Assembly (NCBI RefSeq): GCF_023206215.1
Contig: NZ_CP065800.1
Location: 620,001 to 684,000 of the forward strand
Length of the DNA: 64,000 bases
Direction of reading: 5' to 3'
Origin: Butyrivibrio fibrisolvens
GTDB lineage: Bacteria > Bacillota > Clostridia > Lachnospirales > Lachnospiraceae
Shown: piece by piece, positions 1 through 64,000 of the stretch
Position numbering within the stretch: the stretch's first letter is position 1
Layout of the letters: each line of letters starts with the position of its first letter
The notes under the pieces: model-generated
Database searches by the model: none
Told to the model about the DNA's origin: nothing
What the model saw: only the letters and a program-made list of their open reading frames with translations
Position numbers and translations under genes: made by a program

Positions 1-55
<55 letters not shown>

Positions 56-324
56 TTTAAAATAATTGTTCTTTCCGGTTCAGACTTATGCTGACTTAAT
101 CAGAATAATTCTGCTCCACTGTTATTTCTAACAGTTTGATGGTGGCTAAACCATCAAAAATTTACTTTTGGTTTTTGTTCTTCTGAACATTCTGTCCTTC
201 TTCAAAAGAAGAACTGGAATTTTCAGGGTTGCATTACTGTTAAGTTGTCAAAGTGCTTTCAAAAGCTCTTGCCTTAAGGCTTTTAAGCTTTTGTGTCTTG
301 GCTTTGTCCGCCGCAACGTGATTT

Positions 325-353
325 ATTTTAACTCGTTGCCAGTAACTTGTCAA
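325..353 (-). promoter_or_regulatory. rrn promoter P2
   Basis: On the minus strand there is TTGACA (348-353), a 17-bp spacer and TAAAAT (325-330), a near-consensus sigma-A promoter facing the 16S gene about 270 nt away. It is the gene-proximal member of a tandem pair. Between it and the rRNA lies an AT-rich leader with no credible ORF. The 119-residue plus-strand frame over this region opposes the rRNA and has no recognisable domain. Confidence 0.8.
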
Positions 354-441
354 GAACTTTTTGAATCATTTTTTGCTGCAGCTCGTTGTCTGATGAAGCT
401 CTCGCTCTTCAAAACAGCTCGTTTCTTACGCAGCGAAGATG

Positions 442-470
442 ATTATATCTTGATGCTGATTTTTTGTCAA
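442..470 (-). promoter_or_regulatory. rrn promoter P1
   Basis: On the minus strand there is TTGACA (465-470), a 17-bp spacer and TATAAT (442-447). This is a perfect consensus promoter, as expected for rRNA. It lies just downstream of the tRNA-Ser terminator, so the rrn operon and the tRNA are separate transcription units. Confidence 0.88.
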
Positions 471-532
471 CATCTTTTTTCGATTTTCTTTTTCTTATTT
501 ATAAGCGATTCGATCGCTCATATTTAAGGGAC

Positions 533-565
533 AAAAAAAGAACCTTGTAAACCTCTCAAGATTCT
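533..565 (-). terminator. Rho-independent terminator after tRNA-Ser
   Basis: In minus-strand sense the stem AGAATCTTG pairs with CAAGGTTCT (nine pairs, one G-U) and is followed by seven T. It lies about 30 nt after the tRNA-Ser 3' end and closes that unit before the rrn promoters. Confidence 0.8.
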
Positions 566-593
566 CTTTAAGCAAAAGCATTAAATCGAAAAA

Positions 594-681
594 CGGAGAA
601 AGCGGGATTTGAACCCGCGCACCGGTCGCCCGGTCTACACCCTTAGCAGGGGCGCCTCTTCAGCCACTTGAGTATTTCTCC
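594..681 (-). tRNA. tRNA-Ser (anticodon GCT)
   Basis: The reverse complement folds as a class II tRNA. The acceptor stem is GGAGAAA with TTTCTCC and discriminator G at 594. The anticodon loop CTGCTAA gives anticodon GCT, which reads AGC/AGU serine codons. There is a long variable arm and a T arm with GGTTCAAATCC. CCA is not encoded. Its promoter is at 795-824 and its terminator at 533-565. Confidence 0.96.
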
Positions 682-794
682 ACATGTCTGAATAACCACT
701 CTACCAAATGGTATAAATATTTGGTTCAGCATCTCTCCAGAAGCCGATCATACTACCTCGTATATCGAAATACTTCCTTCGCGACGCATCATTT

Positions 795-824
795 ATTATA
801 CAGATGACATTTCCTGTTTGTCAA
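795..824 (-). promoter_or_regulatory. Promoter of tRNA-Ser
   Basis: On the minus strand there is TTGACA (819-824), an 18-bp spacer and TATAAT (795-800). Both hexamers are consensus. The -10 lies about 115 nt upstream of the mature tRNA 5' end. Confidence 0.75.
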
Positions 825-937
825 TCGTTTTACGCAATAATAATAAATATTTTTTTCAGACATTTACAAACTATTCTGATCCTCTTGAACTGTATTTACA
901 AAATCACACATTCGTAAAAATGCTATTCATGAAAGTG

Positions 938-1468
938 TTAAATCTGTTCATACAGATTGGTTCCCTCTGAGTCTATTACAACTATACAAGGGAAGTTCTC
1001 TACGTGAAGTCTTCTGATGGCTTCTGTTCCAAGATCATCATAGGCTATAACCTCAGATGAAGTTATGGCTTTGGATAGCAGGGCACCAGCTCCGCCTATT
1101 GCAGCAAAATACACAGCTTTATTCCTGACTATGGCATCCTGTACTTCCTTGGTTCTCTTACCCTTGCCTATCATGCCTCTAAGGCCAAGATCAAGAAGTG
1201 AGGGTGCATACTTGTCCATACGGCTTGCTGTTGTAGGACCGGCTGATCCTATAGGTCTTCCCGGTCTTGCAGGAGATGGTCCCATGTAATATATTATATT
1301 GCCATCAAGTTCAAAGGGGAGCTTCCCACTTTTTGAAAGAGCCTCTGACATTCTCTTATGAGCCGCATCCCTTGCTGTATATATAGTTCCGGTGATGTAT
1401 ATCATATCCCCGGCTTTTAACTTAGATGTATCCTCTTTGGTCAAAGGAGCATTAATATGGTATTCCAT
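938..1468 (-). CDS. fumB: Fumarate hydratase class I, beta subunit
   Basis: This 176-residue protein is the C-terminal half of the iron-sulfur fumarase, split into two subunits as is common in anaerobes. It acts with the alpha subunit (1575-2417) to interconvert fumarate and malate in the cytoplasm. The glycine- and proline-rich segment near residues 62-80 (GPSPARPGRPIGSAGPTT) is typical of the beta subunit. The start is ATG at 1468. Its Shine-Dalgarno GAGG (1476-1479) is supplied by a repeat element (1472-1574) inserted between the two subunit genes, so the partners may not be translated equally. A tartrate dehydratase with the same subunit plan cannot be excluded by sequence alone; fumarase is the more likely reading. 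Confidence 0.9.
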   Translation of the reverse strand: MEYHINAPLTKEDTSKLKAGDMIYITGTIYTARDAAHKRMSEALSKSGKLPFELDGNIIYYMGPSPARPGRPIGSAGPTTASRMDKYAPSLLDLGLRGMIGKGKRTKEVQDAIVRNKAVYFAAIGGAGALLSKAITSSEVIAYDDLGTEAIRRLHVENFPCIVVIDSEGTNLYEQI

Positions 1469-1471
1469 TTT

Positions 1472-1574
1472 TTAACCTCATGTCGCGAGCAAAGCGAGTG
1501 ACTAATGGTTCAAATTGGTGGAGCTCGCGACACCAATTTGGGTTTGAAAGTGGAACACTTTCAAACTTAACCTC
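1472..1574 (-). repeat. Interspersed leader repeat, copy A (hairpins, pseudoknot, SD)
   Basis: This 103-bp copy fills the fumA-fumB gap. In minus-strand sense hairpin 1 is 11 bp (1556-1566 with 1542-1552, loop of 3). Hairpin 2 is 10 bp (1531-1540 with 1511-1520). Eight bases of the hairpin-2 loop (TCGCGAGC, 1523-1530) are exactly complementary to GCTCGCGA (1483-1490), which lies four bases before the GAGG Shine-Dalgarno of fumB. GAGGTTAA occurs at both ends of the element. Related copies are at 4632, 6592, 6687, 42979 and, as a fragment, 49808. Confidence 0.9.
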
Positions 1575-2417
1575 TCACAGTGTTCTGCTTATATGTCTGT
1601 TGACATGGCAACAGATGTTAACAGCAACAGGAAGTCCTGCTATATGTGTTGCATAGGTGTTTATATTAACAGCAAGCGCTGTAGTAGATCCGCCCAGTCC
1701 TCCGGGGCCTATACCTGTTGCATTGATACGCTCTAGCATCTCCTCTTCCATATCTTTAATATATGGTATATCCGAATGCTCTCCTGCAGGTCTTGTCAGT
1801 GCCTGCTTGGCCATAATAGCGCATTTTTCAAAGGTACCACCTATTCCTACTCCGACAACCATAGGAGGGCATGCGTTAGGGCCGGCATCCTTTACGGCCT
1901 GAAGTATGGCATTCTTCACTCCCTCTTCTCCGTCAGCAGGTTTGAGCATATAGATCTTGCTCATATTCTCGCTTCCAAAGCCCTTGGGGGCACAGGTGAT
2001 CTCAACTTTGTCACCTGGTACTATCTCAAAATGGATCACGGCAGGAGTATTGTCTTTGGTATTTTCTCTTATAAGAGGATCTCCTACTACTGATTTTCTA
2101 AGATATCCTTCTGTGTATCCTTGTCTTACACCTTCATTGATCGCATCTGTGACACTTCCTCCTACAAGGTGTACTTCCTGTCCGACTTTTATAAATACAA
2201 CGGCCATTCCTGTGTCCTGGCAGATCGGGATCTTGTCAGTGTCAGCTATTTCAAGGTTCTTTTGAAGCTGAGTCAGTATGCTTTTCCCAAGGGGAGATTT
2301 CTCAGAAAGTGCATTATCATCAAGTGCTTTTTTCATATCAGGTGAAAGATGATAATTGGCAGAGATAACCATCTCTTTCACCGCAGTTGTTATATTACTA
2401 ACATCAAGTTCGCGCAT
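1575..2417 (-). CDS. fumA: Fumarate hydratase class I, alpha subunit
   Basis: This 280-residue N-terminal half of class I fumarase carries the [4Fe-4S] cluster. Cysteines fit the cluster-ligand pattern: one in the PICQDTGMAVV motif, one in the PNACPPMVVGVGIGGTFEKC stretch (the last C is another), all in conserved surroundings. I place the start at ATG 2417, where TAGGTGG lies 5 nt upstream, rather than a longer TTG frame at 2435. The gene begins just after the HIT gene stop, so HIT, alpha and beta form one leftward operon. The TGA stop is immediately followed by the repeat at 1472-1574. Confidence 0.93.
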   Translation of the reverse strand: MRELDVSNITTAVKEMVISANYHLSPDMKKALDDNALSEKSPLGKSILTQLQKNLEIADTDKIPICQDTGMAVVFIKVGQEVHLVGGSVTDAINEGVRQGYTEGYLRKSVVGDPLIRENTKDNTPAVIHFEIVPGDKVEITCAPKGFGSENMSKIYMLKPADGEEGVKNAILQAVKDAGPNACPPMVVGVGIGGTFEKCAIMAKQALTRPAGEHSDIPYIKDMEEEMLERINATGIGPGGLGGSTTALAVNINTYATHIAGLPVAVNICCHVNRHISRTL

Positions 2418-2431
2418 ACTACCACCTATTA

Positions 2432-2842
2432 TCAAAACTTAAGCTTTTTGCAGATGTCGCGAAGCTTGTCATCTTCGGGCTGCGTTGGTTTCCATGCTAT
2501 TGTCTGTCCATCGTTAGTAAATCTTGGTATCACATGGAGATGAAAATGCTCTACAGTCTGTCCTGCAGCAGCTCCGTTGTTCTGAACAAGATTGACACCA
2601 TCGCACTCAAGTGTATCTTTAAGTTTTTGAGCTACTTTCTTGGCAAGGATCATAGCTTTGCCAAGTGTTTCATCAGGAGTCTCAAAAACATTGGCGCTGT
2701 GATCTTTAGGGAGAATAAGTGCATGACCAAGGTTTGCAGGACCATTGTCCAGTATCACGTTGAACATATCATCTTCATAGATTGAATTGGTTGGGATATC
2801 CCCATTTGCAAGTTTACAGAAAATACAGTTATCGTTCTTCAT
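2432..2842 (-). CDS. HIT family protein (Hint-like nucleotide hydrolase)
   Basis: This 136-residue histidine triad protein shows the HFHLHV active-site motif near residues 99-104 and an N-terminal CIFCKLANGDIPT segment typical of bacterial Hint proteins. Family members hydrolyse adenosine phosphoramidates or aminoacyl-AMP adducts in the cytoplasm; the substrate here is unknown. The start ATG has AAGGAG five bases upstream. The two early cysteines (CxxC) could bind zinc, as in many Hint proteins. It is followed within a few bases by fumA, suggesting co-transcription. Confidence 0.92.
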   Translation of the reverse strand: MKNDNCIFCKLANGDIPTNSIYEDDMFNVILDNGPANLGHALILPKDHSANVFETPDETLGKAMILAKKVAQKLKDTLECDGVNLVQNNGAAAGQTVEHFHLHVIPRFTNDGQTIAWKPTQPEDDKLRDICKKLKF

Positions 2843-2911
2843 ACGCTCTCCTTTTGGTAGATTGTTTTTATTTTTTCTACATTATCATGTATTATACAGC
2901 TGCGACTTGCA

Positions 2912-3559
2912 TCACAGCTGCATAGGTTTGATCTTACTGCCACGGATAAGGACCAGTGCTGTGCACACGATCATACCCATTATAAGTCCGCCTATATGAG
3001 CAGTGTTGTTAACACCGCCTTCAGTAAAGCCTGAAGCCACCATAAATACTACCACAAAAAGGCCCCTGTAAAGAAGGCTGCCTGCTGGTTTTCCTTCTCT
3101 TGCGGACCTTATTCTTTCATATGCAGTGAGAATGAGCAGAGCCCCGATAAGGCCAAATACTCCTCCACTTGCTCCTATTGAATAGCGCTCTATGTGTTTG
3201 AAATTCTCATAATATACAGATACAAGGTTGCCTCCTATACCGGACATGAGATATATGAGTGCAAAGCCGATATGCCCTACACTTATCTCTATAAGTCCTC
3301 CTATAAAGAACAGCCCTATCATATTAGAAACAATATGGGATATATCTGCGTGGAGAAAGGTTGCAGTTATAAGTCTGTACAGCTGACCGCCATAATATAC
3401 ATTATCTGTGATCAAGGCTCCGCTGTCTGTAAGTTTGTTGCCAAGGATCATCTGACTTACAAAAAACAATACATTAAGAAGTAAAAAAATTATCATAACA
3501 AAGGAAGTAAGATATCTTCCATAAAAATCCCTATACCACTGCTGATCATACTTGGCCAT
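2912..3559 (-). CDS. Rhomboid family intramembrane serine protease
   Basis: This 215-residue integral membrane protein has about six hydrophobic segments. The catalytic serine is in GASGGVFG (about residue 130) and the catalytic histidine in NTAHIGG (about residue 188). The conserved HADISHIVSNM of helix 2 is present. Rhomboids cut single-pass membrane proteins inside the bilayer; the substrate is not indicated here. The start has GAGG upstream. It lies between the fumarase operon and the flavodoxin-SCP2 gene, all leftward, with short gaps. The tail after the last helix is short, with no extra domain. Confidence 0.93.
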   Translation of the reverse strand: MAKYDQQWYRDFYGRYLTSFVMIIFLLLNVLFFVSQMILGNKLTDSGALITDNVYYGGQLYRLITATFLHADISHIVSNMIGLFFIGGLIEISVGHIGFALIYLMSGIGGNLVSVYYENFKHIERYSIGASGGVFGLIGALLILTAYERIRSAREGKPAGSLLYRGLFVVVFMVASGFTEGGVNNTAHIGGLIMGMIVCTALVLIRGSKIKPMQL

Positions 3560-3605
3560 AAAAAACTACTGCAAACCTCACATCCGTTAAATTTCGCGCT
3601 GTCAC

Positions 3606-4610
3606 TTATCCAAAAACAAAAATCTGATCAAGCCCGCGCAAGAGCTTGAAATCGCCTTTCATCTTCATATTACCTGCCATAAATGCTCTCTGGAAGGTCA
3701 TACGTCCTGTAACTATCTCTTCAAGAGAATCCTTGGTCATAGAAAGTGCAACATCTATATCACTTGTTTCAGAAGCTATGACTTGTGTGACAAGACTATC
3801 CCTAATCGTTAAGAGCATGGTCTTCATGCCAGGTCTGTCCGTTACAGTTATAGCATATGTTCCCTGAACTTTATTATCAGGCCTGTAATGCTTTTTGAAT
3901 GTATCTAAATAGTCTTCTGAAGTAGACGTGCGCTCATCATTTTTAAGTTTATCACGAAAAAGAGAAGAAAGCTCCTGAATATCAGCTTTTTGAGTTTGAA
4001 CATATCTGTCATCAGAGACATACTTAGAAAGCTGTTCTGATTCCTGCGGAGTCAGATCGACGCTCTTGGTGAGAGAGACTTTCTGCTTTACTACCTGATT
4101 GCTTGCAGGAAGGGCGGGGATTTTCTGCGAGATAGTCCTATAGAAGTTCTCGGCCTTTTTTTCTATAAGACGTATATAATCCTGATTGCTGTCAAAAAGT
4201 GAAGTATCAGCGATATAGCCGCATACTCCGTCGCAGGGAAGGCCTCCAAGTATCTCCCAGGCCGTCTCAAGGCTGGTCACGCCTTCGCGCTCTCCGTATG
4301 TAGTAGACATGATAACAGGCATCATGTACATGCGTCCTATCTTGTCCTTATCGCCATAAAGCCAGCATGCATCTAAAAATTCCATGAGATATCCGCCGAT
4401 ACCGTACCATTCAACTGTAGAAGACAAAATGATACCATCGGCATCTTTAAGTGTACCAGGAAGTGCTGTTATTGCATTCTTTTGATCGAACAGATTGAAT
4501 CTTTGTACCTCGACATTGAGTTCTTTTAATACATCCGTCATTCTGTTTATCACATACAAAGACGGATCGTCAACAATGCCGCGGCCTCCGTAGTAAATGT
4601 TGATCTTCAT
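3606..4610 (-). CDS. Flavodoxin-like reductase fused to a C-terminal SCP2 domain
   Basis: A 334-residue two-domain protein. Residues 1 to about 160 resemble NAD(P)H-dependent FMN reductase or flavodoxin-like folds (beta strand MKINIYYGGRG, then SSTVEWYGIGGYLMEFLD). Residues about 235-334 resemble an SCP2 sterol-carrier-like domain (ITVTDRPGMKTMLLTIRDS, then MTFQRAFMAGNMKMKGD). A redox or lipid-linked role is an inference; no substrate can be named. A GGAGG Shine-Dalgarno is 12 nt before the ATG. The leader repeat copy B (4632-4735) lies directly upstream, so its GAGG is not the SD closest to this start. Confidence 0.75.
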   Translation of the reverse strand: MKINIYYGGRGIVDDPSLYVINRMTDVLKELNVEVQRFNLFDQKNAITALPGTLKDADGIILSSTVEWYGIGGYLMEFLDACWLYGDKDKIGRMYMMPVIMSTTYGEREGVTSLETAWEILGGLPCDGVCGYIADTSLFDSNQDYIRLIEKKAENFYRTISQKIPALPASNQVVKQKVSLTKSVDLTPQESEQLSKYVSDDRYVQTQKADIQELSSLFRDKLKNDERTSTSEDYLDTFKKHYRPDNKVQGTYAITVTDRPGMKTMLLTIRDSLVTQVIASETSDIDVALSMTKDSLEEIVTGRMTFQRAFMAGNMKMKGDFKLLRGLDQIFVFG

Positions 4611-4631
4611 GGCTTATGTGCTCCTCCATTA

Positions 4632-4735
4632 TTAACCTCATGTCACGAGTAAAGCGAGTGACTAATGGTTCGAATTGGTGAAACTCGTGACACCAATTCG
4701 GGTTTGAAAGTGGAACACTTTCAAACTTTAACCTC
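4632..4735 (-). repeat. Interspersed leader repeat, copy B
   Basis: Same plan as copy A with compensatory changes. The hairpin-2 loop carries TCACGAGT (sense of 4683-4690), complementary to ACTCGTGA (4643-4650); relative to copy A two pairs have changed from G-C or C-G to A-T or T-A on both sides. The outer pair of hairpin 2 has also changed together (CGAATTGGTG at 4671-4680 with CACCAATTCG at 4691-4700). GAGGTTAA again occurs at both ends. The gene start at 4610 is 29 nt from the end of the repeat. Confidence 0.88.
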
Positions 4736-4834
4736 ATGTCCCAACACAACAGGCTGTAGAAAGGGAACGCCAGACAGTACAGAAAAGTACTTCTATTCCC
4801 AAAGACCATAATCATAATTAAGTATAGCACATCC

Positions 4835-5019
4835 GGTACATAGAAATACATCCATGTATTTCTGGACATGTCACGTTACTTCCTGTAACGGTACATAGAA
4901 ATACATCCATGTATTTCTGAGCATGTCACGTTACTTCCTGTAACGGTACATAGAAATACATCCATGTATTTCTGAGCATGTCACGTTACTTCCTGTAACG
5001 GTACATAGAAATACATCCC
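4835..5019. repeat. 55-bp tandem repeat, three full copies plus a partial
   Basis: Units start at 4835, 4890 and 4945, with a 20-bp partial at 5000. Units two and three are identical; the first differs only at GGACATG versus GAGCATG. Each unit has two palindromes: GAAATACATCCATGTATTTC and CGTTACTTCCTGTAACG. The array abuts the stop codon of the FHA gene (5024), so a transcript of that gene would end in a row of hairpins. There are no spacers, so it is not a CRISPR array. Confidence 0.92.
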
Positions 5020-5023
5020 ACCA

Positions 5024-6589
5024 TTATCTATAGTCAAAGACGATATCTGAAAATCTGACTTCATCTCCGGGAACTATTCTTACAGGTTTTTGAGCCTGGA
5101 GTCTGCATCCGTTGTGGTATGTTCCATTGGTAGAGCCAAGGTCTATAAGGAACATGTTGCCGTTTTCTCTAAAAAGGCGCGCATGGATCCTGCTTATGGT
5201 CTTATGGGGTATCACGAAGTCAACACAGCCTTCCATCTTGCCTATTGTAAGAGGGAGCTTGTCGGTGCTTATCTGGATGCAGTTGTTAAGACCTCTACTG
5301 TAAAGGCGTCCCTGTTCCTTGACAGGACTGTCACTTAGGACTGTAGTTCCGGGATCCTTAGGGGCTGATGCATGTGCATATGTATCTGCCTTCCTTGATG
5401 CGAACATCTGGAGATTGGGCATAAGTACAGAGGGCGCTGCAGCTCCAAAAGCCTTCTCATCTGATTTTGCAAAAGCAAGGTTGCCCGGGCCGAATGCACT
5501 AGATTCTCCTTTTTCGCAAGCTCTTCCGAATCCATTTCCGATTTCTTCATCTATATCAAAATCATCGTCTTCATATGACTTTGATCTTCTTTTCTTTTTT
5601 CTATACTCGTTTTTATTGGTCAAAGCAGAGTTTTTCTTTTCTGCTTCTTTTCTCTTCTTCACATGAGAGATCTCTGATCTTATGTTGTCATCGATCTCCT
5701 GCATCTCTAAGGTTTTGCGTTTATGACTTGCATATATAAGAGCGGCAATACCCATAGTAAATGTCACGCCTATAATAGAAAGAGAGATGATATTCTGTCT
5801 TGGAGTAAGAGGATATCGATATCTTATAGCAATACCAAGTAATCCTATTATTATAGAAAGTATTGAAAAGATATAATAACTCTTCATATCATTATCTTTT
5901 GACTTTCCTTTTGATGATGTATCTTCCTCTTCTTTTTCATCAAAATCTTCATAAAAGTCCGGGCTGGGAGTAGCCTGTACAGCACTTCTATCTGCGATAT
6001 GTTCTACAGGCTGCTGCCCTTCTACTTGGCTTACTGTTTCAAGACTCTGTGCCATCTTGTCACGCATCATCCTTGCAATAACAGAGAGGTTGTATCCATT
6101 CTCTTCGACAAGCATGCAGAATTCATATGCTGTATTTACCGCCTTCTCATCGTTATGATCAACTATATCTGTTAGTTCCATGGCAAAAGTTTCGATATCT
6201 TCTCTGTTATCTCCGGGAAGGCACATAAAGCGAAAGCTTCCGCGAGCAAGATCCACCATAACTGTATCCATTGTCATAACAAGACTGTCTTCTTCAAGAA
6301 GGTATTCCGCCATATCTATGCAGGTCTTCTCAAGATCCGTGAAAAAATCCATAAGCTGCGAATAGTTCATTTTCTTACTTGCAAATCTGTCTGCAATACT
6401 CCTAAGGCCGTCAGCTTCATAATATAGAAAGGAATCAGAATTGATGTTTCTAAGGCTGCAGGCCATAAGACCTTTGGTTTTCTGGGCTTCAAGCATCTTA
6501 TACCTGTAATCCCCTGTATCTATATCACCAAGACCAACTACCATGTAATTATGTGACAAGTCTCTTTCATAACGTATATTGTAATTCAT
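5024..6589 (-). CDS. FHA domain protein with DUF6382-like N-terminus
   Basis: A 521-residue protein. The N-terminal ~220 residues (MNYNIRYERDLSHNYMVV onward) resemble DUF6382. A charged linker leads to two membrane segments around residues 240-285, then a Lys/Glu-rich linker. A C-terminal FHA domain has SRIHARLFRENG and DLGSTNGTYHNG, which bind phosphothreonine in this family. It probably signals at the membrane. The start is ATG 6589, with GAGG supplied by the upstream repeat (6592-6694); an in-frame ATG 12 nt earlier lies inside the repeat and has no SD. It follows the Tad pilus operon and may be linked to it, as FHA proteins often are in such loci. Confidence 0.8.
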   Translation of the reverse strand: MNYNIRYERDLSHNYMVVGLGDIDTGDYRYKMLEAQKTKGLMACSLRNINSDSFLYYEADGLRSIADRFASKKMNYSQLMDFFTDLEKTCIDMAEYLLEEDSLVMTMDTVMVDLARGSFRFMCLPGDNREDIETFAMELTDIVDHNDEKAVNTAYEFCMLVEENGYNLSVIARMMRDKMAQSLETVSQVEGQQPVEHIADRSAVQATPSPDFYEDFDEKEEEDTSSKGKSKDNDMKSYYIFSILSIIIGLLGIAIRYRYPLTPRQNIISLSIIGVTFTMGIAALIYASHKRKTLEMQEIDDNIRSEISHVKKRKEAEKKNSALTNKNEYRKKKRRSKSYEDDDFDIDEEIGNGFGRACEKGESSAFGPGNLAFAKSDEKAFGAAAPSVLMPNLQMFASRKADTYAHASAPKDPGTTVLSDSPVKEQGRLYSRGLNNCIQISTDKLPLTIGKMEGCVDFVIPHKTISRIHARLFRENGNMFLIDLGSTNGTYHNGCRLQAQKPVRIVPGDEVRFSDIVFDYR

Positions 6590-6591
6590 TC

Positions 6592-6694
6592 TTAACCTCA
6601 TGTCGCGAGTGAAACGAGTGACTAATGGTTCAAATTGGTGGAGCTCGCGACACCAATTTGGGTTTGAAAGTGGAACACTTTCAAACTTAACCTC
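6592..6694 (-). repeat. Interspersed leader repeat, copy C2 (gene-proximal of a tandem pair)
   Basis: Same plan as copy A. Hairpin 1 and hairpin 2 are identical to copy A. The pseudoknot strand near the SD reads ACTCGCGA (6603-6610) against loop TCGCGAGC (6643-6650), giving seven pairs and one terminal mismatch. GAGG (6596-6599) lies six bases before the ATG of the FHA gene. The far end overlaps copy C1 through a shared GAGGTTAA. Confidence 0.88.
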
Positions 6695-6795
6695 ATGTCG
6701 CGAGTGACTAATGGTTCAAATTGATGGAGCTCGCGTCATCAATTTGAGGAGTTAATTCCTAATTAACTCCCTTGAAAATGGAACATTTTCAAACT
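6687..6795 (-). repeat. Interspersed leader repeat, copy C1 (distal of a tandem pair)
   Basis: A second, diverged copy joined head-to-tail to C2 through GAGGTTAA (6687-6694). Hairpin 1 carries GAAAATG/CATTTTC where copy A has GAAAGTG/CACTTTC, and hairpin 2 carries TTGATG/CATCAA where copy A has TTGGTG/CACCAA; both are compensatory. An extra hairpin, GGAGTTAATT with AATTAACTCC, is inserted between them, as in copy D. CGCGAG of the loop pairs with CTCGCG near the SD. Confidence 0.85.
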
Positions 6796-6831
6796 ACCCC
6801 TAACATATAATTGTAAGCAAAAAGTGATTTT

Positions 6832-7449
6832 TTAATCAGAAGTCAAAGCCTCTGTAAATACCTTATAAAGGTCGTAAGCCCTTGTGAAAAGCCGCACTCT
6901 CTTGGCAGGTCTTGTATAACTTGCCTTCCAGGATATGGAAGATGCCCATTTACCCTGAGGATTTATGCCGTAATAGCTGGTCCCTCCATGGTAAGTCTCC
7001 ATAGACAGAGTTACTTCGACATTATTAAACAGCCAGTCGCTGGAGGTCTGAACAGAGGGTTTATCACTTCCAAAATACCAGGATCCAAACTGCCAGTCAC
7101 TATTGTCAAGCGCATACTGCTCAGGCTCATCATCAGATATAACCGCACCTCTTAAAGCAAGAAGGTATGCATCCTGAGACATTATCACTCTGTCGTACAT
7201 CATAAAGCTCCAGTGTACGACCAAGACTATAACAAGTAATATGATAGGAAATATCAGTGACAGTTCTATGGTAAGGTATGCGCCCTGCAGCCTTTGAACT
7301 ATATCTTCAGAAAAAATCTCAGCTTTAGAGCCTTTTTTATAATATGCTTCTTTAGAAGAAATTATGGTATTAGATTCTTTTTTATCACAATCTACCTTCT
7401 CAGAATAATTATGATGTCTGTCTATAAGATCATATGCTGCAAAGTACAC
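6832..7449 (-). CDS. TadE/TadG-like minor pseudopilin
   Basis: A 205-residue protein. About 60 polar residues precede a single hydrophobic segment near residues 60-85 (GAYLTIELSLIFPIILLVIV). The small residues and glutamate (E) before the segment match the TadE-type pseudopilin signature cut by the prepilin peptidase. The rest would lie outside the membrane. It overlaps the prepilin peptidase gene by 20 nt and starts at GTG with GGGGG upstream. It is the last pilus gene of the operon; the unusually long leader before the hydrophobic segment makes the exact start uncertain. Confidence 0.72.
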   Translation of the reverse strand: MYFAAYDLIDRHHNYSEKVDCDKKESNTIISSKEAYYKKGSKAEIFSEDIVQRLQGAYLTIELSLIFPIILLVIVLVVHWSFMMYDRVIMSQDAYLLALRGAVISDDEPEQYALDNSDWQFGSWYFGSDKPSVQTSSDWLFNNVEVTLSMETYHGGTSYYGINPQGKWASSISWKASYTRPAKRVRLFTRAYDLYKVFTEALTSD

Positions 7450-7861
7450 AGACTGCCCCCATTCCAGCCGTAAGGAAGGGAAGAAATGGTAACGACTCCT
7501 TTTTCCCGGCTTTTTTGAACATCAATAATCCTGCTGAAACAAAAGCTGATATCACAAGACCTGCGCACAAACCTATAAGCACATTGATAAGCCCAAATAC
7601 AGGTCCCAGGAAAAGGATCATAAGTCCGTCTCCATAACCTATCTGCTCCTTGGTAAGATATGAAAGTGCCAGCATAAAAGCGCCCGGCAAAAGTGAGCAT
7701 ATTTCCATATAGATAGTAGAATCATAAAAGAGCTGACATATACCGCAGATACAAGATATGCATCCTGCTATAACAAGGATTTTGACAGAAACGGATTTAT
7801 TTTTGATATCATAGACAGCTGATATTACAAGGATCAGCATCATTAGAATTATAAAGATCAT
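7430..7861 (-). CDS. tadV: Prepilin peptidase, A24 family (TadV/CpaA type)
   Basis: A 143-residue polytopic membrane aspartic peptidase. The two catalytic aspartates are in AVYDIKNK (about residue 18) and GYGDGLM (about residue 71), the GxGD signature. It processes Flp prepilin and TadE-like pseudopilins. Lacking the N-terminal methylase domain of PilD, it is the short form typical of Tad systems. The gene lies between two TadE-like genes in the pilus operon. Confidence 0.92.
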   Translation of the reverse strand: MIFIILMMLILVISAVYDIKNKSVSVKILVIAGCISCICGICQLFYDSTIYMEICSLLPGAFMLALSYLTKEQIGYGDGLMILFLGPVFGLINVLIGLCAGLVISAFVSAGLLMFKKAGKKESLPFLPFLTAGMGAVCVLCSI

Positions 7862-7876
7862 ATTATTCCTTTCCTA

Positions 7877-8839
7877 TTATCCACCGGCGCATACAGAACA
7901 CGGTCTATATCCTTGCTCCTTGGCGGCCGATAGTTTAAGCGTTATTATGTCGCGGGTAAGCTGATGACAATCAAGACTTGAATGGTATCTTCTTCCATAA
8001 TCTGTGTAATATACCGTTCCGGATGTTCCTCCGCCGCAGGTACTACAGGGATAATATATGGCTCCGCTTTTATTCCTTTTATCTTCTATCTCTATGTAAG
8101 GACAGTTATGGATATTCCTTGTAAGATAGGTGCAGCCTTTGTCCGTGTGATATACAGCTCCTGCTCTCTTAGCTATATATACGTCAGGATCTTCATCTTC
8201 CTGCTCCTCTTCCTGGTCAGAAGCAACTGCAAATCCTGACCAGTCATGGCCATAGTACCTTGCTTCCATCCTGATGTCAGAAAGGCCAAAACACTTAAAA
8301 TACGGATGCGTCGTATATACAGCTTCAAGCCCTACTTCACCTTCATTGGTCAGATTAAGAGGTGCTATGTATATCTCACCATCAAGGACTGGTGTTTCTA
8401 AGATACTCGATGGATCAAGATAATTCTTGACCATCAGATACGTAACTGCCGAATCGAATACATTCCTTCCGGCAGTTTTGTAACTGTCAGGGATACCCGC
8501 CAGATCATCGAATATGGTGCCGCTCTCATCTCCTGTACTAAGCAGCTCCTCTCCAGCGCCAAGGACCATATCTGCTTCGAATCTAAGAAGACATATCTCA
8601 TTGCCCGTCTGATGGAGAGCAATCTCTACCGCATTCTGAAGACGCAGCATTTCAAAAAGTGAAAATACTGTGACAAAGAACATCAGAAAAAGAGGTATTA
8701 GGATCGATGCCTCAAGTGTAATGGCAGCACCTGGCGATATCCTTTTCTTAGCGCCATGATCTGCCCGGAGAGGCTTATGCTTTTTGTTTTTATATATTTT
8801 TGTGATCGTGTCCGAAAAGGACACCCCCAGGTGCTTCAT
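7877..8839 (-). CDS. TadE-like pseudopilin with two C-terminal Cys repeat modules
   Basis: A 320-residue protein. A TadE-type hydrophobic segment near residues 40-65 (LEASILIPLFLMFFVTVFSL) follows a basic leader. The outer part ends with two copies of a module of about 45 residues with a YxTDxG and LTR core: one has PCSTCGGG, the other PCSVCAGG, each preceded by a cysteine in GCTYLTR or DCHQLTR. The three Cys plus nearby His per module suggest zinc binding or disulfides. I know no such tail in standard TadE proteins. An upstream GAGG supports the ATG at 8839. Part of the Tad operon. Confidence 0.78.
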   Translation of the reverse strand: MKHLGVSFSDTITKIYKNKKHKPLRADHGAKKRISPGAAITLEASILIPLFLMFFVTVFSLFEMLRLQNAVEIALHQTGNEICLLRFEADMVLGAGEELLSTGDESGTIFDDLAGIPDSYKTAGRNVFDSAVTYLMVKNYLDPSSILETPVLDGEIYIAPLNLTNEGEVGLEAVYTTHPYFKCFGLSDIRMEARYYGHDWSGFAVASDQEEEQEDEDPDVYIAKRAGAVYHTDKGCTYLTRNIHNCPYIEIEDKRNKSGAIYYPCSTCGGGTSGTVYYTDYGRRYHSSLDCHQLTRDIITLKLSAAKEQGYRPCSVCAGG

Positions 8840-8920
8840 TACATCTACCTCATATCGTGAATAAATATGTAGCCTGAAACATTAAAAGATCCAAGCTTAG
8901 AAAGCAGCTTCAGACCATTA

Positions 8921-10465
8921 TCATCTAGGAGCTTCTTCATAACCGAAGAACCTTGTAAATTCATAGCTGTGACCACTCTCGCCGTCATAGGTTACAGTAA
9001 CTTTATAACAGTCTATACAGCCGTCTATCCTGAAGTTTGAATACCCGGGGACTTTACGTATATCAAGTTCCATGATATCCATCATGCGCTTTGTCTCTTC
9101 ATCAACAGATCCTATTGCTTCATGAAGGAGCATCAGGATAAGAAGATATCCTTTATAATCAGGGCCGTAAGAATTGGAACCCGTCACTCCGTGAAGACCT
9201 GATAAAAGATCAGTCTTCCAGGAATCATCTGTTTTTATGATGGGAACTTTGCCACCCGACATAAGCATGGCTACATCATTTCTGCCTTCTATAAAGGCGT
9301 AGACTGCTGTAAGAAAGAGCTTTACAAGTTCTGCCAGCGTAACTCCTATAACCGGAATAAGACATAGCGCTTCAGTTATTGGCGTTACCACAAGTCCGGG
9401 TTTAGAATCCGGCCTAAAAGCATATACATAATCAATGACACATCTTATAGCAAACAGCCACCATACGACTGCTGCCAGATTGCCTTTGTCTGTATTTTTT
9501 TTGCCGATAAGATATTCGACCTGATACTGAAGATGTGAATTTTCTTTGGGATGCTTGTAATAACCGAACTTTTCAAAAAGATATATATTAAAAAGTCCAA
9601 AGTTTTCAAAAACGTTGGCATCAAAATTATCAGAAAGACCTGTGCCTTGAAGACAATTGCTGCGTCCTGTATAAACTGAGCCTGTATCAAAACTTGCATC
9701 AGATACAGTCTCTGACTCAGGTATTACAAGATCCAGGATCGAGAACTTCTTGGTCTGAGCATCCTGACCTGCAATATCAGACATAGTCTCCTGAGTCTGT
9801 CTGGCATCCTCAAGATCTACTTCATCTTCTGTATGACCTCCAAGATCCTGATCAGAATTATCAGTAAATAAAGCTGATATCTTTTCAAATACACCTACGA
9901 CATTTTCAAAAAATGATATGTCTTCGCCGCCGGCTCCTTGCCCTTCAATGTCTGCCTTGCCGCTTGTAGCTTCCTCGGCACTGCCCAACAGGCCTTCTAA
10001 AGGCTCAGCTTCAAGATATGAGAAAATCTGCCTCTGAACCACAGCGCTTCCGTTGTCACCTGCAAAGGTATACTCCGGAACACTGACATCCGCCAGAGAA
10101 AGCTCTGAGAAGTTACTGGTATTTAGAAGAAATTCTCCAATCTGGGATATGGTATTGCCATCGGTATTCGCACTTAGATAATAATCCAGTCTCTCTGTCA
10201 TATTTGAAAGAGCGGGGGAGCCCTTGTCATAAGCGGTATCGACCATTAAAAGTCCATACTGCTGCCTAAGTGGTCTATTGTATTCACCAAGTACTGCGTT
10301 TCCAGCAATATCAGTAACTATCTCAACTTTCATCTTCTCTGCTCTTATTCTGGCGCCTGTAAAAAGCGCCAGTACAAGTGACAGAAGGATAGGCAGCATA
10401 AGAGCCATATAGATGGTAAGCGATGCACTTACTTTTGTATTAAAAGCTGCCTTGTTTCTACTCAT
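8921..10465 (-). CDS. DUF5702 domain protein (TadG-like, Tad locus)
   Basis: A 514-residue protein with one N-terminal membrane segment (SLTIYMALMLPILLSLVLAL, residues about 12-35), then a large, mostly polar extracytoplasmic region, and hydrophobic stretches around residues 330-390. The N-terminus through EKMKVEIVTDIAGNAVLGEY and YGLLMVDTAYD is the DUF5702 pattern found in Firmicute Tad loci. An acidic linker rich in Glu, Asp and Gln lies around residues 165-235. Its ATG overlaps the stop codon of the pilin gene (TAATG), indicating coupled translation. A structural or minor-pilin role is inferred from position. Confidence 0.8.
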   Translation of the reverse strand: MSRNKAAFNTKVSASLTIYMALMLPILLSLVLALFTGARIRAEKMKVEIVTDIAGNAVLGEYNRPLRQQYGLLMVDTAYDKGSPALSNMTERLDYYLSANTDGNTISQIGEFLLNTSNFSELSLADVSVPEYTFAGDNGSAVVQRQIFSYLEAEPLEGLLGSAEEATSGKADIEGQGAGGEDISFFENVVGVFEKISALFTDNSDQDLGGHTEDEVDLEDARQTQETMSDIAGQDAQTKKFSILDLVIPESETVSDASFDTGSVYTGRSNCLQGTGLSDNFDANVFENFGLFNIYLFEKFGYYKHPKENSHLQYQVEYLIGKKNTDKGNLAAVVWWLFAIRCVIDYVYAFRPDSKPGLVVTPITEALCLIPVIGVTLAELVKLFLTAVYAFIEGRNDVAMLMSGGKVPIIKTDDSWKTDLLSGLHGVTGSNSYGPDYKGYLLILMLLHEAIGSVDEETKRMMDIMELDIRKVPGYSNFRIDGCIDCYKVTVTYDGESGHSYEFTRFFGYEEAPR

Positions 10466-10716
10466 TAGTATGTTGCAGCCTGGCTTACACCGCTATCAAT
10501 TGTGCCGAATACTGTCTCAAGAACACCGTTGATGTTCTCCTTAAATACAAGAACAAGACCAATAAGAACTACGATGATCAGAACAATCTCAATAGTACCC
10601 ATTCCGGCATTATCATCTGCAAGCTCTGCTGCAAAATCCCTGCACGCAAGACGATTCTGCGCCACTGCCTTCATAGCAGCAAACTTTGTTTTTACATTCT
10701 CCATTACTTTTTTCAT
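10465..10716 (-). CDS. flp: Flp1-type type IVb major pilin
   Basis: An 83-residue prepilin. The mature hydrophobic helix follows GMGTIEIVLIIVVLIGLVLV (about residues 39-58), with a glutamate at position 5 of the mature form after a G/M-G cleavage site. The 39-residue leader is long and hydrophilic. The C-terminal part is short, as in Flp pilins. AGGAG lies eight bases before the ATG, a strong start fitting high expression. A 112-nt gap separates it from tadC, so it may also have its own regulation. Confidence 0.9.
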   Translation of the reverse strand: MKKVMENVKTKFAAMKAVAQNRLACRDFAAELADDNAGMGTIEIVLIIVVLIGLVLVFKENINGVLETVFGTIDSGVSQAATY

Positions 10717-10828
10717 GTTGTTTTCTCCTTTTTCGTATGAAATATTTTGTTGTTTTTGATATACAAGTTGTTTTATCTTATATATCTTTTTTATAGTCAG
10801 CAGTTTTAATACTGCGAGCTACCTTTGA

Positions 10829-12301
10829 TCAAAATGACGTAAACGCCGGATACATGATGATGACCATCACTATTCCAAGCATCAGCATCATGGGTGCAAG
10901 GAGCTTGGTGGTAACTTTCTCACCCGCTTTTCTTGCGATATTAAGCCTTTCTTCGGATGCCTTGGCTGCCTCCTGCTTTAGAAGCGGAAGGAGCGAGCTG
11001 TTTCCTTTTCTAAGGTTCTGTGACAGAAGGTTCACAAGCCTCGTATAAGGCTGGCTCCTGCACCTAAGACCAAACATCTCATAGGCCCTTGATTCAGACT
11101 CTCCTGCTCTTAGCTCATTGACCATGACTCTTATCTCCTCGTAGGCATACCTTTTGGGAAGACCCCTTTGAAGACTCTTTTCATAATCTATGCAGAGCTT
11201 TTCGAATATGCCGCGAAGCGTCATGCCGGCTCCAAGATACAGAACAAGCTTTGAGATTATCTGTGAATAATCTTTGATCATCTCTTCCTCGCGATCTTTA
11301 ATACTTGTTTTGAGCTGTTCGTCTTTGATGAAATATATGAGAACGCCTATGATCAAAACCATGATCATAAGAAGCATACTATTGTCCTGTATGTTCTTCT
11401 TCCAGATTATGTGCTGATCGTTGAAACTATCGGGAAGAGTCTGATAGACTCCTGTAGATGAATCGTCACTATTGGTCTTAATAAGATCCTTCATATAAGC
11501 ATCTCTGGCTTCCTCATCGGTAAGGATCCTGGGATAGACCATGACGCTGAACTTCTGTTCAAATGTAAGATCCTGAGCTGTATACTTAGCTGTCAGATTA
11601 ACAGCTATCCCTGCATCAGGAACTTCATCATTCCTGACCTGTCCTGTAAAGCCCAAAACTCTGTACTGATCGGATGTCCATTGGATCTTGAAGGGGTAAC
11701 CTTCTATAGAACTGACAAGATTCAAGTCATTGTGAACTTCATCAAGAGATTTATTGTTTCCAAGGATTATCTTGTCCATGCGAGCTGCAAGATCTTTTTG
11801 CATATCTGTGAGCTCTTTATCTGTGTACTTCCTTGCTTCTACTGTGACGTTATAGGTTCCTATAGTGTCACCGTCTTTATTTTCTGCTACAAGACTCTGG
11901 GAAGATGTAGCCCCTCCATAAGAAGATCTGGGAAGGCCGGTCTTTGAATCGATCACCTTCTCTTGCGTATTCTTCATGGCAAGGAATATCGCCATGATGC
12001 AGCCGGCAGCAATTATGATTATCGAAAGACCTATTTTTTTGATATAGTACTCTGCCGCCTGCTCTTCACCTTTATTGGTAGGTGTTAGGGTACTTAGATC
12101 GCTTTTGATCTTACTGACTTCAAGAGTTCTCTTTCTTCTTATAAATCTTGAATAGATAAAGCAGGCTGCTCTGTATATCTGTCCGGATATACCGGTATCA
12201 TCAATACTTTCAGGAAGCTCTTCATATCTTGCTATAAAGCACAAAACCATGATCGCTATAAGAATAAGGGCATAAAAACCTGTTTTAATATATAAGTCCA
12301 T
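10829..12301 (-). CDS. tadC: TadC-like pilus assembly platform protein with large N-terminal extension
   Basis: A 490-residue membrane protein. The C-terminal third (from about residue 315) is a type II secretion F-domain: LVLYLGAGMTLRGIFEKLC, the PYTRLVNLLSQNLRKG stretch and the final MMLMLGIVMVIIMYP segment. The N-terminal two thirds hold a membrane segment, a Lys-rich part, another membrane segment and a roughly 170-residue outer domain (TVEARKYTDKELTDMQKDL to FEQKFSVMVYPR), not part of standard TadC. I chose ATG 12301, six bases after GGGGG; it begins right after tadB ends. Confidence 0.83.
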   Translation of the reverse strand: MDLYIKTGFYALILIAIMVLCFIARYEELPESIDDTGISGQIYRAACFIYSRFIRRKRTLEVSKIKSDLSTLTPTNKGEEQAAEYYIKKIGLSIIIIAAGCIMAIFLAMKNTQEKVIDSKTGLPRSSYGGATSSQSLVAENKDGDTIGTYNVTVEARKYTDKELTDMQKDLAARMDKIILGNNKSLDEVHNDLNLVSSIEGYPFKIQWTSDQYRVLGFTGQVRNDEVPDAGIAVNLTAKYTAQDLTFEQKFSVMVYPRILTDEEARDAYMKDLIKTNSDDSSTGVYQTLPDSFNDQHIIWKKNIQDNSMLLMIMVLIIGVLIYFIKDEQLKTSIKDREEEMIKDYSQIISKLVLYLGAGMTLRGIFEKLCIDYEKSLQRGLPKRYAYEEIRVMVNELRAGESESRAYEMFGLRCRSQPYTRLVNLLSQNLRKGNSSLLPLLKQEAAKASEERLNIARKAGEKVTTKLLAPMMLMLGIVMVIIMYPAFTSF

Positions 12302-12314
12302 ACTCATCCCCCGA

Positions 12315-13109
12315 TCATACCTTGATATCAATTATCTTCTCGATAACTGTATACGCCGCAAGATACACTGCAAGGCATACTGTCATTATCGCTATGCCTG
12401 CAAAGTTGCCATAAAGGCTGTCAAAAAAGCCAGGGTTCATGATGCCTACATAAGCCATGATGGCAAAGGGAACTATCTCCATGATCCTTGCTTCCATCTT
12501 GCCTGCACTTATCATTACGTCGATCTCTTTCTCAACATCTGTCTGAGTAGATATCTGTGATACGGTCTCTTCCAGCATCTGAGTTATGTTGCCGCCGCTT
12601 CTTTTTGCAACTGCAAATACGTTTGCAAACTCTCTAATATAGGAATTCTGAGTTCTCTCACCCATTTCAAACAGAAGATCTTCTAAGACTATATTGTTCC
12701 TAAGTCCTTTGCATACACGCCTTAGCTCTTTGCATATAGGTGACTGTTCTCCGTAGAGCTTCTTCATATCCTTGTAAGAAACTGCAAATGCATTCTCGAG
12801 AGCATATCCTGCCTTCTGGCTTGTAGCTACGGATATAAGTACATCTTTGAACTGCTGCCCTATCTCGTGATTTTGTCTTGTGATCCTCTCTTTTCTCATC
12901 TTCTCTACAAAAGGTACAAGAAGCGGCGCAAGAAATACCGTTACTAAAATCGAATGATAAAAAAGATAGCTGATGGTCATAAGTATTAAAACACCTGCAA
13001 CAATTGACGGAATATCTTCTTTTTGAGGCTTTTGAAATAATTCTTTAAGCCTGCGATGGGAGTACCAGTCCGGCAGCTGCAAGCTTTTCTTTGTTTTTAA
13101 GTTCTCCAA
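12315..13109 (-). CDS. tadB: TadB-like pilus assembly platform protein
   Basis: A 264-residue protein with membrane segments near residues 35-70 and at the C-terminus, and a T2SS F-domain (AVAKRSGGNITQMLEETV, about residues 160-180). With TadC it forms the inner-membrane platform driven by the TadA ATPase. The start is TTG at 13109 with GGAGG four bases upstream; it overlaps the tadA 3' end by 65 nt, so the stop-to-start arrangement suggests coupling. Confidence 0.88.
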   Translation of the reverse strand: MENLKTKKSLQLPDWYSHRRLKELFQKPQKEDIPSIVAGVLILMTISYLFYHSILVTVFLAPLLVPFVEKMRKERITRQNHEIGQQFKDVLISVATSQKAGYALENAFAVSYKDMKKLYGEQSPICKELRRVCKGLRNNIVLEDLLFEMGERTQNSYIREFANVFAVAKRSGGNITQMLEETVSQISTQTDVEKEIDVMISAGKMEARIMEIVPFAIMAYVGIMNPGFFDSLYGNFAGIAIMTVCLAVYLAAYTVIEKIIDIKV

Positions 13110-14292
13110 TTTTCCTCCACTCTCCTATAACTTTGCCGTTATCGCTTTCTCCGGTTTCAACATATTGCCAGAGTACATTGAGCTTCACTTCACCAGTCTC
13201 CTCATCAAGGCCCCCCGGAACCTCGCATATCTCAAGGAGCTTCCTGCTCCTGTCTCTAAGTCTTCCAAGGTGGATGATAAGATCTATGCCTGATGAAAGC
13301 TGTCTTCTGATAGCACTAAGTGGAAGATCCATAGCCATCAGTATCATGGTCTCAAGTCTTGATAGCATATCCTTGGCGCTATTGGCATGGCCTGTACTCA
13401 TACTTCCGTCATGGCCTGTATTCATGGCCTGCACCATATCAAGAGCTTCTCCGCCTCTGACTTCTCCGACGATGATCCTGTCGGGACGCATACGAAGGCT
13501 TGACTTTATAAGGTCTCGTATAGAAATCTCTCTACAGCCTTCTACATTGGCATTTCGAGATTCCATTTTGACTATGTTGGGAACGTGCAGAATCTGCAGT
13601 TCAGCGTTGTCTTCGATCGTGATGACGCGATCTGTGGATGGGATACTGTCTGACAACGCATTTAGAAAGGTTGTTTTGCCGGAGCCTGTTCCTCCGCTTA
13701 TAAAGATGTTATATCCTGCTCTTACCAGAGTCTGAAGATCTTTGACTATATAGTCAGGAACAGAGCCAAAACCCATAAGCTTTTTCATATTGATGGGCTC
13801 GTCCGGGAATCTTCTTATAGTAACAATAGGTCCGTTAAGCGCTATAGGCGGAAGGACTATGTTAACTCTGGATCCGTTTTCCAGTCTTGCATCAACTATG
13901 GGAGATGCTTCATTTACGACTCTGTTACAGCCTGCTACGATCTTCTGGATCACATCTTCAAGCTTTTCCTTGGATTCAAAAGTAAGATCGTATTTGGAAA
14001 GGCGGCCGCTCTTTTCAATAAAGATATCGTCTTTGCCGTTGATCATGATCTCTGTAACTGTAGGATCATCTACAAGGTCCTGAAGTACGTCGAGCTTTCG
14101 CATTGCATGGAAAAGCTCTGATCGAAGCATTCTTTTTTCAGAAAGGGTCATGACCATCTCGCTGCAGCTGGATATAACTTCCTTATCGATCATCTCAAGG
14201 ATCTCATCATCGCTTATATCCCTTGTCATATCCATTGATGCAACAAGCCTTTTTCTGATATCTGTTTTTAAAGTTTCAAGTTCAGCTCGCAT
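13045..14292 (-). CDS. tadA: TadA/CpaF-type pilus assembly ATPase
   Basis: A 415-residue secretion ATPase. Walker A is GGTGSGKTTFLNALSD (about residues 193-208), followed by TIEDNAELQI, the MRPDRIIVGEVRGGEALDM Walker-B region and TGHDGSMSTGHANS His box. It powers Flp pilus extension from the cytoplasm. Length and motif order match the CpaF family. GGAGG lies six bases before the ATG, which overlaps the end of the TadZ-like gene. Confidence 0.96.
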   Translation of the reverse strand: MRAELETLKTDIRKRLVASMDMTRDISDDEILEMIDKEVISSCSEMVMTLSEKRMLRSELFHAMRKLDVLQDLVDDPTVTEIMINGKDDIFIEKSGRLSKYDLTFESKEKLEDVIQKIVAGCNRVVNEASPIVDARLENGSRVNIVLPPIALNGPIVTIRRFPDEPINMKKLMGFGSVPDYIVKDLQTLVRAGYNIFISGGTGSGKTTFLNALSDSIPSTDRVITIEDNAELQILHVPNIVKMESRNANVEGCREISIRDLIKSSLRMRPDRIIVGEVRGGEALDMVQAMNTGHDGSMSTGHANSAKDMLSRLETMILMAMDLPLSAIRRQLSSGIDLIIHLGRLRDRSRKLLEICEVPGGLDEETGEVKLNVLWQYVETGESDNGKVIGEWRKIGELKNKEKLAAAGLVLPSQA

Positions 14293-15325
14293 CCTGTGCC
14301 TCCTTCATAGGAAGAGTCTTGGATGCTTCAAGGACATTTAATGCATAGACTTCCATGGCCTGATCTCCTGCTGTAAGGAGGCTGTCCGGAAGGTCGAATA
14401 CCATGCTCTTATCAAGTATGCCGCCGTTACCTGTAAGGCGAAATGTTCGTCCGTAGTTTTCAAGCTTGGACAAAGAACATGGATCATCTCTTCTAATGGT
14501 GAATATCCTGTCGCACATATCAAGTATGTGAGTAAAGCCATCGGTTATCTCCGAAAGATCTATGATAAGATACTTATAAAGTCCCGTCTCTTCTATCTCT
14601 TTTAATAGTCTTCCCCATTCATCCCTGCCGACTCCTTTGAGTGTAAGAAATGATGTCGCAGGCGGGATTATATCAAGGCTTTCGTCCTTGACACAGACAT
14701 TTTCAAGATAGAGTGAAAGCCTTTTGTTATCATTTTCAAAAAAGTATAGAAGATCCTGAAGATTCTGCCCTTTTCCTTTTGGTATTCCAAGATCTGATGC
14801 AAAAGGCTCAAGATTCATATAAAGACTTCTGTCTTTTCTGCTAAGGCTGCGTCCAAGTGCTCTTGCAAAGGTTGTCTGTCCGCACCTTTTGATTGGTGAA
14901 TATACTCCGTATATTGTGAGCTTATCTTCACTCCCGCGCCTTTGGCTCAATGTATCAGGCTGATCCATACAAAAGCTCATTAGCTTTTGCATTATCTTGT
15001 CCATGGACTGGTACTTGGGCGTAGATCTTATCTCGATATCTTCATCATCTGATTCTATCCTGTTATAGCTTCCATCCTTGTCAGGCTCTTCAAGTACAAG
15101 GAGTCTGTCAAAACCTGCATCATGTACCTTCTCATATACGCTTTGGGATATGACAAGAGCTATGGTCCTACTTTTAAGGTCACTATCTGCTGCCATAAGA
15201 TCATCCTGACTTGTAAAATCTACAATCTTAAAGGGGAGTTTTAAGTTCCTTCTTAGGTACTCATCCAACCTGAAACAATAATCAGCCGTGGTGTCGCATA
15301 GGGCGATAATATTCCTTTTACTCAT
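14282..15325 (-). CDS. TadZ/CpaE-like pilus localisation protein with degenerate P-loop
   Basis: A 347-residue protein. The N-terminal ~110 residues resemble a response-regulator-like domain without clear phosphorylation motifs (NIIALCDTTADYCFRLDEYL). The C-terminal part is a MinD/ParA-like fold: the position of the deviant Walker A reads SPIKRCGQTTFARALG, where the signature lysine-rich GKGGxGKT is partly lost. Members place the pilus machine at the pole. It is the first gene of the Tad operon, overlapping tadA by 11 nt. GAGAGG precedes the ATG. Identity rests on position and fold pattern. Confidence 0.75.
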   Translation of the reverse strand: MSKRNIIALCDTTADYCFRLDEYLRRNLKLPFKIVDFTSQDDLMAADSDLKSRTIALVISQSVYEKVHDAGFDRLLVLEEPDKDGSYNRIESDDEDIEIRSTPKYQSMDKIMQKLMSFCMDQPDTLSQRRGSEDKLTIYGVYSPIKRCGQTTFARALGRSLSRKDRSLYMNLEPFASDLGIPKGKGQNLQDLLYFFENDNKRLSLYLENVCVKDESLDIIPPATSFLTLKGVGRDEWGRLLKEIEETGLYKYLIIDLSEITDGFTHILDMCDRIFTIRRDDPCSLSKLENYGRTFRLTGNGGILDKSMVFDLPDSLLTAGDQAMEVYALNVLEASKTLPMKEAQDAS

Positions 15326-15658
15326 TTCTTCCTCTCAAAAAGGGCGCAAAAAATGCGTTTCCAAAAATCTTATAATTAAAGGGATATGAATAACCGGCGA
15401 TGCCGATCATCCTCACGAATGAATTTCGTGATCTTGTTCGTAATGAACTCGATGTATGAATACTAGCAGAAGATTTTTAAAAACGCAAGTTCTAATATGT
15501 AATTAATTTTTGACGTAATATCGCTTATTTTTATCCGTTATATTCTTTTTGAATATAATTATCTATAAATAGTATTAAAATATAGCCATAGCAGGCAAGT
15601 TAAGAATATGCACTTTGCCAGTCATTATAAAGAGAATAGAATCTGCATCGTATAGATA
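15326..15658. other. Intergenic region between tad operon and fliS
   Basis: This 333-bp stretch is AT-rich and must hold the tad operon promoter (minus) and the end of the fliS unit. I found no clean -35/-10 pair at the right spacing and no strong terminator. Two short inverted repeats around TTCGTGA/TCACGAA (about 15411-15433) and GTTCGTAATGAAC (about 15439-15451) are visible but weak. Confidence 0.4.
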
Positions 15659-16135
15659 TCAGGCTCTATATCCTCTATTAGTGTAAGGATCTGCTACAGT
15701 CTCGTTAAGATGGCCCGGGCCGTAGGTAAGACCTGCAAATACGTGCTGTGCTCCTTCTATAACAGAAGCTGCTTCATTGAGCTTTTCAAGCTCTTTGTAA
15801 CAATTGCGCATTTTCTCAAATATACTGATTATGTCATCAATATAATCGCCTTCACGTCTTATGGCTGCTGTTATAAGGTGTCTCTTGGCAAAGATATACA
15901 GCTGCATGAAAGTATGTGCTATCTCATAGTTCATGTTAAGAGATCTTATAAGCTCTGTGATGCAGTTCTGTGCTCTTGTAAGCTCAACGTCATATCTGTC
16001 ATAGTCCTTTGCAAAAAGAGCTTTCTTGGCATCAGCAAGGTAGTCCAGAGTCATCTCATATAGGATAGTTATCATCTGGGTTTCATTAGCTTCTGATATT
16101 CTTCTGGTATAGCTGTTTATCTGTTCTTTGGTCAT
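15659..16135 (-). CDS. fliS: Flagellar export chaperone FliS-like protein
   Basis: A 158-residue, largely helical protein in the FliS pattern: NSYTRRISEANETQMITILY at the N-terminus and IAHTFMQLYIFAKRHLITAA in the middle. FliS binds the flagellin C-terminus in the cytoplasm and prevents early polymerisation. It lies directly downstream of flagellin on the same strand. It is longer than usual FliS (about 130 residues), with a C-terminal tail after the helical core. Confidence 0.82.
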   Translation of the reverse strand: MTKEQINSYTRRISEANETQMITILYEMTLDYLADAKKALFAKDYDRYDVELTRAQNCITELIRSLNMNYEIAHTFMQLYIFAKRHLITAAIRREGDYIDDIISIFEKMRNCYKELEKLNEAASVIEGAQHVFAGLTYGPGHLNETVADPYTNRGYRA

Positions 16136-16266
16136 GGGCTCACTCTTTCTTTTAAATATATATTTATCATTGACATTTATAATAAATATTTCTAATTGGA
16201 TATATTTAATTCTTTAAGTATTTTTTTAATCCTTTGAAATATCACAGGTGTTGGAGCCTTAGATCA

Positions 16267-17448
16267 TCACTGGAGAAGCTGTAATACTTCACTTGGTCTT
16301 TCATTGGCCTGAGCCAGCATTGAGATTCCGGCCTGATCGAGAACTGTCTGAGTTGAATAGGTTGTCATCTCTTCTGCCATATCTACATCCATGATCCTTG
16401 AATATGCTGCTGTCATATTCTCAATCGTGACATCAAGTGACTTATTGGTATGCTCAAGTCTGTTCTGGTAGGCACCAAGGCGGCTTCTTGCTGTTGAAAC
16501 ATATGCAAGTCCGTTCTTGATCTGCTCTATGGCAGCTCTTGAATCTTCTATGGTCTTGGTGTTGGTATTGTATATACCTATATTGGAAAGAGACATTGTA
16601 GGAATCCTGATATCAAGATACTGTCCTTCATTGGCACCAATCTGAACTGCCATGGCGCCGGTTGCTGTAAGTTCAAGTCCTATTGTTATAGGAGTTGTAG
16701 CAGGTATAGTCTCATCAACCTTGATCTGAATCTCCTGGCCTCTTGAGTTGTAGAATTTGATAATATCTCCGTCTACAGCTATATTGTCATATACATTACC
16801 TTTAGAATCCGTAAGAACTCCTTTGGGAGATGTCATCTGGCCGTCAACTATAGTAGGTACGATATTCCTTGTACCTGTTATAGGATCTTCTTCGAACTCA
16901 CAGGTAAAATCTGTTATAGTAGCCATTCCGGCAGGAATCTCATCCGAGTATGTACTAACTGTGATATAAGGGTCCGTGACATATTTGCCAGTGCCGGGTT
17001 CACGGATAGTTGCATATCCTTTTAGATCAAAGGATCCGTCAAGGAGCTTCTGGCCGTTGAATTCTGTTGTATCGCAGACTCTCTGAACTTCACTTTTTAG
17101 CTGCTGTATCTCTTCATCGATGATGGCTCTGTCATCGTCAGTATTGGTCTCATTGCAGGCCTTTATGGTAAGCTCATTCATACGCTGGAGCATATCCTGT
17201 ATCTCTGCAAGAACTCCGTCTGCTGTCTCAACTATGGAGATTCCGTCTGCGTTAGAGTCATCAGCTGTGTCAAGGCTCTTGATCTGAGAGTTCATCCTTC
17301 TTGACATTGCAAGTCCTGAAGGGTTGTCCTTGGCATTGGCTATCTTGAGTCCGCTTGAAAGTCTTTCCAGGGATTCTGTAAGCTTGTTGTCAGTTGTTTT
17401 GAGTGCATTGTTTGCTACTAGAGCAGATACATTGTAATTGATCTTCAT
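16267..17448 (-). CDS. fliC: Flagellin
   Basis: A 393-residue flagellin. The N-terminal D0/D1 region starts MKINYNVSALVANNALKTTD and has ERLSSGLKIANAKDNPSGLA; the C-terminal region ends QANERPSEVLQLLQ, which is canonical. The central domain (about residues 150-280) is variable and of moderate length. It is exported through the flagellar type III system and forms the filament. The gene lies between the DUF6240-like gene and fliS, leftward. Several lysines in the variable part could be targets of the FliB-like methylase encoded at 52458. Confidence 0.97.
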   Translation of the reverse strand: MKINYNVSALVANNALKTTDNKLTESLERLSSGLKIANAKDNPSGLAMSRRMNSQIKSLDTADDSNADGISIVETADGVLAEIQDMLQRMNELTIKACNETNTDDDRAIIDEEIQQLKSEVQRVCDTTEFNGQKLLDGSFDLKGYATIREPGTGKYVTDPYITVSTYSDEIPAGMATITDFTCEFEEDPITGTRNIVPTIVDGQMTSPKGVLTDSKGNVYDNIAVDGDIIKFYNSRGQEIQIKVDETIPATTPITIGLELTATGAMAVQIGANEGQYLDIRIPTMSLSNIGIYNTNTKTIEDSRAAIEQIKNGLAYVSTARSRLGAYQNRLEHTNKSLDVTIENMTAAYSRIMDVDMAEEMTTYSTQTVLDQAGISMLAQANERPSEVLQLLQ

Positions 17449-17477
17449 GGTACTTCTCCGTGTTCTAACTCTGGGCT

Positions 17478-20400
17478 TTAAGATTCTTCCATCATAGTAA
17501 GAGAATCTGTAACCGCTTTAATAAATAGTTCCGCTGTTTTTATAAGTCTCTTGTCAGTAGTATCTGCTTCCCTGCTAACTGCTGCCTTAGTACTTCCTCC
17601 TGTCTTTGATGCTGCGCCGTACATAATACTTATATCCTGTGACGATGCATCTCCTGTCATTATGTACTTTATATTGTCCATAAAGCGCCTTGTCTGCGAT
17701 CGTCCCTGAGCAGATGTCGTCAACATTCCGGTGACTTTGGGCGCTATAGTATCTTGGTTATTGCCACTTTCATCTTCGGAAGAAGAAAGAGATAAATCCG
17801 CCTTAACTGTTCCGAAGTTTTCAGTTTCTATACTTGCTTCTATCCTTGAAGATTGTCCGTCTCCCTGCCTAAAAGAAAGATGTAGTGAAACTTTAGAACT
17901 GCCCATATCAACCGGTACCTCATAACTTCCGGCATCAGACATTGCGCCTGCTATAGACAGCTGGGTGTAAAGGAGTTTATAAGCTCTTATGTCAATATAT
18001 GTATCGGCAGTATTCATGGCTGTTTCAACTGTTTTAGACAGATTATCTATAGTATTTTTATATTCAGACAGGTTCTTAAGATTATCCAAAGCTTTATCTA
18101 TGGCATCACCTGAATCTTCATCTGACTTTTCAAAAGTACTGTCATCTTTATCTTTGATCCTGCTTCTTAGCTGATTCCAGATATTTTTTGTATTATATTT
18201 GATCCTTGATGCTATTAGCTCATTCATTGCTTCAAGATTTCGAACTGTTACAGGAATCTTGGAATCTTTGAGCTCTTCTTCGCTTTGTGAGCAAAGCTCA
18301 TCCGCAAGAACATCCCTTATGTCCTGAAGCTGTCTTTGGTTATATTCTCTTTCTAAAGCCTTGCTATCTTCACCTTCACTTTCTTCCATAGCATCTGCAA
18401 ATTCGGGAAGTGTAGCTTCCAAGATGTCATTGCCCTTATCTTCAAAGGACATCATCTTCTCAGGGCTTATATGCTCATAGGCTCTGTCAGCCTTGCCTGC
18501 ATAATATCTAAAAGCGGTCTCTATCTGCACATCTATTGAAACACTCTTAAATCCACCGCTTTCAAGACCTCCAAACTCATCATCAATCTTATAGTCCATG
18601 CCGCGTTTTGACCTTTGAAGAGTTCTGCTTGCGCCAAGGAGGTTGCCTATAGTCATTTCAGATCCTGACATAAGGACTGTTCCTATAGCTGCATGATCCG
18701 TTGCTTTGAGGTTTTCAAAAAGTCTGTAGATGCCTATATAGGACTCTTTCTCCTTATCATTAATCTGACCTGAATGCTCTAATTTGTACAAAAATCTCGA
18801 AAACTTCTCGTTTCTTTCATCCGGATTCTTGTCCTTATCTGAAAGATATGATGACAGCTCATCAAGAGTCATCTTAAGAGGATTGCGGCCTTCTCTTATC
18901 ATGTCAAGGACAGCCCCTGGCTTTAACTTATCTATGGTATCAACAAGCTTAGAATCCCAGCTTCTTACTGTCTCTACGCTTATCCTTGTAACTTCTGTGT
19001 GATTGTATGAAAGAATGCGGACTGCGCGCCTGTTGTCATCGTTTGTCTCAAGATCCATATCTTTTAACAGCTCATCAACATTCCTAAAAGCCTTCTTGAT
19101 ACTGTCACCAAGATCTGCTCTTACCGCGGTGCCAACAGCTTCGTAGGTCTTCTGGGCTTTGTCATAATCAGCCTTTATAATCGATGATCTATTGAATATG
19201 TCTTCCAGAGTCGCTGACTTAAATTCCTTGGTAAGCGCACCGACTACAGCTGCAGGAGACTGTTTGACAGCCTCTATATCTTCATTAGTATTTCTATACA
19301 GATCGTATAACTTATCAGCATCACTTCTATCCGGGAAAAGAGCTTTGGCAATCTGAAGCTGAGCATTTCTGATATCTTCCATTGACTTCTCTACATAGGA
19401 AGTGTCTATCTCTATACCGCTTCGAAGAAGTCTAAGGTTAACCTCTGTGCTCATCTCGAATCTTATCTCTTCAAGATAAAGACTCTTTTTAAGGCTTACT
19501 GCCTTTTGTACAAGGCTTCTTGGATCTATGAGATTTCCTTCAGACGCTTTCTTTCCATCTGCTATTGACGCTGCTGCAGCTTCTATTATCTTTTCCTTAG
19601 AAAGAGGGAATGATAGATCTTCAAGGTCTTTTTTCTTTTGAAGAGTATCTGTTGTAAGTCTAAGGCCGTCTTTTAGAAGCTGCCTTGCCATATCTTTAAT
19701 GTCTTCGTCTTGCGTGTCAAAGCCTGCCTCTTCTATGACTTCAAGGATAGAAGCATCAAGATCTTCATATGTATCATCCTGCGCAATCTTATTAAGATAT
19801 CCGCCTTCCATGTAGTAAGAGCTGTGCCCTGTCTTTGGTCCTCCAACTGCATGCTCAGCAAGGTAAAGATTGTCGATGGAAGGTTCTAAATTGTTATCAA
19901 TAAGGAAGTTTTTGGATTCATCTTTGGGCGCACTACTTAGAAGCGCACCCTTTTCAAGCGCGCCAAGAACATCTTCGATATTATCTTTGGTAAGAGGGAT
20001 GTCATGGTGCTCAAAAGAAGCTTCTATATCTCTTGCAAGAGAGCTGCTGCCTGTGATCTTGGATAGAGTCTCAACATCAAGATCATCATTGAATCCATCT
20101 ATAACCTGTCCCGACTCAAGAAGGGCTGTCTTGACCTTATCAAGTATAGTCACAGCTTCTGAAGGCTCAAGGTCTTTGGGATCAAAGCCGTCTTCTCTTG
20201 CCTTACGGTAGTCACTTTCTGACATTGTATGAGACATTACTACATCAAAATTATGGAAGCTTTCAAAATCCGCAGCTTCTCTTCCAAGGCCATTAACAAG
20301 TGTACTTGTCTTAGCGCTATAGCCTTCTGTATCATGCCTTATAGATCCAAGCTCCACATCAAGGCAAGGGTCTATGCTCATGGTTTTACTATACCCTGCG

Positions 20401-20522
20401 CCTTTGATACTGCCTGCTCCAAATGGTCTATAGAAATCGTTTCCAGGAAGGTGCGCGTTCTTTTCTGTTTTGTTATCTTCAGGGGATGCCATAAACTGCC
20501 CCAGTGCCGATACATTTGTCAT
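17478..20522 (-). CDS. Large DUF6240-like, possibly flagellar hook-length (FliK-like) protein
   Basis: A 1014-residue, highly charged, mainly helical protein with no signal peptide or membrane segment. Much of it resembles DUF6240 proteins of Lachnospiraceae. Near the C-terminus (about residues 870-920) the stretch VSLHLSFRQGDGQSSRIEAS followed by ENFGTVKADLSL resembles the FliK C-terminal hook-length domain. It lies 29 nt before flagellin on the same strand. A flagellar role is inferred from position and that resemblance. ATG 20522 is chosen because GAGG lies seven bases before it; a TTG 12 nt upstream is unlikely. Confidence 0.65.
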   Translation of the reverse strand: MTNVSALGQFMASPEDNKTEKNAHLPGNDFYRPFGAGSIKGAGYSKTMSIDPCLDVELGSIRHDTEGYSAKTSTLVNGLGREAADFESFHNFDVVMSHTMSESDYRKAREDGFDPKDLEPSEAVTILDKVKTALLESGQVIDGFNDDLDVETLSKITGSSSLARDIEASFEHHDIPLTKDNIEDVLGALEKGALLSSAPKDESKNFLIDNNLEPSIDNLYLAEHAVGGPKTGHSSYYMEGGYLNKIAQDDTYEDLDASILEVIEEAGFDTQDEDIKDMARQLLKDGLRLTTDTLQKKKDLEDLSFPLSKEKIIEAAAASIADGKKASEGNLIDPRSLVQKAVSLKKSLYLEEIRFEMSTEVNLRLLRSGIEIDTSYVEKSMEDIRNAQLQIAKALFPDRSDADKLYDLYRNTNEDIEAVKQSPAAVVGALTKEFKSATLEDIFNRSSIIKADYDKAQKTYEAVGTAVRADLGDSIKKAFRNVDELLKDMDLETNDDNRRAVRILSYNHTEVTRISVETVRSWDSKLVDTIDKLKPGAVLDMIREGRNPLKMTLDELSSYLSDKDKNPDERNEKFSRFLYKLEHSGQINDKEKESYIGIYRLFENLKATDHAAIGTVLMSGSEMTIGNLLGASRTLQRSKRGMDYKIDDEFGGLESGGFKSVSIDVQIETAFRYYAGKADRAYEHISPEKMMSFEDKGNDILEATLPEFADAMEESEGEDSKALEREYNQRQLQDIRDVLADELCSQSEEELKDSKIPVTVRNLEAMNELIASRIKYNTKNIWNQLRSRIKDKDDSTFEKSDEDSGDAIDKALDNLKNLSEYKNTIDNLSKTVETAMNTADTYIDIRAYKLLYTQLSIAGAMSDAGSYEVPVDMGSSKVSLHLSFRQGDGQSSRIEASIETENFGTVKADLSLSSSEDESGNNQDTIAPKVTGMLTTSAQGRSQTRRFMDNIKYIMTGDASSQDISIMYGAASKTGGSTKAAVSREADTTDKRLIKTAELFIKAVTDSLTMMEES

Positions 20523-20573
20523 ATAAAACCTCAAAATGCTTTCTCTGCCGGCACATCCTGTTATGGCTTGGAG

Positions 20574-20620
20574 AAAAAAATAAAGTGCGGCTGCATATCC
20601 TTTGCAGTCACACTTTATTT
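20574..20620 (-). terminator. Rho-independent terminator after glgB
   Basis: In minus sense AAATAAAGTG (20611-20620) pairs with CACTTTATTT (20578-20587), with inner CTGCA/TGCAG pairing, and the run of T covers 20574-20580. It lies downstream of glgB and before the next gene. Confidence 0.8.
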
Positions 20621-20643
20621 CGGCACATTATATCAGATTCTTA
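20617..20643 (-). promoter_or_regulatory. Possible flagellar (sigma-28-type) promoter
   Basis: In minus sense TAAG (20640-20643), a 15-bp gap and GCCGAAAT (20617-20624) resemble the sigma-28 pattern TAAA-N15-GCCGATAA with mismatches. It overlaps a TATAAT at 20627-20632 that could be a sigma-A -10 instead. If used, transcription would start inside the glgB terminator hairpin. It would drive the DUF6240-like gene, flagellin and fliS. Confidence 0.3.
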
Positions 20644-20731
20644 ACCGTATTTGATTTTTGGCTTTTATTTAATGATATACTTTCGTGTTTTGGAGCTTTT
20701 TGCGGAAAATTTTTTTCCTGTTACCGGCTCT

Positions 20732-22816
20732 TTAGTCTTTACTCTTTGAGGTAGAAGTCTTTTTTGTAGCAGTCTTTTTTTTAGCCGTTTTTTTAACTGC
20801 TTTGGAAGTTGAAGCTTTTGGGTCACTATCAGCACTTTCCTCTGCCTTTTCAGACTTGGATGTACGAAGGGTACGTTCCTTGCGCTGAGATCTTACTATA
20901 GTATCTTTGTTGGAAGGATCCTGGAACAGGAACACTTCTGCGGCATATGGTGGAAGATCGAAAGTGATCGAATAATCCTTGTAATCGCAAAGCCCCTGCT
21001 GCGCTTTGATCTTATCAGGAACTCCTGTTCCCATGCCGCCAAATCTTGGATCGGCACTATCAAGAAGGTGAGTATAGGTTCCTGCAAATGGAACGCCTAC
21101 CTTGAATCCCTTCCACTCCATAGGGGTAAAATTTATTACGAATAAAAGGTTGTCCTTGCCATCTGATGCCTTGCGGACAAAGCTGAAGGTGCTTCTGTCA
21201 GAATCATCTGCATTGATCCATTCAAAGCCGCCCCAGTTATTATCAATCTCGTGAAGGGCAGGATACTTGTTATAGAGTTTTAATAGCTCTGCAACATAGT
21301 CCTTCATCCCTCTGTGAAGAGGCTCTGCAAGAAGTCCCCAGTCAAGTTCTCTCTTCTCACTCCACTCACGCTTTTGGCCAAATTCCTGACCCATGAAGAG
21401 GAGCTTTTTGCCGGCATGTCCGAACATAAATGTATATCCGGCCCTAAGGTTTGCAAACTTATCTGTCTCATAGCCCGGCATCTTCTCAAGCATAGAACAC
21501 TTAAGATGTACAACCTCGTCATGGGACAGGGGAAGGATATAGTTCTCAGCCTCGTTATAGCTCATGGCAAAGGTCATCATGTTATGAGCACCCTTACGGA
21601 AATATGGATCAAGCTTCATGTATTCGCAGAAGTCGTGCATCCATCCCATGTTCCACTTAAATGAAAATCCAAGGCCGCCATCATCTAGCTTGCCTGTGAT
21701 CTTGGGCCATGCTGTTGACTCTTCTGCTACAGTCATAAATCCCGGGTATGTACCGTGTATAACGCTGTTTAAGTGCTTGAAGAATTCTATAGCTGCAAGG
21801 TTTTCATTGCCGCCGTATTTATTAGGAACCCACTGGCCGTCTTTTTTGCCATAATCAAGATAGAGCATTGATGCTACTGCATCTACTCTTATTCCGTCGA
21901 TGTGGAATTTACGGATCCAGTAAAGTGCGTTAGCTATGAGGAAGTTCTTGACTTCATTTTTTTCAAGATTAAAGATCTTGGTACCCCAGTCAGGATGCTC
22001 TCCCTTGCGAGGGTCCGGATCTTCATAGATACACTGACCGTCAAAGCGGGCAAGACCATGTGCATCAGGGCAGAAATGCGCCGGTACCCAGTCAAGGATA
22101 ACTCCTATATTGTTCTCATGGAGAAGGTTTACAAGATACATGAAGTCTACAGGCTCGCCATATCTGGATGTCGGTGCATAATAGCCTGTTACCTGATAGC
22201 CCCATGAGCCGTCAAAGGGATGCTCAGCTATACCCATAAGCTCGATATAGTTATAGTTCATCTCTTTAAGGTACTCTACTATGCGGTCAGCGAACTGACG
22301 ATAAGTATAGAAGCCATCTTCGGTTCCGTCAGGATGCTTCATCCAGGAACCGATATGGCATTCATAGATAGCTATTGGCTGTTTGTTGAGATCTTTTTTG
22401 GATATCTCACTTGTCCATTTATCATCAGACCATGTAAAAGCGGAAAGGTCTGTTGTGCGGGATGCTGTACCCGGTCTTAGTTCTGCAAAATTAGCATAGG
22501 GATCAGCTTTGTAAAGCTTCTCACCACTCGGCGTAGTAATCAGGTATTTGTATAACTCACCTACTCCTACTCCGGGAATAAATAACTGCCAGATGCCGGA
22601 TTTGAGTCTTTCCATTTTGTGGACTTCTTCATTCCAGCCGTTAAAGGAACCTATTACATGAACACTTGCTGCGTTTGGGGCCCATACAGCAAAAAACATA
22701 CCGTTTTTGCCATTTTCCACAGAAGGATGAGCGCCAAGTTTTTCGTAGATTTCATAATGAGTACCGTTACCGAACAGATACTCATCAGCTTCAGAGATAA
22801 ATACCTTTTTAACCAT
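20732..22816 (-). CDS. glgB: 1,4-alpha-glucan branching enzyme
   Basis: A 694-residue GH13 glycogen branching enzyme. An N-terminal CBM48-like domain (YEIYEKLGAHP, FFAVWAPNAASVHVIGSFNG) is followed by the barrel with the nucleophile in DGIRVDAVASM (about residue 310), the acid/base in TVAEESTAWP (about residue 363) and LPLSHDEVVH. The C-terminus carries an extra ~50-residue tail rich in Lys, Ser and Thr (KKTAKKKTATKKTSTSKSKD), unusual for GlgB and likely disordered. It makes alpha-1,6 branches in glycogen. No other glycogen genes are in the window. Confidence 0.95.
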   Translation of the reverse strand: MVKKVFISEADEYLFGNGTHYEIYEKLGAHPSVENGKNGMFFAVWAPNAASVHVIGSFNGWNEEVHKMERLKSGIWQLFIPGVGVGELYKYLITTPSGEKLYKADPYANFAELRPGTASRTTDLSAFTWSDDKWTSEISKKDLNKQPIAIYECHIGSWMKHPDGTEDGFYTYRQFADRIVEYLKEMNYNYIELMGIAEHPFDGSWGYQVTGYYAPTSRYGEPVDFMYLVNLLHENNIGVILDWVPAHFCPDAHGLARFDGQCIYEDPDPRKGEHPDWGTKIFNLEKNEVKNFLIANALYWIRKFHIDGIRVDAVASMLYLDYGKKDGQWVPNKYGGNENLAAIEFFKHLNSVIHGTYPGFMTVAEESTAWPKITGKLDDGGLGFSFKWNMGWMHDFCEYMKLDPYFRKGAHNMMTFAMSYNEAENYILPLSHDEVVHLKCSMLEKMPGYETDKFANLRAGYTFMFGHAGKKLLFMGQEFGQKREWSEKRELDWGLLAEPLHRGMKDYVAELLKLYNKYPALHEIDNNWGGFEWINADDSDRSTFSFVRKASDGKDNLLFVINFTPMEWKGFKVGVPFAGTYTHLLDSADPRFGGMGTGVPDKIKAQQGLCDYKDYSITFDLPPYAAEVFLFQDPSNKDTIVRSQRKERTLRTSKSEKAEESADSDPKASTSKAVKKTAKKKTATKKTSTSKSKD

Positions 22817-22845
22817 ACAAAACTTTCCGCCTTTATTTAATTAGT

Positions 22846-25800
22846 CTATTTATGATCTGCTCTTTCGAAATCTTTCTCTGTCAGAATGATCATATCCTCT
22901 TCATCATATCGCTTATTCAGTACTACGTCAAAGAAATGACTGATGGTCTTTTTCTCGGCACTTCGAATAGCTTCATCCACAATATCGCGCACTTCAGAGA
23001 TAGTAACGTCATGGTCGATGGTCTGCATCTCTTCGATTCGTGAGTGAAGGGAGAGCATTCCGAAGTTGTCTATCTTGTATTCACGCTCAAGGGCGTACTG
23101 CTTGGCATAGGCTACCAGTGATTCGTTATCAAGAGCTTCTACATCAACTCTTACATTGAAGCACTTGGAAAGCTCAGGATGACGCTTTAGAAGGCGATCC
23201 ATATCCTTGTGATTGTCTTCCATAACGATTATGATGCCATGCTTGTCAGCTGTAAGCTCCTTGTAGAGAGAATCTACTGTATCTGTCTTCATATCAGCTG
23301 CGCGCTGTATGATAAGAGCTCCTGAGTCGAGCTTCTCTATCACCTGGCTTACGCTCTTTCTGTTAAGAGCTTGTGCAGTGATCTTGGCAACCTTGCCTGA
23401 GAAACCTGAATTGCCTGCCTGAACGGACTTAATAAGACCCTTGGCAAGGTTGATGGTTCCTGTTCCCTCTTCACCTGTAACAATGGCATTGTTGGTTGCA
23501 GGTGACATATTGAGTGAATCAATTGCCCGAATGATCTGCTTTCTGGACTTACGATGGTGAATATAGGGTCCGAAAAGCTCTTTCTCCTCAGGCGTCATAA
23601 CGCGTACCCTTGTATCCAATTCCTTCGCCTCCGACTCTGTCTCCGCTTCCCCTTCGGAAAAGCCGGCTCTGTGTGAATTGTTATCTGATTCTTCTACATC
23701 GTGTGACTTTAGTTTATCTTCGTCCTCTTTATCTTCTTTTTCTTCTTTTTCTTCTTTTTCTTCTTGGATAGCTTCCTTATCTTCTTCGTTGTCGCCGGAT
23801 TCTGCGGCTACTGCATCAGATGTATCGCCATCATCTGGCTCTTCATCATCAGAACTTTTTTCATCAAAAGATTCTTCAGAAGGAGTCTCGTTACCGGATT
23901 CTTTTGCATCTTCCGCTTCATCTATGTTGTCTGAATCTTCATAGCCAAATGTATCGCCAAGACTCATCTCAACAACTTCTTCAGTATATTCAGGAACTTC
24001 AAGAGCAGAAGATTCATCCTTTTCAACTACTGTGATCCTGCCGCGCCTTGTACCTACCTTATCTTTAGAATCATCCTGTAGGTTCGTGCTTTCATCATCT
24101 GAATCATTGTCAAAATCCGAATCTGATTCAATATGCTGATCATTATCTTCTTCGATATCTTCGTCTGTATCTGATTCCTTTGCCAATTCAAGACTTGATT
24201 CTATATCAGAATCATTATTTTTAGAAGAATCAGTATATGTATCCTTATCAGCACTTTCTTCAGAATCATTATCTGCATCTATATCAGAGACGATCTCTTT
24301 GATCTCATCTGTAAGATCTGCCTCTTCTGTGATATCAGCCCCTTCTTTGGACTCTTCTAAATCTGCGGATATATCTGAATCTTTAGATTCATCCGTATCT
24401 TCTGAGTCTGCAGACTCTTCTGACTTTATTGAAGCATCTTGGTCTTTAGCATGATCAACTTCTTCAATATCTTTATCTGAATCTGATTCTGTATCTGAAT
24501 CTTTATCTAAATCTTTATCTGAATCTGTGTCTTTATCAGAATCTGATTCTGATTCTTTTCTTGAATCTGTGTCTGATTCCGTATCTGAATCTATGCCTGA
24601 TTCTGTATCTGAATCTATGCCTGATTCTGTATCTGATTGTTCATCCGGCTTAGTATCATCAGCAGCTGATACTGAGTCACTATCTGTCTTTTCATTTTCA
24701 AGATCAGCATCCGATTCAGCATTAGGATCAGTTTCAGAATTAGTATCAGCATCAGACTCTATGTCCGGAATATCATCCGGAAGATTATCAAGATCCATGA
24801 TGTCGTCATCGTCCATGAGCTTTTCTTCATTAGCTCTTCTGATACCTTCTTCACCTGCCTTTACAAAAGGAGCTGTAGAAGGTCTTACGACATTGCCTGC
24901 ATGGCTTAAAAGTGCTCTTCCTGCATTCTTCTCAGGCTTTGGACGATTGCCTCCCATGAGTTCACGTTTTACTTCTTTCTCCATCTCTTTCTGGAGATCG
25001 TATTTGACGTCCTCATCGTACTGGCTGATAACTGTGCTTATCTTGTCCTGTACTATCTTGGCAACTTCCTTCTCCTGACGTTCCCTTTGCTGCTGCTTGA
25101 TGCGGTTCATGATGTCATCAATGCTGATCTGACCTGTGATCTGATCTTCGACCTTATCATTTTCAGGAACTACCATGCTTATCTGGCCATCATAATCCTG
25201 TTTCAGGATGTCATCATAATGGCTGGTTGCTACTTTCCTTGTAGGTCTTATGGTAACTCCCGGCTCTTCCTTCTGGTTCAGGGGAGCATCTGTCCTTGTC
25301 CAGCTTGCTGTATCCGAAGTTGCAAACTCTTTGGTAGCATCTTCATAGAATACTTCCTGTACAGTTGCCTTGGCTTTGCTCTGCTCCTCTTCGGCCATTA
25401 TCTGTTCCATGCTCTCTGCAATGGCCTTTTGAAGATTGACTGTATCATAACCTACAGGTTTTGGAGGCGCTGATGGAATAGAGTCATCTACCCTTCTTGC
25501 AGTATTAACAGGTATAGGTTCAGATACATGAGGAGCTCTCTGGTATGCATTAACGCGTCCTGTATTCTGAAGCTGCAGCTGATCGTCATAGCCTGCATAT
25601 GTATTCTGATATCCGCTCTGATATGTACTCTGATATTCATCCTGAGCTGCATAACTGCCTGTATCTGCATTAGAAGGATAGTATCCCTGATTCTGATACT
25701 GCCCGGTTACACCGGCCTGTTCGTTATAATATGCCTGAAGCTGCTCCTTGGTCGGCATTCCGGCTTCAAGTGCAGCCTTCTCTACAGCATCCCTTTCTTC

Positions 25801-26826
25801 AGGTGTGTTATAGAAAGGCTTGGTAGGCTGCTTCTCTTGCATCTGTGCATATTCTGCCGGCATATCTGAGCCATACATATAGCTTGGACTCTGACTGTAT
25901 GCTCCCATCTGCGGCTGCTCATATGAACTGTACTGCTGCTGGGTATACATTCCAGTCTGAGGCTGCCCATATGCAGATGCCTTCGTCTGCCCCATAGATG
26001 GCTGCCTCAAAGGCTGCTGAGGCGGTGTATATATGCCAGGCTGAGGCTGTGTATATACGCTTTGCCCAGACTGAGTATACGCACCTTCCTGATTTCCAGA
26101 CAAAGACTGCCTACCCATCATATTAGGACTTGTATCCGATACATCTGTGCCTATAGGATCTTCATCCTTTTTTAAAATAGCTTCACGGTCTATACTACCG
26201 TCAAGACCGCTCTTATATGCCTGATATCTGGCCTGCTGCTCCTGAGACAGCGGCTCGTGAAGTGCCTTGAGTTCCAAGGCCTTCATAACAAATTTGCCCA
26301 CGCCGAACCAGAGGAACATCTCATCGACTTCCTCAATACACTCTGTTGTCAGACCTACGCGATGATACAGATATGCAAGCTCATAAGCCCACTTCTCTCT
26401 GTAATCATGCTTCTTGAACTCCTCAAGTACTGCTATACGCTCTTCAAGACTTACATCCTGTGCTTCATATAGTCTGTACTGGAGAATATAACGTCCTGTA
26501 TCGCGAGGTGCGATGCGGACGAATTCTTTATAATATTCTACAGCCTGAACAAACTCTCCCATTTTAATGGAGAGTTCACAAAGCGAATATACAATTGCTC
26601 TACTGCTGGGATAACGCTCATATGCGAGCAGAAGGATCTCTTTACTTTCTTCAAAACGGCGATTGACCTTATAAAGGTCGCTTATAGTGCAGAGCATAGT
26701 AGTACTCTTGACACGTCTCCAGTCGATCGTATCTGCGATCTTGACTGCTTCCCCGTATTTGCCCGAAGAAATCAGGACTTTTATCTCCTCTGCCCGAACT
26801 TTATATTCATACTTATCCAAAGTCAT
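22846..26826 (-). CDS. TPR protein with acidic Ser-Asp repeat region and degenerate AAA C-terminus
   Basis: A 1326-residue multi-region protein with no signal peptide. Residues 1-200 form TPR-like helices ([34 protein letters not shown]). Residues about 220-450 are rich in Gln, Tyr, Pro and Gly. A charged helical part follows (about 580-660). Residues about 680-1062 are extremely acidic with Ser-Asp repeats ([12 protein letters not shown]). Residues about 1080-1326 resemble AAA proteins of the CbxX/CbbX type, but the P-loop reads [15 protein letters not shown], with Thr in place of the catalytic Lys. It is probably a cytoplasmic scaffold. It lies between glgB and rsmA. Confidence 0.6.
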
Positions 26827-26891
26827 AGCCCTCTTTTTAAGGATTTTCCCTTTTAAAATTTTAACATAGCTCTATCTGTCTGTCAAAAGAC

Positions 26892-26925
26892 AAAAGCCCG
26901 AAAATAACAGTATTTTCGGGCTTTT
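26892..26925 (-). terminator. Rho-independent terminator after rsmA
   Basis: A perfect 15-bp stem (26892-26906 with 26911-26925, loop of four) made of AAAAGCCCGAAAATA and its complement. It is nearly symmetrical; for leftward transcripts it is followed by TTTTGTCTTTTG. It closes the rsmA unit before the TPR-protein gene. Confidence 0.88.
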
Positions 26926-27043
26926 GGTGCTTACGCACAAGCGCTTTTGCGAATATTTTATTACGAAAAGGTCATATTTTACTTTAAGCTTCATTTAAGA
27001 GTTTAATGAATACTTGAAAAAAACGGGCTAATTATCAGATTTT

Positions 27044-27913
27044 TTATTTTTTTAGTTCTATAAGAACATCTGAGAGCCTTCCAAATTCTTCAAGTGAAAG
27101 CTTCTCTCCTCTTTCAGTCCTTGATCTTCCTATTTTCTCAAGAGCATCTCCTGCCATATCCTTGGATACGCCCAGTTCCTTGTTATTAGAAAGGCCATTA
27201 ACAAGAGTCTTACGACGCTGTGAAAAAGCAGCCTTGACCACCTGGAAAAAGAAGGCTTCGTCCTCTACTTCAACAGGCATCTGTTCATAACGTGTCATCT
27301 TGATAACAGCTGAATCTACGCCAGGCTGCGGTATAAAAGAAGATGGCGGTACTACGCATACAACTCTTGGATCTGAATAGTACTGAACAGCTATAGAGAG
27401 TGCTCCGTATTCTTTGGAGCCTTCCTTCTCCTGCATTCTGTCTGCAACTTCCTTCTGGACCATTACGGTTATTGATTCTACAGGGCTTCCAGCTTCAAGA
27501 AGTTTCATGATGATAGGAGTTGTAATATAGTAGGGAAGGTTAGCTACAACTTTAAAAGGCTTACCGTTATTCTCAGCCTCGGAAAGAGCCTTGATGTCAA
27601 CTTCAAGGATATCTGAATTCAAAACCTTAGTATTATCATATTCAGAAAGAGTATCCTCAAGAACAGGAAGGAGCTTGTCATCTATCTCTACTGCTATGAC
27701 ATGGCCTGCTGCCTCTGCAAGATACTGAGTCAGAGTTCCTATTCCGGGGCCTATCTCAAGTACAGTATCATCCTTGGTTATGCCTGCTGCTGATACGATA
27801 TCTTCAAGAACTGAAGTGTCTATAAGGAAGTTTTGTCCGAACTTCTTCTGTGCACTTAAGTGATATTTATTTATTATTTCCTTGGTTCTTGCGGGATTTC
27901 CAAGATATGCCAT
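27044..27913 (-). CDS. rsmA: 16S rRNA dimethyladenosine transferase
   Basis: A 289-residue SAM-dependent RNA methylase that dimethylates two adjacent adenosines near the 16S 3' end. Diagnostic motifs are QKKFGQNFLID (about residue 24), the SAM site VLEIGPGIGTLTQYLAE and the catalytic NLPYYITTPIIMKLLE. Length is usual for RsmA/KsgA. ATG 27913 has GAGG six bases before it; the extra 12 nt from a TTG are unlikely. tatD lies just upstream, and the pair is common in Firmicutes. Confidence 0.97.
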   Translation of the reverse strand: MAYLGNPARTKEIINKYHLSAQKKFGQNFLIDTSVLEDIVSAAGITKDDTVLEIGPGIGTLTQYLAEAAGHVIAVEIDDKLLPVLEDTLSEYDNTKVLNSDILEVDIKALSEAENNGKPFKVVANLPYYITTPIIMKLLEAGSPVESITVMVQKEVADRMQEKEGSKEYGALSIAVQYYSDPRVVCVVPPSSFIPQPGVDSAVIKMTRYEQMPVEVEDEAFFFQVVKAAFSQRRKTLVNGLSNNKELGVSKDMAGDALEKIGRSRTERGEKLSLEEFGRLSDVLIELKK

Positions 27914-27983
27914 CTTATTCCTCAACTTTCATAATACCCCAAAAGCCTGACAGCTTCCGGGAAAAGGGTTTTCATAACAGATA

Positions 27984-28757
27984 TCAGCTGCGTATACCAT
28001 AAAATTTTCTGGCATTTTGCTCAGTAACATCTATAACTTCCTGCGGCGTGACACCTTTTATATCGGCTATTGCCTTCACAACATAAGGAAGATAGACAGA
28101 AGAGTTGCGACTTCCTCTAAAAGGTTCCGGAGCCATATAAGGGCAGTCTGTCTCAAGAAGGATCATATCAAGCGGAATCTTATCAACGGTCTGCTTTAAC
28201 TTCTTGCCATTTTTGAAAGTGACAACTCCGCCTACGCCTATATAAAATCCCATCTTCACATATTCAAGTGCCTGCTCAGGACTATAAGAATAGCAGTGAA
28301 TATCGGCGACTATTCCTTTACTTGCAGCTTCCTTCATGATCTCCATGGTATCTGCAGCTGCATCTCTTGAATGGATCACGACAGGGAGCTTTTCCTCAAG
28401 AGCAAGACGGAGCTGTGCTCTAAACCACTTGATCTGGGTATCTCTGTCAGGATTGTCAGGATAATGGTAGTCAAGGCCTATCTCTCCTATAGCAACCGCC
28501 TTGGGATCATGGGACTTGTCTCTAAGCCACAAAAGTTTGGAGTCATCAAGTTCGTAGGCATTCTCAGGATGAACGCCTACAGCGGCATATACAAAGTCAT
28601 ACCTGTGAGCAAGTTCTAAAGATGTCTCTACAGACTCAAGATCTGCTGCATTATTGACTATGGTTCCGATCCCGGCTTCCTTCATACTATCAAGAAGGCT
28701 ATATCTGTCATTCTCAAACTGACAATCATCATAATGCGCGTGTGTATCAAATATCAA
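27984..28757 (-). CDS. tatD: TatD family metal-dependent DNase
   Basis: A 257-residue TIM-barrel hydrolase. The metal-binding motif is FDTHAHYDD at the N-terminus, followed by GVHPENAYEL, GEIGLDYHYP, VVIHSRDAAADT, DIHCYSYS and LLETDCPYMAPEP, all in the family order. Family members are 3'-5' DNases. The gene precedes rsmA on the same strand with a 70-nt gap. tRNA-Lys lies just upstream. Confidence 0.95.
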   Translation of the reverse strand: MIFDTHAHYDDCQFENDRYSLLDSMKEAGIGTIVNNAADLESVETSLELAHRYDFVYAAVGVHPENAYELDDSKLLWLRDKSHDPKAVAIGEIGLDYHYPDNPDRDTQIKWFRAQLRLALEEKLPVVIHSRDAAADTMEIMKEAASKGIVADIHCYSYSPEQALEYVKMGFYIGVGGVVTFKNGKKLKQTVDKIPLDMILLETDCPYMAPEPFRGSRNSSVYLPYVVKAIADIKGVTPQEVIDVTEQNARKFYGIRS

Positions 28758-28837
28758 AACGTGTCCCTCTTATCTAAAAATACCTATACGAAAAAAGTAC
28801 CGCCCCACGAGATATACTCATGAAACAGTACTCGGCG

Positions 28838-28910
28838 TGCGCTGCCAGGGTCTCGAACCCTGGACAACCTGATTAAGAGTCAGGTGCTCTACCAACTGAG
28901 CTAGCAGCGC
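28838..28910 (-). tRNA. tRNA-Lys (anticodon CTT)
   Basis: The reverse complement folds as a 73-nt tRNA with acceptor stem GCGCTGC/GCAGCGC, discriminator A at 28838, D arm GCTCAGTTGGTAGAGC, anticodon loop CTCTTAA (anticodon CTT, reads AAG) and T loop GGTTCGAGACC. CCA is not encoded. Confidence 0.96.
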
Positions 28911-29065
28911 ATCTTTTATTTTGTTTGCCGCAGTTCCTTGCGACAAAAGATACTTTACTACAACCCAGGGACCTTTGCAAGTACTTTTTTCAAAAAAATT
29001 CAGATATGTAAAAACTGCACACAAAAATCCGGTTTCTTGTCTTTAAATTGTGCACGAACACAATA

Positions 29066-29087
29066 AAAAGGGGCTTAAGCCCCTTTT
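29066..29087 (-). terminator. Terminator hairpin overlapping the stop codon of the radical SAM gene
   Basis: AAAAGGGGCTTAAGCCCCTTTT is a 22-bp perfect palindrome (shown to 20 bases: AAAGGGGCTTAAGCCCCTTT). In minus sense it is followed by TTATTG. The TAA stop of the radical SAM gene (29075-29077) lies in the centre of the palindrome. Confidence 0.85.
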
Positions 29088-30541
29088 GTACTGTGCTCGA
29101 AAGCTGCAAGCTCTGGATGCAGACACTTCTCGGAGGTGTAGTTCTCATAGCTTGGTCTATGATGTGTCTGAGAATCCCAGATCTTATCTGCTACCTCGCC
29201 CCACTCTCTTGCATAATCATCACACTTGGCACACAGATGTTCCACAGACTCTTCTGACTCTTCATTGGTCTGATGTGCTCCTGTTTCTGCAACCATCTGA
29301 CGCAGCAGCTGAGGATTCTCAAGCATAGGACATGGACGAAGGTGGTTTCTGTTAAAAGGCTGTCCCTCGTGATAAGCCATGAACAGTGGAGACTGAAGCA
29401 TCTCCAGAATGCTGTTGTCATGAATATTGGTATTGGAGAAGTGAATGAATACGCAAGGCTCTGCATCTCCGCTTGCATTGATATGGAAATAGTTACGGCC
29501 TCCTGCGATACATCCTCCGACAGCTTCTCCGTCATTTTGGAAATCCATAGGGAAGAATCCTATGTCGCACTTATCTGAACGTATATATCTTATCTTGTCT
29601 ATAATCATCCTGCGCTGCTCTACTGTGGGCATAAGCTCAGGAACTGCATTGTTGCCAACCGGCATATAATGGAAGAAAAATCCAAACCTTGCACCCTTAT
29701 CTGCGATCATACGAAGGAACTTCTCATCTGTAACAGCTTCTATATTAGCGCGTGTATAGCAGATAGATGTTCCGAATATGATGCCGTATTTTTTCAAAAG
29801 ATCCATTGCCTTCATAACAGCTTCATAGTGACCTTGACCGCGTCTTGCATCGTTGGTATCAGGGGTTCCCTCTATAGATAGCTGGAAGGTTATATTGCCA
29901 AGGCTTACAACCTCTTTACAGAACTCATCATCTATAAGAGTAGAGTTGTCAAATATTGAAAATTCTACATCGTTATGTTTTCTTGCAAGCTTTAAAATAT
30001 CTTTCTTGCGAACAAGGGGCTCGCCTCCTGTAAGCATATACAGATATACTCCGAGCTCTTTGCCCTGAGTTACTATCTTGTCCATATCCTCAAATGACAG
30101 ATTGTGCTTGGCTCCATATGTTCCTGACCAGCAGCCCTGACAATGCATATTGCAGGCACTTGTAGGATCAAACAGAATAAGCCATGGGATGTTACAGCCA
30201 TATTTCTTACGATTAGCTCTTATAGTCTTGGTCCCTCTGAAGAATGCTTCATAGCCAAGGTTTAGCATAGTCATCTTGGCAACATGCGGATCTGTCTCAT
30301 CTACAACCTTATTTATAAACTTAATCCATCTATTGTCAGGATCCTTAATAGCTTTCCTGACAGCATCCATATTCTTCTTGTCAAATCCATCTGCAAAGAA
30401 CTTCTCTGCTTCATCCACAAGCTTTAAATATGTTGCCTGCCTGTCTGTAGTTTTACCTAGTTTTTTTAGAAACTGATCGATAAGAATGCTAAATGCCTGC
30501 CTTTGAGCAGCATGTGAAATATTCTGCAATGCGTCAGCCAT
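29075..30541 (-). CDS. Radical SAM protein with C-terminal Cys cluster
   Basis: A 488-residue radical SAM enzyme. The first ~120 residues are helical and precede the FeS-binding motif CNMHCQGC (about residue 135, CxxxCxxC) in the FDPTSACNMHCQGCWSG context; TGGEPL follows. C-terminal cysteines (GGCIAGG, AEPCVF, RPCPML, CAKCDDY) may bind an auxiliary cluster, SPASM-like. The substrate is unknown. A paralogue lacking the cysteine motif (30775-31881) is divergently transcribed. The start is ATG 30541, with GGAGG upstream. Its stop codon lies in a terminator palindrome. Confidence 0.88.
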   Translation of the reverse strand: MADALQNISHAAQRQAFSILIDQFLKKLGKTTDRQATYLKLVDEAEKFFADGFDKKNMDAVRKAIKDPDNRWIKFINKVVDETDPHVAKMTMLNLGYEAFFRGTKTIRANRKKYGCNIPWLILFDPTSACNMHCQGCWSGTYGAKHNLSFEDMDKIVTQGKELGVYLYMLTGGEPLVRKKDILKLARKHNDVEFSIFDNSTLIDDEFCKEVVSLGNITFQLSIEGTPDTNDARRGQGHYEAVMKAMDLLKKYGIIFGTSICYTRANIEAVTDEKFLRMIADKGARFGFFFHYMPVGNNAVPELMPTVEQRRMIIDKIRYIRSDKCDIGFFPMDFQNDGEAVGGCIAGGRNYFHINASGDAEPCVFIHFSNTNIHDNSILEMLQSPLFMAYHEGQPFNRNHLRPCPMLENPQLLRQMVAETGAHQTNEESEESVEHLCAKCDDYAREWGEVADKIWDSQTHHRPSYENYTSEKCLHPELAAFEHSTKGA

Positions 30542-30669
30542 AGTTTATCCTCCTTTTTCCTTTTTATATATTAATTGTATGGTCGGCGCCTTGATCAGTC
30601 ATCGGACAATAATTCTGGTCTGAGCAATTTTGGGACACATCCTTGTATCTGTCCTATTATTAATTATTC

Positions 30670-30698
30670 TTAACCAGAAGCAATTCGTGTATTATATA
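30670..30698 (+). promoter_or_regulatory. Promoter for the rightward radical SAM-like gene
   Basis: TTAACC (30670-30675), a 17-bp spacer and TATATA (30693-30698). Four of six bases match at -35 and four to five at -10. It lies about 75 nt before the ATG at 30775 in the 230-bp divergent region. I found no equally good leftward promoter in the same interval. Confidence 0.45.
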
Positions 30699-30774
30699 TA
30701 GTGGAACATTGAAATCGGCGTACCATAAGCAAAGGCTCGTCATATAACAGCACTTATTGAGGCATATATTTACT

Positions 30775-31881
30775 ATGGACAAAAAGAAACTAACAAGACT
30801 CATGATAGATACTGTCGTAAAGCGTGGTATCGAAAATATGGCAGATGATCCCAGGAGGAGCATAAGAAGACTGGCAGATCTTGGAAGGCAGTTCTCCACC
30901 GGACGATTCCAGGATGACATAATAGATATCATACAGACAATTCTGGCTGATGATAACAGTCCCTACTATACGATGATGCAAAACTTACTCGATAACACAG
31001 ACCATGCCTGCATCAGAAAGCTCGGCATCAACATAGGCTATAACAGCTGGACCTATGACGCTAGAATTCTTAGAAAATGTTCTGCAGAGCTTGGACATAT
31101 AATTCCATGGCTATTGATATTCAGATTGGAAGATAATCATATAAAAGATAGTAATACTAACGATACTAATAATAACAATAGCAGTGCTAACGATATAAAT
31201 ACAAAAGACAATATAAATATAGAGTTTATAAAAAGAAGGATAAGCGAAGCAAGAGACCTTGGCATCAACTCTTTTTCCATAATTCAAAAAGGTGGAAATA
31301 CGGATGCAGATAAGATCATTGATATATTTAGAGAAAATGAAGAAAGTGCCTTTTTCTACTTTCTTGATGATGCCATGCTTACAGAAAGCCAGATATCTGC
31401 CATAAAAGAATGCAAAAACGTTATGATATCCATAAACGCAGATGATCCTCAAAGCAGTAACATGTCCAGGAAAATGCACGATGATAAAATCGTATACAGT
31501 ATATATCATTACTATGATGATAATGATTTTGATAATGTAGATTCTCTTGATGCCAATTCCGAAAGCCTCAAGAAATATTATGACTATCAATCAAGTATGA
31601 TATTCCTCATGCCTGGTAAAGGATGCAAAAATCACGGAGAAACAGTCAAGAACATCCGTCTTAAAGGAAAGTTCCCTTGCTTTATATGGGATATGTACTA
31701 CGATGCCCATCTTATAAGTAAGAGGCTGCTCGATGAAGAGAATGGATTCTTGGAATTTGAAAAAGACGGCAGTGTTATAAAACCTTGTCTTAAAAGCGGC
31801 TGCCAAGATAAAGATACAAGTCTTATAAATATAATAAAAGCTGTCATGCCAATGTGTAAAACAGCGTCTACCTGTCAATAA
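30775..31881 (+). CDS. Cysteine-less paralogue of the neighbouring radical SAM protein
   Basis: A 368-residue protein. Its first ~120 residues align by eye with those of the divergent radical SAM protein: KLGINIGYNSWTYDARILRK versus MLNLGYEAFFRGTKTIRANR, then IIPWLLIF versus NIPWLILF. Where the partner has CNMHCQGC, this protein has no such cysteines but a low-complexity Asn/Asp/Ser stretch (about residues 122-150). The C-terminal DGSVIKPCLKSGC matches the partner's DAEPC region. It is probably catalytically dead and may be a partner or regulator. The ATG at 30775 lies 12 nt after GAGG. Confidence 0.6.
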   Translation: MDKKKLTRLMIDTVVKRGIENMADDPRRSIRRLADLGRQFSTGRFQDDIIDIIQTILADDNSPYYTMMQNLLDNTDHACIRKLGINIGYNSWTYDARILRKCSAELGHIIPWLLIFRLEDNHIKDSNTNDTNNNNSSANDINTKDNINIEFIKRRISEARDLGINSFSIIQKGGNTDADKIIDIFRENEESAFFYFLDDAMLTESQISAIKECKNVMISINADDPQSSNMSRKMHDDKIVYSIYHYYDDNDFDNVDSLDANSESLKKYYDYQSSMIFLMPGKGCKNHGETVKNIRLKGKFPCFIWDMYYDAHLISKRLLDEENGFLEFEKDGSVIKPCLKSGCQDKDTSLINIIKAVMPMCKTASTCQ

Positions 31882-31883
31882 CC

Positions 31884-31982
31884 AAGACTTTCCTATGGGA
31901 CGGACTGCCTCCGCTGTAAAAGTTTTGAGGATGCCGATCCTGTAAAGGCTCTGGGAGTGCCGATCCGTCCAAGTAGAAGTTT
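31884..31982. repeat. Decayed palindrome between convergent genes
   Basis: An imperfect inverted repeat with GGACGGA on the left and TCCGTCC on the right, and two internal ATGCCGATCC-like or TGCCGATCC segments (31931-31940, 31958-31966). The right half closely matches the right arm of the palindrome at 44558-44625 (TGCCG, CCGTCCAAGT, then GAAG). It lies between the + gene ending at 31881 and the - gene ending at 31983, so a terminator role is likely. Confidence 0.6.
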
Positions 31983-33287
31983 TTAATCAATAACTCTTAC
32001 GCAGTTACGTCCGTCTGATTTGGCCTGATATAAGGCCTTGTCCATCCTTTCGAACGCACTTGTAAGATCATCGCCAATCTTAAGAGCTGTAGTTCCAATA
32101 CTGGCTGTAATATTGCCAACCTTCTCAAAGTGCTGTGACCTGATCCTGTCAAGCAGGCTCTCTGAAAGCTCTCTTGTCTTATCAATAGAGCTGTTATAGC
32201 ATACTGCCACAAACTCTTCACCGCCCCATCTTCCAAGAACGCTTCCTCTTTCTTTAAAATAATCACCTACTACCTTGCTGAAGACTTTAAGAGTCTTATC
32301 TCCAACAGAATGTCCGAAATTGTCATTCACTTCTTTAAAGAAATCTATATCAAGGATCATGATAGATGAAGCTTCGCCTGTCTTCTTGACATTCTCGATA
32401 GCATTGGTTATCTCAGTCTCTATACGTCCATGGTTAAATACTCCTGTAAGGGCATCGATAGAAGCTTTCTCTTCAAATTCCTTAAGGTATGTGTTCATGT
32501 TGGTCATGGATTCATTGATATCCTGAACCATGAAGACAAATCTGTAGTCATCCGCATTAAGAGTCTGAGAACGGCTGAATATAAGCTTGACCCAGATATA
32601 TACACCTTCAAGATTCTGCATCTTGACATCAAAAGACGAGTACTGTCCGGGTGCAAAGTGTTCTTTGAGATACTCAGGATCTGTCCTTCTAAGGAACTTC
32701 TCCTTATCCTGTGGCCAGATCATATTGACTATCATCAGCCTCCAGTCTGTATAGAGTATATGAGAATGCATGTTTTCATCGGATACTTCTGATACATTTA
32801 TACTACTTGTAGTATTTTTTATAAGATCGATATACATAGAAAAAAGATATGTATTTTGAATGGTATTGACTTTGGTAGATGCAAGCATATCACTTCTGGA
32901 GTCTTCATAATCCAGTTCATTTAATACAAAAATATACATGCCTGTCCCCTTGACTGGATATATCGTCATCTGCACGATATGAGGCTCATCATTATGAACC
33001 ATCTTGCAGCGCCTTGTATACTTATCATCATAGGTACCATAGGATGACAAGAATACCTTGTAGCCGTCTACAACAGTATCGCCACTGTCCTTCATATGGA
33101 AATAAAGTGTCTCTAAAAGCTTGTCATAATAACCATTAGGCGGAAGAAATTCATCCATAAATCCGCGGCTTATGATCCTTCTGTACCTATTAGTATTAGA
33201 ATCTACTATAATAACCTGGTCTACCATTTCTGACATAAGACTCGTGACAGACTCAGATGTATACTCATCAATGTTATTAATATCCAT
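31983..33287 (-). CDS. GGDEF domain diguanylate cyclase
   Basis: A 434-residue protein. The C-terminal ~170 residues are a GGDEF domain (DALTGVFNHGRIETEI, DIDFFKEVNDNFGHSVGD and active-site GRWGGEEFVA, where GGEEF replaces GGDEF). It makes cyclic di-GMP. The N-terminal ~270 residues have no membrane segment and look like a tandem PAS-like sensor (IWVKLIFSRSQTLNADDYRF). The start is uncertain: ATG 33287 has GGGAGG ten bases upstream; an in-frame ATG 30 nt earlier has only a poor site. It follows TetR on the same strand. Confidence 0.88.
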   Translation of the reverse strand: MDINNIDEYTSESVTSLMSEMVDQVIIVDSNTNRYRRIISRGFMDEFLPPNGYYDKLLETLYFHMKDSGDTVVDGYKVFLSSYGTYDDKYTRRCKMVHNDEPHIVQMTIYPVKGTGMYIFVLNELDYEDSRSDMLASTKVNTIQNTYLFSMYIDLIKNTTSSINVSEVSDENMHSHILYTDWRLMIVNMIWPQDKEKFLRRTDPEYLKEHFAPGQYSSFDVKMQNLEGVYIWVKLIFSRSQTLNADDYRFVFMVQDINESMTNMNTYLKEFEEKASIDALTGVFNHGRIETEITNAIENVKKTGEASSIMILDIDFFKEVNDNFGHSVGDKTLKVFSKVVGDYFKERGSVLGRWGGEEFVAVCYNSSIDKTRELSESLLDRIRSQHFEKVGNITASIGTTALKIGDDLTSAFERMDKALYQAKSDGRNCVRVID

Positions 33288-33381
33288 ACCCAATACGCCT
33301 CCCAGCATCTCTTCCATCCTAACCCGGCAATCCTGTATGTTGCATATTTCAAATTATAACCCCATAAAACTTCGAACGCAA

Positions 33382-33410
33382 AAAATCAGCAGGAATTTCC
33401 CGCTGATTTT
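33382..33410 (-). terminator. Rho-independent terminator of the TetR gene
   Basis: In minus sense AAAATCAGC pairs with GCTGATTTT around an inner GGAAATTCC. It is followed by TTTTT. The first stem bases overlap the TAA stop of the TetR gene (33409-33411). Confidence 0.82.
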
Positions 33411-33954
33411 ATTTATCTTCATCACGTATAACTATTTTGGCAAGTCCTACACTTATAATCTTAAGCTTACCTACAAACTCTTCATCATTCATCTTCATGC
33501 CTTCCGAAAGCCACCTTGTGATGGCTGTAAGAAAAGCATCGCAGTAGAATGTAACAAAAAAGTCCTTAAGATCTGTATCCTCGATTATATCATTGATATA
33601 CAAGTACATGATAGATCTTATGGATTCGATAACATAGTCATGAAAAGAGTTCTGTCCATGAATACTCAGAGCCGCCCGATAAAAATCTCTATCGGCGTAG
33701 AAATGATGGCATATAGCCTTAACTGCATCCCATCCCGTCTCATAGTCATCGATATTCATCTTAGAAAGAAAACCTACAAGAAAGATCCAATTCACAAGAT
33801 CATACTTGTCTTTGAAATGATAATAAAAACTCTTCCTGTTCATTCCACAGGCATCGCATATATCCGATACACTGATCTTCTCGAAAGGTTTTTCTTTCAT
33901 CAAATTTTTTAGTGATGTTGCCAGAGCATTTTTGGTAATATTAGAATCAGCCAT
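33409..33954 (-). CDS. TetR/AcrR family transcriptional regulator
   Basis: A 181-residue regulator. The N-terminal TetR helix-turn-helix is clear: ALATSLKNLMKEKPFEKISV followed by SDICDACGMNRKSFYYHFKD. The C-terminal domain resembles TetR_C_8 (dihydroxyacetone kinase regulator type). It lies directly downstream of sufU and could be read through from suf. The effector is unknown. Confidence 0.88.
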   Translation of the reverse strand: MADSNITKNALATSLKNLMKEKPFEKISVSDICDACGMNRKSFYYHFKDKYDLVNWIFLVGFLSKMNIDDYETGWDAVKAICHHFYADRDFYRAALSIHGQNSFHDYVIESIRSIMYLYINDIIEDTDLKDFFVTFYCDAFLTAITRWLSEGMKMNDEEFVGKLKIISVGLAKIVIRDEDK

Positions 33955-33993
33955 TTCTCTATTGTCTTTTGTACTTATTCAAAACAGTCAAGA

Positions 33994-34440
33994 TCAGATT
34001 TCGTTCTTTTCAGGGTGATCGAGTATCTCCTGCATTGTCTTCCATCCAAGAACAGCACATTTTACACGTGCCGGCATGTGGGATACGTCCTGAAGTGCTG
34101 CTGCCTCGTCAAGCTGCTCGATTTCTTTTTCATCAGTTACATCTCCGCGGATCATGCCCATGAAAGTAGATGCAAGCTTTAGAGCTTCATCCTTATTGGT
34201 GCCAATTATCTGATCAGCCATCATATCAACAGATGCCTGTGAAATAGCGCATCCTGATCCATCAAACATAGCATCTTCTATGATGCCATCATCACTTATC
34301 TTAAGCTGAAGTGTTATATCATCTCCGCATGAAGGATTAACTCCTCGAAGTTTAAGAGTCGGAGCCTCCATAACTCCTTTGTGCACAGGATTCAAATTGT
34401 GCTCATTAACGATCTCGCGATAAAGCTGCTTAATCTCCAT
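33994..34440 (-). CDS. sufU: SufU iron-sulfur cluster assembly sulfurtransferase/scaffold
   Basis: A 148-residue SufU protein. Three conserved cysteines with the nearby aspartate are seen in NPSCGDDITLQL, GSGCAISQASVDMM and VKCAVLGWKTM; in this family they bind zinc and accept sulfur from SufS. Start ATG overlaps the sufS stop region by 11 nt, indicating translational coupling. It is the last suf gene. Confidence 0.95.
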   Translation of the reverse strand: MEIKQLYREIVNEHNLNPVHKGVMEAPTLKLRGVNPSCGDDITLQLKISDDGIIEDAMFDGSGCAISQASVDMMADQIIGTNKDEALKLASTFMGMIRGDVTDEKEIEQLDEAAALQDVSHMPARVKCAVLGWKTMQEILDHPEKNEI

Positions 34441-35647
34441 AACCCATAACCTTTCTAACGCCTTTTAGTACTTCCAAAAATCTCTTGACCTCTTCTTCTG
34501 TATTGTAGAAATAGAGGCTGGCTCTTGCCGTTGAGCCTACTTTCAAGAACTGCATGAGCGGCTGAGCGCAGTGATGACCTGCTCTTACGCATACATGGTC
34601 TTCATTTAACACAGATGAGATATCATGAGGATGTACGCCATCTATTGTAAATGTCACTATGCCGCAATGCTTCTTTGGATCTTTGGATCCATATACTTTA
34701 ATATACGACAATTCGCTCATTCCGTCCATAAGAAGACGAGTAATTTTATGCTCCTGTTCCTTGATAAAGTCAAATCCAACGCTCTCAATATAGTTAATAG
34801 CAGCTTCAAGACCCACTGCATCAGCAGCATTGACTGTTCCTGCCTCAAACTTGTGAGGAAGCTCCGCCCAGGTTGCAGAGTCTCTTGTAACATATTCGAT
34901 CATCTCTCCTCCTGTAAGGAAAGGATCCATTGCTTCAAGAAGGTCTTTTTTGCCATATAATACGCCGATTCCCATAGGAGCCATAAGCTTGTGGCCTGAA
35001 AATGCAAGGAAATCTGCACCTATCTCATTAACATCAACCTTCATATGAGGTACAGACTGCGCTCCGTCTACTACGACAATAGCGCCCTTCTCATGAGCAT
35101 ATGCAGCTATCTCTTTGACAGGATTGGTAATACCAAGTACGTTGGATACATGGCCTATGGATACGATCCTGGCCTTGTCTGTTATCTTGGACTTATATTC
35201 ATCTTCTGTGATAACGCCCTCTTCATCAGGCTCAAGCCATACAAGCCTTGCACCAGTCTGTCTGCATACCATCTGCCATGGAAGTATATTAGAATGGTGC
35301 TCCATTACTGAGATAACGATCTCATCGTCCTTGCCTACATTCTTAAGCCCGTAGCTGTAGGCGATAAGGTTCATGGATTCAGTTGTGTTTCTGGTAAATA
35401 CTATCTCGCAGCTTTCCTTGGCACCTATAAACTTTGCTACTGTACTTCTTGCATGTTCATAGCGCTCTGTAGCATCTACGCTCCAGTCATAGAGTCCTCT
35501 AAGAGGATTGGCATTGGACTTTTGATAAAAGTCTGTAACTGCATCTATAACTGCCTGCGGTCTCTGAGATGTAGCCGCGTTATCAAAATATATATAGTCA
35601 TTTCCCTTAAAAATAGGGAAATCCTGTCTGAAATCTTCTGCCTTCAT
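34430..35647 (-). CDS. sufS: SufS cysteine desulfurase
   Basis: A 405-residue PLP enzyme that frees sulfur from cysteine for cluster assembly. The PLP lysine is in FSGHKLMAPMGIGVLYG (about residue 223), with DGAQSVPHMKVDV before it and the active-site cysteine in RAGHHCAQPLMQ (about residue 360). GGAGG lies just before the ATG. It is coupled to sufU by overlapping genes. Confidence 0.97.
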   Translation of the reverse strand: MKAEDFRQDFPIFKGNDYIYFDNAATSQRPQAVIDAVTDFYQKSNANPLRGLYDWSVDATERYEHARSTVAKFIGAKESCEIVFTRNTTESMNLIAYSYGLKNVGKDDEIVISVMEHHSNILPWQMVCRQTGARLVWLEPDEEGVITEDEYKSKITDKARIVSIGHVSNVLGITNPVKEIAAYAHEKGAIVVVDGAQSVPHMKVDVNEIGADFLAFSGHKLMAPMGIGVLYGKKDLLEAMDPFLTGGEMIEYVTRDSATWAELPHKFEAGTVNAADAVGLEAAINYIESVGFDFIKEQEHKITRLLMDGMSELSYIKVYGSKDPKKHCGIVTFTIDGVHPHDISSVLNEDHVCVRAGHHCAQPLMQFLKVGSTARASLYFYNTEEEVKRFLEVLKGVRKVMGYGD

Positions 35648-35736
35648 ATTGCCTCCAACCTATGAACTCTACACTTTAATTCGATGCTGCCTTAACCAAT
35701 TTATAACTATGATCTTCTATAGTTTTTTATAATTAT

Positions 35737-35760
35737 GCCCACCACCAAATGGCAGTGGGC
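35737..35760 (-). other. Hairpin between sufD and sufS
   Basis: GCCCAC (35755-35760 in minus sense) pairs with GTGGGC (35737-35742), with further inner pairs. No run of T follows, so it is more likely an mRNA processing or stability element than a terminator. The sufD-sufS gap is 131 nt, unusually wide for this operon. Confidence 0.5.
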
Positions 35761-35778
35761 AGCAATAATATCTCGTTT

Positions 35779-36939
35779 TTAGAGAATCTCATCAAGATAT
35801 GAGGAAACTTTATCTTTTAACTTCTCATCAGGTATCATGCGGGCTATCGAATCAAGCCTTGCACGAACCATTATCTTCTTGGCGCTCTCTTTGTCTATTC
35901 CTCTTGCTTCCATGTAGAAGAGCATATCATCAGACAGCTGACCTATAGTAGCGCCATGTCTTCCGTCAACATTCTCTTCCTTGCAAAGGATAAGAGGCAT
36001 GGATCTGTTAACTACGTCAGGCGAAAGAAGAAGTGTATCTTCCTGCTCATCACCTTCACCGCCTACAGAACCTTCACGGAAATCAAGTGAACCTCTCCAG
36101 TTCTTGACAGCTCTTCCATCAAGCACGCCTCTGTAAGTAGCCATAGAGCTTGTCTTAACGCCGCGCTGCTCAGCAACATAGTTGAAATCGTAGAACTGAT
36201 CGTCTGTTCCAAGGAATCCTGTATTGTTATCAGATACAGCTTCTCTTCCAAGAAGACTTACATATGCTCCGGTGTATGCCTTCATAGCACCGATCTCCAT
36301 CTGAACAAGTTCAAATCGGCCATTGTCCATAACCACGCCGCCAAGATCGTCAAAATGCCTTACCTTTTTGCCAAGCATCTGAATCTTGACAAGGCGAAGC
36401 GTAGCACCTTTACCTACATAGAATTTAGTGCTGACTGCCTCTATGCCGCTTGCATCCTCATCTGAATCATAGTCCATTATAACTGTAAGTGATGAACCAT
36501 CAGGAACAACTATAACCTGGCGACTTATAGCGCTTCCACTGCTGCAAAGATGATCATGGAGCATTACAGGCTCTGAAACTGAAGTCTTGTCGGCAGCCTT
36601 AATGACAGTAGCACTAACGCCTGCACTTTCTAGCAAGGCATCAACTCCTGATCCCATACCTGTTCTTACTATCTGACCTGCATGATTGATTGAAGTATCG
36701 CCGTTAGGTCCTACAAGGTTCTCATCAGCCTTAACTCTTTGCTCATATGAAGGTGCAAAAACTTTCTCAGCTTCCTTACCATCGACATCTTCGGCTATGC
36801 TTACGCCTTCCGGAGTCTTGACTATATCCATGGCAAAAGAGGAAAAGGAGATATCCTGTTCATTTATATCTTCACCATTTAACTGAAGCCACCGGTAAGT
36901 TCTGGCCGGAAGCTCATTAACTCTCATATCTATATTCAT
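35779..36939 (-). CDS. sufD: SufD Fe-S assembly protein
   Basis: A 386-residue beta-helix protein that forms the SufBCD scaffold. The C-terminal part shows CKEENVDGRHGATIGQLSDD, the SufB/D signature with HGAT, then FYMEARGIDKESAKK. GAGG lies eight bases before the ATG. It lies between sufB and sufS in the operon. Confidence 0.93.
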   Translation of the reverse strand: MNIDMRVNELPARTYRWLQLNGEDINEQDISFSSFAMDIVKTPEGVSIAEDVDGKEAEKVFAPSYEQRVKADENLVGPNGDTSINHAGQIVRTGMGSGVDALLESAGVSATVIKAADKTSVSEPVMLHDHLCSSGSAISRQVIVVPDGSSLTVIMDYDSDEDASGIEAVSTKFYVGKGATLRLVKIQMLGKKVRHFDDLGGVVMDNGRFELVQMEIGAMKAYTGAYVSLLGREAVSDNNTGFLGTDDQFYDFNYVAEQRGVKTSSMATYRGVLDGRAVKNWRGSLDFREGSVGGEGDEQEDTLLLSPDVVNRSMPLILCKEENVDGRHGATIGQLSDDMLFYMEARGIDKESAKKIMVRARLDSIARMIPDEKLKDKVSSYLDEIL

Positions 36940-36980
36940 GTGTTACCTCACATCTATATGCCTAATATATGCAACCAGCG

Positions 36981-38396
36981 TTACATATTGCCGGACATCT
37001 CAAGTTTGATCAGGTTGTTCATCTCTACTGCATATTCAAGCGGAAGTTCCTTGGATACAGGATCTGCAAAACCTGATACTATCATAGCTCTTGCATCCTC
37101 TTCCTTGATACCGCGGCTCATGAGGTAGAATACCGCATCATCGCTTATACGACCAATCTTGGCTTCGTGTCCTACATCTGCATCATTGGTACGAATATCC
37201 ATTCCGGGGATCGTATCTGATCTTGACTTGGAATCAAGCATCAGTGAATCACAGGAGATAACAGCCTTGGAATGCTTGGCATTTTTATTGATAGTTACTG
37301 AACTTCTGTAAGTACCGATACCGCCGTCTTTACTGATGGACTTGGTGCTTATAACAGAAGAGGTATACTTACCGTTATGAACTACCTTGGCACCTGTATC
37401 CAGATTCTGACCTTTACCAGCAAAGGTGATACCTGTATATTCCATTCTGGAATGATCACCCTGAAGGATTGTCATAGGATAAAGGTATGAAGTATGTGAT
37501 CCAAAAGAACCTGATACCCATTCCATTACGCCGCCTTCTTCTACAAGGGCACGCTTGGTGTTGAGGTTGTACATGTTCTTGGACCAGTTCTCAATTGTAG
37601 AATAGCGAAGTCTTGCATTCTTGCCTACAAAAAGCTCAACGCATCCTGCATGAAGATTGGCAACGTTATATTTAGGAGCAGAGCATCCCTCTATGAAATG
37701 AAGATCAGCACCTTCATCAACAATGATAAGTGTATGCTCAAACTGTCCTGCACCAGCCGCATTAAGACGGAAGTATGACTGAAGCGGTATCTCGACTTTG
37801 ACTCCCTTGGGTACATATACAAATGATCCGCCGGACCATACTGCGCCATGAAGTGCAGCATACTTGTGATCTGTAGGAGGTACGAGCTTCATGAAGTGCT
37901 CTCTTACCATATCAGCATATTCGCCGTGAAGAGCGCTCTCAAAATCTGTATATACAACGCCTGAAGCAGCAACCTCTTCCTTGACATTATGATATACAAG
38001 CTCTGAGTCGTACTGGGCTCCAACACCTGCAAGAGATTCTCTCTCTGCCTGGGGGATACCAAGCTTTTCAAATGTATTCTTGATATCATCAGGAACATCT
38101 TCCCAGTTGCCCTGCATTCCTGTCTTCGATTTTACATATGAAGAGATAAGATCCATATTGAGTTCGCTGGTATCAGGACCCCAATTAGGCATCTGCATAT
38201 TGTTGTATATATCAAGACATTTTAAGCGAAACTCTCTCATCCATTCCGGATCATTTTTTTCCTTAGAGACCTTCTCAACTATCTCTTTAGTAAATCCGGC
38301 CTCTTCGCGGTAAAAGTCTTTATCTGTTTCTACATCTTTAAAGTCGTACATTGACTGATTGATATCAGCAACAGACTTCTTTATATCATCGAACAT
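36981..38396 (-). CDS. sufB: SufB Fe-S assembly scaffold protein
   Basis: A 471-residue SufB. Typical stretches are YVPKGVKVEIPLQSYFRLNA, FIEGCSAPKYNVANLHAGCV and the C-terminal GHEAKIGRISDDAVFYLMSR. It is the main scaffold partner of SufC ATPase and SufD. ATG 38396 has GAGG six bases before it; the 12-nt earlier ATG, which overlaps the GAGG, is rejected. Confidence 0.96.
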   Translation of the reverse strand: MFDDIKKSVADINQSMYDFKDVETDKDFYREEAGFTKEIVEKVSKEKNDPEWMREFRLKCLDIYNNMQMPNWGPDTSELNMDLISSYVKSKTGMQGNWEDVPDDIKNTFEKLGIPQAERESLAGVGAQYDSELVYHNVKEEVAASGVVYTDFESALHGEYADMVREHFMKLVPPTDHKYAALHGAVWSGGSFVYVPKGVKVEIPLQSYFRLNAAGAGQFEHTLIIVDEGADLHFIEGCSAPKYNVANLHAGCVELFVGKNARLRYSTIENWSKNMYNLNTKRALVEEGGVMEWVSGSFGSHTSYLYPMTILQGDHSRMEYTGITFAGKGQNLDTGAKVVHNGKYTSSVISTKSISKDGGIGTYRSSVTINKNAKHSKAVISCDSLMLDSKSRSDTIPGMDIRTNDADVGHEAKIGRISDDAVFYLMSRGIKEEDARAMIVSGFADPVSKELPLEYAVEMNNLIKLEMSGNM

Positions 38397-38412
38397 ATCA
38401 GTCCTCATTCTA

Positions 38413-38433
38413 CGGCAGATCTTATATCTGCCG
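38413..38433 (-). other. Hairpin between sufC and sufB
   Basis: CGGCAGAT (38413-38420) pairs with ATCTGCCG (38426-38433) across a five-base loop: a perfect 8-bp stem just before the sufB start. Without a T run it is probably a processing or stability element. Confidence 0.55.
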
Positions 38434-38534
38434 ACTCTGTGTTATCTTAATATCAAAAGATAATAGTAACCATATATCTAAAAGGTCCATGATCCCAGGC
38501 CCTTGGATATTAACTGTCACCTTTTAATCAACTA

Positions 38535-39284
38535 TCACTCTTTAATAAAACGCTCAAATCCGTTAGCGTTGATCTCATCAACAAGTGATCCGTCTCCAGA
38601 TGCAACAATCTGACCCTTTACAAGGACGTGAGTGTGATCAACATGAAGTGATTCAAGGATCTTGGTTGAGTGAGTGATGATGATAAGAGCACCGTTCTCT
38701 CTCTTCTGATACTCTTCAATTCCCTTGGATACTGTACGAACAGCATCTACATCAAGTCCTGAGTCAGTCTCATCAAGGATTGCAAGGCGGGGGCTGAGCA
38801 TAAGGAGCTGAAGGATCTCTGCCTTCTTCTTCTCACCGCCTGAAAATCCTACGTTAAGATCACGGTCAGCATATGAAGGATCCATATTGAGAAGCTCCAT
38901 AGTTGACTCGAGAAGCTTCTTGTATGCAAGGAGCTTGATAGGCTTGCCTGTCTGGGCGTGGATGGCATTCCTTATAAAAGCTGAAAGTGAGATACCCGGA
39001 ACCTCAAGAGGATTCTGGAATGACATGAACATTCCTGCAGCTGCTCTCTTATCTGTAGAAAGATTAGTAATATCCTGTCCGTCAAAAAAGATCTTGCCTT
39101 CATCTACTACATAGCTTGGGTTGCCCATAAGGGTGTTACCAAGTGTAGACTTACCGGCACCGTTAGGTCCCATGAGTACATGTGTCTCTCCGGGATTAAC
39201 ACTTAAGTTTAATTTATGCAGGATCTGCATCTCATCAACAGAGACTGAAAGATCACTAACCTGCAAAAGATTCTGTTCAGACAT
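38535..39284 (-). CDS. sufC: SufC ABC-type ATPase
   Basis: A 249-residue ABC ATPase of the SUF scaffold. Walker A is GPNGAGKSTLGNTLMG; the signature is VGFSGGEKKKAEILQ; Walker B is PRLAILDETDSGLD, the D/E-rich form diagnostic of SufC. It works in the cytoplasm and is not a transporter. It is the first gene of the operon, 60-80 nt after the promoter at 39367-39395. Confidence 0.97.
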   Translation of the reverse strand: MSEQNLLQVSDLSVSVDEMQILHKLNLSVNPGETHVLMGPNGAGKSTLGNTLMGNPSYVVDEGKIFFDGQDITNLSTDKRAAAGMFMSFQNPLEVPGISLSAFIRNAIHAQTGKPIKLLAYKKLLESTMELLNMDPSYADRDLNVGFSGGEKKKAEILQLLMLSPRLAILDETDSGLDVDAVRTVSKGIEEYQKRENGALIIITHSTKILESLHVDHTHVLVKGQIVASGDGSLVDEINANGFERFIKE

Positions 39285-39342
39285 TGTTTCACGTCCTTTC
39301 TATATTTAACAAATAATAATTACAAAATATCCTTTATGTGTT

Positions 39343-39363
39343 TTCCTAGGTACTTACTAGGAA
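39343..39363. promoter_or_regulatory. Palindromic operator candidate of the suf operon
   Basis: TTCCTAG, a seven-base spacer and CTAGGAA form a perfect inverted repeat of 21 bp. It starts four bases after the -10 hexamer, covering the start site of transcription. Rrf2-family (IscR-like) repressors bind palindromes of this kind and control suf or isc genes in many bacteria; no such gene is in the window, so assignment is inference. Confidence 0.6.
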
Positions 39364-39366
39364 TTA

Positions 39367-39395
39367 ACTATAACACTACTATAATATCCTGACAA
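39367..39395 (-). promoter_or_regulatory. Promoter of the suf operon
   Basis: In minus sense TTGTCA (39390-39395), a 17-bp spacer and TATAGT (39367-39372), each with one mismatch to consensus. The sufC start is about 83 nt downstream of the -10. Confidence 0.75.
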
Positions 39396-39478
39396 TACAC
39401 AGAGAAACATTTTATAAAATTTTCACCAAAAAAGCAACTTGTTATACACGGCAAACAAGCTTAATTTAGGGTGTTTCA

Positions 39479-39770
39479 GGTTACAGTGAAGGGAGCAGCA
39501 TCCCCAAAGACTTTACAGGGGCGGCCAGGGAGTATATGAATCATCACAACGCTGTTAATCGTTTCATAATTCATGGCATGATATCCTGAGCTTTTTATTC
39601 TGGGGTCCAAACTCGCTTCGCTCAGACATGTGGACCCCTGGCAGAATAAAAATCTCAGGCTATCACGCTCATGAATTTATAAAACGATTAAAAAGCGTTG
39701 TGATGATTCATATACTCCCTGGCCGCCCCTGTAAAGTCTTTGGGGATGCTGCTTCTTTCAACCGTAAATT
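39479..39770. repeat. Long palindrome L1 with a conserved core
   Basis: About 290 bp. The outer arms (39490-39553 and 39694-39757) are inverted copies with two mismatches over about 64 bases. The inner core (39554-39693) is itself a hairpin whose centre reads AACTCGCTTCGCTCAGAC. The core closely matches that of L2 (51231-51372), but the outer arms do not. It lies between the suf promoter and the stop of the next leftward gene. I see no ORF. Confidence 0.9.
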
Positions 39771-39825
39771 CTTAAAATAAACTCAGGATGATGAGCCTGG
39801 TAACTGAAAACTTTTTAATGTGAGA

Positions 39826-41295
39826 TCATAGAATCATTCCTAATATTTTGCTGCTTAGGAGGATTGAGGTGATCTTGTTGTGGTAGGTTTTGAAAACGGT
39901 CATGACTTCTTCATCGCTGGAGGAGGTCATGTCTATGTGCATTTCTGCTGGAGTGAGTGGCATAGAGGCTGTTGAAGAGTTTTTTGATTCTATGTGGAGC
40001 TCTATGTTGCCTATGCGGCTTCCTGCATTGAAGGATATGACTGTCTCATCTTTGGTATTATCTTCTGATCTTGTGGTTGTTATCAGGGCTTTTGTGGTGT
40101 TTGATTTATCGCAGGCGGTTATTTCTATTGTGCCGTAGGATAGACCTAGGAGTGATGTGGCGGATTCAGGGGTTTCTGAGGGAGTTTTTAGTATGCTTAT
40201 ATATGAATCGTCCAGAGTTGCTGACATGTACATGGCTCCCTTAGATGCTTTTTCACAGGTCAATACTATGTTGGTGCCGTTACATATAAAGGAAAGGTTA
40301 AGGGCTCTTCCTGTGCCGGTATTGTCGCTTATTACGGACCAGGTAAATGCACTGCAGGAAAGGTTTGTAGCAATCTCCTTGGCTTTATTTTTTAGGCATC
40401 CGTCTTCGTTTACAAGGAGAGTCTCTATATCTAGTACAGTATCGCTTTTATCAGATATATTTCCTAATATGTTATGGATGTAGCTTCTGGCACTTTCGTG
40501 GGTATCCATATAGTCACATAGGTCATATAGCATATTCTCAAAATCATCTGCTGATGGCTGGCAGGTATAGGTGGTACCTGATATTGTCTCGTCAACGTGT
40601 TCAAGATGGAGGTTATCACTATATGTAGCGGTGACATTGTCCTTGGTAACGGCTGTTAATATGACATCTAAGATATTCATGAATTCGGAATCTTCTATAC
40701 TTGTGTTGTCCGTATGGGAATCAGAATTGTCCTTGGCAGAATCTTGGGATGCATCTTCTGCATTACTAGTTGCTGCCAGCGAGATACCGGTGGTAGTCTC
40801 AAAACCGTTTATAAACTGTTCTTTGGTAAGATCATAGTAATACTCGCTTATGGAAGGGCTGTATAGTCCTGCTGTATCACCTTCAATATCAGCATATAGA
40901 CTCAGGGTCTGTGACCCATTTTCCGTAATAAATGCATTGACTAGCGCTTCGCTATTATTTTTATCGTAATGGATCTTAAGATCAAGGCTGGTATCCTCTA
41001 ACACGGTCTGAAATTCCGGATCATCAGACTTGGCCCATATTAAGATGTCGGTATCTGTATCAGGAATCTCCCTGCCTGTAAACATAGCTTCTAAAAAAAC
41101 ATCTCCGCTTCCTTGCACGATACTAGCAGCAGTCTGCGGCATAAGGTCCTGATTGACTGACAGGAACTCTTCTCTACTATCAATAGTTATATTGCCCTTA
41201 TCATGTGTCTTATCATAGTAGATAGCGGCGCCTCCACTGACAATAGAAAGGCAGGTAATAGCCGCAGTTAGTGTGGTTACAATTTTAGAATTCAT
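39826..41295 (-). CDS. Exported or membrane-anchored protein of unknown function
   Basis: A 489-residue protein. The N-terminus has a signal or anchor segment (VTTLTAAITCLSIVSGGAAI, about residues 5-24) without a lipobox. The rest is polar, rich in Thr, Ser and Asp, with repeated beta-rich stretches and four cysteines (such as YTCQPS and SFICNGT). No family was recognised. GAGG lies eight bases before the ATG. A structured leader (41330-41428) lies upstream and the L1 palindrome downstream. Confidence 0.55.
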   Translation of the reverse strand: MNSKIVTTLTAAITCLSIVSGGAAIYYDKTHDKGNITIDSREEFLSVNQDLMPQTAASIVQGSGDVFLEAMFTGREIPDTDTDILIWAKSDDPEFQTVLEDTSLDLKIHYDKNNSEALVNAFITENGSQTLSLYADIEGDTAGLYSPSISEYYYDLTKEQFINGFETTTGISLAATSNAEDASQDSAKDNSDSHTDNTSIEDSEFMNILDVILTAVTKDNVTATYSDNLHLEHVDETISGTTYTCQPSADDFENMLYDLCDYMDTHESARSYIHNILGNISDKSDTVLDIETLLVNEDGCLKNKAKEIATNLSCSAFTWSVISDNTGTGRALNLSFICNGTNIVLTCEKASKGAMYMSATLDDSYISILKTPSETPESATSLLGLSYGTIEITACDKSNTTKALITTTRSEDNTKDETVISFNAGSRIGNIELHIESKNSSTASMPLTPAEMHIDMTSSSDEEVMTVFKTYHNKITSILLSSKILGMIL

Positions 41296-41329
41296 GTTTC
41301 GTACCTCTTTGTAATAATTAATGACAGCG

Positions 41330-41428
41330 CCTTCGTTATTGCCTTTATATATGAGTTTTGCAATAACGAAGGTACCAAGACCCTATCGCCTCTAAATCCT
41401 CCTTTTAAAGGCGCGGTGCAGATAGGTC
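41330..41428 (-). ncRNA. Structured 5' leader of unknown class
   Basis: Two stems in minus-sense RNA. Stem one is a perfect 13-bp pair (41330-41342 with 41360-41372). Stem two has an outer part (GACCTATC, 41421-41428, with GATAGGGTC, 41379-41387, one bulge) around an inner 10-bp hairpin (41387-41396 with 41404-41413) whose loop is AGGAGGA. It lies 35-130 nt before the gene at 39826-41295. It does not match any riboswitch I know. AGGAGGA in a loop resembles an anti-Shine-Dalgarno target. Confidence 0.5.
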
Positions 41429-41886
41429 TATGCTTCCCCCAATAATCTTTTTAGGAATAGGCAGACCTAGAAGAACATATTTTTGTGCGTTTCTTGCAAG
41501 CACAAAAAGCATTATAAAATATAAAAAAATGTTTGTGTTAATTTCCGACGAAACGTCATTTTTAAAGAGCAAAATCGAAGTATATTTGTTCTTTTTGATT
41601 TTTTAGTTCCCGTTTAATTTAACTTCTATTCTGGTTTTTATGAATGCTATGCTTTACTTGGTTTCCGTTTTTCAAAAAAGCAATCATTATCGTAAATACA
41701 TCGGCATTTTATTGTTAATGCGTTTATAAAATGACAGTTTTTGCTGGGAGATTTTTTGGAGATTATTTTATGAATTAGTTTGCAAACTTCCCACTTGGTC
41801 GGGGGCATGCCCGAGAAAATTAAGTGGGAAGTTTACATTATCTAAAAATTTCGAAAATAATATTGTAGAAAGATTTAAGTTAGTGC
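41429..41886. other. Intergenic stretch, AT-rich, with one strong hairpin
   Basis: About 460 bp without an ORF. It contains a perfect 13-bp stem AAACTTCCCACTT (41784-41796) with AAGTGGGAAGTTT (41822-41834) and an inner TCGGG/CCCGA stem. The CTTCCCACTT segment also occurs in the palindrome at 44558. A weaker stem TTTTTGTGC/GCACAAAAA lies near 41490-41512. Otherwise I see nothing. Confidence 0.6.
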
Positions 41887-41915
41887 TTGACATAACCCTG
41901 ACACTTTACTAAAAT
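41887..41915 (+). promoter_or_regulatory. Promoter of tRNA-Gly
   Basis: TTGACA (41887-41892), a 17-bp spacer and TAAAAT (41910-41915), with the tRNA starting at 41930. Confidence 0.85.
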
Positions 41916-41929
41916 AATCATTGTGCCGC

Positions 41930-42000
41930 GCAGGTGTAGTTCATTGGTAGAACACCAGCCTTCCAAGCTGGATAGGTGGGTTCGATTCCCATCACCTGCT
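41930..42000 (+). tRNA. tRNA-Gly (anticodon TCC)
   Basis: A 71-nt tRNA: acceptor stem GCAGGTG/CACCTGC, discriminator T, D arm AGTTCATTGGTAGAAC, anticodon loop CTTCCAA (anticodon TCC, reads GGA/GGG), T loop GGTTCGATTCC. CCA is not encoded. Confidence 0.97.
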
Positions 42001-42003
42001 TCT

Positions 42004-42036
42004 AAAGCCCTCAGGTCTTACCTGAGGGCTTTTTTG
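42004..42036 (+). terminator. Terminator of tRNA-Gly
   Basis: AAAGCCCTCAGGT pairs with ACCTGAGGGCTTT (13 bp, three-base loop) and runs into TTTTTT. It starts four bases after the tRNA. Confidence 0.93.
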
Positions 42037-42039
42037 TTA

Positions 42040-42079
42040 AACAGGTGGGATCAGGCCTTTGAGCCCGATCCCACCTGTT
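42040..42079 (-). terminator. Hairpin after the bPH-like gene
   Basis: AACAGGTGGGATC (42040-42052) pairs with GATCCCACCTGTT (42067-42079), a 13-bp stem, 22 nt past the stop of the leftward gene at 42101. Its T run is weak. With the tRNA terminator beside it, convergent transcription is separated. Confidence 0.6.
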
Positions 42080-42100
42080 CTTATCTGATAGTCACTTTAC

Positions 42101-42580
42101 TTATGATGCTTTTTTTACTTTCTGAGCTCTCTGAGCATTTTGGATATCGGCAAATATCTGAGATATGATCTGAACATTTTCTTTCTGCCCCGGAAGATTT
42201 TTACCACCTCTTTCAGTCATTGTAAGCCTATACCTTACCTTACCAACTCTGAATTTTATGAAATGAGCACCCAGTGAACCTTTTGTATGCTTAACTTTAG
42301 TAAGTTCACCATATGGTATATCGAATACCTGCTCGACTTTACTTGTATTCCAGGTTCCCAGCTGTACAAGTTTAATGGTGTTATCAGTAGGTATCACAAA
42401 AACATTTTTATTAGCTGAACCTGCAATTGCACCTCCGAGTGCACCTCCAAATAATATTAAAGCCCAAAGTCCTGAACTGCTGCTAAGTGTCCCGAATGCA
42501 GCCGCTTTGTAACTGTCACCCGGGCGAAGCGCTGCTCCAAGGGCAATATTCTTGATCTCATCATTGATTTTTAAACCCAT
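42101..42580 (-). CDS. Hypothetical protein, possible PH-like fold
   Basis: A 159-residue protein. A glycine-rich hydrophobic hairpin lies near residues 35-55 (SGLWALILFGGALGGAIAG) and a beta-rich part follows (VFVIPTDNTIKLVQLG to GAHFIKFRVGKVRYRLT). The pattern resembles small bacterial PH-like proteins. No known family was identified. GAGG lies upstream of the ATG. The 500-bp region upstream is shared with the transporter at 43098. Confidence 0.5.
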   Translation of the reverse strand: MGLKINDEIKNIALGAALRPGDSYKAAAFGTLSSSSGLWALILFGGALGGAIAGSANKNVFVIPTDNTIKLVQLGTWNTSKVEQVFDIPYGELTKVKHTKGSLGAHFIKFRVGKVRYRLTMTERGGKNLPGQKENVQIISQIFADIQNAQRAQKVKKAS

Positions 42581-42978
42581 AGCATATTCCTCTTTTCTTA
42601 ATATATTAATTTTTTATAAACTTAATCAACGTATGTAATTATAAACCGTATTCTATTTTCATCAACCATTTTCCGATAAAACGACACTTTCCTCGGACAA
42701 AATGCAGCTATCATAATAGTAAAAGACAAATGTCATAACCGATCGATCATATAAACATTACAAAATCTACTTACAACAATTCACCGGTCTGATCATACAA
42801 ACCATCATACAATCACCATTCAATCATCATACAAATCATCAAAAAATCATTATGCAAATCTAATTGCAAATCATTTGCATTTAAATCAAAAGTGTGATAT
42901 ATTCTCTTTGCTCAAAATATATTTCGCAAAACCAAATGCAAATATAGCAGTATTTTTTTATCATGACTAAAAGGAAAC
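42581..42978. other. Divergent intergenic region, AT-rich, with short direct repeats
   Basis: About 400 bp. From about 42780 to 42860 it holds repeats of CATACAAATCATC-like sequence (ATCATACAAACCATCATACA, then CAATCATCATACAAATCATC). It also holds the Fur-type box at 42852-42880 and a further TGCAAAT at about 42941. No ORF. Confidence 0.6.
42852..42880 (+). promoter_or_regulatory. Fur-family operator candidate
   Basis: TGCAAAT-C-ATTTGCA (42865-42879) is a perfect 7-1-7 inverted repeat, the arrangement typical of Fur, Zur and PerR boxes. A further ATGCAAAT at 42852-42859 pairs with ATTTGCAT (42873-42880) as an overlapping palindrome. It lies about 220 bp before the metal permease gene, upstream of a Fur-family regulator. 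Confidence 0.6.
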
Positions 42979-43095
42979 GTTTGAAAATGTTTTATTTTCA
43001 AGGGAGTTAATTAGAAGTTACCTCCTCAAATTGGTGCCGCGAGCTCCACCGATTTGTAACATTAGTCACTTTATTAGCTCGCGACATGAGGTTAA
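42979..43095 (+). repeat. Interspersed leader repeat, copy D
   Basis: The plus-strand copy. Hairpin 1 is TTGAAAATG/TATTTTCAA-like. The extra hairpin seen in C1 is present here in decayed form. Hairpin 2 is AAATTGGTG (43028-43036) with CACCGATTT (43047-43055). CGCGAGCT in the loop (43038-43045) pairs with AGCTCGCG (43076-43083). GAGG (43088-43091) lies six bases before the ATG of the permease gene. Confidence 0.85.
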
Positions 43096-43097
43096 CA

Positions 43098-43973
43098 ATG
43101 GAATTATTAGTAGATGTAATCTTAGATACAGTGATAGACGGAGTTAAGATACTTCCGTTTCTATTTATAACATATCTTCTCATGGAGCTTCTGGAAAGGC
43201 ATACTATGGACAAGGCTGGTGATATTGTAAGAAAAGCCGGAAAGTCCGGTCCCTTATGGGGAGCTGTCCTTGGAGTACTGCCTCAGTGTGGATTCTCAGC
43301 TGCTGCCTCTAACCTATATGCAGGCCGTGTTATAACAGTTGGAACCCTGATCGCCATATACCTTTCTACATCCGATGAGATGCTACCTCTTATGATATCT
43401 GAAAGGGTTCCTGTTACTACAATCCTTCCCATTCTGGGTCTTAAGGCTCTGGTTGGAATCATAGCCGGATTCATTGTGGACTTTGCAGCCAATAAGACTA
43501 GGAAGATCCGCCACCAAGGAAGAGAAGATTTCAGAATAGAAGAGCTCTGCGAGCGTGAACACTGTCACTGCGAAGACGAGGAAGAAGGTAGCATCTTAAA
43601 ATCCGCGTTTGTACATACTGTTCATATCTTCTTATATCTTCTGGTTCTTACTTTTATACTCAATTTCATAGTTGAGCTTATAGGTGAAGAGGCTATTATG
43701 TCAGTAATTACCGCTAATCCTCTGCTGGGACACATCGTAGCAGGCATAATAGGTCTTATCCCTAACTGCGCTGCTTCTATAATCATAACTGAGCTGTACC
43801 TTGGCGGAATGATAACAATGGGAACCATGATGTCAGGATTATTAGTAGGTGCCGGAATTGGACTACTTATCCTGTTCAGAGTCAATCCTGAATTCAAGAG
43901 AAATCTCCATATCACTGGAATTCTCTATGTTACAGGTGTATTCTTCGGAATACTTATTGATCTTATTTTGTAA
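43098..43973 (+). CDS. Putative metal permease, ArsP_2-like (heavy metal exporter type)
   Basis: A 291-residue polytopic membrane protein with two symmetric halves. Each half has a conserved motif: VLPQCGFSAAASNLYAG in the first and GLIPNCAASIIITELYLGG in the second. A central cytoplasmic-type loop is rich in Cys, His and acidic residues (CEREHCHCEDEEE), likely metal-binding. Members are annotated as manganese or arsenic exporters; the substrate is unknown. ATG 43098 uses GAGG of the upstream repeat. The Fur-type gene follows. Confidence 0.75.
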   Translation: MELLVDVILDTVIDGVKILPFLFITYLLMELLERHTMDKAGDIVRKAGKSGPLWGAVLGVLPQCGFSAAASNLYAGRVITVGTLIAIYLSTSDEMLPLMISERVPVTTILPILGLKALVGIIAGFIVDFAANKTRKIRHQGREDFRIEELCEREHCHCEDEEEGSILKSAFVHTVHIFLYLLVLTFILNFIVELIGEEAIMSVITANPLLGHIVAGIIGLIPNCAASIIITELYLGGMITMGTMMSGLLVGAGIGLLILFRVNPEFKRNLHITGILYVTGVFFGILIDLIL

Positions 43974-44019
43974 TAATTGTATCGCAGAGGATTCACAAGT
44001 CTTCTTGATATTTTAATCA

Positions 44020-44090
44020 TATGAGGTCTATAAATCTTCGTGGCGTTATTAATCGTAAGAGATCTATAAATCTTCGCGTTTTTTATTTTA
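44020..44090 (+). repeat. Short direct repeats before the Fur-family gene
   Basis: TCTATAAATCTTCG occurs at 44027-44040 and 44063-44076, with GAGG or GAGA before each. The 130-bp gap between the two genes holds no hairpin terminator, so the permease and regulator may be co-transcribed. Confidence 0.6.
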
Positions 44091-44102
44091 ATGAGGTTGA
44101 AT

Positions 44103-44552
44103 ATGTCTTGCAAAATACATGCTGAAACCGTTGAACGTCAGATGGAACGCAACTGGCCAGAGGGAATCAAAAAGACAAAGCAAAGACTTGATATATATCA
44201 TATTCTTGCAGATGCTGTTAAACCACTGACTGCAACTGAGATATATGAGGAGCTTAGCAAAAAAGAAGGCGGGAACAGCTACGCATTTTCCACTGTATAC
44301 AGGTGCCTTCAGACTTTTGAAGATGCAGGTATCCTTACTAAGTCAACTGCCGTTACCAGTGAAAATGCCATGTACGAGCTGCGCCTTGCCCAGCACAGGC
44401 ATTATGCCATCTGTCTTAAGTGCAAGGAGCGCTTCCCTCTAAGGACATGCTTCCTTGGAGATCTAAACAAAATGCTCCCTGCCAACATGGACGATTTCGA
44501 GATCACAGGCCACCAGCTTGAAATATACGGCTACTGCGCAAAATGTAAGTAA
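44103..44552 (+). CDS. Fur-family metalloregulator (Zur or Fur-like)
   Basis: A 149-residue regulator. The DNA-binding helices show KKTKQRLDIYHILADAVKPL and AFSTVYRCLQTFEDAGILTK. The metal site includes QHRHYAICLKCKERFPL and a C-terminal YGYCAKCK; both CxxC pairs are a structural zinc site. ATG 44103 has GAGG six bases before it. It lies after the metal permease, with a Fur-type box upstream of both, so autoregulation with metal export or uptake is likely. Which metal is sensed cannot be told. Confidence 0.9.
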   Translation: MSCKIHAETVERQMERNWPEGIKKTKQRLDIYHILADAVKPLTATEIYEELSKKEGGNSYAFSTVYRCLQTFEDAGILTKSTAVTSENAMYELRLAQHRHYAICLKCKERFPLRTCFLGDLNKMLPANMDDFEITGHQLEIYGYCAKCK

Positions 44553-44557
44553 CTAAA

Positions 44558-44625
44558 ACTTCCCACTTGGACGGGCCTGCCCCAGCAAAGACTTTGGGGA
44601 TGCCGGCCCGTCCAAGTGAGAAGGT
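44558..44625. repeat. Palindrome between convergent genes (bidirectional terminator)
   Basis: AACTTCCCACTTGGACGGGC (44558-44577) pairs with GCCCGTCCAAGTGAGAAG and following bases (44606-44625). The inner part has CCCC.AGCAAAGACTTTGGGG (44580-44599). The same CCCCAAAGACTTT motif and GGCCGCCCC/GGATGC bases are in the outer arms of L1. The + strand fur gene and the - strand ATPase gene both end here. Confidence 0.8.
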
Positions 44626-44636
44626 TGCGTAGTATA

Positions 44637-45383
44637 TCAGATTCTTGAAAGGCTAAGTGGTAGCTCTAACGAGTGTGATGTCAGGAGGTCTTTGTCTCGT
44701 AATATCACATCAGTATCACCATCTGCGATAATCCTGCCATCATCAAGTAAGATGGTACGTTTGCAGGTATCCATTACGAAGTCAAGATCATGTGATGTTA
44801 TTATCTTTAGTGCTTTTATTTCATTTAGTATATTGATTAAATTCCTTCTGTTGCGGGGATCAAGGGCTATTGAGGGTTCGTCCATGATTATGATGTCGGG
44901 CTCCATGGCAAGGATCGTGGCTATTGATGCAAGCTTCTTCTCACCGCCTGACATCTTATAGGTCTGCTTGTGCCTTAGGTGTTCTATGTTAAGGAAGGAG
45001 ATTGCATCATCTACTCTCTTTTGAACTTCATCTTCAGAAAGGCCATAGTTTCTAGGGCCAAAGGCTATGTCATCTTCTACTGTTGACAAAAAGAGCTGGC
45101 TGTCAGAATCCTGAAACACATAGCCAACATGCTCTCTTATGTGATTAAGATTGGCAGGAACGACTTCATGCCCAGCTACTATAAGCTTACCTGTATATCC
45201 GGTATTTAGTCCTACAAGGAGCTTCATAAGAGTTGACTTACCTATACCGTTAGCACCTATGATTCCTATACTTTCACCATCTGTAGCTGTAAGGTTTATG
45301 CCTTGAAGGACGGGAGTTTCGTTGTCATAGCTAAAGGATAGATTTTCTATTTTTAGTATCTGTCCGTGTATACCTGTTTTCAT
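44637..45383 (-). CDS. cbiO: ECF transporter ATPase, CbiO type
   Basis: A 248-residue ABC ATPase of energy-coupling-factor cobalt or nickel transporters. Walker A is GIIGANGIGKSTLMKLLVGL; the signature is YKMSGGEKKLASIATIL; Walker B is PDIIIMDEPSIALDPRN. A start at 45383 has TTGGAG six bases before the ATG; the longer frame lacks an SD. It works with the CbiQ and CbiM-like proteins from the same operon. Confidence 0.92.
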   Translation of the reverse strand: MKTGIHGQILKIENLSFSYDNETPVLQGINLTATDGESIGIIGANGIGKSTLMKLLVGLNTGYTGKLIVAGHEVVPANLNHIREHVGYVFQDSDSQLFLSTVEDDIAFGPRNYGLSEDEVQKRVDDAISFLNIEHLRHKQTYKMSGGEKKLASIATILAMEPDIIIMDEPSIALDPRNRRNLINILNEIKALKIITSHDLDFVMDTCKRTILLDDGRIIADGDTDVILRDKDLLTSHSLELPLSLSRI

Positions 45384-45481
45384 TAAAATCTCCAAATAAT
45401 GGGCTTTGATCATGCACAAAAAACATTCTATGATGAAGACCCTTAGTTATATACTCTCTTCAATACGCTCTTCACTTCTTT

Positions 45482-46255
45482 TTATACAAAAATCCGAAGT
45501 TTGATAATCACCCAAATAAATATCCATACAAGAGGATATAGGATATCCAAGGGTCTTACAGCTTTATGCTTAAAAGAAAAATCGCCCTTAAAGCCTCTAA
45601 GAAGCATGCTCTCATAAACAAGTTCTGCCTTATCTATACTGCGAAGAAGCCATTGGCCCACAAGAGTCCCCCAAGCTTTATAATGAATCCCTTTCTGCGA
45701 GGGAGCTCTCAGTTTGTAAGCTGTTGTAATCCTGTCCGCTTCCTGTGCCATAACATCGAAGTACCTGTATATGAGCATTATGACAATCACTATGATCCTG
45801 GGAATCTTTATGCATCTAAGGGCATAGCAGATATCATCTATGGATGTTGTGGCTATTAGTATATACGCCGCAAGAACAGTGTAAAAGCCCTTGATTATAA
45901 GCGTGATCATAGATAAAAAGCCGCCTGATACATTGATGCTACCTATAGTTAATACTATCTCCCTGTCAAAAAAAGGATTAAAGATACCTACAAATAACAC
46001 AAGCGGCAGGATGATCCTCATTCTATACAGGGCTTTCAAAACAGACAACTCTCCTATAAGGAAGGCAAAAATAAGATATACAGCCATAAGTATCAAAGGC
46101 GTAATATCGTATTTGTCAAAAGAGGTTACTAAAAATATGTATATAACGCAAACTAGCAGCTTCCCCAGAGGATGAAGTTCATTCATCCAATGGGTACGCT
46201 GCTGCAGATCCTGAATACTATTTAGTTCCTTAATTTTTTTTTCAATTGAGCTCAT
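45482..46255 (-). CDS. cbiQ: Cobalt/nickel ECF transporter transmembrane protein CbiQ
   Basis: A 257-residue membrane protein with five or so hydrophobic segments. The T-component signature lies in the cytoplasmic loop (ADRITTAYKLRAPSQ, ESMLLRGFKGDFSF), which couples to the ATPase. It lies between cbiM and cbiO on the same strand. Confidence 0.9.
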   Translation of the reverse strand: MSSIEKKIKELNSIQDLQQRTHWMNELHPLGKLLVCVIYIFLVTSFDKYDITPLILMAVYLIFAFLIGELSVLKALYRMRIILPLVLFVGIFNPFFDREIVLTIGSINVSGGFLSMITLIIKGFYTVLAAYILIATTSIDDICYALRCIKIPRIIVIVIMLIYRYFDVMAQEADRITTAYKLRAPSQKGIHYKAWGTLVGQWLLRSIDKAELVYESMLLRGFKGDFSFKHKAVRPLDILYPLVWIFIWVIIKLRIFV

Positions 46256-46317
46256 TTATTATATGAATCTAAGCACATCCATGTACTTTTGAATATTTAA
46301 TCCCTAGGCACCTTAGG

Positions 46318-47322
46318 TTAATTACTTGTGCCTGTTTTTTTCTTGAAAAACTTAAAAGCGTAGCAGGCACCGACTGTAATAAGTACAACTACAAGCGCTC
46401 CTGCAATACCCGAAAAGCTTGTACCAATTGCAGATTCACTGCCTTTAAAGGCATAATCAGGAAGAAGGGATGTAGCTTCCTGAACTTTGGCTGCTGCATC
46501 ATATGCTCCGCCTACAGCTTCAAGCTCAGCAGTTCCTGCAACCTTCTCCATGGACCATTCTAACCCATCAGGGAAGGATGAAGCAAATAGTGAAACAACA
46601 CCGCCGCAAATAGCTGCAGCTACTGCAAGTACAGCGATTGTAGGAACAAAAGAAAGTCTACCCTTAACTGTCTCGTCATTAGAAGCACCCCATAAAAGCT
46701 CAGGTCTTGCTTCATGTACAAAAACAAGGACAGCTGCTGTGATAAGTCCTTCTACAAAGCCTATCGCAAGATGTATAGGCTGCATTGTTGCAAGAAATAC
46801 TGTAAACGGAAGCTTTGTAACACCTGATAAAAGGGTCTCTATCGTAACAGAGAAGGCTCCCATCTGAAGTGTAAGAACACAGCCTATTATAGAAGCTGCT
46901 ATTATCCTGCCTCTTGTTGCGCCTTTTTTCATAATAGGACGCCAGATAAGAAGGGCGCCTACAAAGCATCCGTAGAATGCCATATTCCAAATGTTGCAGC
47001 CAAGTGCCAGAAGCCCTCCGTCTGCAAATAGCAGGCATTGGACGAGCAACACCCCTATCATAGTCAAAAATCCCGCATACGGCCCAAGGAGAGCTGAAAG
47101 CATCATTCCTCCGCACAGATGTCCTGATGAACCGGTCCCTGGTATGGTGAAGTTGAGCATCTGAGTAGCAAATACAAAAGCTCCCATAACGCCCATCACC
47201 GGGATCTTCTTAGGATCATTTTCTTCTCTTACTTTCTTGACAGAAAGTCCTGCCACTGTCGTTGATAATACATACATAGTTCCTGCAACCGCCGGAACTA
47301 CAAGCGCGTCTGCCATGTGCAT
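46318..47322 (-). CDS. cbiM: CbiM/NikM-type substrate protein fused to a CbiN-like part
   Basis: A 334-residue membrane protein. The metal-binding N-terminus starts MHMADALVVPAV (His2-type site). Seven or so membrane segments follow, with GSSGHLCGGMMLSALLGPY. From about residue 215 there is an additional part with FPDGLEWSMEKVAG (PDGLE motif), typical of NikMN or CbiMN fusions. It imports cobalt or nickel with CbiQ and CbiO. It is the first gene of the operon; the leader has strong hairpins (47350-47391). Confidence 0.92.
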   Translation of the reverse strand: MHMADALVVPAVAGTMYVLSTTVAGLSVKKVREENDPKKIPVMGVMGAFVFATQMLNFTIPGTGSSGHLCGGMMLSALLGPYAGFLTMIGVLLVQCLLFADGGLLALGCNIWNMAFYGCFVGALLIWRPIMKKGATRGRIIAASIIGCVLTLQMGAFSVTIETLLSGVTKLPFTVFLATMQPIHLAIGFVEGLITAAVLVFVHEARPELLWGASNDETVKGRLSFVPTIAVLAVAAAICGGVVSLFASSFPDGLEWSMEKVAGTAELEAVGGAYDAAAKVQEATSLLPDYAFKGSESAIGTSFSGIAGALVVVLITVGACYAFKFFKKKTGTSN

Positions 47323-47349
47323 AGTCTATACCCCTTATTCTCTTATTAC

Positions 47350-47391
47350 ATTAAAATCGCACAAGCCCAAATGACTTGTGCAATATTTAAT
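47350..47391 (-). other. Leader hairpin before cbiM
   Basis: ATTAAAATCGCACAAG (47350-47365) pairs with the complementary run at 47375-47391 (one bulge and a G-U), a 15-bp stem. A second hairpin with GGGTA/TACCC and an overlapping CCCCC/GGGGG palindrome lies at 47406-47442. No cobalamin riboswitch core (such as GCCACTG) is seen. The role may be control of metal uptake by an unrecognised leader or simply a terminator for the upstream gene. Confidence 0.45.
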
Positions 47392-47513
47392 CTCATATAA
47401 GTATAAGGGGTAGCCAAAGATACCCACAAGCCCCCCTGGGGGTTATATTTTGATCACCTTTTTCTAAGACGCCATTTTTTAGTCATAATATCATCATCTA
47501 TCTCATATACTTC

Positions 47514-48872
47514 TTATTTGGAAAACCTGGCAACAAATCTTATGATATTATCGCCATCTCTAAGAGCTTCTATGCTTCCGCCATGAGATGTCACTATCGC
47601 TCTTGCAACAGACAGGCCTATGCCATATCCGCCGCTTTTCCTGTTCCTTGATGTGTCTGCTCTGTAGAACCTGTCAAAAAGCTTGTCCAGATCCCCTTCA
47701 GGAATATTGTCACAGGTGTTACGAACTTCTAATTCTATATGCTTGCCTCTTTGAAGCCTAACTTCAATACTCCCTTTTTCCGAAGAATACTTTATGGCAT
47801 TATCTATAAGAAGTGATAATAGCTGGGTCATGGAGTTTTTATCACCTTTAATATGAACGCCATCTTCTATATCAGTTGTATATTTCTTCCCGGCACTTTC
47901 TGCAACTGCTTCAAAGCTTCCGGCTGTCTCAAGACATATACTGCTAAGATCTATATCTGTAAAAACAAGCCTGACATTCTCCTCTTCCATGCGGGATAGC
48001 GTCAACATCTTCTGGATAAGGTCTGTCATTCTCTTTATCTGATTCTTGATACTAATGGTCCACTCGCTCTTACCATTATCAAGCTCTATAACATCCACAC
48101 TCGCTGATATGACTGCAAGTGGAGTCTTTAGTTCATGACCTGCATCGGTTATGAATCTTTTCTGCTTTTCAAGAGATTCTACTACAGGGGATACCGCATG
48201 TCCTGACATAATCCATACCAGGATGAACATGGCAAGAAGACATGCCAGCATTAGAAGGAATGTGTTTCGAAGAAGTTTGATGGCATTGTACATATCCGAG
48301 CTGCAGTCTTTGAACAGCAGTAGCGTATCTCCGGTATCAAGTCTTCTCACATAATATCTGTAGGTGGATTCGTAGCCCTTGGTCTTAGATGAAGCATAAA
48401 TGCTCTCTGCCATCTCTCCGGCTGTCTCTTCCAGAATAGATGCTATGTGGCCTGTATCAATCTCTTTAACCTTTCCACTATCGTCGATCTTGACCCAGAA
48501 ATATCTTGTAGAGAAGGGAGTTTCAACATTTCTATTATAGGAAAAGATATCCCTGCTACGCTCCTCACTCTTAGGAGCCGGAGGAGTAGACGATTCCTGA
48601 GTAGAATTCATAGTCTGGGATGAACCATTAGAAGGATCACTTTCCATGATTGACGCTTCTATGCCCGCGACTTTCATCTCGTTCATAGCCTGGCCAGGAC
48701 CCATCTCAGGAAATGTTCCATCGTTATCTGCCAGGATCTTAAGAATATCGTCAGCACTTTTTGTAAACTCTACGAAATTGGCCACGTTGATGACACTTAT
48801 AAGCACAAGAAGTATTACAAGAAGTGCACTCATCGCTGTTATTACGAACTTTCTACGAAGTTTACTAACCAT
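47514..48872 (-). CDS. Sensor histidine kinase
   Basis: A 452-residue two-component kinase with two membrane segments (residues about 12-33 and 195-215) enclosing an outer sensor domain of about 165 residues. The phospho-acceptor H box is AGHELKTPLAVISASV (about residue 246). ATP-binding boxes are DNAIKYSSEKG and GGYGIGLSVARAIVTSHGG. It acts with the OmpR-type regulator (48982-49662), whose gene is transcribed first, 109 nt upstream. Confidence 0.95.
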   Translation of the reverse strand: MVSKLRRKFVITAMSALLVILLVLISVINVANFVEFTKSADDILKILADNDGTFPEMGPGQAMNEMKVAGIEASIMESDPSNGSSQTMNSTQESSTPPAPKSEERSRDIFSYNRNVETPFSTRYFWVKIDDSGKVKEIDTGHIASILEETAGEMAESIYASSKTKGYESTYRYYVRRLDTGDTLLLFKDCSSDMYNAIKLLRNTFLLMLACLLAMFILVWIMSGHAVSPVVESLEKQKRFITDAGHELKTPLAVISASVDVIELDNGKSEWTISIKNQIKRMTDLIQKMLTLSRMEEENVRLVFTDIDLSSICLETAGSFEAVAESAGKKYTTDIEDGVHIKGDKNSMTQLLSLLIDNAIKYSSEKGSIEVRLQRGKHIELEVRNTCDNIPEGDLDKLFDRFYRADTSRNRKSGGYGIGLSVARAIVTSHGGSIEALRDGDNIIRFVARFSK

Positions 48873-48981
48873 ATAGCCCTTTCCGCTTAACTGATCAAAC
48901 TACACTACATGCCGCTTTTTTCAAAAATCAGAATATATAAGTCCAGCCTTGCCGGCTTTTAATAAGTGATTCGAAGACTAT

Positions 48982-49662
48982 TTACTCATCCTTCTTCTCG
49001 TGGATTGAATAGCCAACGCCCCTTGATGCCTTAATCTCAGCGCTAGATCCAAGTGCTGTCAGTTTCTTCCTAAGATTAGAGATATAGACCCAGACTACGT
49101 TGATATCAGCTTCTCCATCAGACCAGATCCTGTCCATGAAATTGTCAACAGATACAACTCTTCCGGGAGATGTCATGAGCATCTCCATCATCTGGAACTC
49201 TCGTCCTGCAAGGCGTATGCTGTCATGCTCCGGGGTAGACAGTTCGTATGTATTACGGTCAAGTGTAAGATTCCCACAAGATAATGATGGCTGTGAGAAG
49301 TCTGATCTTCGCCTTGTCATTGCACGGATTCTTGCAAGAAGCTCTCCCATATCAAAGGGCTTAGTAAGATAATCATCTGCTCCAAGATCAAGTCCTTTGA
49401 TCTTATCATCCACATCACTCTTGGCTGTAAGAAAAAGGACAGGGGTAGTGATACCTTCTTCTCTTAATCTTTTAAGTACCTGGGTTCCTTCCATGCCAGG
49501 CATCATGATATCAAGTATTATCCCGTCATATTCGCCGGAAAGCCCATAGTCAAGGGCTTCTTCACCGTCATATACAGCATCGACCGTATAGCTTGAGTGC
49601 TTAAGTATTGCAACAAGAGCATTAGAAAGCTCTTCTTCATCTTCTGCAAGTAACAGACGCAT
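48982..49662 (-). CDS. OmpR-family response regulator
   Basis: A 226-residue regulator. Receiver domain: acidic pocket in LLAEDEEELSNAL, phospho-acceptor in DGIILDIMMPGMEG (about residue 51), and a conserved LTAKSDVDDKIKGLDLGADD stretch. The C-terminal winged helix shows LAGREFQMMEMLMTSPGRVV. Target genes are unknown; the cobalt operon and the serine hydrolase are neighbours. Confidence 0.96.
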   Translation of the reverse strand: MRLLLAEDEEELSNALVAILKHSSYTVDAVYDGEEALDYGLSGEYDGIILDIMMPGMEGTQVLKRLREEGITTPVLFLTAKSDVDDKIKGLDLGADDYLTKPFDMGELLARIRAMTRRRSDFSQPSLSCGNLTLDRNTYELSTPEHDSIRLAGREFQMMEMLMTSPGRVVSVDNFMDRIWSDGEADINVVWVYISNLRKKLTALGSSAEIKASRGVGYSIHEKKDE

Positions 49663-49807
49663 AGTGGTACTCCCTTCGTTTTTACCTATTATAACAAAAT
49701 TTGAAAATTAGAGCATTGCATAGCTGTGCAAGCAGGACAAGTATATGTTTTCTTGAATTATACTTTAAACAATATATAATGAAGTAGGTGTCAAAATCTT
49801 CTTTTTA

Positions 49808-49858
49808 ACATCAATTTGGATTTGAAAGCTGAACACTTTCAAACTTAACCTCATGTCA
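49808..49858 (-). repeat. Fragment of the leader repeat, copy E
   Basis: Only the 5' part of the family is present: the GACATGAGGTTAA end (49844-49856 on the minus strand) followed by hairpin 1 (GTTTGAAAGTG, TTCAG, CTTTCAAAT) and a remnant of hairpin 2. The pseudoknot and 3' SD end are missing. It faces away from the rightward gene that follows, and so supplies that gene with no SD. Confidence 0.7.
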
Positions 49859-49897
49859 CAACTTAACTACCACGCGAAGGAAAGGCATCAGTCTATC

Positions 49898-51148
49898 ATG
49901 AACACATCATCTACTAAGGCTATCGATAATATTATCGGCAAAGAAATCTCTCTAGGTCACATATCCGGTGCAAATGTAATGATCACTCATAAAGGCAATA
50001 TACTGTACCAAAACAGCTATGGTCTTGCAGATATCGAGAATAACATACCTATGAAAGAAGATACTATCTTCCGTATGTTCTCAATGTCCAAGATGATCAC
50101 ATCAGTATGCGCCATGATCCTCATGGAAAGGGGCATGATAGACCTTTTCGATCCTGTCAGTAAATACCTTCCGGGATTTGAAAACCAGAAAGTCTGGACA
50201 GGAAAAGGCCAGGAACTGGAAGATGTAAATAGACCCATGATCCTTAAGGATCTTCTCAATATGACAAGCGGTCTTACATATCCTGAAGAAAACAACTATC
50301 CTACTGCATGTTCTACAGCTCTGTTTAATGAGATGGACGCTTCTCATGCAGCTGGAAAGCTCATAAGCACTGTCGAATTCGCAAACAAGATAGGCAGACT
50401 CCCTCTTGAGTTCCAGCCGGGAGCACGCTGGAGATATGGAACAAGTGCTGATGTTATGGGTGCTGTTGTAGAGGTTGCCAGCGGCAAGCGTTTTGGACAG
50501 TTCATTGAAGATGAGATAACCCGTCCGCTTCATATGCATGACACGGGCTTCTATGTACCTGAGGATAAGGTACATCGTCTTGCCCAGAAATACAGATTTT
50601 ATGCAGATGGTGATAATGCTCAGCCGGTTTCTGTTGTAGATTCTGTAAGTGGCAAGGTTAAGATCAAAGATGTGACAGGTAAGCTTGTAATAGAAAAAGG
50701 GCCCCATCTTGCTATGGAAGATACTATAACTAAAGCTCCGGCCTTCGAATCAGGAGGAGCAGGTATTGTATCAACTATAGGCGACTTTAGAAACTTCGGA
50801 CAGATGCTTCTAAATGGTGGCACTTCTCAAGATGGAACCAGAATCCTTGGAAAAGAAACTGTTCGCTTCATGCGCACAAATCAGCTGACTCCTGAGCAGA
50901 TTAAGACTACTCAGTGGGATAGTCTTCAGGGCTACGGATACGGTAACTTCAATCGTGTTCTTCTTGATCCTGCTGCCTACCAGACGAATGCTCCTGTGGG
51001 TGAGTTTGGATGGGATGGATGGCTTGGAACGTATATGACTCTGGATCCGTCCAATGACTTCATGTTCCAGTACTACATCCAGCTTGCGGATGCAGGCTCC
51101 ATGGGCCCCACAAGACTCCTAAGACAGATCGCATACGGAATGCTGTAA
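49898..51148 (+). CDS. Serine hydrolase, beta-lactamase class C family
   Basis: A 416-residue protein without signal peptide. The SxxK motif is RMFSMSKMITS (about residue 55), with RYGTSADVMGA as the Tyr-containing second motif and ESGGAGIVSTIGDF as the third region. It resembles EstB-type esterases rather than a true lactamase; a secreted role is unlikely. ATG 49898 (AGGAAAGG 12 nt upstream) is preferred over the longer frame at 49853, which has no SD and begins inside repeat copy E. Confidence 0.85.
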   Translation: MNTSSTKAIDNIIGKEISLGHISGANVMITHKGNILYQNSYGLADIENNIPMKEDTIFRMFSMSKMITSVCAMILMERGMIDLFDPVSKYLPGFENQKVWTGKGQELEDVNRPMILKDLLNMTSGLTYPEENNYPTACSTALFNEMDASHAAGKLISTVEFANKIGRLPLEFQPGARWRYGTSADVMGAVVEVASGKRFGQFIEDEITRPLHMHDTGFYVPEDKVHRLAQKYRFYADGDNAQPVSVVDSVSGKVKIKDVTGKLVIEKGPHLAMEDTITKAPAFESGGAGIVSTIGDFRNFGQMLLNGGTSQDGTRILGKETVRFMRTNQLTPEQIKTTQWDSLQGYGYGNFNRVLLDPAAYQTNAPVGEFGWDGWLGTYMTLDPSNDFMFQYYIQLADAGSMGPTRLLRQIAYGML

Positions 51149-51170
51149 ACGTGGATTTCTCGCTGCTGTC

Positions 51171-51431
51171 GGTGCAGTATCCTCGAAGGATCTGAAAGGG
51201 CTGACAGACTATATATATAATTGCCTAGCTGTTAATTGTTTTTTAATTCATGGCATGATATCTGGAACTTTTTATTCTGGGGTCCAAACTCGCTTCGCTC
51301 AGACAGGTGGACCCCGGACAGAATAAAAAGCTCCATCTATCACGCTCATGAATTTACAAAAACAATTAAAAAGCTAGGCAATTATATATATAGTCTGTCA
51401 GCCCTTTCAAATCCTCCGAGGATACTGCACC
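51171..51431. repeat. Long palindrome L2 with a conserved core
   Basis: About 260 bp. The arms 51171-51230 and 51373-51431 are inverted copies of about 59-60 bases with two mismatches. The core (51231-51372) is a hairpin with GGGGTCCAAACTCGCTTCGC at its centre, closely matching L1. Compared with L1, paired positions change together (TTAATTGTTT with AAACAATTAA here; TTAATCGTTT with AAACGATTAA there). It lies between two convergent genes. Confidence 0.9.
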
Positions 51432-51451
51432 TTGATAGTGTGAGATCCGAG

Positions 51452-52258
51452 TTATTCTGTGAATATCGCTTCTGAGGGCTCTAGCTCAAATGACATAGTT
51501 TTGCCTGTTATCGGGTGTTTGAATGATAATTTGTGGCTGCATAGGGCTATGGCTTTGGGGGATAGTGGGGCGTTTTCTAAGGGGAGAGGATGAGCGCCGT
51601 ATCTTGTATCGCCTGCTATGGGGCAGCCTAGGTATGCCATGGTGGCCCTTATCTGGTGGAAGCGGCCGGTTAAGAGGTGCACTTCGATAAGGGATCTATT
51701 ATTATTCGAGCTTATTATTTTATATTCTAGTTTTGAGATTTTTTTATCTTCAGGATTTCCTAATGTCTTTAGTTCATCTGCGGGTAGTCCTGTTACGATT
51801 CTTGCATTTCCATCGGATTTTTTTATGATCTCATCTTCTATATAGATTGTTCCGTCTTTAGATACTTCTTTTTTTAAATGAATCTTGTCATCGTTAGGAA
51901 TTCCCTCTACTACAGCAAGGTAGCGCTTATCTATCCGGTTATCTGTAACCTGCTTTGAGAGGTTTGCAGCAGATTCCTTGTCTTTGGCAATAACAAGGAT
52001 GCCTTCAACAGGCTGATCCAATCTGTGAATAAGGCCTACATAGGGCTCGGTGGTTAATCTGACTTTATTCTTTCTTGCCTGTCTTACAAGATGGATCTTT
52101 ATAAGAGATACCAAATCTTTACTGCGAAGATCCGCTGATTGCGTCGCGGTTCCTGCGCTCTTAACACAGACTATTATATTGTCATCTTCGTATATTATAT
52201 GGTCTTTTTTATCCGGAATATTTAGCTCTGTATTTTTCCCTCTAGATATATCTTCCAT
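51452..52258 (-). CDS. RluA/RluD-family pseudouridine synthase
   Basis: A 268-residue pseudouridine synthase. The catalytic aspartate is in VGLIHRLDQPVEGILVIAKD (about residue 82), followed by NLSKQVTDNRIDKRYLAVVE and LTGRFHQIRATMAYLGCPIA. No S4 domain is present. It modifies rRNA or tRNA; the exact site is unknown. The gene ends at L2, convergent with the serine hydrolase. Confidence 0.92.
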   Translation of the reverse strand: MEDISRGKNTELNIPDKKDHIIYEDDNIIVCVKSAGTATQSADLRSKDLVSLIKIHLVRQARKNKVRLTTEPYVGLIHRLDQPVEGILVIAKDKESAANLSKQVTDNRIDKRYLAVVEGIPNDDKIHLKKEVSKDGTIYIEDEIIKKSDGNARIVTGLPADELKTLGNPEDKKISKLEYKIISSNNNRSLIEVHLLTGRFHQIRATMAYLGCPIAGDTRYGAHPLPLENAPLSPKAIALCSHKLSFKHPITGKTMSFELEPSEAIFTE

Positions 52259-52457
52259 AGCACCCTTCTTTCATACGTTTTTCGTGAAATGTTTTTACTC
52301 AAAAAGCTTTTACTCAAATGAACATCGGTAAATTTGTTATAAAAGAATCACCAGAATTTATCAAGCCTGTTCGAGCCCTTTTTGTTTACATGATATAATA
52401 AATACGTAACACTTTTCATCTAATCCAACAACTCTTAATTAAAATAGGATCAGCATT

Positions 52458-53669
52458 GTGAAAGTCTTAAAGAATGAGCTTTTTGATGAATTCAAATGCC
52501 TTGCAGGGGAGTGCCCCGAGACCTGCTGCTATGGCTGGCGCATAATAGTTGATGATAAGACTAAGGAAAGGATTCTTGAAAAGGACGGTATCTGGGGAAA
52601 ATGTCTTAGATTAAGTCTGTCAGGTCCTGACAAGAACTACTTCAACTATGACAGCGGCAGTTGTATATTCCATGGAATGAGTGGTCTATGCAACATCCAG
52701 AAAAAGCTTGGCGCAGAATACATGCCCGAAATCTGCCGCAAATACCCTCGCGAGATCAGAAATTACGGAACATTTGCCACCATGAATCTGGATCTTTCAT
52801 GCATTCATGTTAGTGATATGCTCCTGTCTAGAGATAAGAGGCCTTCTCTTATAGAATGCGATGAAGAGATAGAACGCGAACGGCACGGCAGCAATGACGA
52901 TCCTCAGTTTGAAGAGATAGTTCTTACTTCGCAAAAAGAGCTCATACAGATGCTCAACGTAAAGCCTCAGCTTATCTATGATCCTGTTACTATGGACAGG
53001 ATTCTCCACAGCCTTTTGGCTTATTGCCAGTATGCACAGGATACTGTTCTGGAGCATAAAGATATGAAGCTTACCAAAGATGATGGGCGGCCTTTATATT
53101 TCTATGAACTATGCAAGACAGACGATATGCCTGATGCCGGAAGGTCATATTTTCCCCTTCCTATAATGGCTCTTAACAGACTTATCAATACCCAGTTTGA
53201 TATGCAGGATTCCAGGCCATTCTCTATGATCAACAGAACTATAGAGTGGTATCATCACAAGTTTGACCTAAAAACAGAGATCGAGGGTCAGAAGGTCTGG
53301 AAATCCATGGTCACAGATTTTATAAGAGAAGATCCTACAAGGATGGAAGCACTCTTACGGTATCTTCAATATGATGTCCAGCAGTGCTACGGCGAGATAT
53401 ACGAAAACTATAGTTTTGTTCATTTTGCTGTATCTGCTATCATGCATGTGAATATGTTCCTGTTCCTGATGGTCAATTATAACAGGAGAAAAAAATTAAC
53501 GCCCCAGAAGATGGCAGCTCTTCTATCAGCCTACGAACGGGCAGCCTGCCATAACCTTGGACTTCAAAAAGATATGTATGCAATTGTCTGCGACTATCTT
53601 CCAGTGCAAAAAATGGCAGTGCCGATATCGGCACCACAGACATTAGAATCTGGTTCACAGCAAAGTTAA
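52458..53669 (+). CDS. fliB: FliB-like flagellin lysine-N-methylase
   Basis: A 403-residue protein with a cysteine-rich N-terminus: FKCLAGECPETCCYGWRIIV and later DSGSCIFHGMSGLCNIQKKL, EICRKYPREI. This is the pattern of FliB flagellin methylases, probably with an FeS cluster. It would methylate lysines of the flagellin encoded at 16267. The gene is far from the flagellar cluster. Start is GTG 52458 with AGGAT upstream. Related CxxxCC proteins (YkgJ type) of unknown role are an alternative. Confidence 0.8.
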   Translation: MKVLKNELFDEFKCLAGECPETCCYGWRIIVDDKTKERILEKDGIWGKCLRLSLSGPDKNYFNYDSGSCIFHGMSGLCNIQKKLGAEYMPEICRKYPREIRNYGTFATMNLDLSCIHVSDMLLSRDKRPSLIECDEEIERERHGSNDDPQFEEIVLTSQKELIQMLNVKPQLIYDPVTMDRILHSLLAYCQYAQDTVLEHKDMKLTKDDGRPLYFYELCKTDDMPDAGRSYFPLPIMALNRLINTQFDMQDSRPFSMINRTIEWYHHKFDLKTEIEGQKVWKSMVTDFIREDPTRMEALLRYLQYDVQQCYGEIYENYSFVHFAVSAIMHVNMFLFLMVNYNRRKKLTPQKMAALLSAYERAACHNLGLQKDMYAIVCDYLPVQKMAVPISAPQTLESGSQQS

Positions 53670-53709
53670 AAGACTTCCCATTCGCTATATGATCGTGGGA
53701 AGTCTTTTT
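53668..53709. terminator. Terminator between fliB and mtnN
   Basis: AAAAGACTTCCCA (53668-53680) pairs with TGGGAAGTCTTTT (53696-53708), a 13-bp stem that begins at the fliB TAA stop. It has T or A runs on both sides and separates two convergent genes. Confidence 0.88.
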
Positions 53710-53732
53710 AGAAGATTCATCTAAATAACTTA

Positions 53733-54434
53733 TCAGTCCAGATGCTGCATCATGTACTCAACAAGCTTTGCACAGTCCTTGGCAGCCTTGGCCTCAAACT
53801 CAGGATACTCAACCTCTGCAGATCCGTCAGCCTTGTCTGATATGGCTCTGATGATAACAAATGGAACTTTATTAAGGTAAGATGCCTGAGCGATAGCTGC
53901 TCCCTCCATCTCTGTACACAGAGCTCCAAACTCCTTCAAAGGCTCTTTGGAAACGCCTCCACCTATGAACTGATCTCCGCTTATAACGCGTCCTTCGAAG
54001 ATGCCAAGGTCAGGATCTGCTGCCTTGATAGCTTCTTTGGCCTTATTCCTTAACCACTCATCAGCAGGGAACTCAAGTCTTCCCATCTGCGGAACTTCAC
54101 CCTTCTTGTATCCAAAGATCGTTGCATCTACGTCGTGATAGCAGGCATCTGTAGAAAGAACTATGTCTCCTATATTGATCCTTGCATCCATGGATCCTGC
54201 AACACCTGTATTGATGATATGGGTAACCTTGAACTCATCTACAAGGATCTGAACACAGATACCGGCATTGACCTTGGCAATACCGCTTCTTACTACAACT
54301 ACGTCAGTATCTCCGATCTTACCTTCAAAAAAGTCCATTGACGCGCGAGACAGAGTCCTTGCTATAGTCATGTCCTTTTTTAATGTTGCAACTTCAACAT
54401 CCATTGCACCTATAATACCAATTTTATAAGCCAT
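53733..54434 (-). CDS. mtnN: 5'-methylthioadenosine/S-adenosylhomocysteine nucleosidase
   Basis: A 233-residue nucleosidase that removes adenine from SAH, methylthioadenosine and 5'-deoxyadenosine. Conserved stretches are GIIGAMDVEVATLKKDM, NTGVAGSMDARINIGDIVLS, CTEMEGAAIAQASYLNKVPF and AISDKADGSAE, with Glu and Asp catalytic residues in the last two. ATG 54434 has AGGAG six bases before it. luxS follows upstream on the same strand; together they form the SAH-to-homocysteine recycling route, and relieve radical SAM by-products. Confidence 0.96.
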   Translation of the reverse strand: MAYKIGIIGAMDVEVATLKKDMTIARTLSRASMDFFEGKIGDTDVVVVRSGIAKVNAGICVQILVDEFKVTHIINTGVAGSMDARINIGDIVLSTDACYHDVDATIFGYKKGEVPQMGRLEFPADEWLRNKAKEAIKAADPDLGIFEGRVISGDQFIGGGVSKEPLKEFGALCTEMEGAAIAQASYLNKVPFVIIRAISDKADGSAEVEYPEFEAKAAKDCAKLVEYMMQHLD

Positions 54435-54580
54435 CAATTTCTCCTTTTACTATGTCAAAAAAGTCAAATACTCCAGTGAATCAGTACATCATCCAATATA
54501 TCTTCTTTATATCGGTACTTGATCAGCCTTTATAATATCTCAGCAAAAAAGCTCATTACCTTTAGGTGGTGGGAATTAAC

Positions 54581-55060
54581 TCACTCAGGATATACGAGTC
54601 TGTCATCCTTGATATCGTAGAGTGTATTCTCAAGATATCTGCGTGCAAGGAAGTTGGCCATAGGAAGATTCTGATCAAGGTAGTTGCCGCAGTCTCTTGC
54701 AGCTGCTCCAGGGATGTCTCCCTCAAAATCTCTTACAAATTCAAACATTCTGGTCACAAGGGATACGATATCCTTACTTGTAAGATCACCTGCCATTACA
54801 AGATAAAAGCCTGTCCTGCATCCCATAGGTCCAAAATAGATAACTCTGTCCTTGTACTCAGGATCATTTCTTAAAAATGTAGCTCCAAGATGTTCTATGG
54901 TATGTATCTCTGCTGTATTCATGACAGGCTCTCTGTTAGGAGCTGTCATCCTAAGGTCAAAAGTTGTGATCGTCTCTGCTCCGACTTTATCTTTCCTTGA
55001 AACATAAACTCCGGGCATAAGGTCCAGATGATTAACTGTAAAGCTTGCTATCTTCTCCAT
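54581..55060 (-). CDS. luxS: S-ribosylhomocysteine lyase
   Basis: A 159-residue LuxS, which cleaves S-ribosylhomocysteine to homocysteine and DPD, the AI-2 precursor. Metal ligands are seen in HTIEHLGATFLRN (two His) and PMGCRTGFYLV (Cys-rich part). GGAGAG precedes the ATG. It lies next to mtnN, as in many Firmicutes. Confidence 0.97.
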   Translation of the reverse strand: MEKIASFTVNHLDLMPGVYVSRKDKVGAETITTFDLRMTAPNREPVMNTAEIHTIEHLGATFLRNDPEYKDRVIYFGPMGCRTGFYLVMAGDLTSKDIVSLVTRMFEFVRDFEGDIPGAAARDCGNYLDQNLPMANFLARRYLENTLYDIKDDRLVYPE

Positions 55061-55192
55061 TATATCTCTCCATTTTCCATATAAAACGCATTTGATCGTT
55101 TGGTTTATCTTTCCGCTCTAATGGTCATTAAAAAACTTTTTGCCACTTTTCAGCATACAGTTTAACAGATTTTAAATATATTTTGAAGAGTC

Positions 55193-55231
55193 AAAACAGG
55201 CTTACTGCAAACTGCAATAAGCCTGTTTTTT
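55193..55231 (+). terminator. Hairpin upstream of luxS
   Basis: AAAACAGGCTTA (55193-55204) pairs with TAAGCCTGTTTT (55217-55228), with inner TGCA/TGCA pairing, followed by TTTTTT on the plus strand. No rightward gene ends here, so it may protect the methylase leader from readthrough, or be a relic. Confidence 0.6.
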
Positions 55232-55331
55232 AGATTGCGCTTTTCTTTTGATCACTATAATAATCTAGTGTGCTGACTCGTTCATATTTAATTCTAAGAA
55301 GCATTACAGCAATAACTTCATACTTTTTCAG

Positions 55332-55360
55332 TTGACACGCCATATGAATTCCAATAACAT
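55332..55360 (+). promoter_or_regulatory. Promoter of the DNA methylase gene
   Basis: TTGACA (55332-55337), a 17-bp spacer and TAACAT (55355-55360, four of six bases to consensus). Confidence 0.6.
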
Positions 55361-55366
55361 TAATTG

Positions 55367-55506
55367 CGGTAGGAGTAGCGCTTTTGGCGCAGCGCAGCGG
55401 CAGGATTAAAAGGCCTTGTCGTGGATAGGCGCAGGGAAGAGACAGCGCAGTGGCTTTATGGCTAAAGCACCCGCGATCTGTCTCTTTCACATTTTAGGGG
55501 ATAATT
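55367..55506 (+). ncRNA. Structured leader of the DNA methylase gene
   Basis: About 140 nt between the promoter and the start. It is more GC-rich than its surroundings (CTTTTGGCGCAGCGCAGCGG). AGAGACAG (55438-55445) pairs with CTGTCTCT (55478-55485); inside, GCTTTA and TAAAGC form a six-base hairpin. The last 20 nt hold the SD. No known riboswitch class was recognised; the GC content suggests an unusual RNA or a transferred segment. Confidence 0.5.
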
Positions 55507-57762
55507 TTGAAAATGACGTTAAAAGAGCTGTGCAATGAGCTTTCAATTTCAGAAGCAACGGGTAAGAACTGGCTTAGACTTGGCAAGGTCAAAGCCGATC
55601 TTTCTGACTCTATAGAGCCATCTTTTTCAAAAGAATATGTTGCATCAATCAAAAATGATATAGCCTCCGGCAGGATACAGGCGCTAAATAGTCGCCGCAA
55701 CAAGAAGTTCATATCCGGATCTTTTTTCTATAGTTCTTATGTTCCAAAAAACTGCGATTGTCTTCCTAAAATCAAGGATCTTTCAGATTATCTGACAAGT
55801 AATGAAATCATATTATCAGGGGCTAATATATGCTGCATTCTTGCATATTATGCGGTGCAGCTTTTTCATGATGCCTTTGGCGAAGAAGTCTTCGATGAAT
55901 ACGTAGAAGAACTTATAGATGAACTGGCATTTTCTTATAAGATTTCTGATACGTTACCTTATAAAAAATCTGATTCTACTTTCGATACAGATAAGGCAAT
56001 AAATGATACCTCTGAACCTTCATCTTACAAAGGTATATTAAAAAATCTTAAGGATCGCCATCCATACCTTGTATCACTAAGTTTCAAATACGAGCCGGGA
56101 GTTGATACTCTCGGTCTTCTATACATGTCTTTGAGAGATATAGGTAGCAGGAAGAATGCAGGCTCCTACTATACTCCGACTGATATTGTCAGAAAGTCCA
56201 TTGACAACTTGCATATAGGATCCTGCTATGAAGACAATGATCCTAATAATGATGCGCCCTTTAAAGATGCGTCAAAAGATCTTACGATCCTCGATCCCTG
56301 CTGTGGTAGCGGGAACTTTCTGATACAGCTTCCTGATGATATAGAGTGTCAGAATATATACGGCTGCGATATAGATCCTATCTGTGTCTGCATAGCAAGG
56401 ATAGGTCTTGCACTTAGATACGGTGCTGCGTACATCCCTGTTATCAAGAAGAACATAAGATGTGGCAGCTTCCTTTCTGATAAGACCTGTGATCTGTTCG
56501 AAGATGAGTCTTTTGCCCCGGATTATATTATAGGCAATCCGCCATGGGGATATGATTTTGGCGAATCAGAATGTAAGCTTTATAAGAAAACATACAAAAC
56601 CGCCTGCGGCAGATCTGTTGAGTCATTTGCTATATTTACAGAGAAGGCGCTTCTGACTTTGGAAAAAGGTGGCAAGCTTTCATTTGTACTCCCTGAAGCA
56701 GCTCTTACAGTAAAGATCCATAAGGCTCTTAGAAAACTTATAATATCCTGCTGTAATATTACTTACCTTGCATATCTTGGTAATGTATTTAGTAATGTAG
56801 CTTGTCCTTGTGTAATACTGCAGCTATTAAAGACAGGCGATTCTATTAATACAAAAGGTATGATAGTGGAAGATCTCTCAGGGACAAAAGCTTCCTGGAA
56901 AGGGTCATCTTCTTTTGTCATAAATTCTAATAGAAAAGTATCTGCTGATAGTCTAAGCTTCTACTGCAATGATGAGGAATACTCTATTCTAGAAACCATG
57001 CGATCTCCAGATCGTGTATATCTTAAAGATAATGCGATATTCGCTCTGGGGATAGTTACAGGCAGTAACGAAAGATTCATAATAGACAGGATTGACGGTG
57101 CACGTGGGAACAGTATTGGAAGAAGAACGCCGTTATCTTCTTACGATATAAATGATTCAAATAATATAGATCATAAATACGCAAATATACCGGATGGCTA
57201 CGAGGTAGTCCTTAAAGGAAGCGATATCTCAAGATATCACATATCAGTTCCTGACAGATTCATAAAGTTTGATCCGCAAAGCTTCCAGCAGGTTGCAGAT
57301 GAAGATGTCTACAGGCAGCCAGAGAAGCTTGTGTACCGCTTCATCAACAAGGATCTGATATTTGCCTATGACAAGGACGGCATGTTATCTCTTAATAGCT
57401 GCAATATACTAATACCAAAGTTGCCGGGGCTTGATATCAAATATATACTGGCTGTTCTCAACTCATCTCCTGCAGGCTTTTATTATAAGAAGAGTTTTAA
57501 TTCTGTCAAAGTTCTAAGATCTCACCTTGAACAGATACCGATCCCTGTTGTAAGCAAAGATGAGCAGACCAAGATCATAGAGCTTGTGGATAGAATCATG
57601 GATTTACAAATGCATGATCCTCCGATATCGTGTACTGATGCTCACTTTGATATTACTAATATGTCTGAATATGAAGAACTCGACCGCCTGATCGCATCTG
57701 CATATGGCCTTAGCAGTTCTCAGTATAGCTGTATTCATGGTAAAATCATGTATGAGTCATAA
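55507..57762 (+). CDS. N6-adenine DNA methyltransferase with N-terminal HTH
   Basis: A 751-residue protein. Residues 1-60 look like a MerR-type helix-turn-helix (TLKELCNELSISEATGKNWL). The methyltransferase core has motif I in LDPCCGSGNFLIQ (about residue 262) and the catalytic NPPW in IIGNPPWGYDF (about residue 343). The C-terminal ~250 residues resemble TaqI-like target recognition (YKKSFNSVKVLRSHLEQIPI). No nuclease motif is seen, so it is probably an orphan methylase. Start is TTG 55507 (six bases after GGGG) or ATG 55513. A structured leader precedes it. Confidence 0.78.
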   Translation: MKMTLKELCNELSISEATGKNWLRLGKVKADLSDSIEPSFSKEYVASIKNDIASGRIQALNSRRNKKFISGSFFYSSYVPKNCDCLPKIKDLSDYLTSNEIILSGANICCILAYYAVQLFHDAFGEEVFDEYVEELIDELAFSYKISDTLPYKKSDSTFDTDKAINDTSEPSSYKGILKNLKDRHPYLVSLSFKYEPGVDTLGLLYMSLRDIGSRKNAGSYYTPTDIVRKSIDNLHIGSCYEDNDPNNDAPFKDASKDLTILDPCCGSGNFLIQLPDDIECQNIYGCDIDPICVCIARIGLALRYGAAYIPVIKKNIRCGSFLSDKTCDLFEDESFAPDYIIGNPPWGYDFGESECKLYKKTYKTACGRSVESFAIFTEKALLTLEKGGKLSFVLPEAALTVKIHKALRKLIISCCNITYLAYLGNVFSNVACPCVILQLLKTGDSINTKGMIVEDLSGTKASWKGSSSFVINSNRKVSADSLSFYCNDEEYSILETMRSPDRVYLKDNAIFALGIVTGSNERFIIDRIDGARGNSIGRRTPLSSYDINDSNNIDHKYANIPDGYEVVLKGSDISRYHISVPDRFIKFDPQSFQQVADEDVYRQPEKLVYRFINKDLIFAYDKDGMLSLNSCNILIPKLPGLDIKYILAVLNSSPAGFYYKKSFNSVKVLRSHLEQIPIPVVSKDEQTKIIELVDRIMDLQMHDPPISCTDAHFDITNMSEYEELDRLIASAYGLSSSQYSCIHGKIMYES

Positions 57763-57920
57763 TTCTTTTATTCAGACTTTCATATAATGAGGCAGGTGTC
57801 ATAAGTTCCTTTGACCCTTACGTCATATAATGATTTATATACTGTCTGCTCCTGTAATGATTTTGTGGACGTCGGTCAGTTCAAGTGGAAGTTTTGTTAA
57901 CCAGATTATTTGAGGTGTAT
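57763..57920 (+). other. Gap between the methylase and the CPBP gene
   Basis: This 158-bp gap has a weak half of the palindrome family near 57865-57895 (GGACGTCGGTCAGTTCAAGT, then GGAAG). I see no full hairpin and no good promoter. Confidence 0.45.
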
Positions 57921-58955
57921 ATGGACAATAATTTTAATTTAGAAGCTAGTGTTATATCCGATGATATCAAGGTCAAAAAGGGGCGCTTTGCATACAATAT
58001 ATCAGCCTTTGGCCTGTTTTTATTTGGTATAATCTCAACCTTTTTCCAAATAATAATGCAGATCGCACTTATAATCCTCTCAAAAGGCGATCCGTCGATC
58101 GCATCTTCTGACTGGGCTAATTATGTCCTCATTCTGATCCCTATGTATGTTATCGCTTTTCCGCTTACTATGCTCTTTTTCAGGATTGCTCCCAAAGCTC
58201 CTTTTGACAAAAAGAAGATACCTGTATCAAAGCTGATATCATACTTTGTGATGATGGTACCTCTAACTTTACTTCTGAATATTTTTAGTATACTGCTTGC
58301 TTCTGCCCTTTCTGACGGATCTGCCACCAACCCTCTTAATGACCTGGTTACAGAAGTCAATATCTGGCAGATAGGAACTGTAGTCGTACTGGCTCCAATC
58401 GTTGAAGAGATGATATTCAGAAAATTCGTGATAGACAGGACAAGGCAATACGGGGAGATGCTCTCTCTTATCTTTTCAGCACTATGCTTTAGCCTCTTTC
58501 ATATGAATATCTTCCAGATCTTCTATGCATTTGCACTTGGACTTCTGCTGGCATACATCTACATCCGCTCCGGCAACATCAGATATACTATCGGACTTCA
58601 TATGGCTTTTAATTTCTGGGGATCTGTGATACCTCTTACGATAGGATCCCTTGTCTCTGACGAGGTGCTAAGTAGTTTGCAGTCAAGTGACGCTGCTACT
58701 GTTATACAGACATTATCACCTGAGCAGATATCAGGGATCACTATATATGGAATGTATATACTGGCTGAGCTTATCTTATTTATCGCCGGCATCATTCTAT
58801 GGATCAAATCTTTTGCCAAAAAAGAATTCCGCATAGAACAAGCTTCCATGGAGCTTCCAAAAGGAAGAAGGTTCAAGACAGCCTTTGTTACTATCGGATT
58901 TGGATTCTTCCTGGCACTATGTCTGTACGGAACGATCACAACCTTTTTGGCGTAA
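57921..58955 (+). CDS. CPBP-family (CAAX/Abi) intramembrane metalloprotease
   Basis: A 344-residue protein with about eight membrane segments. The catalytic glutamates are in IVEEMIFRKFVIDR (EExxxR), with histidines in FSLFHMNIFQIFYAFALGLL and LHMAFNFWGSVIP. Family roles include bacteriocin immunity, protein processing and surface-protein maturation; no substrate is suggested. ATG 57921 follows GAGG. The C-terminus is extended by a membrane segment. Confidence 0.92.
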   Translation: MDNNFNLEASVISDDIKVKKGRFAYNISAFGLFLFGIISTFFQIIMQIALIILSKGDPSIASSDWANYVLILIPMYVIAFPLTMLFFRIAPKAPFDKKKIPVSKLISYFVMMVPLTLLLNIFSILLASALSDGSATNPLNDLVTEVNIWQIGTVVVLAPIVEEMIFRKFVIDRTRQYGEMLSLIFSALCFSLFHMNIFQIFYAFALGLLLAYIYIRSGNIRYTIGLHMAFNFWGSVIPLTIGSLVSDEVLSSLQSSDAATVIQTLSPEQISGITIYGMYILAELILFIAGIILWIKSFAKKEFRIEQASMELPKGRRFKTAFVTIGFGFFLALCLYGTITTFLA

Positions 58956-59006
58956 ATAATTCAAGCCTCCAGCTAGGGTAGTGATAAAGTATTAAGAGGT
59001 TTACCT

Positions 59007-61250
59007 ATGAAAAATATACGTGGTAATGCAGACAGCTCTGCCATTGATAGACTATTGGTGGATGCTTCTGATAATAATAGTAATAGCAGTGCACCAGTGG
59101 ATACACAATCGCAAAACGGTCCTTCGCCGGATACCAAGGGCACTACTTCTAAGAAAAAACGTCATAAGAAAAAGAACAAAGCCGGCACTCCTGAGCAAAA
59201 GCTGGAGAAGGAGCGTTTTGGCAAGGCTGTCGCTTATATAGAGAGAATGGATCCTTCGCAGATAATAATGCAGGATGAAGAGCTTATAGATGATCTGTCA
59301 AAAGAACTTGTTAATTTCTTTAAAACTCAGAAGGTTACGTATTTCAAGTCTGAAGCTCCAATTACAGCAGACAACTACTCAGTATTTCTAGATCAGCTTG
59401 AGAAAAAGAGCATGAGCATCCTTCTAAGCAGACAACTTAGAAATGCTCTCTACGGCAAAATGGAGGATAAGATCATAGCATCCTCCAAAGAGGTCAGCGA
59501 TTATATAGATTCCTGCACTACGCCAAAGCAGTCTCTGCGTATCAGAAAGCTTATAAAATCCCGCGTTTACAACAGGGTCATGGATCCTTGCTATAACATG
59601 ATAAGTGCTCCTTACAGTATCAAAGATATAAGGGATATGCTGTGGTACAATCCAAGATATCACGACTTTGAAGAAGCCAAAAGGCAAGAGGAATCTGCTG
59701 CAGAGCTTCTGACTGCAAATATACTAAAAGAAATACCTGACCACTATCCGGATCTATATCCTGCTGCAAGGAGGATGAAAAGGCACTTCATCCTGCATAT
59801 AGGTCCTACAAACTCCGGTAAGACCTATGATTCCATACAGGCTCTTGAAAGAGCTGCTGTCGGCATATACCTGGGGCCTTTGCGCCTTCTGGCTCATGAA
59901 GTATACGAAAAGCTCACAGCAGATGGGGTACCATGCCGTATGAAGACAGGTGAAGAGGATATATGTCCTGATATACGGGATCATCAGGCATCTACCATCG
60001 AGATGCTGGACACCGCCAAACACTACAACGTAGCTGTCATAGACGAGATACAGATGATAGCTGACAGGCAGCGCGGCCGCATGTGGACAGCTGCAATACT
60101 AGGTGTATGTGCAGATGAGGTACACCTGTGCGGCGCCCCTGAAGGCAGAGATATCGCCATCAAGCTTATTGAAGACTGCGGAGATTCCTATGAAGTCATA
60201 ACCCACGAAAGGGCTACTCAGCTGGTTGTTGAAAAGGATCACTTCTCCTTCCCGGATGATGTTCAGAACAAGGATGCTCTTATCGTTTTTTCCAAAAGGA
60301 ATGTGCTTGCATGCGCTGCTGAACTTCAGGGTATAGGGATATCATGCAGTATCATCTATGGCGCTCTTCCATATGATGTAAGAAAAGAAGAAGTCAGGAA
60401 GTTCACAGATGGTGAGACAAGCGTGGTTGTAGCTACAGATGCTATCGGAATGGGCATGAACCTGCCTATAAGAAGAGTTGTATTCCTTGAATCCGAGAAA
60501 TTCGATGGTATGACCAAACGCCCGCTTAGAACCGAGGAGATCCTGCAGATAGGCGGTAGAGCCGGAAGACGAGGTCTATATGATATAGGCTACGTCAATG
60601 CAGAGTTTCGTAAAAATCTCATAAGAAACGCTTTCAAATCAGCTCCTGAGCCTATAGAGAAGGTGGCTCTCCCCTTCCCTGAATCACTCCTTGGCCTTGA
60701 TGGAAGTCTGTCGGATATCTTCACAAGATGGGGAGCTATACAGCAAAAAAACGATGCTTTCAATCAGACAGACTTGTCTGTGGAGATCAAGCTTTGCCGC
60801 TTCCTTGAGCAGAAAACTGATGACAAGGAGCTTATATATAAGTTCATCACTATGCCTTTTGATGAAGACAACGTCAACCTTTTTATGATATGGGAAGAGA
60901 TGGCTGACTGCGAGATAGAGCATGATATCTTCGATTACAGGAGGTTCATTCCGGAGGTTTTGAATACTTCCTACAATGCAGAAGACTTATCTTTCCTTGA
61001 AGAGAACTATCAGGTATGCGATCTTCTGTGCTACTATCTGACGCGTTTCGGTCTGCCTGAAGAGTATGAAGAGGTGAGCGAGGCACGGTCTGATATTGCG
61101 GTGAAGATCATGGAGGTTCTGTCCAAGCAGGAGCTTGTAAAGAGGAAGTGCCGAAGCTGCGGCAAGCAGATCAAGTGGAACTCCCCCTATAACATCTGCT
61201 CCGAATGCTACGAAAAGCATATGCGCTCACCCTTCTACGGGGGATATTGA
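59007..61250 (+). CDS. SUV3-like DExH-box RNA helicase with C-terminal zinc ribbon
   Basis: A 747-residue helicase. The N-terminal ~250 residues are basic and helical, including KKKRHKKKNKAGT near residue 50. The helicase core has Walker A HIGPTNSGKTYDSIQALE, the DEIQ motif AVIDEIQMIADRQRG and motif VI QIGGRAGRRGLYD; this set resembles the SUV3 RNA helicase of mitochondria and bacteria. The C-terminus has CRSCGKQIK and ICSECYEK, a zinc ribbon. The substrate RNA is unknown. GAGG precedes the ATG. Confidence 0.88.
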   Translation: MKNIRGNADSSAIDRLLVDASDNNSNSSAPVDTQSQNGPSPDTKGTTSKKKRHKKKNKAGTPEQKLEKERFGKAVAYIERMDPSQIIMQDEELIDDLSKELVNFFKTQKVTYFKSEAPITADNYSVFLDQLEKKSMSILLSRQLRNALYGKMEDKIIASSKEVSDYIDSCTTPKQSLRIRKLIKSRVYNRVMDPCYNMISAPYSIKDIRDMLWYNPRYHDFEEAKRQEESAAELLTANILKEIPDHYPDLYPAARRMKRHFILHIGPTNSGKTYDSIQALERAAVGIYLGPLRLLAHEVYEKLTADGVPCRMKTGEEDICPDIRDHQASTIEMLDTAKHYNVAVIDEIQMIADRQRGRMWTAAILGVCADEVHLCGAPEGRDIAIKLIEDCGDSYEVITHERATQLVVEKDHFSFPDDVQNKDALIVFSKRNVLACAAELQGIGISCSIIYGALPYDVRKEEVRKFTDGETSVVVATDAIGMGMNLPIRRVVFLESEKFDGMTKRPLRTEEILQIGGRAGRRGLYDIGYVNAEFRKNLIRNAFKSAPEPIEKVALPFPESLLGLDGSLSDIFTRWGAIQQKNDAFNQTDLSVEIKLCRFLEQKTDDKELIYKFITMPFDEDNVNLFMIWEEMADCEIEHDIFDYRRFIPEVLNTSYNAEDLSFLEENYQVCDLLCYYLTRFGLPEEYEEVSEARSDIAVKIMEVLSKQELVKRKCRSCGKQIKWNSPYNICSECYEKHMRSPFYGGY

Positions 61251-61600
61251 GGGGCATATGATTGTATTCTTTTATATCATAAAAATATTTATAAATGATT
61301 AAATATTGTTACATAAACTGGCGTTGTATATATTTTCGTTATCGTTTATTATATTTTTACGCGTTATTATTTCTGTTATTATCTTAAATTAATTACTGAT
61401 ACTGAATCTTGCGAAGCACTGGGAGTTTGTGTTTGATATTACTTATTCCTAAGGTTTTTGACTATATTATTTAGAATCGCGCAGTTTCGTATTTAACGCT
61501 GTATGAATTATTGAGGGTATGTAAACATTGCACAAGTATGTAGTATCAGGGATTTCATTATTAAATTCCTGATGGCTAACATGTAGCAAGTGAGGTTTTT
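61251..61600. other. Intergenic region between helicase and flavodoxin
   Basis: 350 bp, strongly AT-rich, no ORF over 60 codons. No clear terminator or promoter was found. Confidence 0.6.
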
Positions 61601-62095
61601 ATGGGAGAAAATTCTGTTAGGACTTTAATGGTCTATTATTCGTTTGAGGGGAATATCGAATATGTTGCTACTAAGGTTAAGGAGTATCTAGGCGCTGATA
61701 TAGAACGCCTTATTCCTGATACCGAGCCGCCCAGAAAGGGCCTTGGCAAGTTCCTTGCAGGGGGGCATTCTGCTCTTTTTAATAAACTTCCAAATCTTGA
61801 AAGTCTCAAATATAATGTAAGTGACTACGATCAGCTCATTATAGCTTCGCCTGTATGGGCAGGCACTTATGCACCTTCTATAGGAGCCTTTCTTCGTGAC
61901 AACAAGATACAGGGCAAGCGTATATATCTCATCGCTTCATCTGCCAGCGGCAATGCTGAGAAGATGCTTCTAAAGCTTGAAGATGCTCTTATTGGCAACA
62001 ATGTTGTTGAGACTCTATCACTTCAGAATCCTTTAAAGAATACAGCTGATACCGATTCACAGATCCAGAACTTCTGTCACAGGATCAGCAACTGA
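61601..62095 (+). CDS. Flavodoxin family protein
   Basis: A 164-residue flavodoxin-like protein. The FMN-phosphate loop is in MVYYSFEGNIEYVATKVK and the second FMN-binding region in IIASPVWAGTYAPSIGAFL. It moves electrons or reduces substrates in the cytoplasm; its partner is unknown. GAGG precedes the ATG. Confidence 0.88.
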   Translation: MGENSVRTLMVYYSFEGNIEYVATKVKEYLGADIERLIPDTEPPRKGLGKFLAGGHSALFNKLPNLESLKYNVSDYDQLIIASPVWAGTYAPSIGAFLRDNKIQGKRIYLIASSASGNAEKMLLKLEDALIGNNVVETLSLQNPLKNTADTDSQIQNFCHRISN

Positions 62096-62191
62096 TAATT
62101 GGCAAGATTTTATGACGCAGTAGATAAATTCATAGACAAGTGATCTGATCAAATATGAATGAGTCAGTACACTAATATTAAGACACATAGC

Positions 62192-62225
62192 GAACGGCAT
62201 CGATGGGGTAACATCGATGCCGTTC
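62192..62225. terminator. Perfect 14-bp inverted repeat after the flavodoxin
   Basis: GAACGGCATCGATG (62192-62205) pairs with CATCGATGCCGTTC (62212-62225). The T run is weak (CTTCGTTAG), so it may be a weak terminator or a protein-binding site. It lies 100 nt past the stop. Confidence 0.65.
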
Positions 62226-63002
62226 TTCGTTAGGGGTTAAGTGATTGGTGTTGTAACTATGACACTACAAAATGTAAGTCCTATAGATGTCGTAAGAAGA
62301 CCAAAGTATGCGATGCATAAGAAGTCACGTCTTCTCCCAAGCTGTCTTAACTTGATGTCTTGTCATAAGTTACATAGGGATGATATATGGTAAAATCCGG
62401 ATCGGGTAAAATCCGAATATATACCCTTAATGGGTTCTTGTATACTAATAGTATACTATTACAACTTTTTTAAAAAATCAAGAATTATAAAATCAAAAAT
62501 TAGATTTTACAAAATGTAGTATTTTACAATATTTTGTGTCTTCGCTTATTTCCTTCGAAAACTATATTACATTATTTGAAACAGTTTGTCTAGTAAATAT
62601 TTCAAAATTGTTACATTTATTTTTCCGCGTCGCTCAAACGCGCTGTATTACTGCACTTTATGATTTTCGAAAATCAGCTTGTTTTAAGCCTTTTTTATCA
62701 AAAATATAAAAACAATCAAATAAGGATCTTTTTCTTAATATATCAAAATGATTCTATGAGTATCTTATTGATTATAAATGATCATTTTGATCTTATATCG
62801 TATATAAAATGAGCAACTACCGGTTTACTATTACTTAACATCTAACTCCAATTTGGTTTTACATCCCGATAACGGTAATAGAATCTGTAAATTTATAACT
62901 ATTTTATCAAGCCTTCACAGATTGTTCAGAGTCGCATGTTACCAACAGCTGCATTAAAATGGTATACTTATATTAATGTAAGAAGCGAAAGGATGGCTTA
63001 TT
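62226..63002. other. Long AT-rich intergenic region
   Basis: About 780 bp with no ORF that I can support. It has a direct repeat GGTAAAATCCG at about 62390 and 62406, and a palindrome TGATTTTCGAAAATCA near 62660-62675. The promoter of the kinase gene must be in its last part; I could not choose one. Confidence 0.55.
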
Positions 63003-64000
63003 ATGCGTCTAAAAACAAAACTTACAATAACCGCAGTGACTATGGTACTCCTGCCTCTTTTTCTTATCACTATGGCATTCATACTGATTGGCGGTATCAT
63101 GAATGAAGGCAATACCAAAAATCTCATATATGACAACACCAGGTACATGAGGATTGCCGATGATATCTTCGAGAAGATAGGTCAGGATATAGCTTCTAAC
63201 CCGGATATTCTGACTGATAGCGCATACCTTGATAAGATCAATGAAGAAGTTCTTATGGAAGGTGGCTATGTGATCGTAAGGCAGTCAGGTGATATCATCA
63301 GTTACAATGGTTCTAGTAATGATGATAACGATCTAACCTTAATTTTACCTGAATACGGGAGTGGTCCGGATCATCTGAGTGGTTTTTTCTATAATGATGA
63401 AAAAAAACTCATACGGCAGTTCGATTTCACTTTGTCTGACGGAACTAACGGATCCCTTTTTATTGTGTTCTCATTGCAAACTCTGATAGCTCCTGAGTTC
63501 TTCGGATATATGTTCGTGGCTATGTGCGCTATACTGCTCCTTACGTCGCTAATACTGACTGCATGGACCAGAAGCGGTATCTTCAAGCCTTTGGGTGAAC
63601 TCAATGTAGCTATGCAGAAAATCAAGGACGGCAACTTCGATTACAGGCTCAACGATTCTATGGAAAAGGGCGAGATCGGCGAGATGTATCGTAACTACGA
63701 AGACATGAGACTGCGCCTTAAGGAATCCGCCCAGGAAAAACTCGAGCACGAGCAGCAGAACAAGGAGCTGATCCGCAATATCTCACATGACCTTAAGACT
63801 CCTATTACTACTATAAGGGGTTATGCAGAGGGGCTTATGGAGGGAGTTGCAACAACTCCTGAGAAACAGCAGAAATACTTAAAGACGATCTATAACAAAG
63901 CCAATGATATGAACAATCTTATCAATGAGCTGACTTTGTATTCGTCAATTGATAATAACAGGATCCCTTATAACTTCAGGAAGCTCAATGTTGCGGACTA
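63003..64000 (+). CDS. Sensor histidine kinase, truncated at the window edge
   Basis: Reading from ATG 63003 (AGGA ten bases upstream) the frame stays open to the end. There are about 332 codons: a membrane segment near residues 10-38, an outer domain of about 120 residues, a second membrane segment near 165-190, a HAMP-like linker (PLGELNVAMQKIKDGNFDYR) and the H box NISHDLKTPITTIRGYAEGL (about residue 262). The ATPase domain lies beyond 64000. Its regulator is not in the window. Confidence 0.93.
   Translation, partial: MRLKTKLTITAVTMVLLPLFLITMAFILIGGIMNEGNTKNLIYDNTRYMRIADDIFEKIGQDIASNPDILTDSAYLDKINEEVLMEGGYVIVRQSGDIISYNGSSNDDNDLTLILPEYGSGPDHLSGFFYNDEKKLIRQFDFTLSDGTNGSLFIVFSLQTLIAPEFFGYMFVAMCAILLLTSLILTAWTRSGIFKPLGELNVAMQKIKDGNFDYRLNDSMEKGEIGEMYRNYEDMRLRLKESAQEKLEHEQQNKELIRNISHDLKTPITTIRGYAEGLMEGVATTPEKQQKYLKTIYNKANDMNNLINELTLYSSIDNNRIPYNFRKLNVAD

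Follow-up and report, generated by a model that had tools for sequence, protein, structure and literature searches.

The window, a stretch of 64,000 nucleotides of the Butyrivibrio fibrisolvens genome (GCF_023206215.1), holds several copies of a hairpin-rich repeat of 95 bp. Copy A, a full 95-nt element (1472..1566, minus strand), lies between fumA (1575-2435) and fumB (938-1468, minus strand), the downstream gene for the fumarase C-terminal subunit (PF05683). Read along the minus strand, copy A begins with hairpin 1 (1542..1566; GTTTGAAAGTG-ttc-CACTTTCAAAC), the part that the subtypes have in common, followed by hairpin 2 (S1; 1511..1540), which has the strongest support from paired changes. 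The loop of hairpin 2 contains the 5' strand of the pseudoknot helix S2 (TCGCGAGC; 1523..1530), the 3' strand of which (GCTCGCGA) is at 1483..1490. The terminal GAGGTTAA (1472..1479) forms the right boundary and provides the replacement Shine-Dalgarno (SD) sequence.

Copy B (4632..4726, minus strand) is also a full element, with TCACGAGT/ACTCGTGA as S2 strands; the taATG that comes next overlaps the real SD of gene 3606-4610. Copies C and D form a tandem pair before the FHA/DUF6382 gene (5024..6589, minus strand). The 3' member, C (6592..6686, minus strand), is a full element, and the 5' member, D (6687..6794, minus strand), is more diverged and has an extra hairpin between hairpins 1 and 2. 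A 117-nt copy with an extra hairpin (42979..43095, plus strand) precedes the gene for an ArsP_2-like permease (43098-43973), and at about 49808..49859 (minus strand) lies a fragment in which a remnant of the right end, GTGACATGAGGTTAA, precedes hairpin 1 and the first part of hairpin 2. All six sites listed in the initial annotation (five full or near-full copies and one fragment) are present. The interval that it gave, 1472-6795, contains several separate insertions and not a single element.

As had been proposed, the repeat supplies the SD of the next gene in three window copies, those before the genes of the fumarase C-terminal subunit, the FHA protein, and the permease. The copy at 4632 is not the best SD for gene 3606-4610 because this gene has its own GGAGGAG further downstream. 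Since the repeat carries the SD of functionally unrelated genes, a ligand riboswitch is unlikely, in agreement with the earlier view. No Rfam family matched in the window at gathering level, and a permissive scan of six loci representing subtypes A-D gave no match over the element up to E=3.

Copy Number and Distribution

A covariance model built from 29 B. fibrisolvens copies matched the genome at least 141 times (E<=0.01), these 29 included, and the copies are thus beyond chance. The fragment at about 49808..49859 is not among the 141. Removal of 6 duplicates arising from an overlapping contig end leaves 135 distinct copies, and groups of 6, 6, 4, and 3 identical copies occur in this two-contig genome. 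The right end typically reads ...GAGGTTAA, immediately 5' of ATG, and differs from the left end, GTTTGAAAG; comparison of the two revealed no terminal inverted repeats, a classical criterion for MITEs.

The distribution is patchy, with 8 carriers, this genome included, among 397 Lachnospiraceae genomes. Within the genus (48 genomes), 81 matches were found in this genome, 32 in G435, the closest relative found, and there was one lone match. Other Lachnospiraceae contain differently built subtypes that share hairpin 1 and the terminal SD-like end, the right ends being GAGGTTAA, GGAGGACAA, AGGGGTATAA, or AAGGTACAA depending on the subtype. The copies seen in the family are mostly about 75-120 bp long. 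Three places in a B. fibrisolvens plasmid match subtype A, and at the one of the three that was viewed, an annotated gene starts 2 nt beyond the end of the copy; subtype C had no match in plasmids. Carriage by viral contigs was considered and rejected, as the five stretches found were all one unrelated sequence.

Insertion Sites, Empty Sites, and Tandem Copies

Copies lying mostly away from start codons had been named as evidence that would speak against the initial annotation; the copies do not show this pattern. Among the 124 distinct B. fibrisolvens copies without another copy following, 90 have an ATG at offset 1-3, and an ORF of at least 80 codons starts within 4 nt in 63. In a separate tally of 124 copies of this genome, about a quarter (29) lie before an ATG that opens no ORF of 50 codons, and 31, again about a quarter, have no ATG within 3 nt. 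Where the left end is intact (102 copies, with duplicates counted), the left flank is AA in 78. In 304 kb, AA-N1-3-ATG sites number 101 at called gene starts and 363 elsewhere between genes; the corresponding insertions number 64 and 29, a preference of ∼8-fold for gene starts, for which the background comes from a crude gene caller and which mixes targeting with possible selection against insertions elsewhere. Other subtypes obey the same positional rule. In RUG12161/RGIG2452, a number of type-C copies have ATTACG or a similar sequence in place of the ATG, and a stop codon often lies immediately before the copy. Together with the copies that have no such ORF or no ATG behind them, this makes the target a DNA motif and not a functional ribosome-binding site as such.

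The hisH-hisF junction is GGAGGTATAAAGATG in G435 and GGAGGTATAA-[95]-AAATG in B. fibrisolvens; comparison with this empty site defines the element boundaries and reveals no target-site duplication, the other classical MITE criterion. The fumA-fumB site in G435 is empty within 1 nt, and dapA-dapB is not a clean empty site, so that 2 of the 3 sites checked are empty. For six type-C loci of KH1P1 ([Clostridium] aminophilum), the joined flanks match DSM 10710, a second strain, straight over the junction in 6/6 cases with no gap of element size, and a clean gap was obtained for 2/6 when they were realigned with the element included.

Tandem pairs suggest an order of arrival. The copy next to the ATG, the 3' member, is nearer the consensus in 10 of 11 distinct pairs; the opposite direction was seen in the pair C2:272009/272104 and in a low-quality duplicate of another pair. 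Since the right end recreates the target at the junction, the next copy would enter 3' of the old one. The mobility suggested earlier is well supported by the 135 distinct copies, the empty sites at orthologous loci, the tandem insertions, and the patchy distribution. A high copy number, together with sites that are empty in a relative, likewise places the repeat among non-autonomous mobile elements in the broad sense.

Secondary Structure

Paired changes were assessed on 25 distinct rows in a fixed alignment with 500 shuffles; a 48-row alignment (A3), in which part of hairpin 2 is misplaced in the G435 rows, was excluded from the counts. Six pairs have changed on both sides (shuffled mean 2.6; 1/500 shuffles reaches 6), and the covariation score of 0.114 (0.071 shuffled) was reached by 0/500. 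Further pair types were not raised in these rows (15 versus 15.3 shuffled; 400/500 shuffles). Paired cells amount to 98.8% in hairpin 1, 99.6% in hairpin 2, and 87.9% in the pseudoknot helix. Across 88 B. fibrisolvens copies and 2000 shuffles, hairpin 2 gave 769 pairs against a shuffle maximum of 669, a count that used the best window per copy, a choice favoring hairpin 2; the pseudoknot helix gave 562 against 558. Hairpin 2 thus clearly covaries and the pseudoknot helix less so, its covariation within the genome being supported, but weakly. The conserved pseudoknot described earlier is partly supported and is kept less well than hairpin 2. In subtypes C and D the pseudoknot, judged by eye, is apparently missing.

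Nested folding favors a long stem built from the same strands over hairpin 2 plus pseudoknot. These two mutually exclusive folds, the paired changes immediately 5' of the SD, and a predicted SD that is mostly paired (mean unpaired 0.30, nested folding) are what would be expected of a domesticated cis-regulatory RNA, a translational regulator of the host read by a trans factor or through alternative S1/S2 folding. The genes downstream are functionally unrelated, however, and many copies precede no gene; tandem and decayed copies and the empty sites in G435 also argue against this reading, which appears quite unlikely. The translation module of the initial annotation is a conjecture. Nested folding, a model that leaves pseudoknots outside, predicts a more open stretch from SD to ATG in the presence of the element at only 16 of 46 loci and gives no support to an SD kept open by the element.

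Search for a Mobilizing Enzyme

Fewer than half of the carriers tested have a match for Y1 transposase, and the same is true of IS110 transposase and of reverse transcriptase. The IS200/IS605 family and MITEs of that type have hairpins, make no target duplication, and are orientation-specific. A Y1 HUH transposase acting in trans would read hairpins in single-stranded DNA and insert the element 3' of a short target without duplication; strict orientation, hairpins, lack of duplication, and a left target resembling the right end all fit, and the B. fibrisolvens genome has three Y1_Tnp matches. The ends of these loci (L031-L033) nevertheless differ from those of the element, with no convincing match at <=3 mismatches, and PF01797 (E<=0.001) was matched in 2 of 7 other carriers and not in the remaining 5, draft assemblies being liable to miss repeated IS copies. 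The preference for an ATG on the right is not known from this family and also counts against it. IS608 and ISDra2 are described as targeting the lagging-strand template (PMC6006769). In B. fibrisolvens, 81 of 114 elements and 134 of 175 genes are in leading orientation, the gene set being also the one used to fit origin and terminus, and no replication-strand bias of elements beyond that of genes was seen. An origin as an IS200/IS605-type MITE is accordingly improbable, if worth keeping in mind.

The same lack of excess bias would suit a retro-mobile RNA spread by a reverse transcriptase of the group II intron type, as insertion at the RNA level would give sense orientation and a position at translation starts. 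RVT_1 was matched in 4 of 9 carriers; there was no match in G080, G142, G042, G396, or B. fibrisolvens itself, despite its groups of identical copies, and this route is highly improbable.

Like the repeat, IS110 elements insert at a motif of which both sides take part. A recombinase of the IS110/IS1111 type with a bridge-like RNA would use AA as a core common to target and donor junction; both target sides seem to matter, the junction geometry would fit, and PF02371 has 8 matches in the B. fibrisolvens genome. The domain is found in 2 of 8 carriers and not in the other 6, which makes this explanation very unlikely. Neither IS110 nor reverse transcriptase is supported as a shared mobilizer by the carrier distribution.

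No mobilizing enzyme was found, and no autonomous relative with the same ends was seen among the hairpin-1 instances inspected. Three candidates (L114, L176, and L177) show no transposase-like insert and look like truncated copies.

Model and Relation to Known Systems

The observations are best explained by a family of one-orientation, non-autonomous mobile elements of Lachnospiraceae that target translation-initiation sites and replace the displaced SD. Integration would occur at ...(SD)nnnAA/n(1-3)ATG, the slash marking the junction, mainly between SD and start codon; we regard this explanation, family and site jointly, as highly probable. The right end resembles the left half of the target, and through this resemblance the gene would regain an SD at about normal spacing, at low cost to the host. 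Hairpin 1 and the right end may be recognized by a trans-acting enzyme that joins them to the AA/nnATG target, with hairpin 2/S2 serving this recognition. More tentatively, the elements may constitute a new class, with an integration system that specifically reads SD, AA, and ATG; the enzyme would then belong to a family so far without a link to transposition, or its gene would lie elsewhere. The right ends of the subtypes would each have evolved to mimic an SD, and native ribosome-binding sites of the host would gradually be replaced.

REP/REPIN sequences with RAYT (TnpA-REP) are likewise small, palindromic, high-copy, and non-autonomous, and are thought to be mobilized in trans (PMC2817692, PMC3116915). 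The present element differs in inserting directionally between SD and ATG and in supplying a new SD. RAYT was rejected as its mobilizer: the RAYT-like genes of two carriers (L182/L185) adjoin, by eye, another repeat and not the palindrome of the element. The pneumococcal BOX, RUP, and SPRITE are also small interspersed structured repeats, judged parasitic (PMC3049150). MITEs are described there as having inverted repeats at their ends and as duplicating the target, neither of which is seen in the present element, and the available text of that study describes no SD targeting. The TAACTGA direct repeats of Beggiatoaceae, for which horizontal spread was suggested without a mechanism, are instead arrays of heptamers with little SD character (PMC4679880). 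No description of elements aimed at SDs or start codons was found in the open-access literature.

As a rule, mobile elements come to rest where the damage is slight. The present one enters a highly sensitive position of the gene and pays for the insertion by bringing the displaced part, which makes it a testable case of joint evolution between a mobile element and a signal for gene expression. Copies of one sequence can evidently take the place of dozens of ribosome-binding sites within a single genome. The element also points to a mobilizing enzyme, and its ends and target could be put to use in inserting sequences immediately upstream of start codons.

Architecture and Copy Number of the Element

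The window copies belong to one repeat of 95 nt and comprise four minus-strand copies, one plus-strand copy of 117 nt, and a fragment. The 5′ part of the element is hairpin 1 (GTTTGAAAGTG-ttc-CACTTTCAAAC), followed by CC and by hairpin 2, or S1 (AAATTGGTG-TCGCGAGCTC-CACCAATTT, with TCGCGAGCTC bracketed), and then G. Next come AACCATTAGTCACTCGCTTT, the S2 strand GCTCGCGA, which is complementary to the hairpin-2 loop, and CATGAGGTTAA. In two window copies, 6687-6794 and 42979-43095, hairpins 1 and 2 are separated by an additional hairpin, GGGAGTTAATTAG...CTCC; a similar insert occurs at locus L152 and perhaps L113. A separate unit of roughly 60 bp (GGTACATAGAAATACATCCATGTATTTCTG...) forms a tandem array downstream of the FHA gene, at about 4830-5020 of the window.

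A BLAST search with copy A (1472-1566, minus strand) gave at least 49 matches in the source genome, with the best 40 of 144 candidates scored. A covariance model built from 29 copies gave at least 141 at E ≤ 0.01 (best 150 of 2165 candidates scored). Because a set of matches on contig C2 comes back ∼306.5 kb further on (8064-28487 and 314580-334994, the second set with small differences), six were counted as duplicates, which leaves at least 135 distinct copies, 114 on C1 and 21 on C2. The pattern suggests that C2 is a circular replicon of ∼306.5 kb whose terminal overlap, of lower quality, was left untrimmed. The copies ranked 109, 122, 124, and 126-133 by the model are diverged, often with just ∼40 nt of the right side left and the left part replaced by unrelated sequence, sometimes a hairpin.

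Paired Structure

Across 25 distinct rows from the source genome, 98.8% of cells are paired in hairpin 1, 99.6% in hairpin 2, and 87.9% in S2, the helix between the hairpin-2 loop and the downstream strand. Six pairs changed on both sides in these rows (shuffled mean 2.6; 1 of 500 shuffles), and the number of pair types was not above that in shuffles (15 versus 15.3). On 88 source-genome copies S1 formed 769 pairs compared with a shuffled maximum of 669, the window being chosen per copy in a way that favors the true partner; the figures for S2 were 562 and 558. In fixed windows, 14 of the 88 copies retain at most four of eight S2 pairs. By eye, S2 complementarity is kept with other letters in other genomes of subtype A, is absent from several copies in G435, the closest relative found, and is formed by GGCAGGC/GCCTGC in subtype B. 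Since nested folding of copy A prefers a long S2 stem over hairpin 2, the two may, on this prediction, alternate or form a pseudoknot.

Empty Sites and Tandem Insertions

The joined flanks of three source-genome loci were searched in 40 genomes of the genus, where G435 is up to 83% identical. In G435, hisH-hisF is continuous, reading GGAGGTATAA-AGATG compared with GGAGGTATAA-[95 bp]-AAATG in the source genome, an insertion with neither duplication nor loss. The fumA-fumB site is empty to within one base, and dapA-dapB is not clean as an empty site. One insertion is common to both species (C1:189145 and G435:585539). For subtype C, all six joined flanks from [Clostridium] aminophilum KH1P1 run through in strain DSM 10710 with no gap of element size; on realignment with the element, L231 and L238 show a gap that is clean to a few bases, and L206, L220, L227, and L230 align less cleanly.

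Tandem copies have GAGGTTAA in common. The ATG-adjacent copy scores nearer consensus in 10 of 11 distinct pairs (one-sided sign test, about 0.006, several 5′ members being truncated and hence lower-scoring), the exception being C2:272009/272104; the count leaves out a low-quality duplicate of the 28302/28393 pair, in which the direction is opposite.

Insertion Position and Target

Among 124 distinct copies with no other copy directly after them, an ATG stands at offset 1-3 in 90, and 63 are followed within 4 nt by the start of an ORF with 80 or more codons. When each copy is counted in a single class, 64 lie upstream of an ORF of at least 50 codons that starts within 4 nt, 29 have an ATG within 3 nt but no ORF of this kind, and 31 have neither. 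Thirty short-ORF cases were viewed: some resemble terminator or 3′-end sites, in one the gene is truncated at 40 codons, and the copy ranked 34 precedes a gene's real SD.

Of 102 copies whose left end is intact (duplicates included), 78 have a left flank ending in AA; the flank is purine-rich at −10 to −6. Within 304 kb of the source genome, 101 instances of AA-N1-3-ATG lie at called gene starts, 363 lie at other intergenic places, and 2355 fall inside genes. The insertions (64 versus 29) are skewed towards gene starts ∼8 times more than this motif is, an excess that may reflect targeting, selection, or both, with the background taken from a simple ORF caller. An SD-like tetramer is present in the left flank of 33 of the 64 copies before an ORF and 5 of the 29 before an ATG without one (tandem copies left out); an old SD is therefore visible in far from all left flanks.

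At L356, L381, and L383 of G435 the left flank reads GAGGTTATGA, placing the insertion at or past an ATG. Type C copies in RUG12161 and RGIG2452 include a number that precede ATTACG or similar instead of ATG, often after a stop codon.

Downstream Genes

Family assignment covered 18 proteins: the products of 16 downstream genes, that of fumA, which lies upstream of copy A, and that of a doubtful ORF that overlaps copy B (4632-4726, minus strand). Three had no family. The others are unrelated to each other: fumarase C-terminal part, FHA/DUF6382, ArsP_2, His_biosynth, DapB, Dus, DHODB Fe-S domain, ABC permease, glycerol-3-phosphate dehydrogenase, ATP-grasp, Fer4_12, glycosyltransferase, FliS, and GHKL, with fumA itself in addition. 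Predicted openness from SD to ATG was 0.41 with the element and 0.46 with the flanks joined, and the element raised it in 16 of 46 cases, so no benefit to translation is predicted; the element supplies the SD, yet by this measure it would not improve the site.

At L165 (C1:3977878), the element is followed by a short ORF (MINKATAL) with a terminator-like stretch and then by a gene resembling aspartase by eye, an arrangement that could be a leader-peptide attenuator.

Relatives and Subtypes

The covariance model found matches in 4 of 250 family genomes, the source included, and in 1 of 40 genus genomes (a draw without G435). The hairpin-1 pattern matched 8 of 397 family genomes, again including the source, and a reversed-pattern control matched one. 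Within the genus, the source genome had 81 matches, G435 32, G274 one without element context, and 45 others none. A scan of named genomes gave at least 120 stretches. Among the matches listed, most titles are Lachnospiraceae or its genera, a few give only Clostridia, Clostridiales, Eubacteriales, or bacterium, and the single Oscillospiraceae stretch looks unrelated.

Script typing by right end assigned 97 elements among these listed matches, 94 of them under 110 nt. Of the latter, an ATG lies within ∼8 nt in 1/1 of subtype A, 12/12 of B, 44/59 of C, and 16/22 of D, and AA ends the left flank in 1/1, 11/12, 57/59, and 18/22, respectively; at least three members of class D belong to B when judged by eye, and some of the loci represent a single insertion shared by two strains. 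Of 31 additional hairpin-1 instances lacking a typed end, most appear element-like by eye, with at least L247, L249, L273, and L274 as exceptions. What stays constant across subtypes is hairpin 1; the right ends vary yet look like an SD with AA or a similar sequence after it. At L190, L201, L242, and L267 there is a fifth form, in which the right part is longer.

Candidate Mobilizers and Class

The Y1 transposase family PF01797 has three matches in the source genome and is present in two of seven other carriers; the IS110 transposase family PF02371 is present in two of eight carriers, the source included, and reverse transcriptase (RVT_1) in four of nine, with none in the source. These counts include draft genomes, in which repeated IS copies can go missing, so a family that goes unmatched in a carrier may still be present. 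RAYT-like transposases at L182 (G080) and L185 (G331) adjoin a GGGACGGGG-type repeat, and a similar repeat also follows an element at L109 of the source genome.

IS608 and ISDra2 are reported to target the lagging-strand template (PMC6006769), and insertion of that kind would be expected to give an orientation excess. No leading-strand excess of elements was seen: 81 of 114 elements and 134 of 175 genes are in leading orientation, with genes from 20 spread stretches and the origin and terminus fitted to them.

In the tests run, the element did not behave as a classical MITE, an IS200/IS605 derivative, a REP/RAYT system, an IS110 element, or a retroelement. It is therefore placed among the small non-autonomous mobile repeats, as a variant of them; a new class is a possibility. 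The best-supported reading is that the element is mobile, goes to an unusual target, and supplies its own SD.
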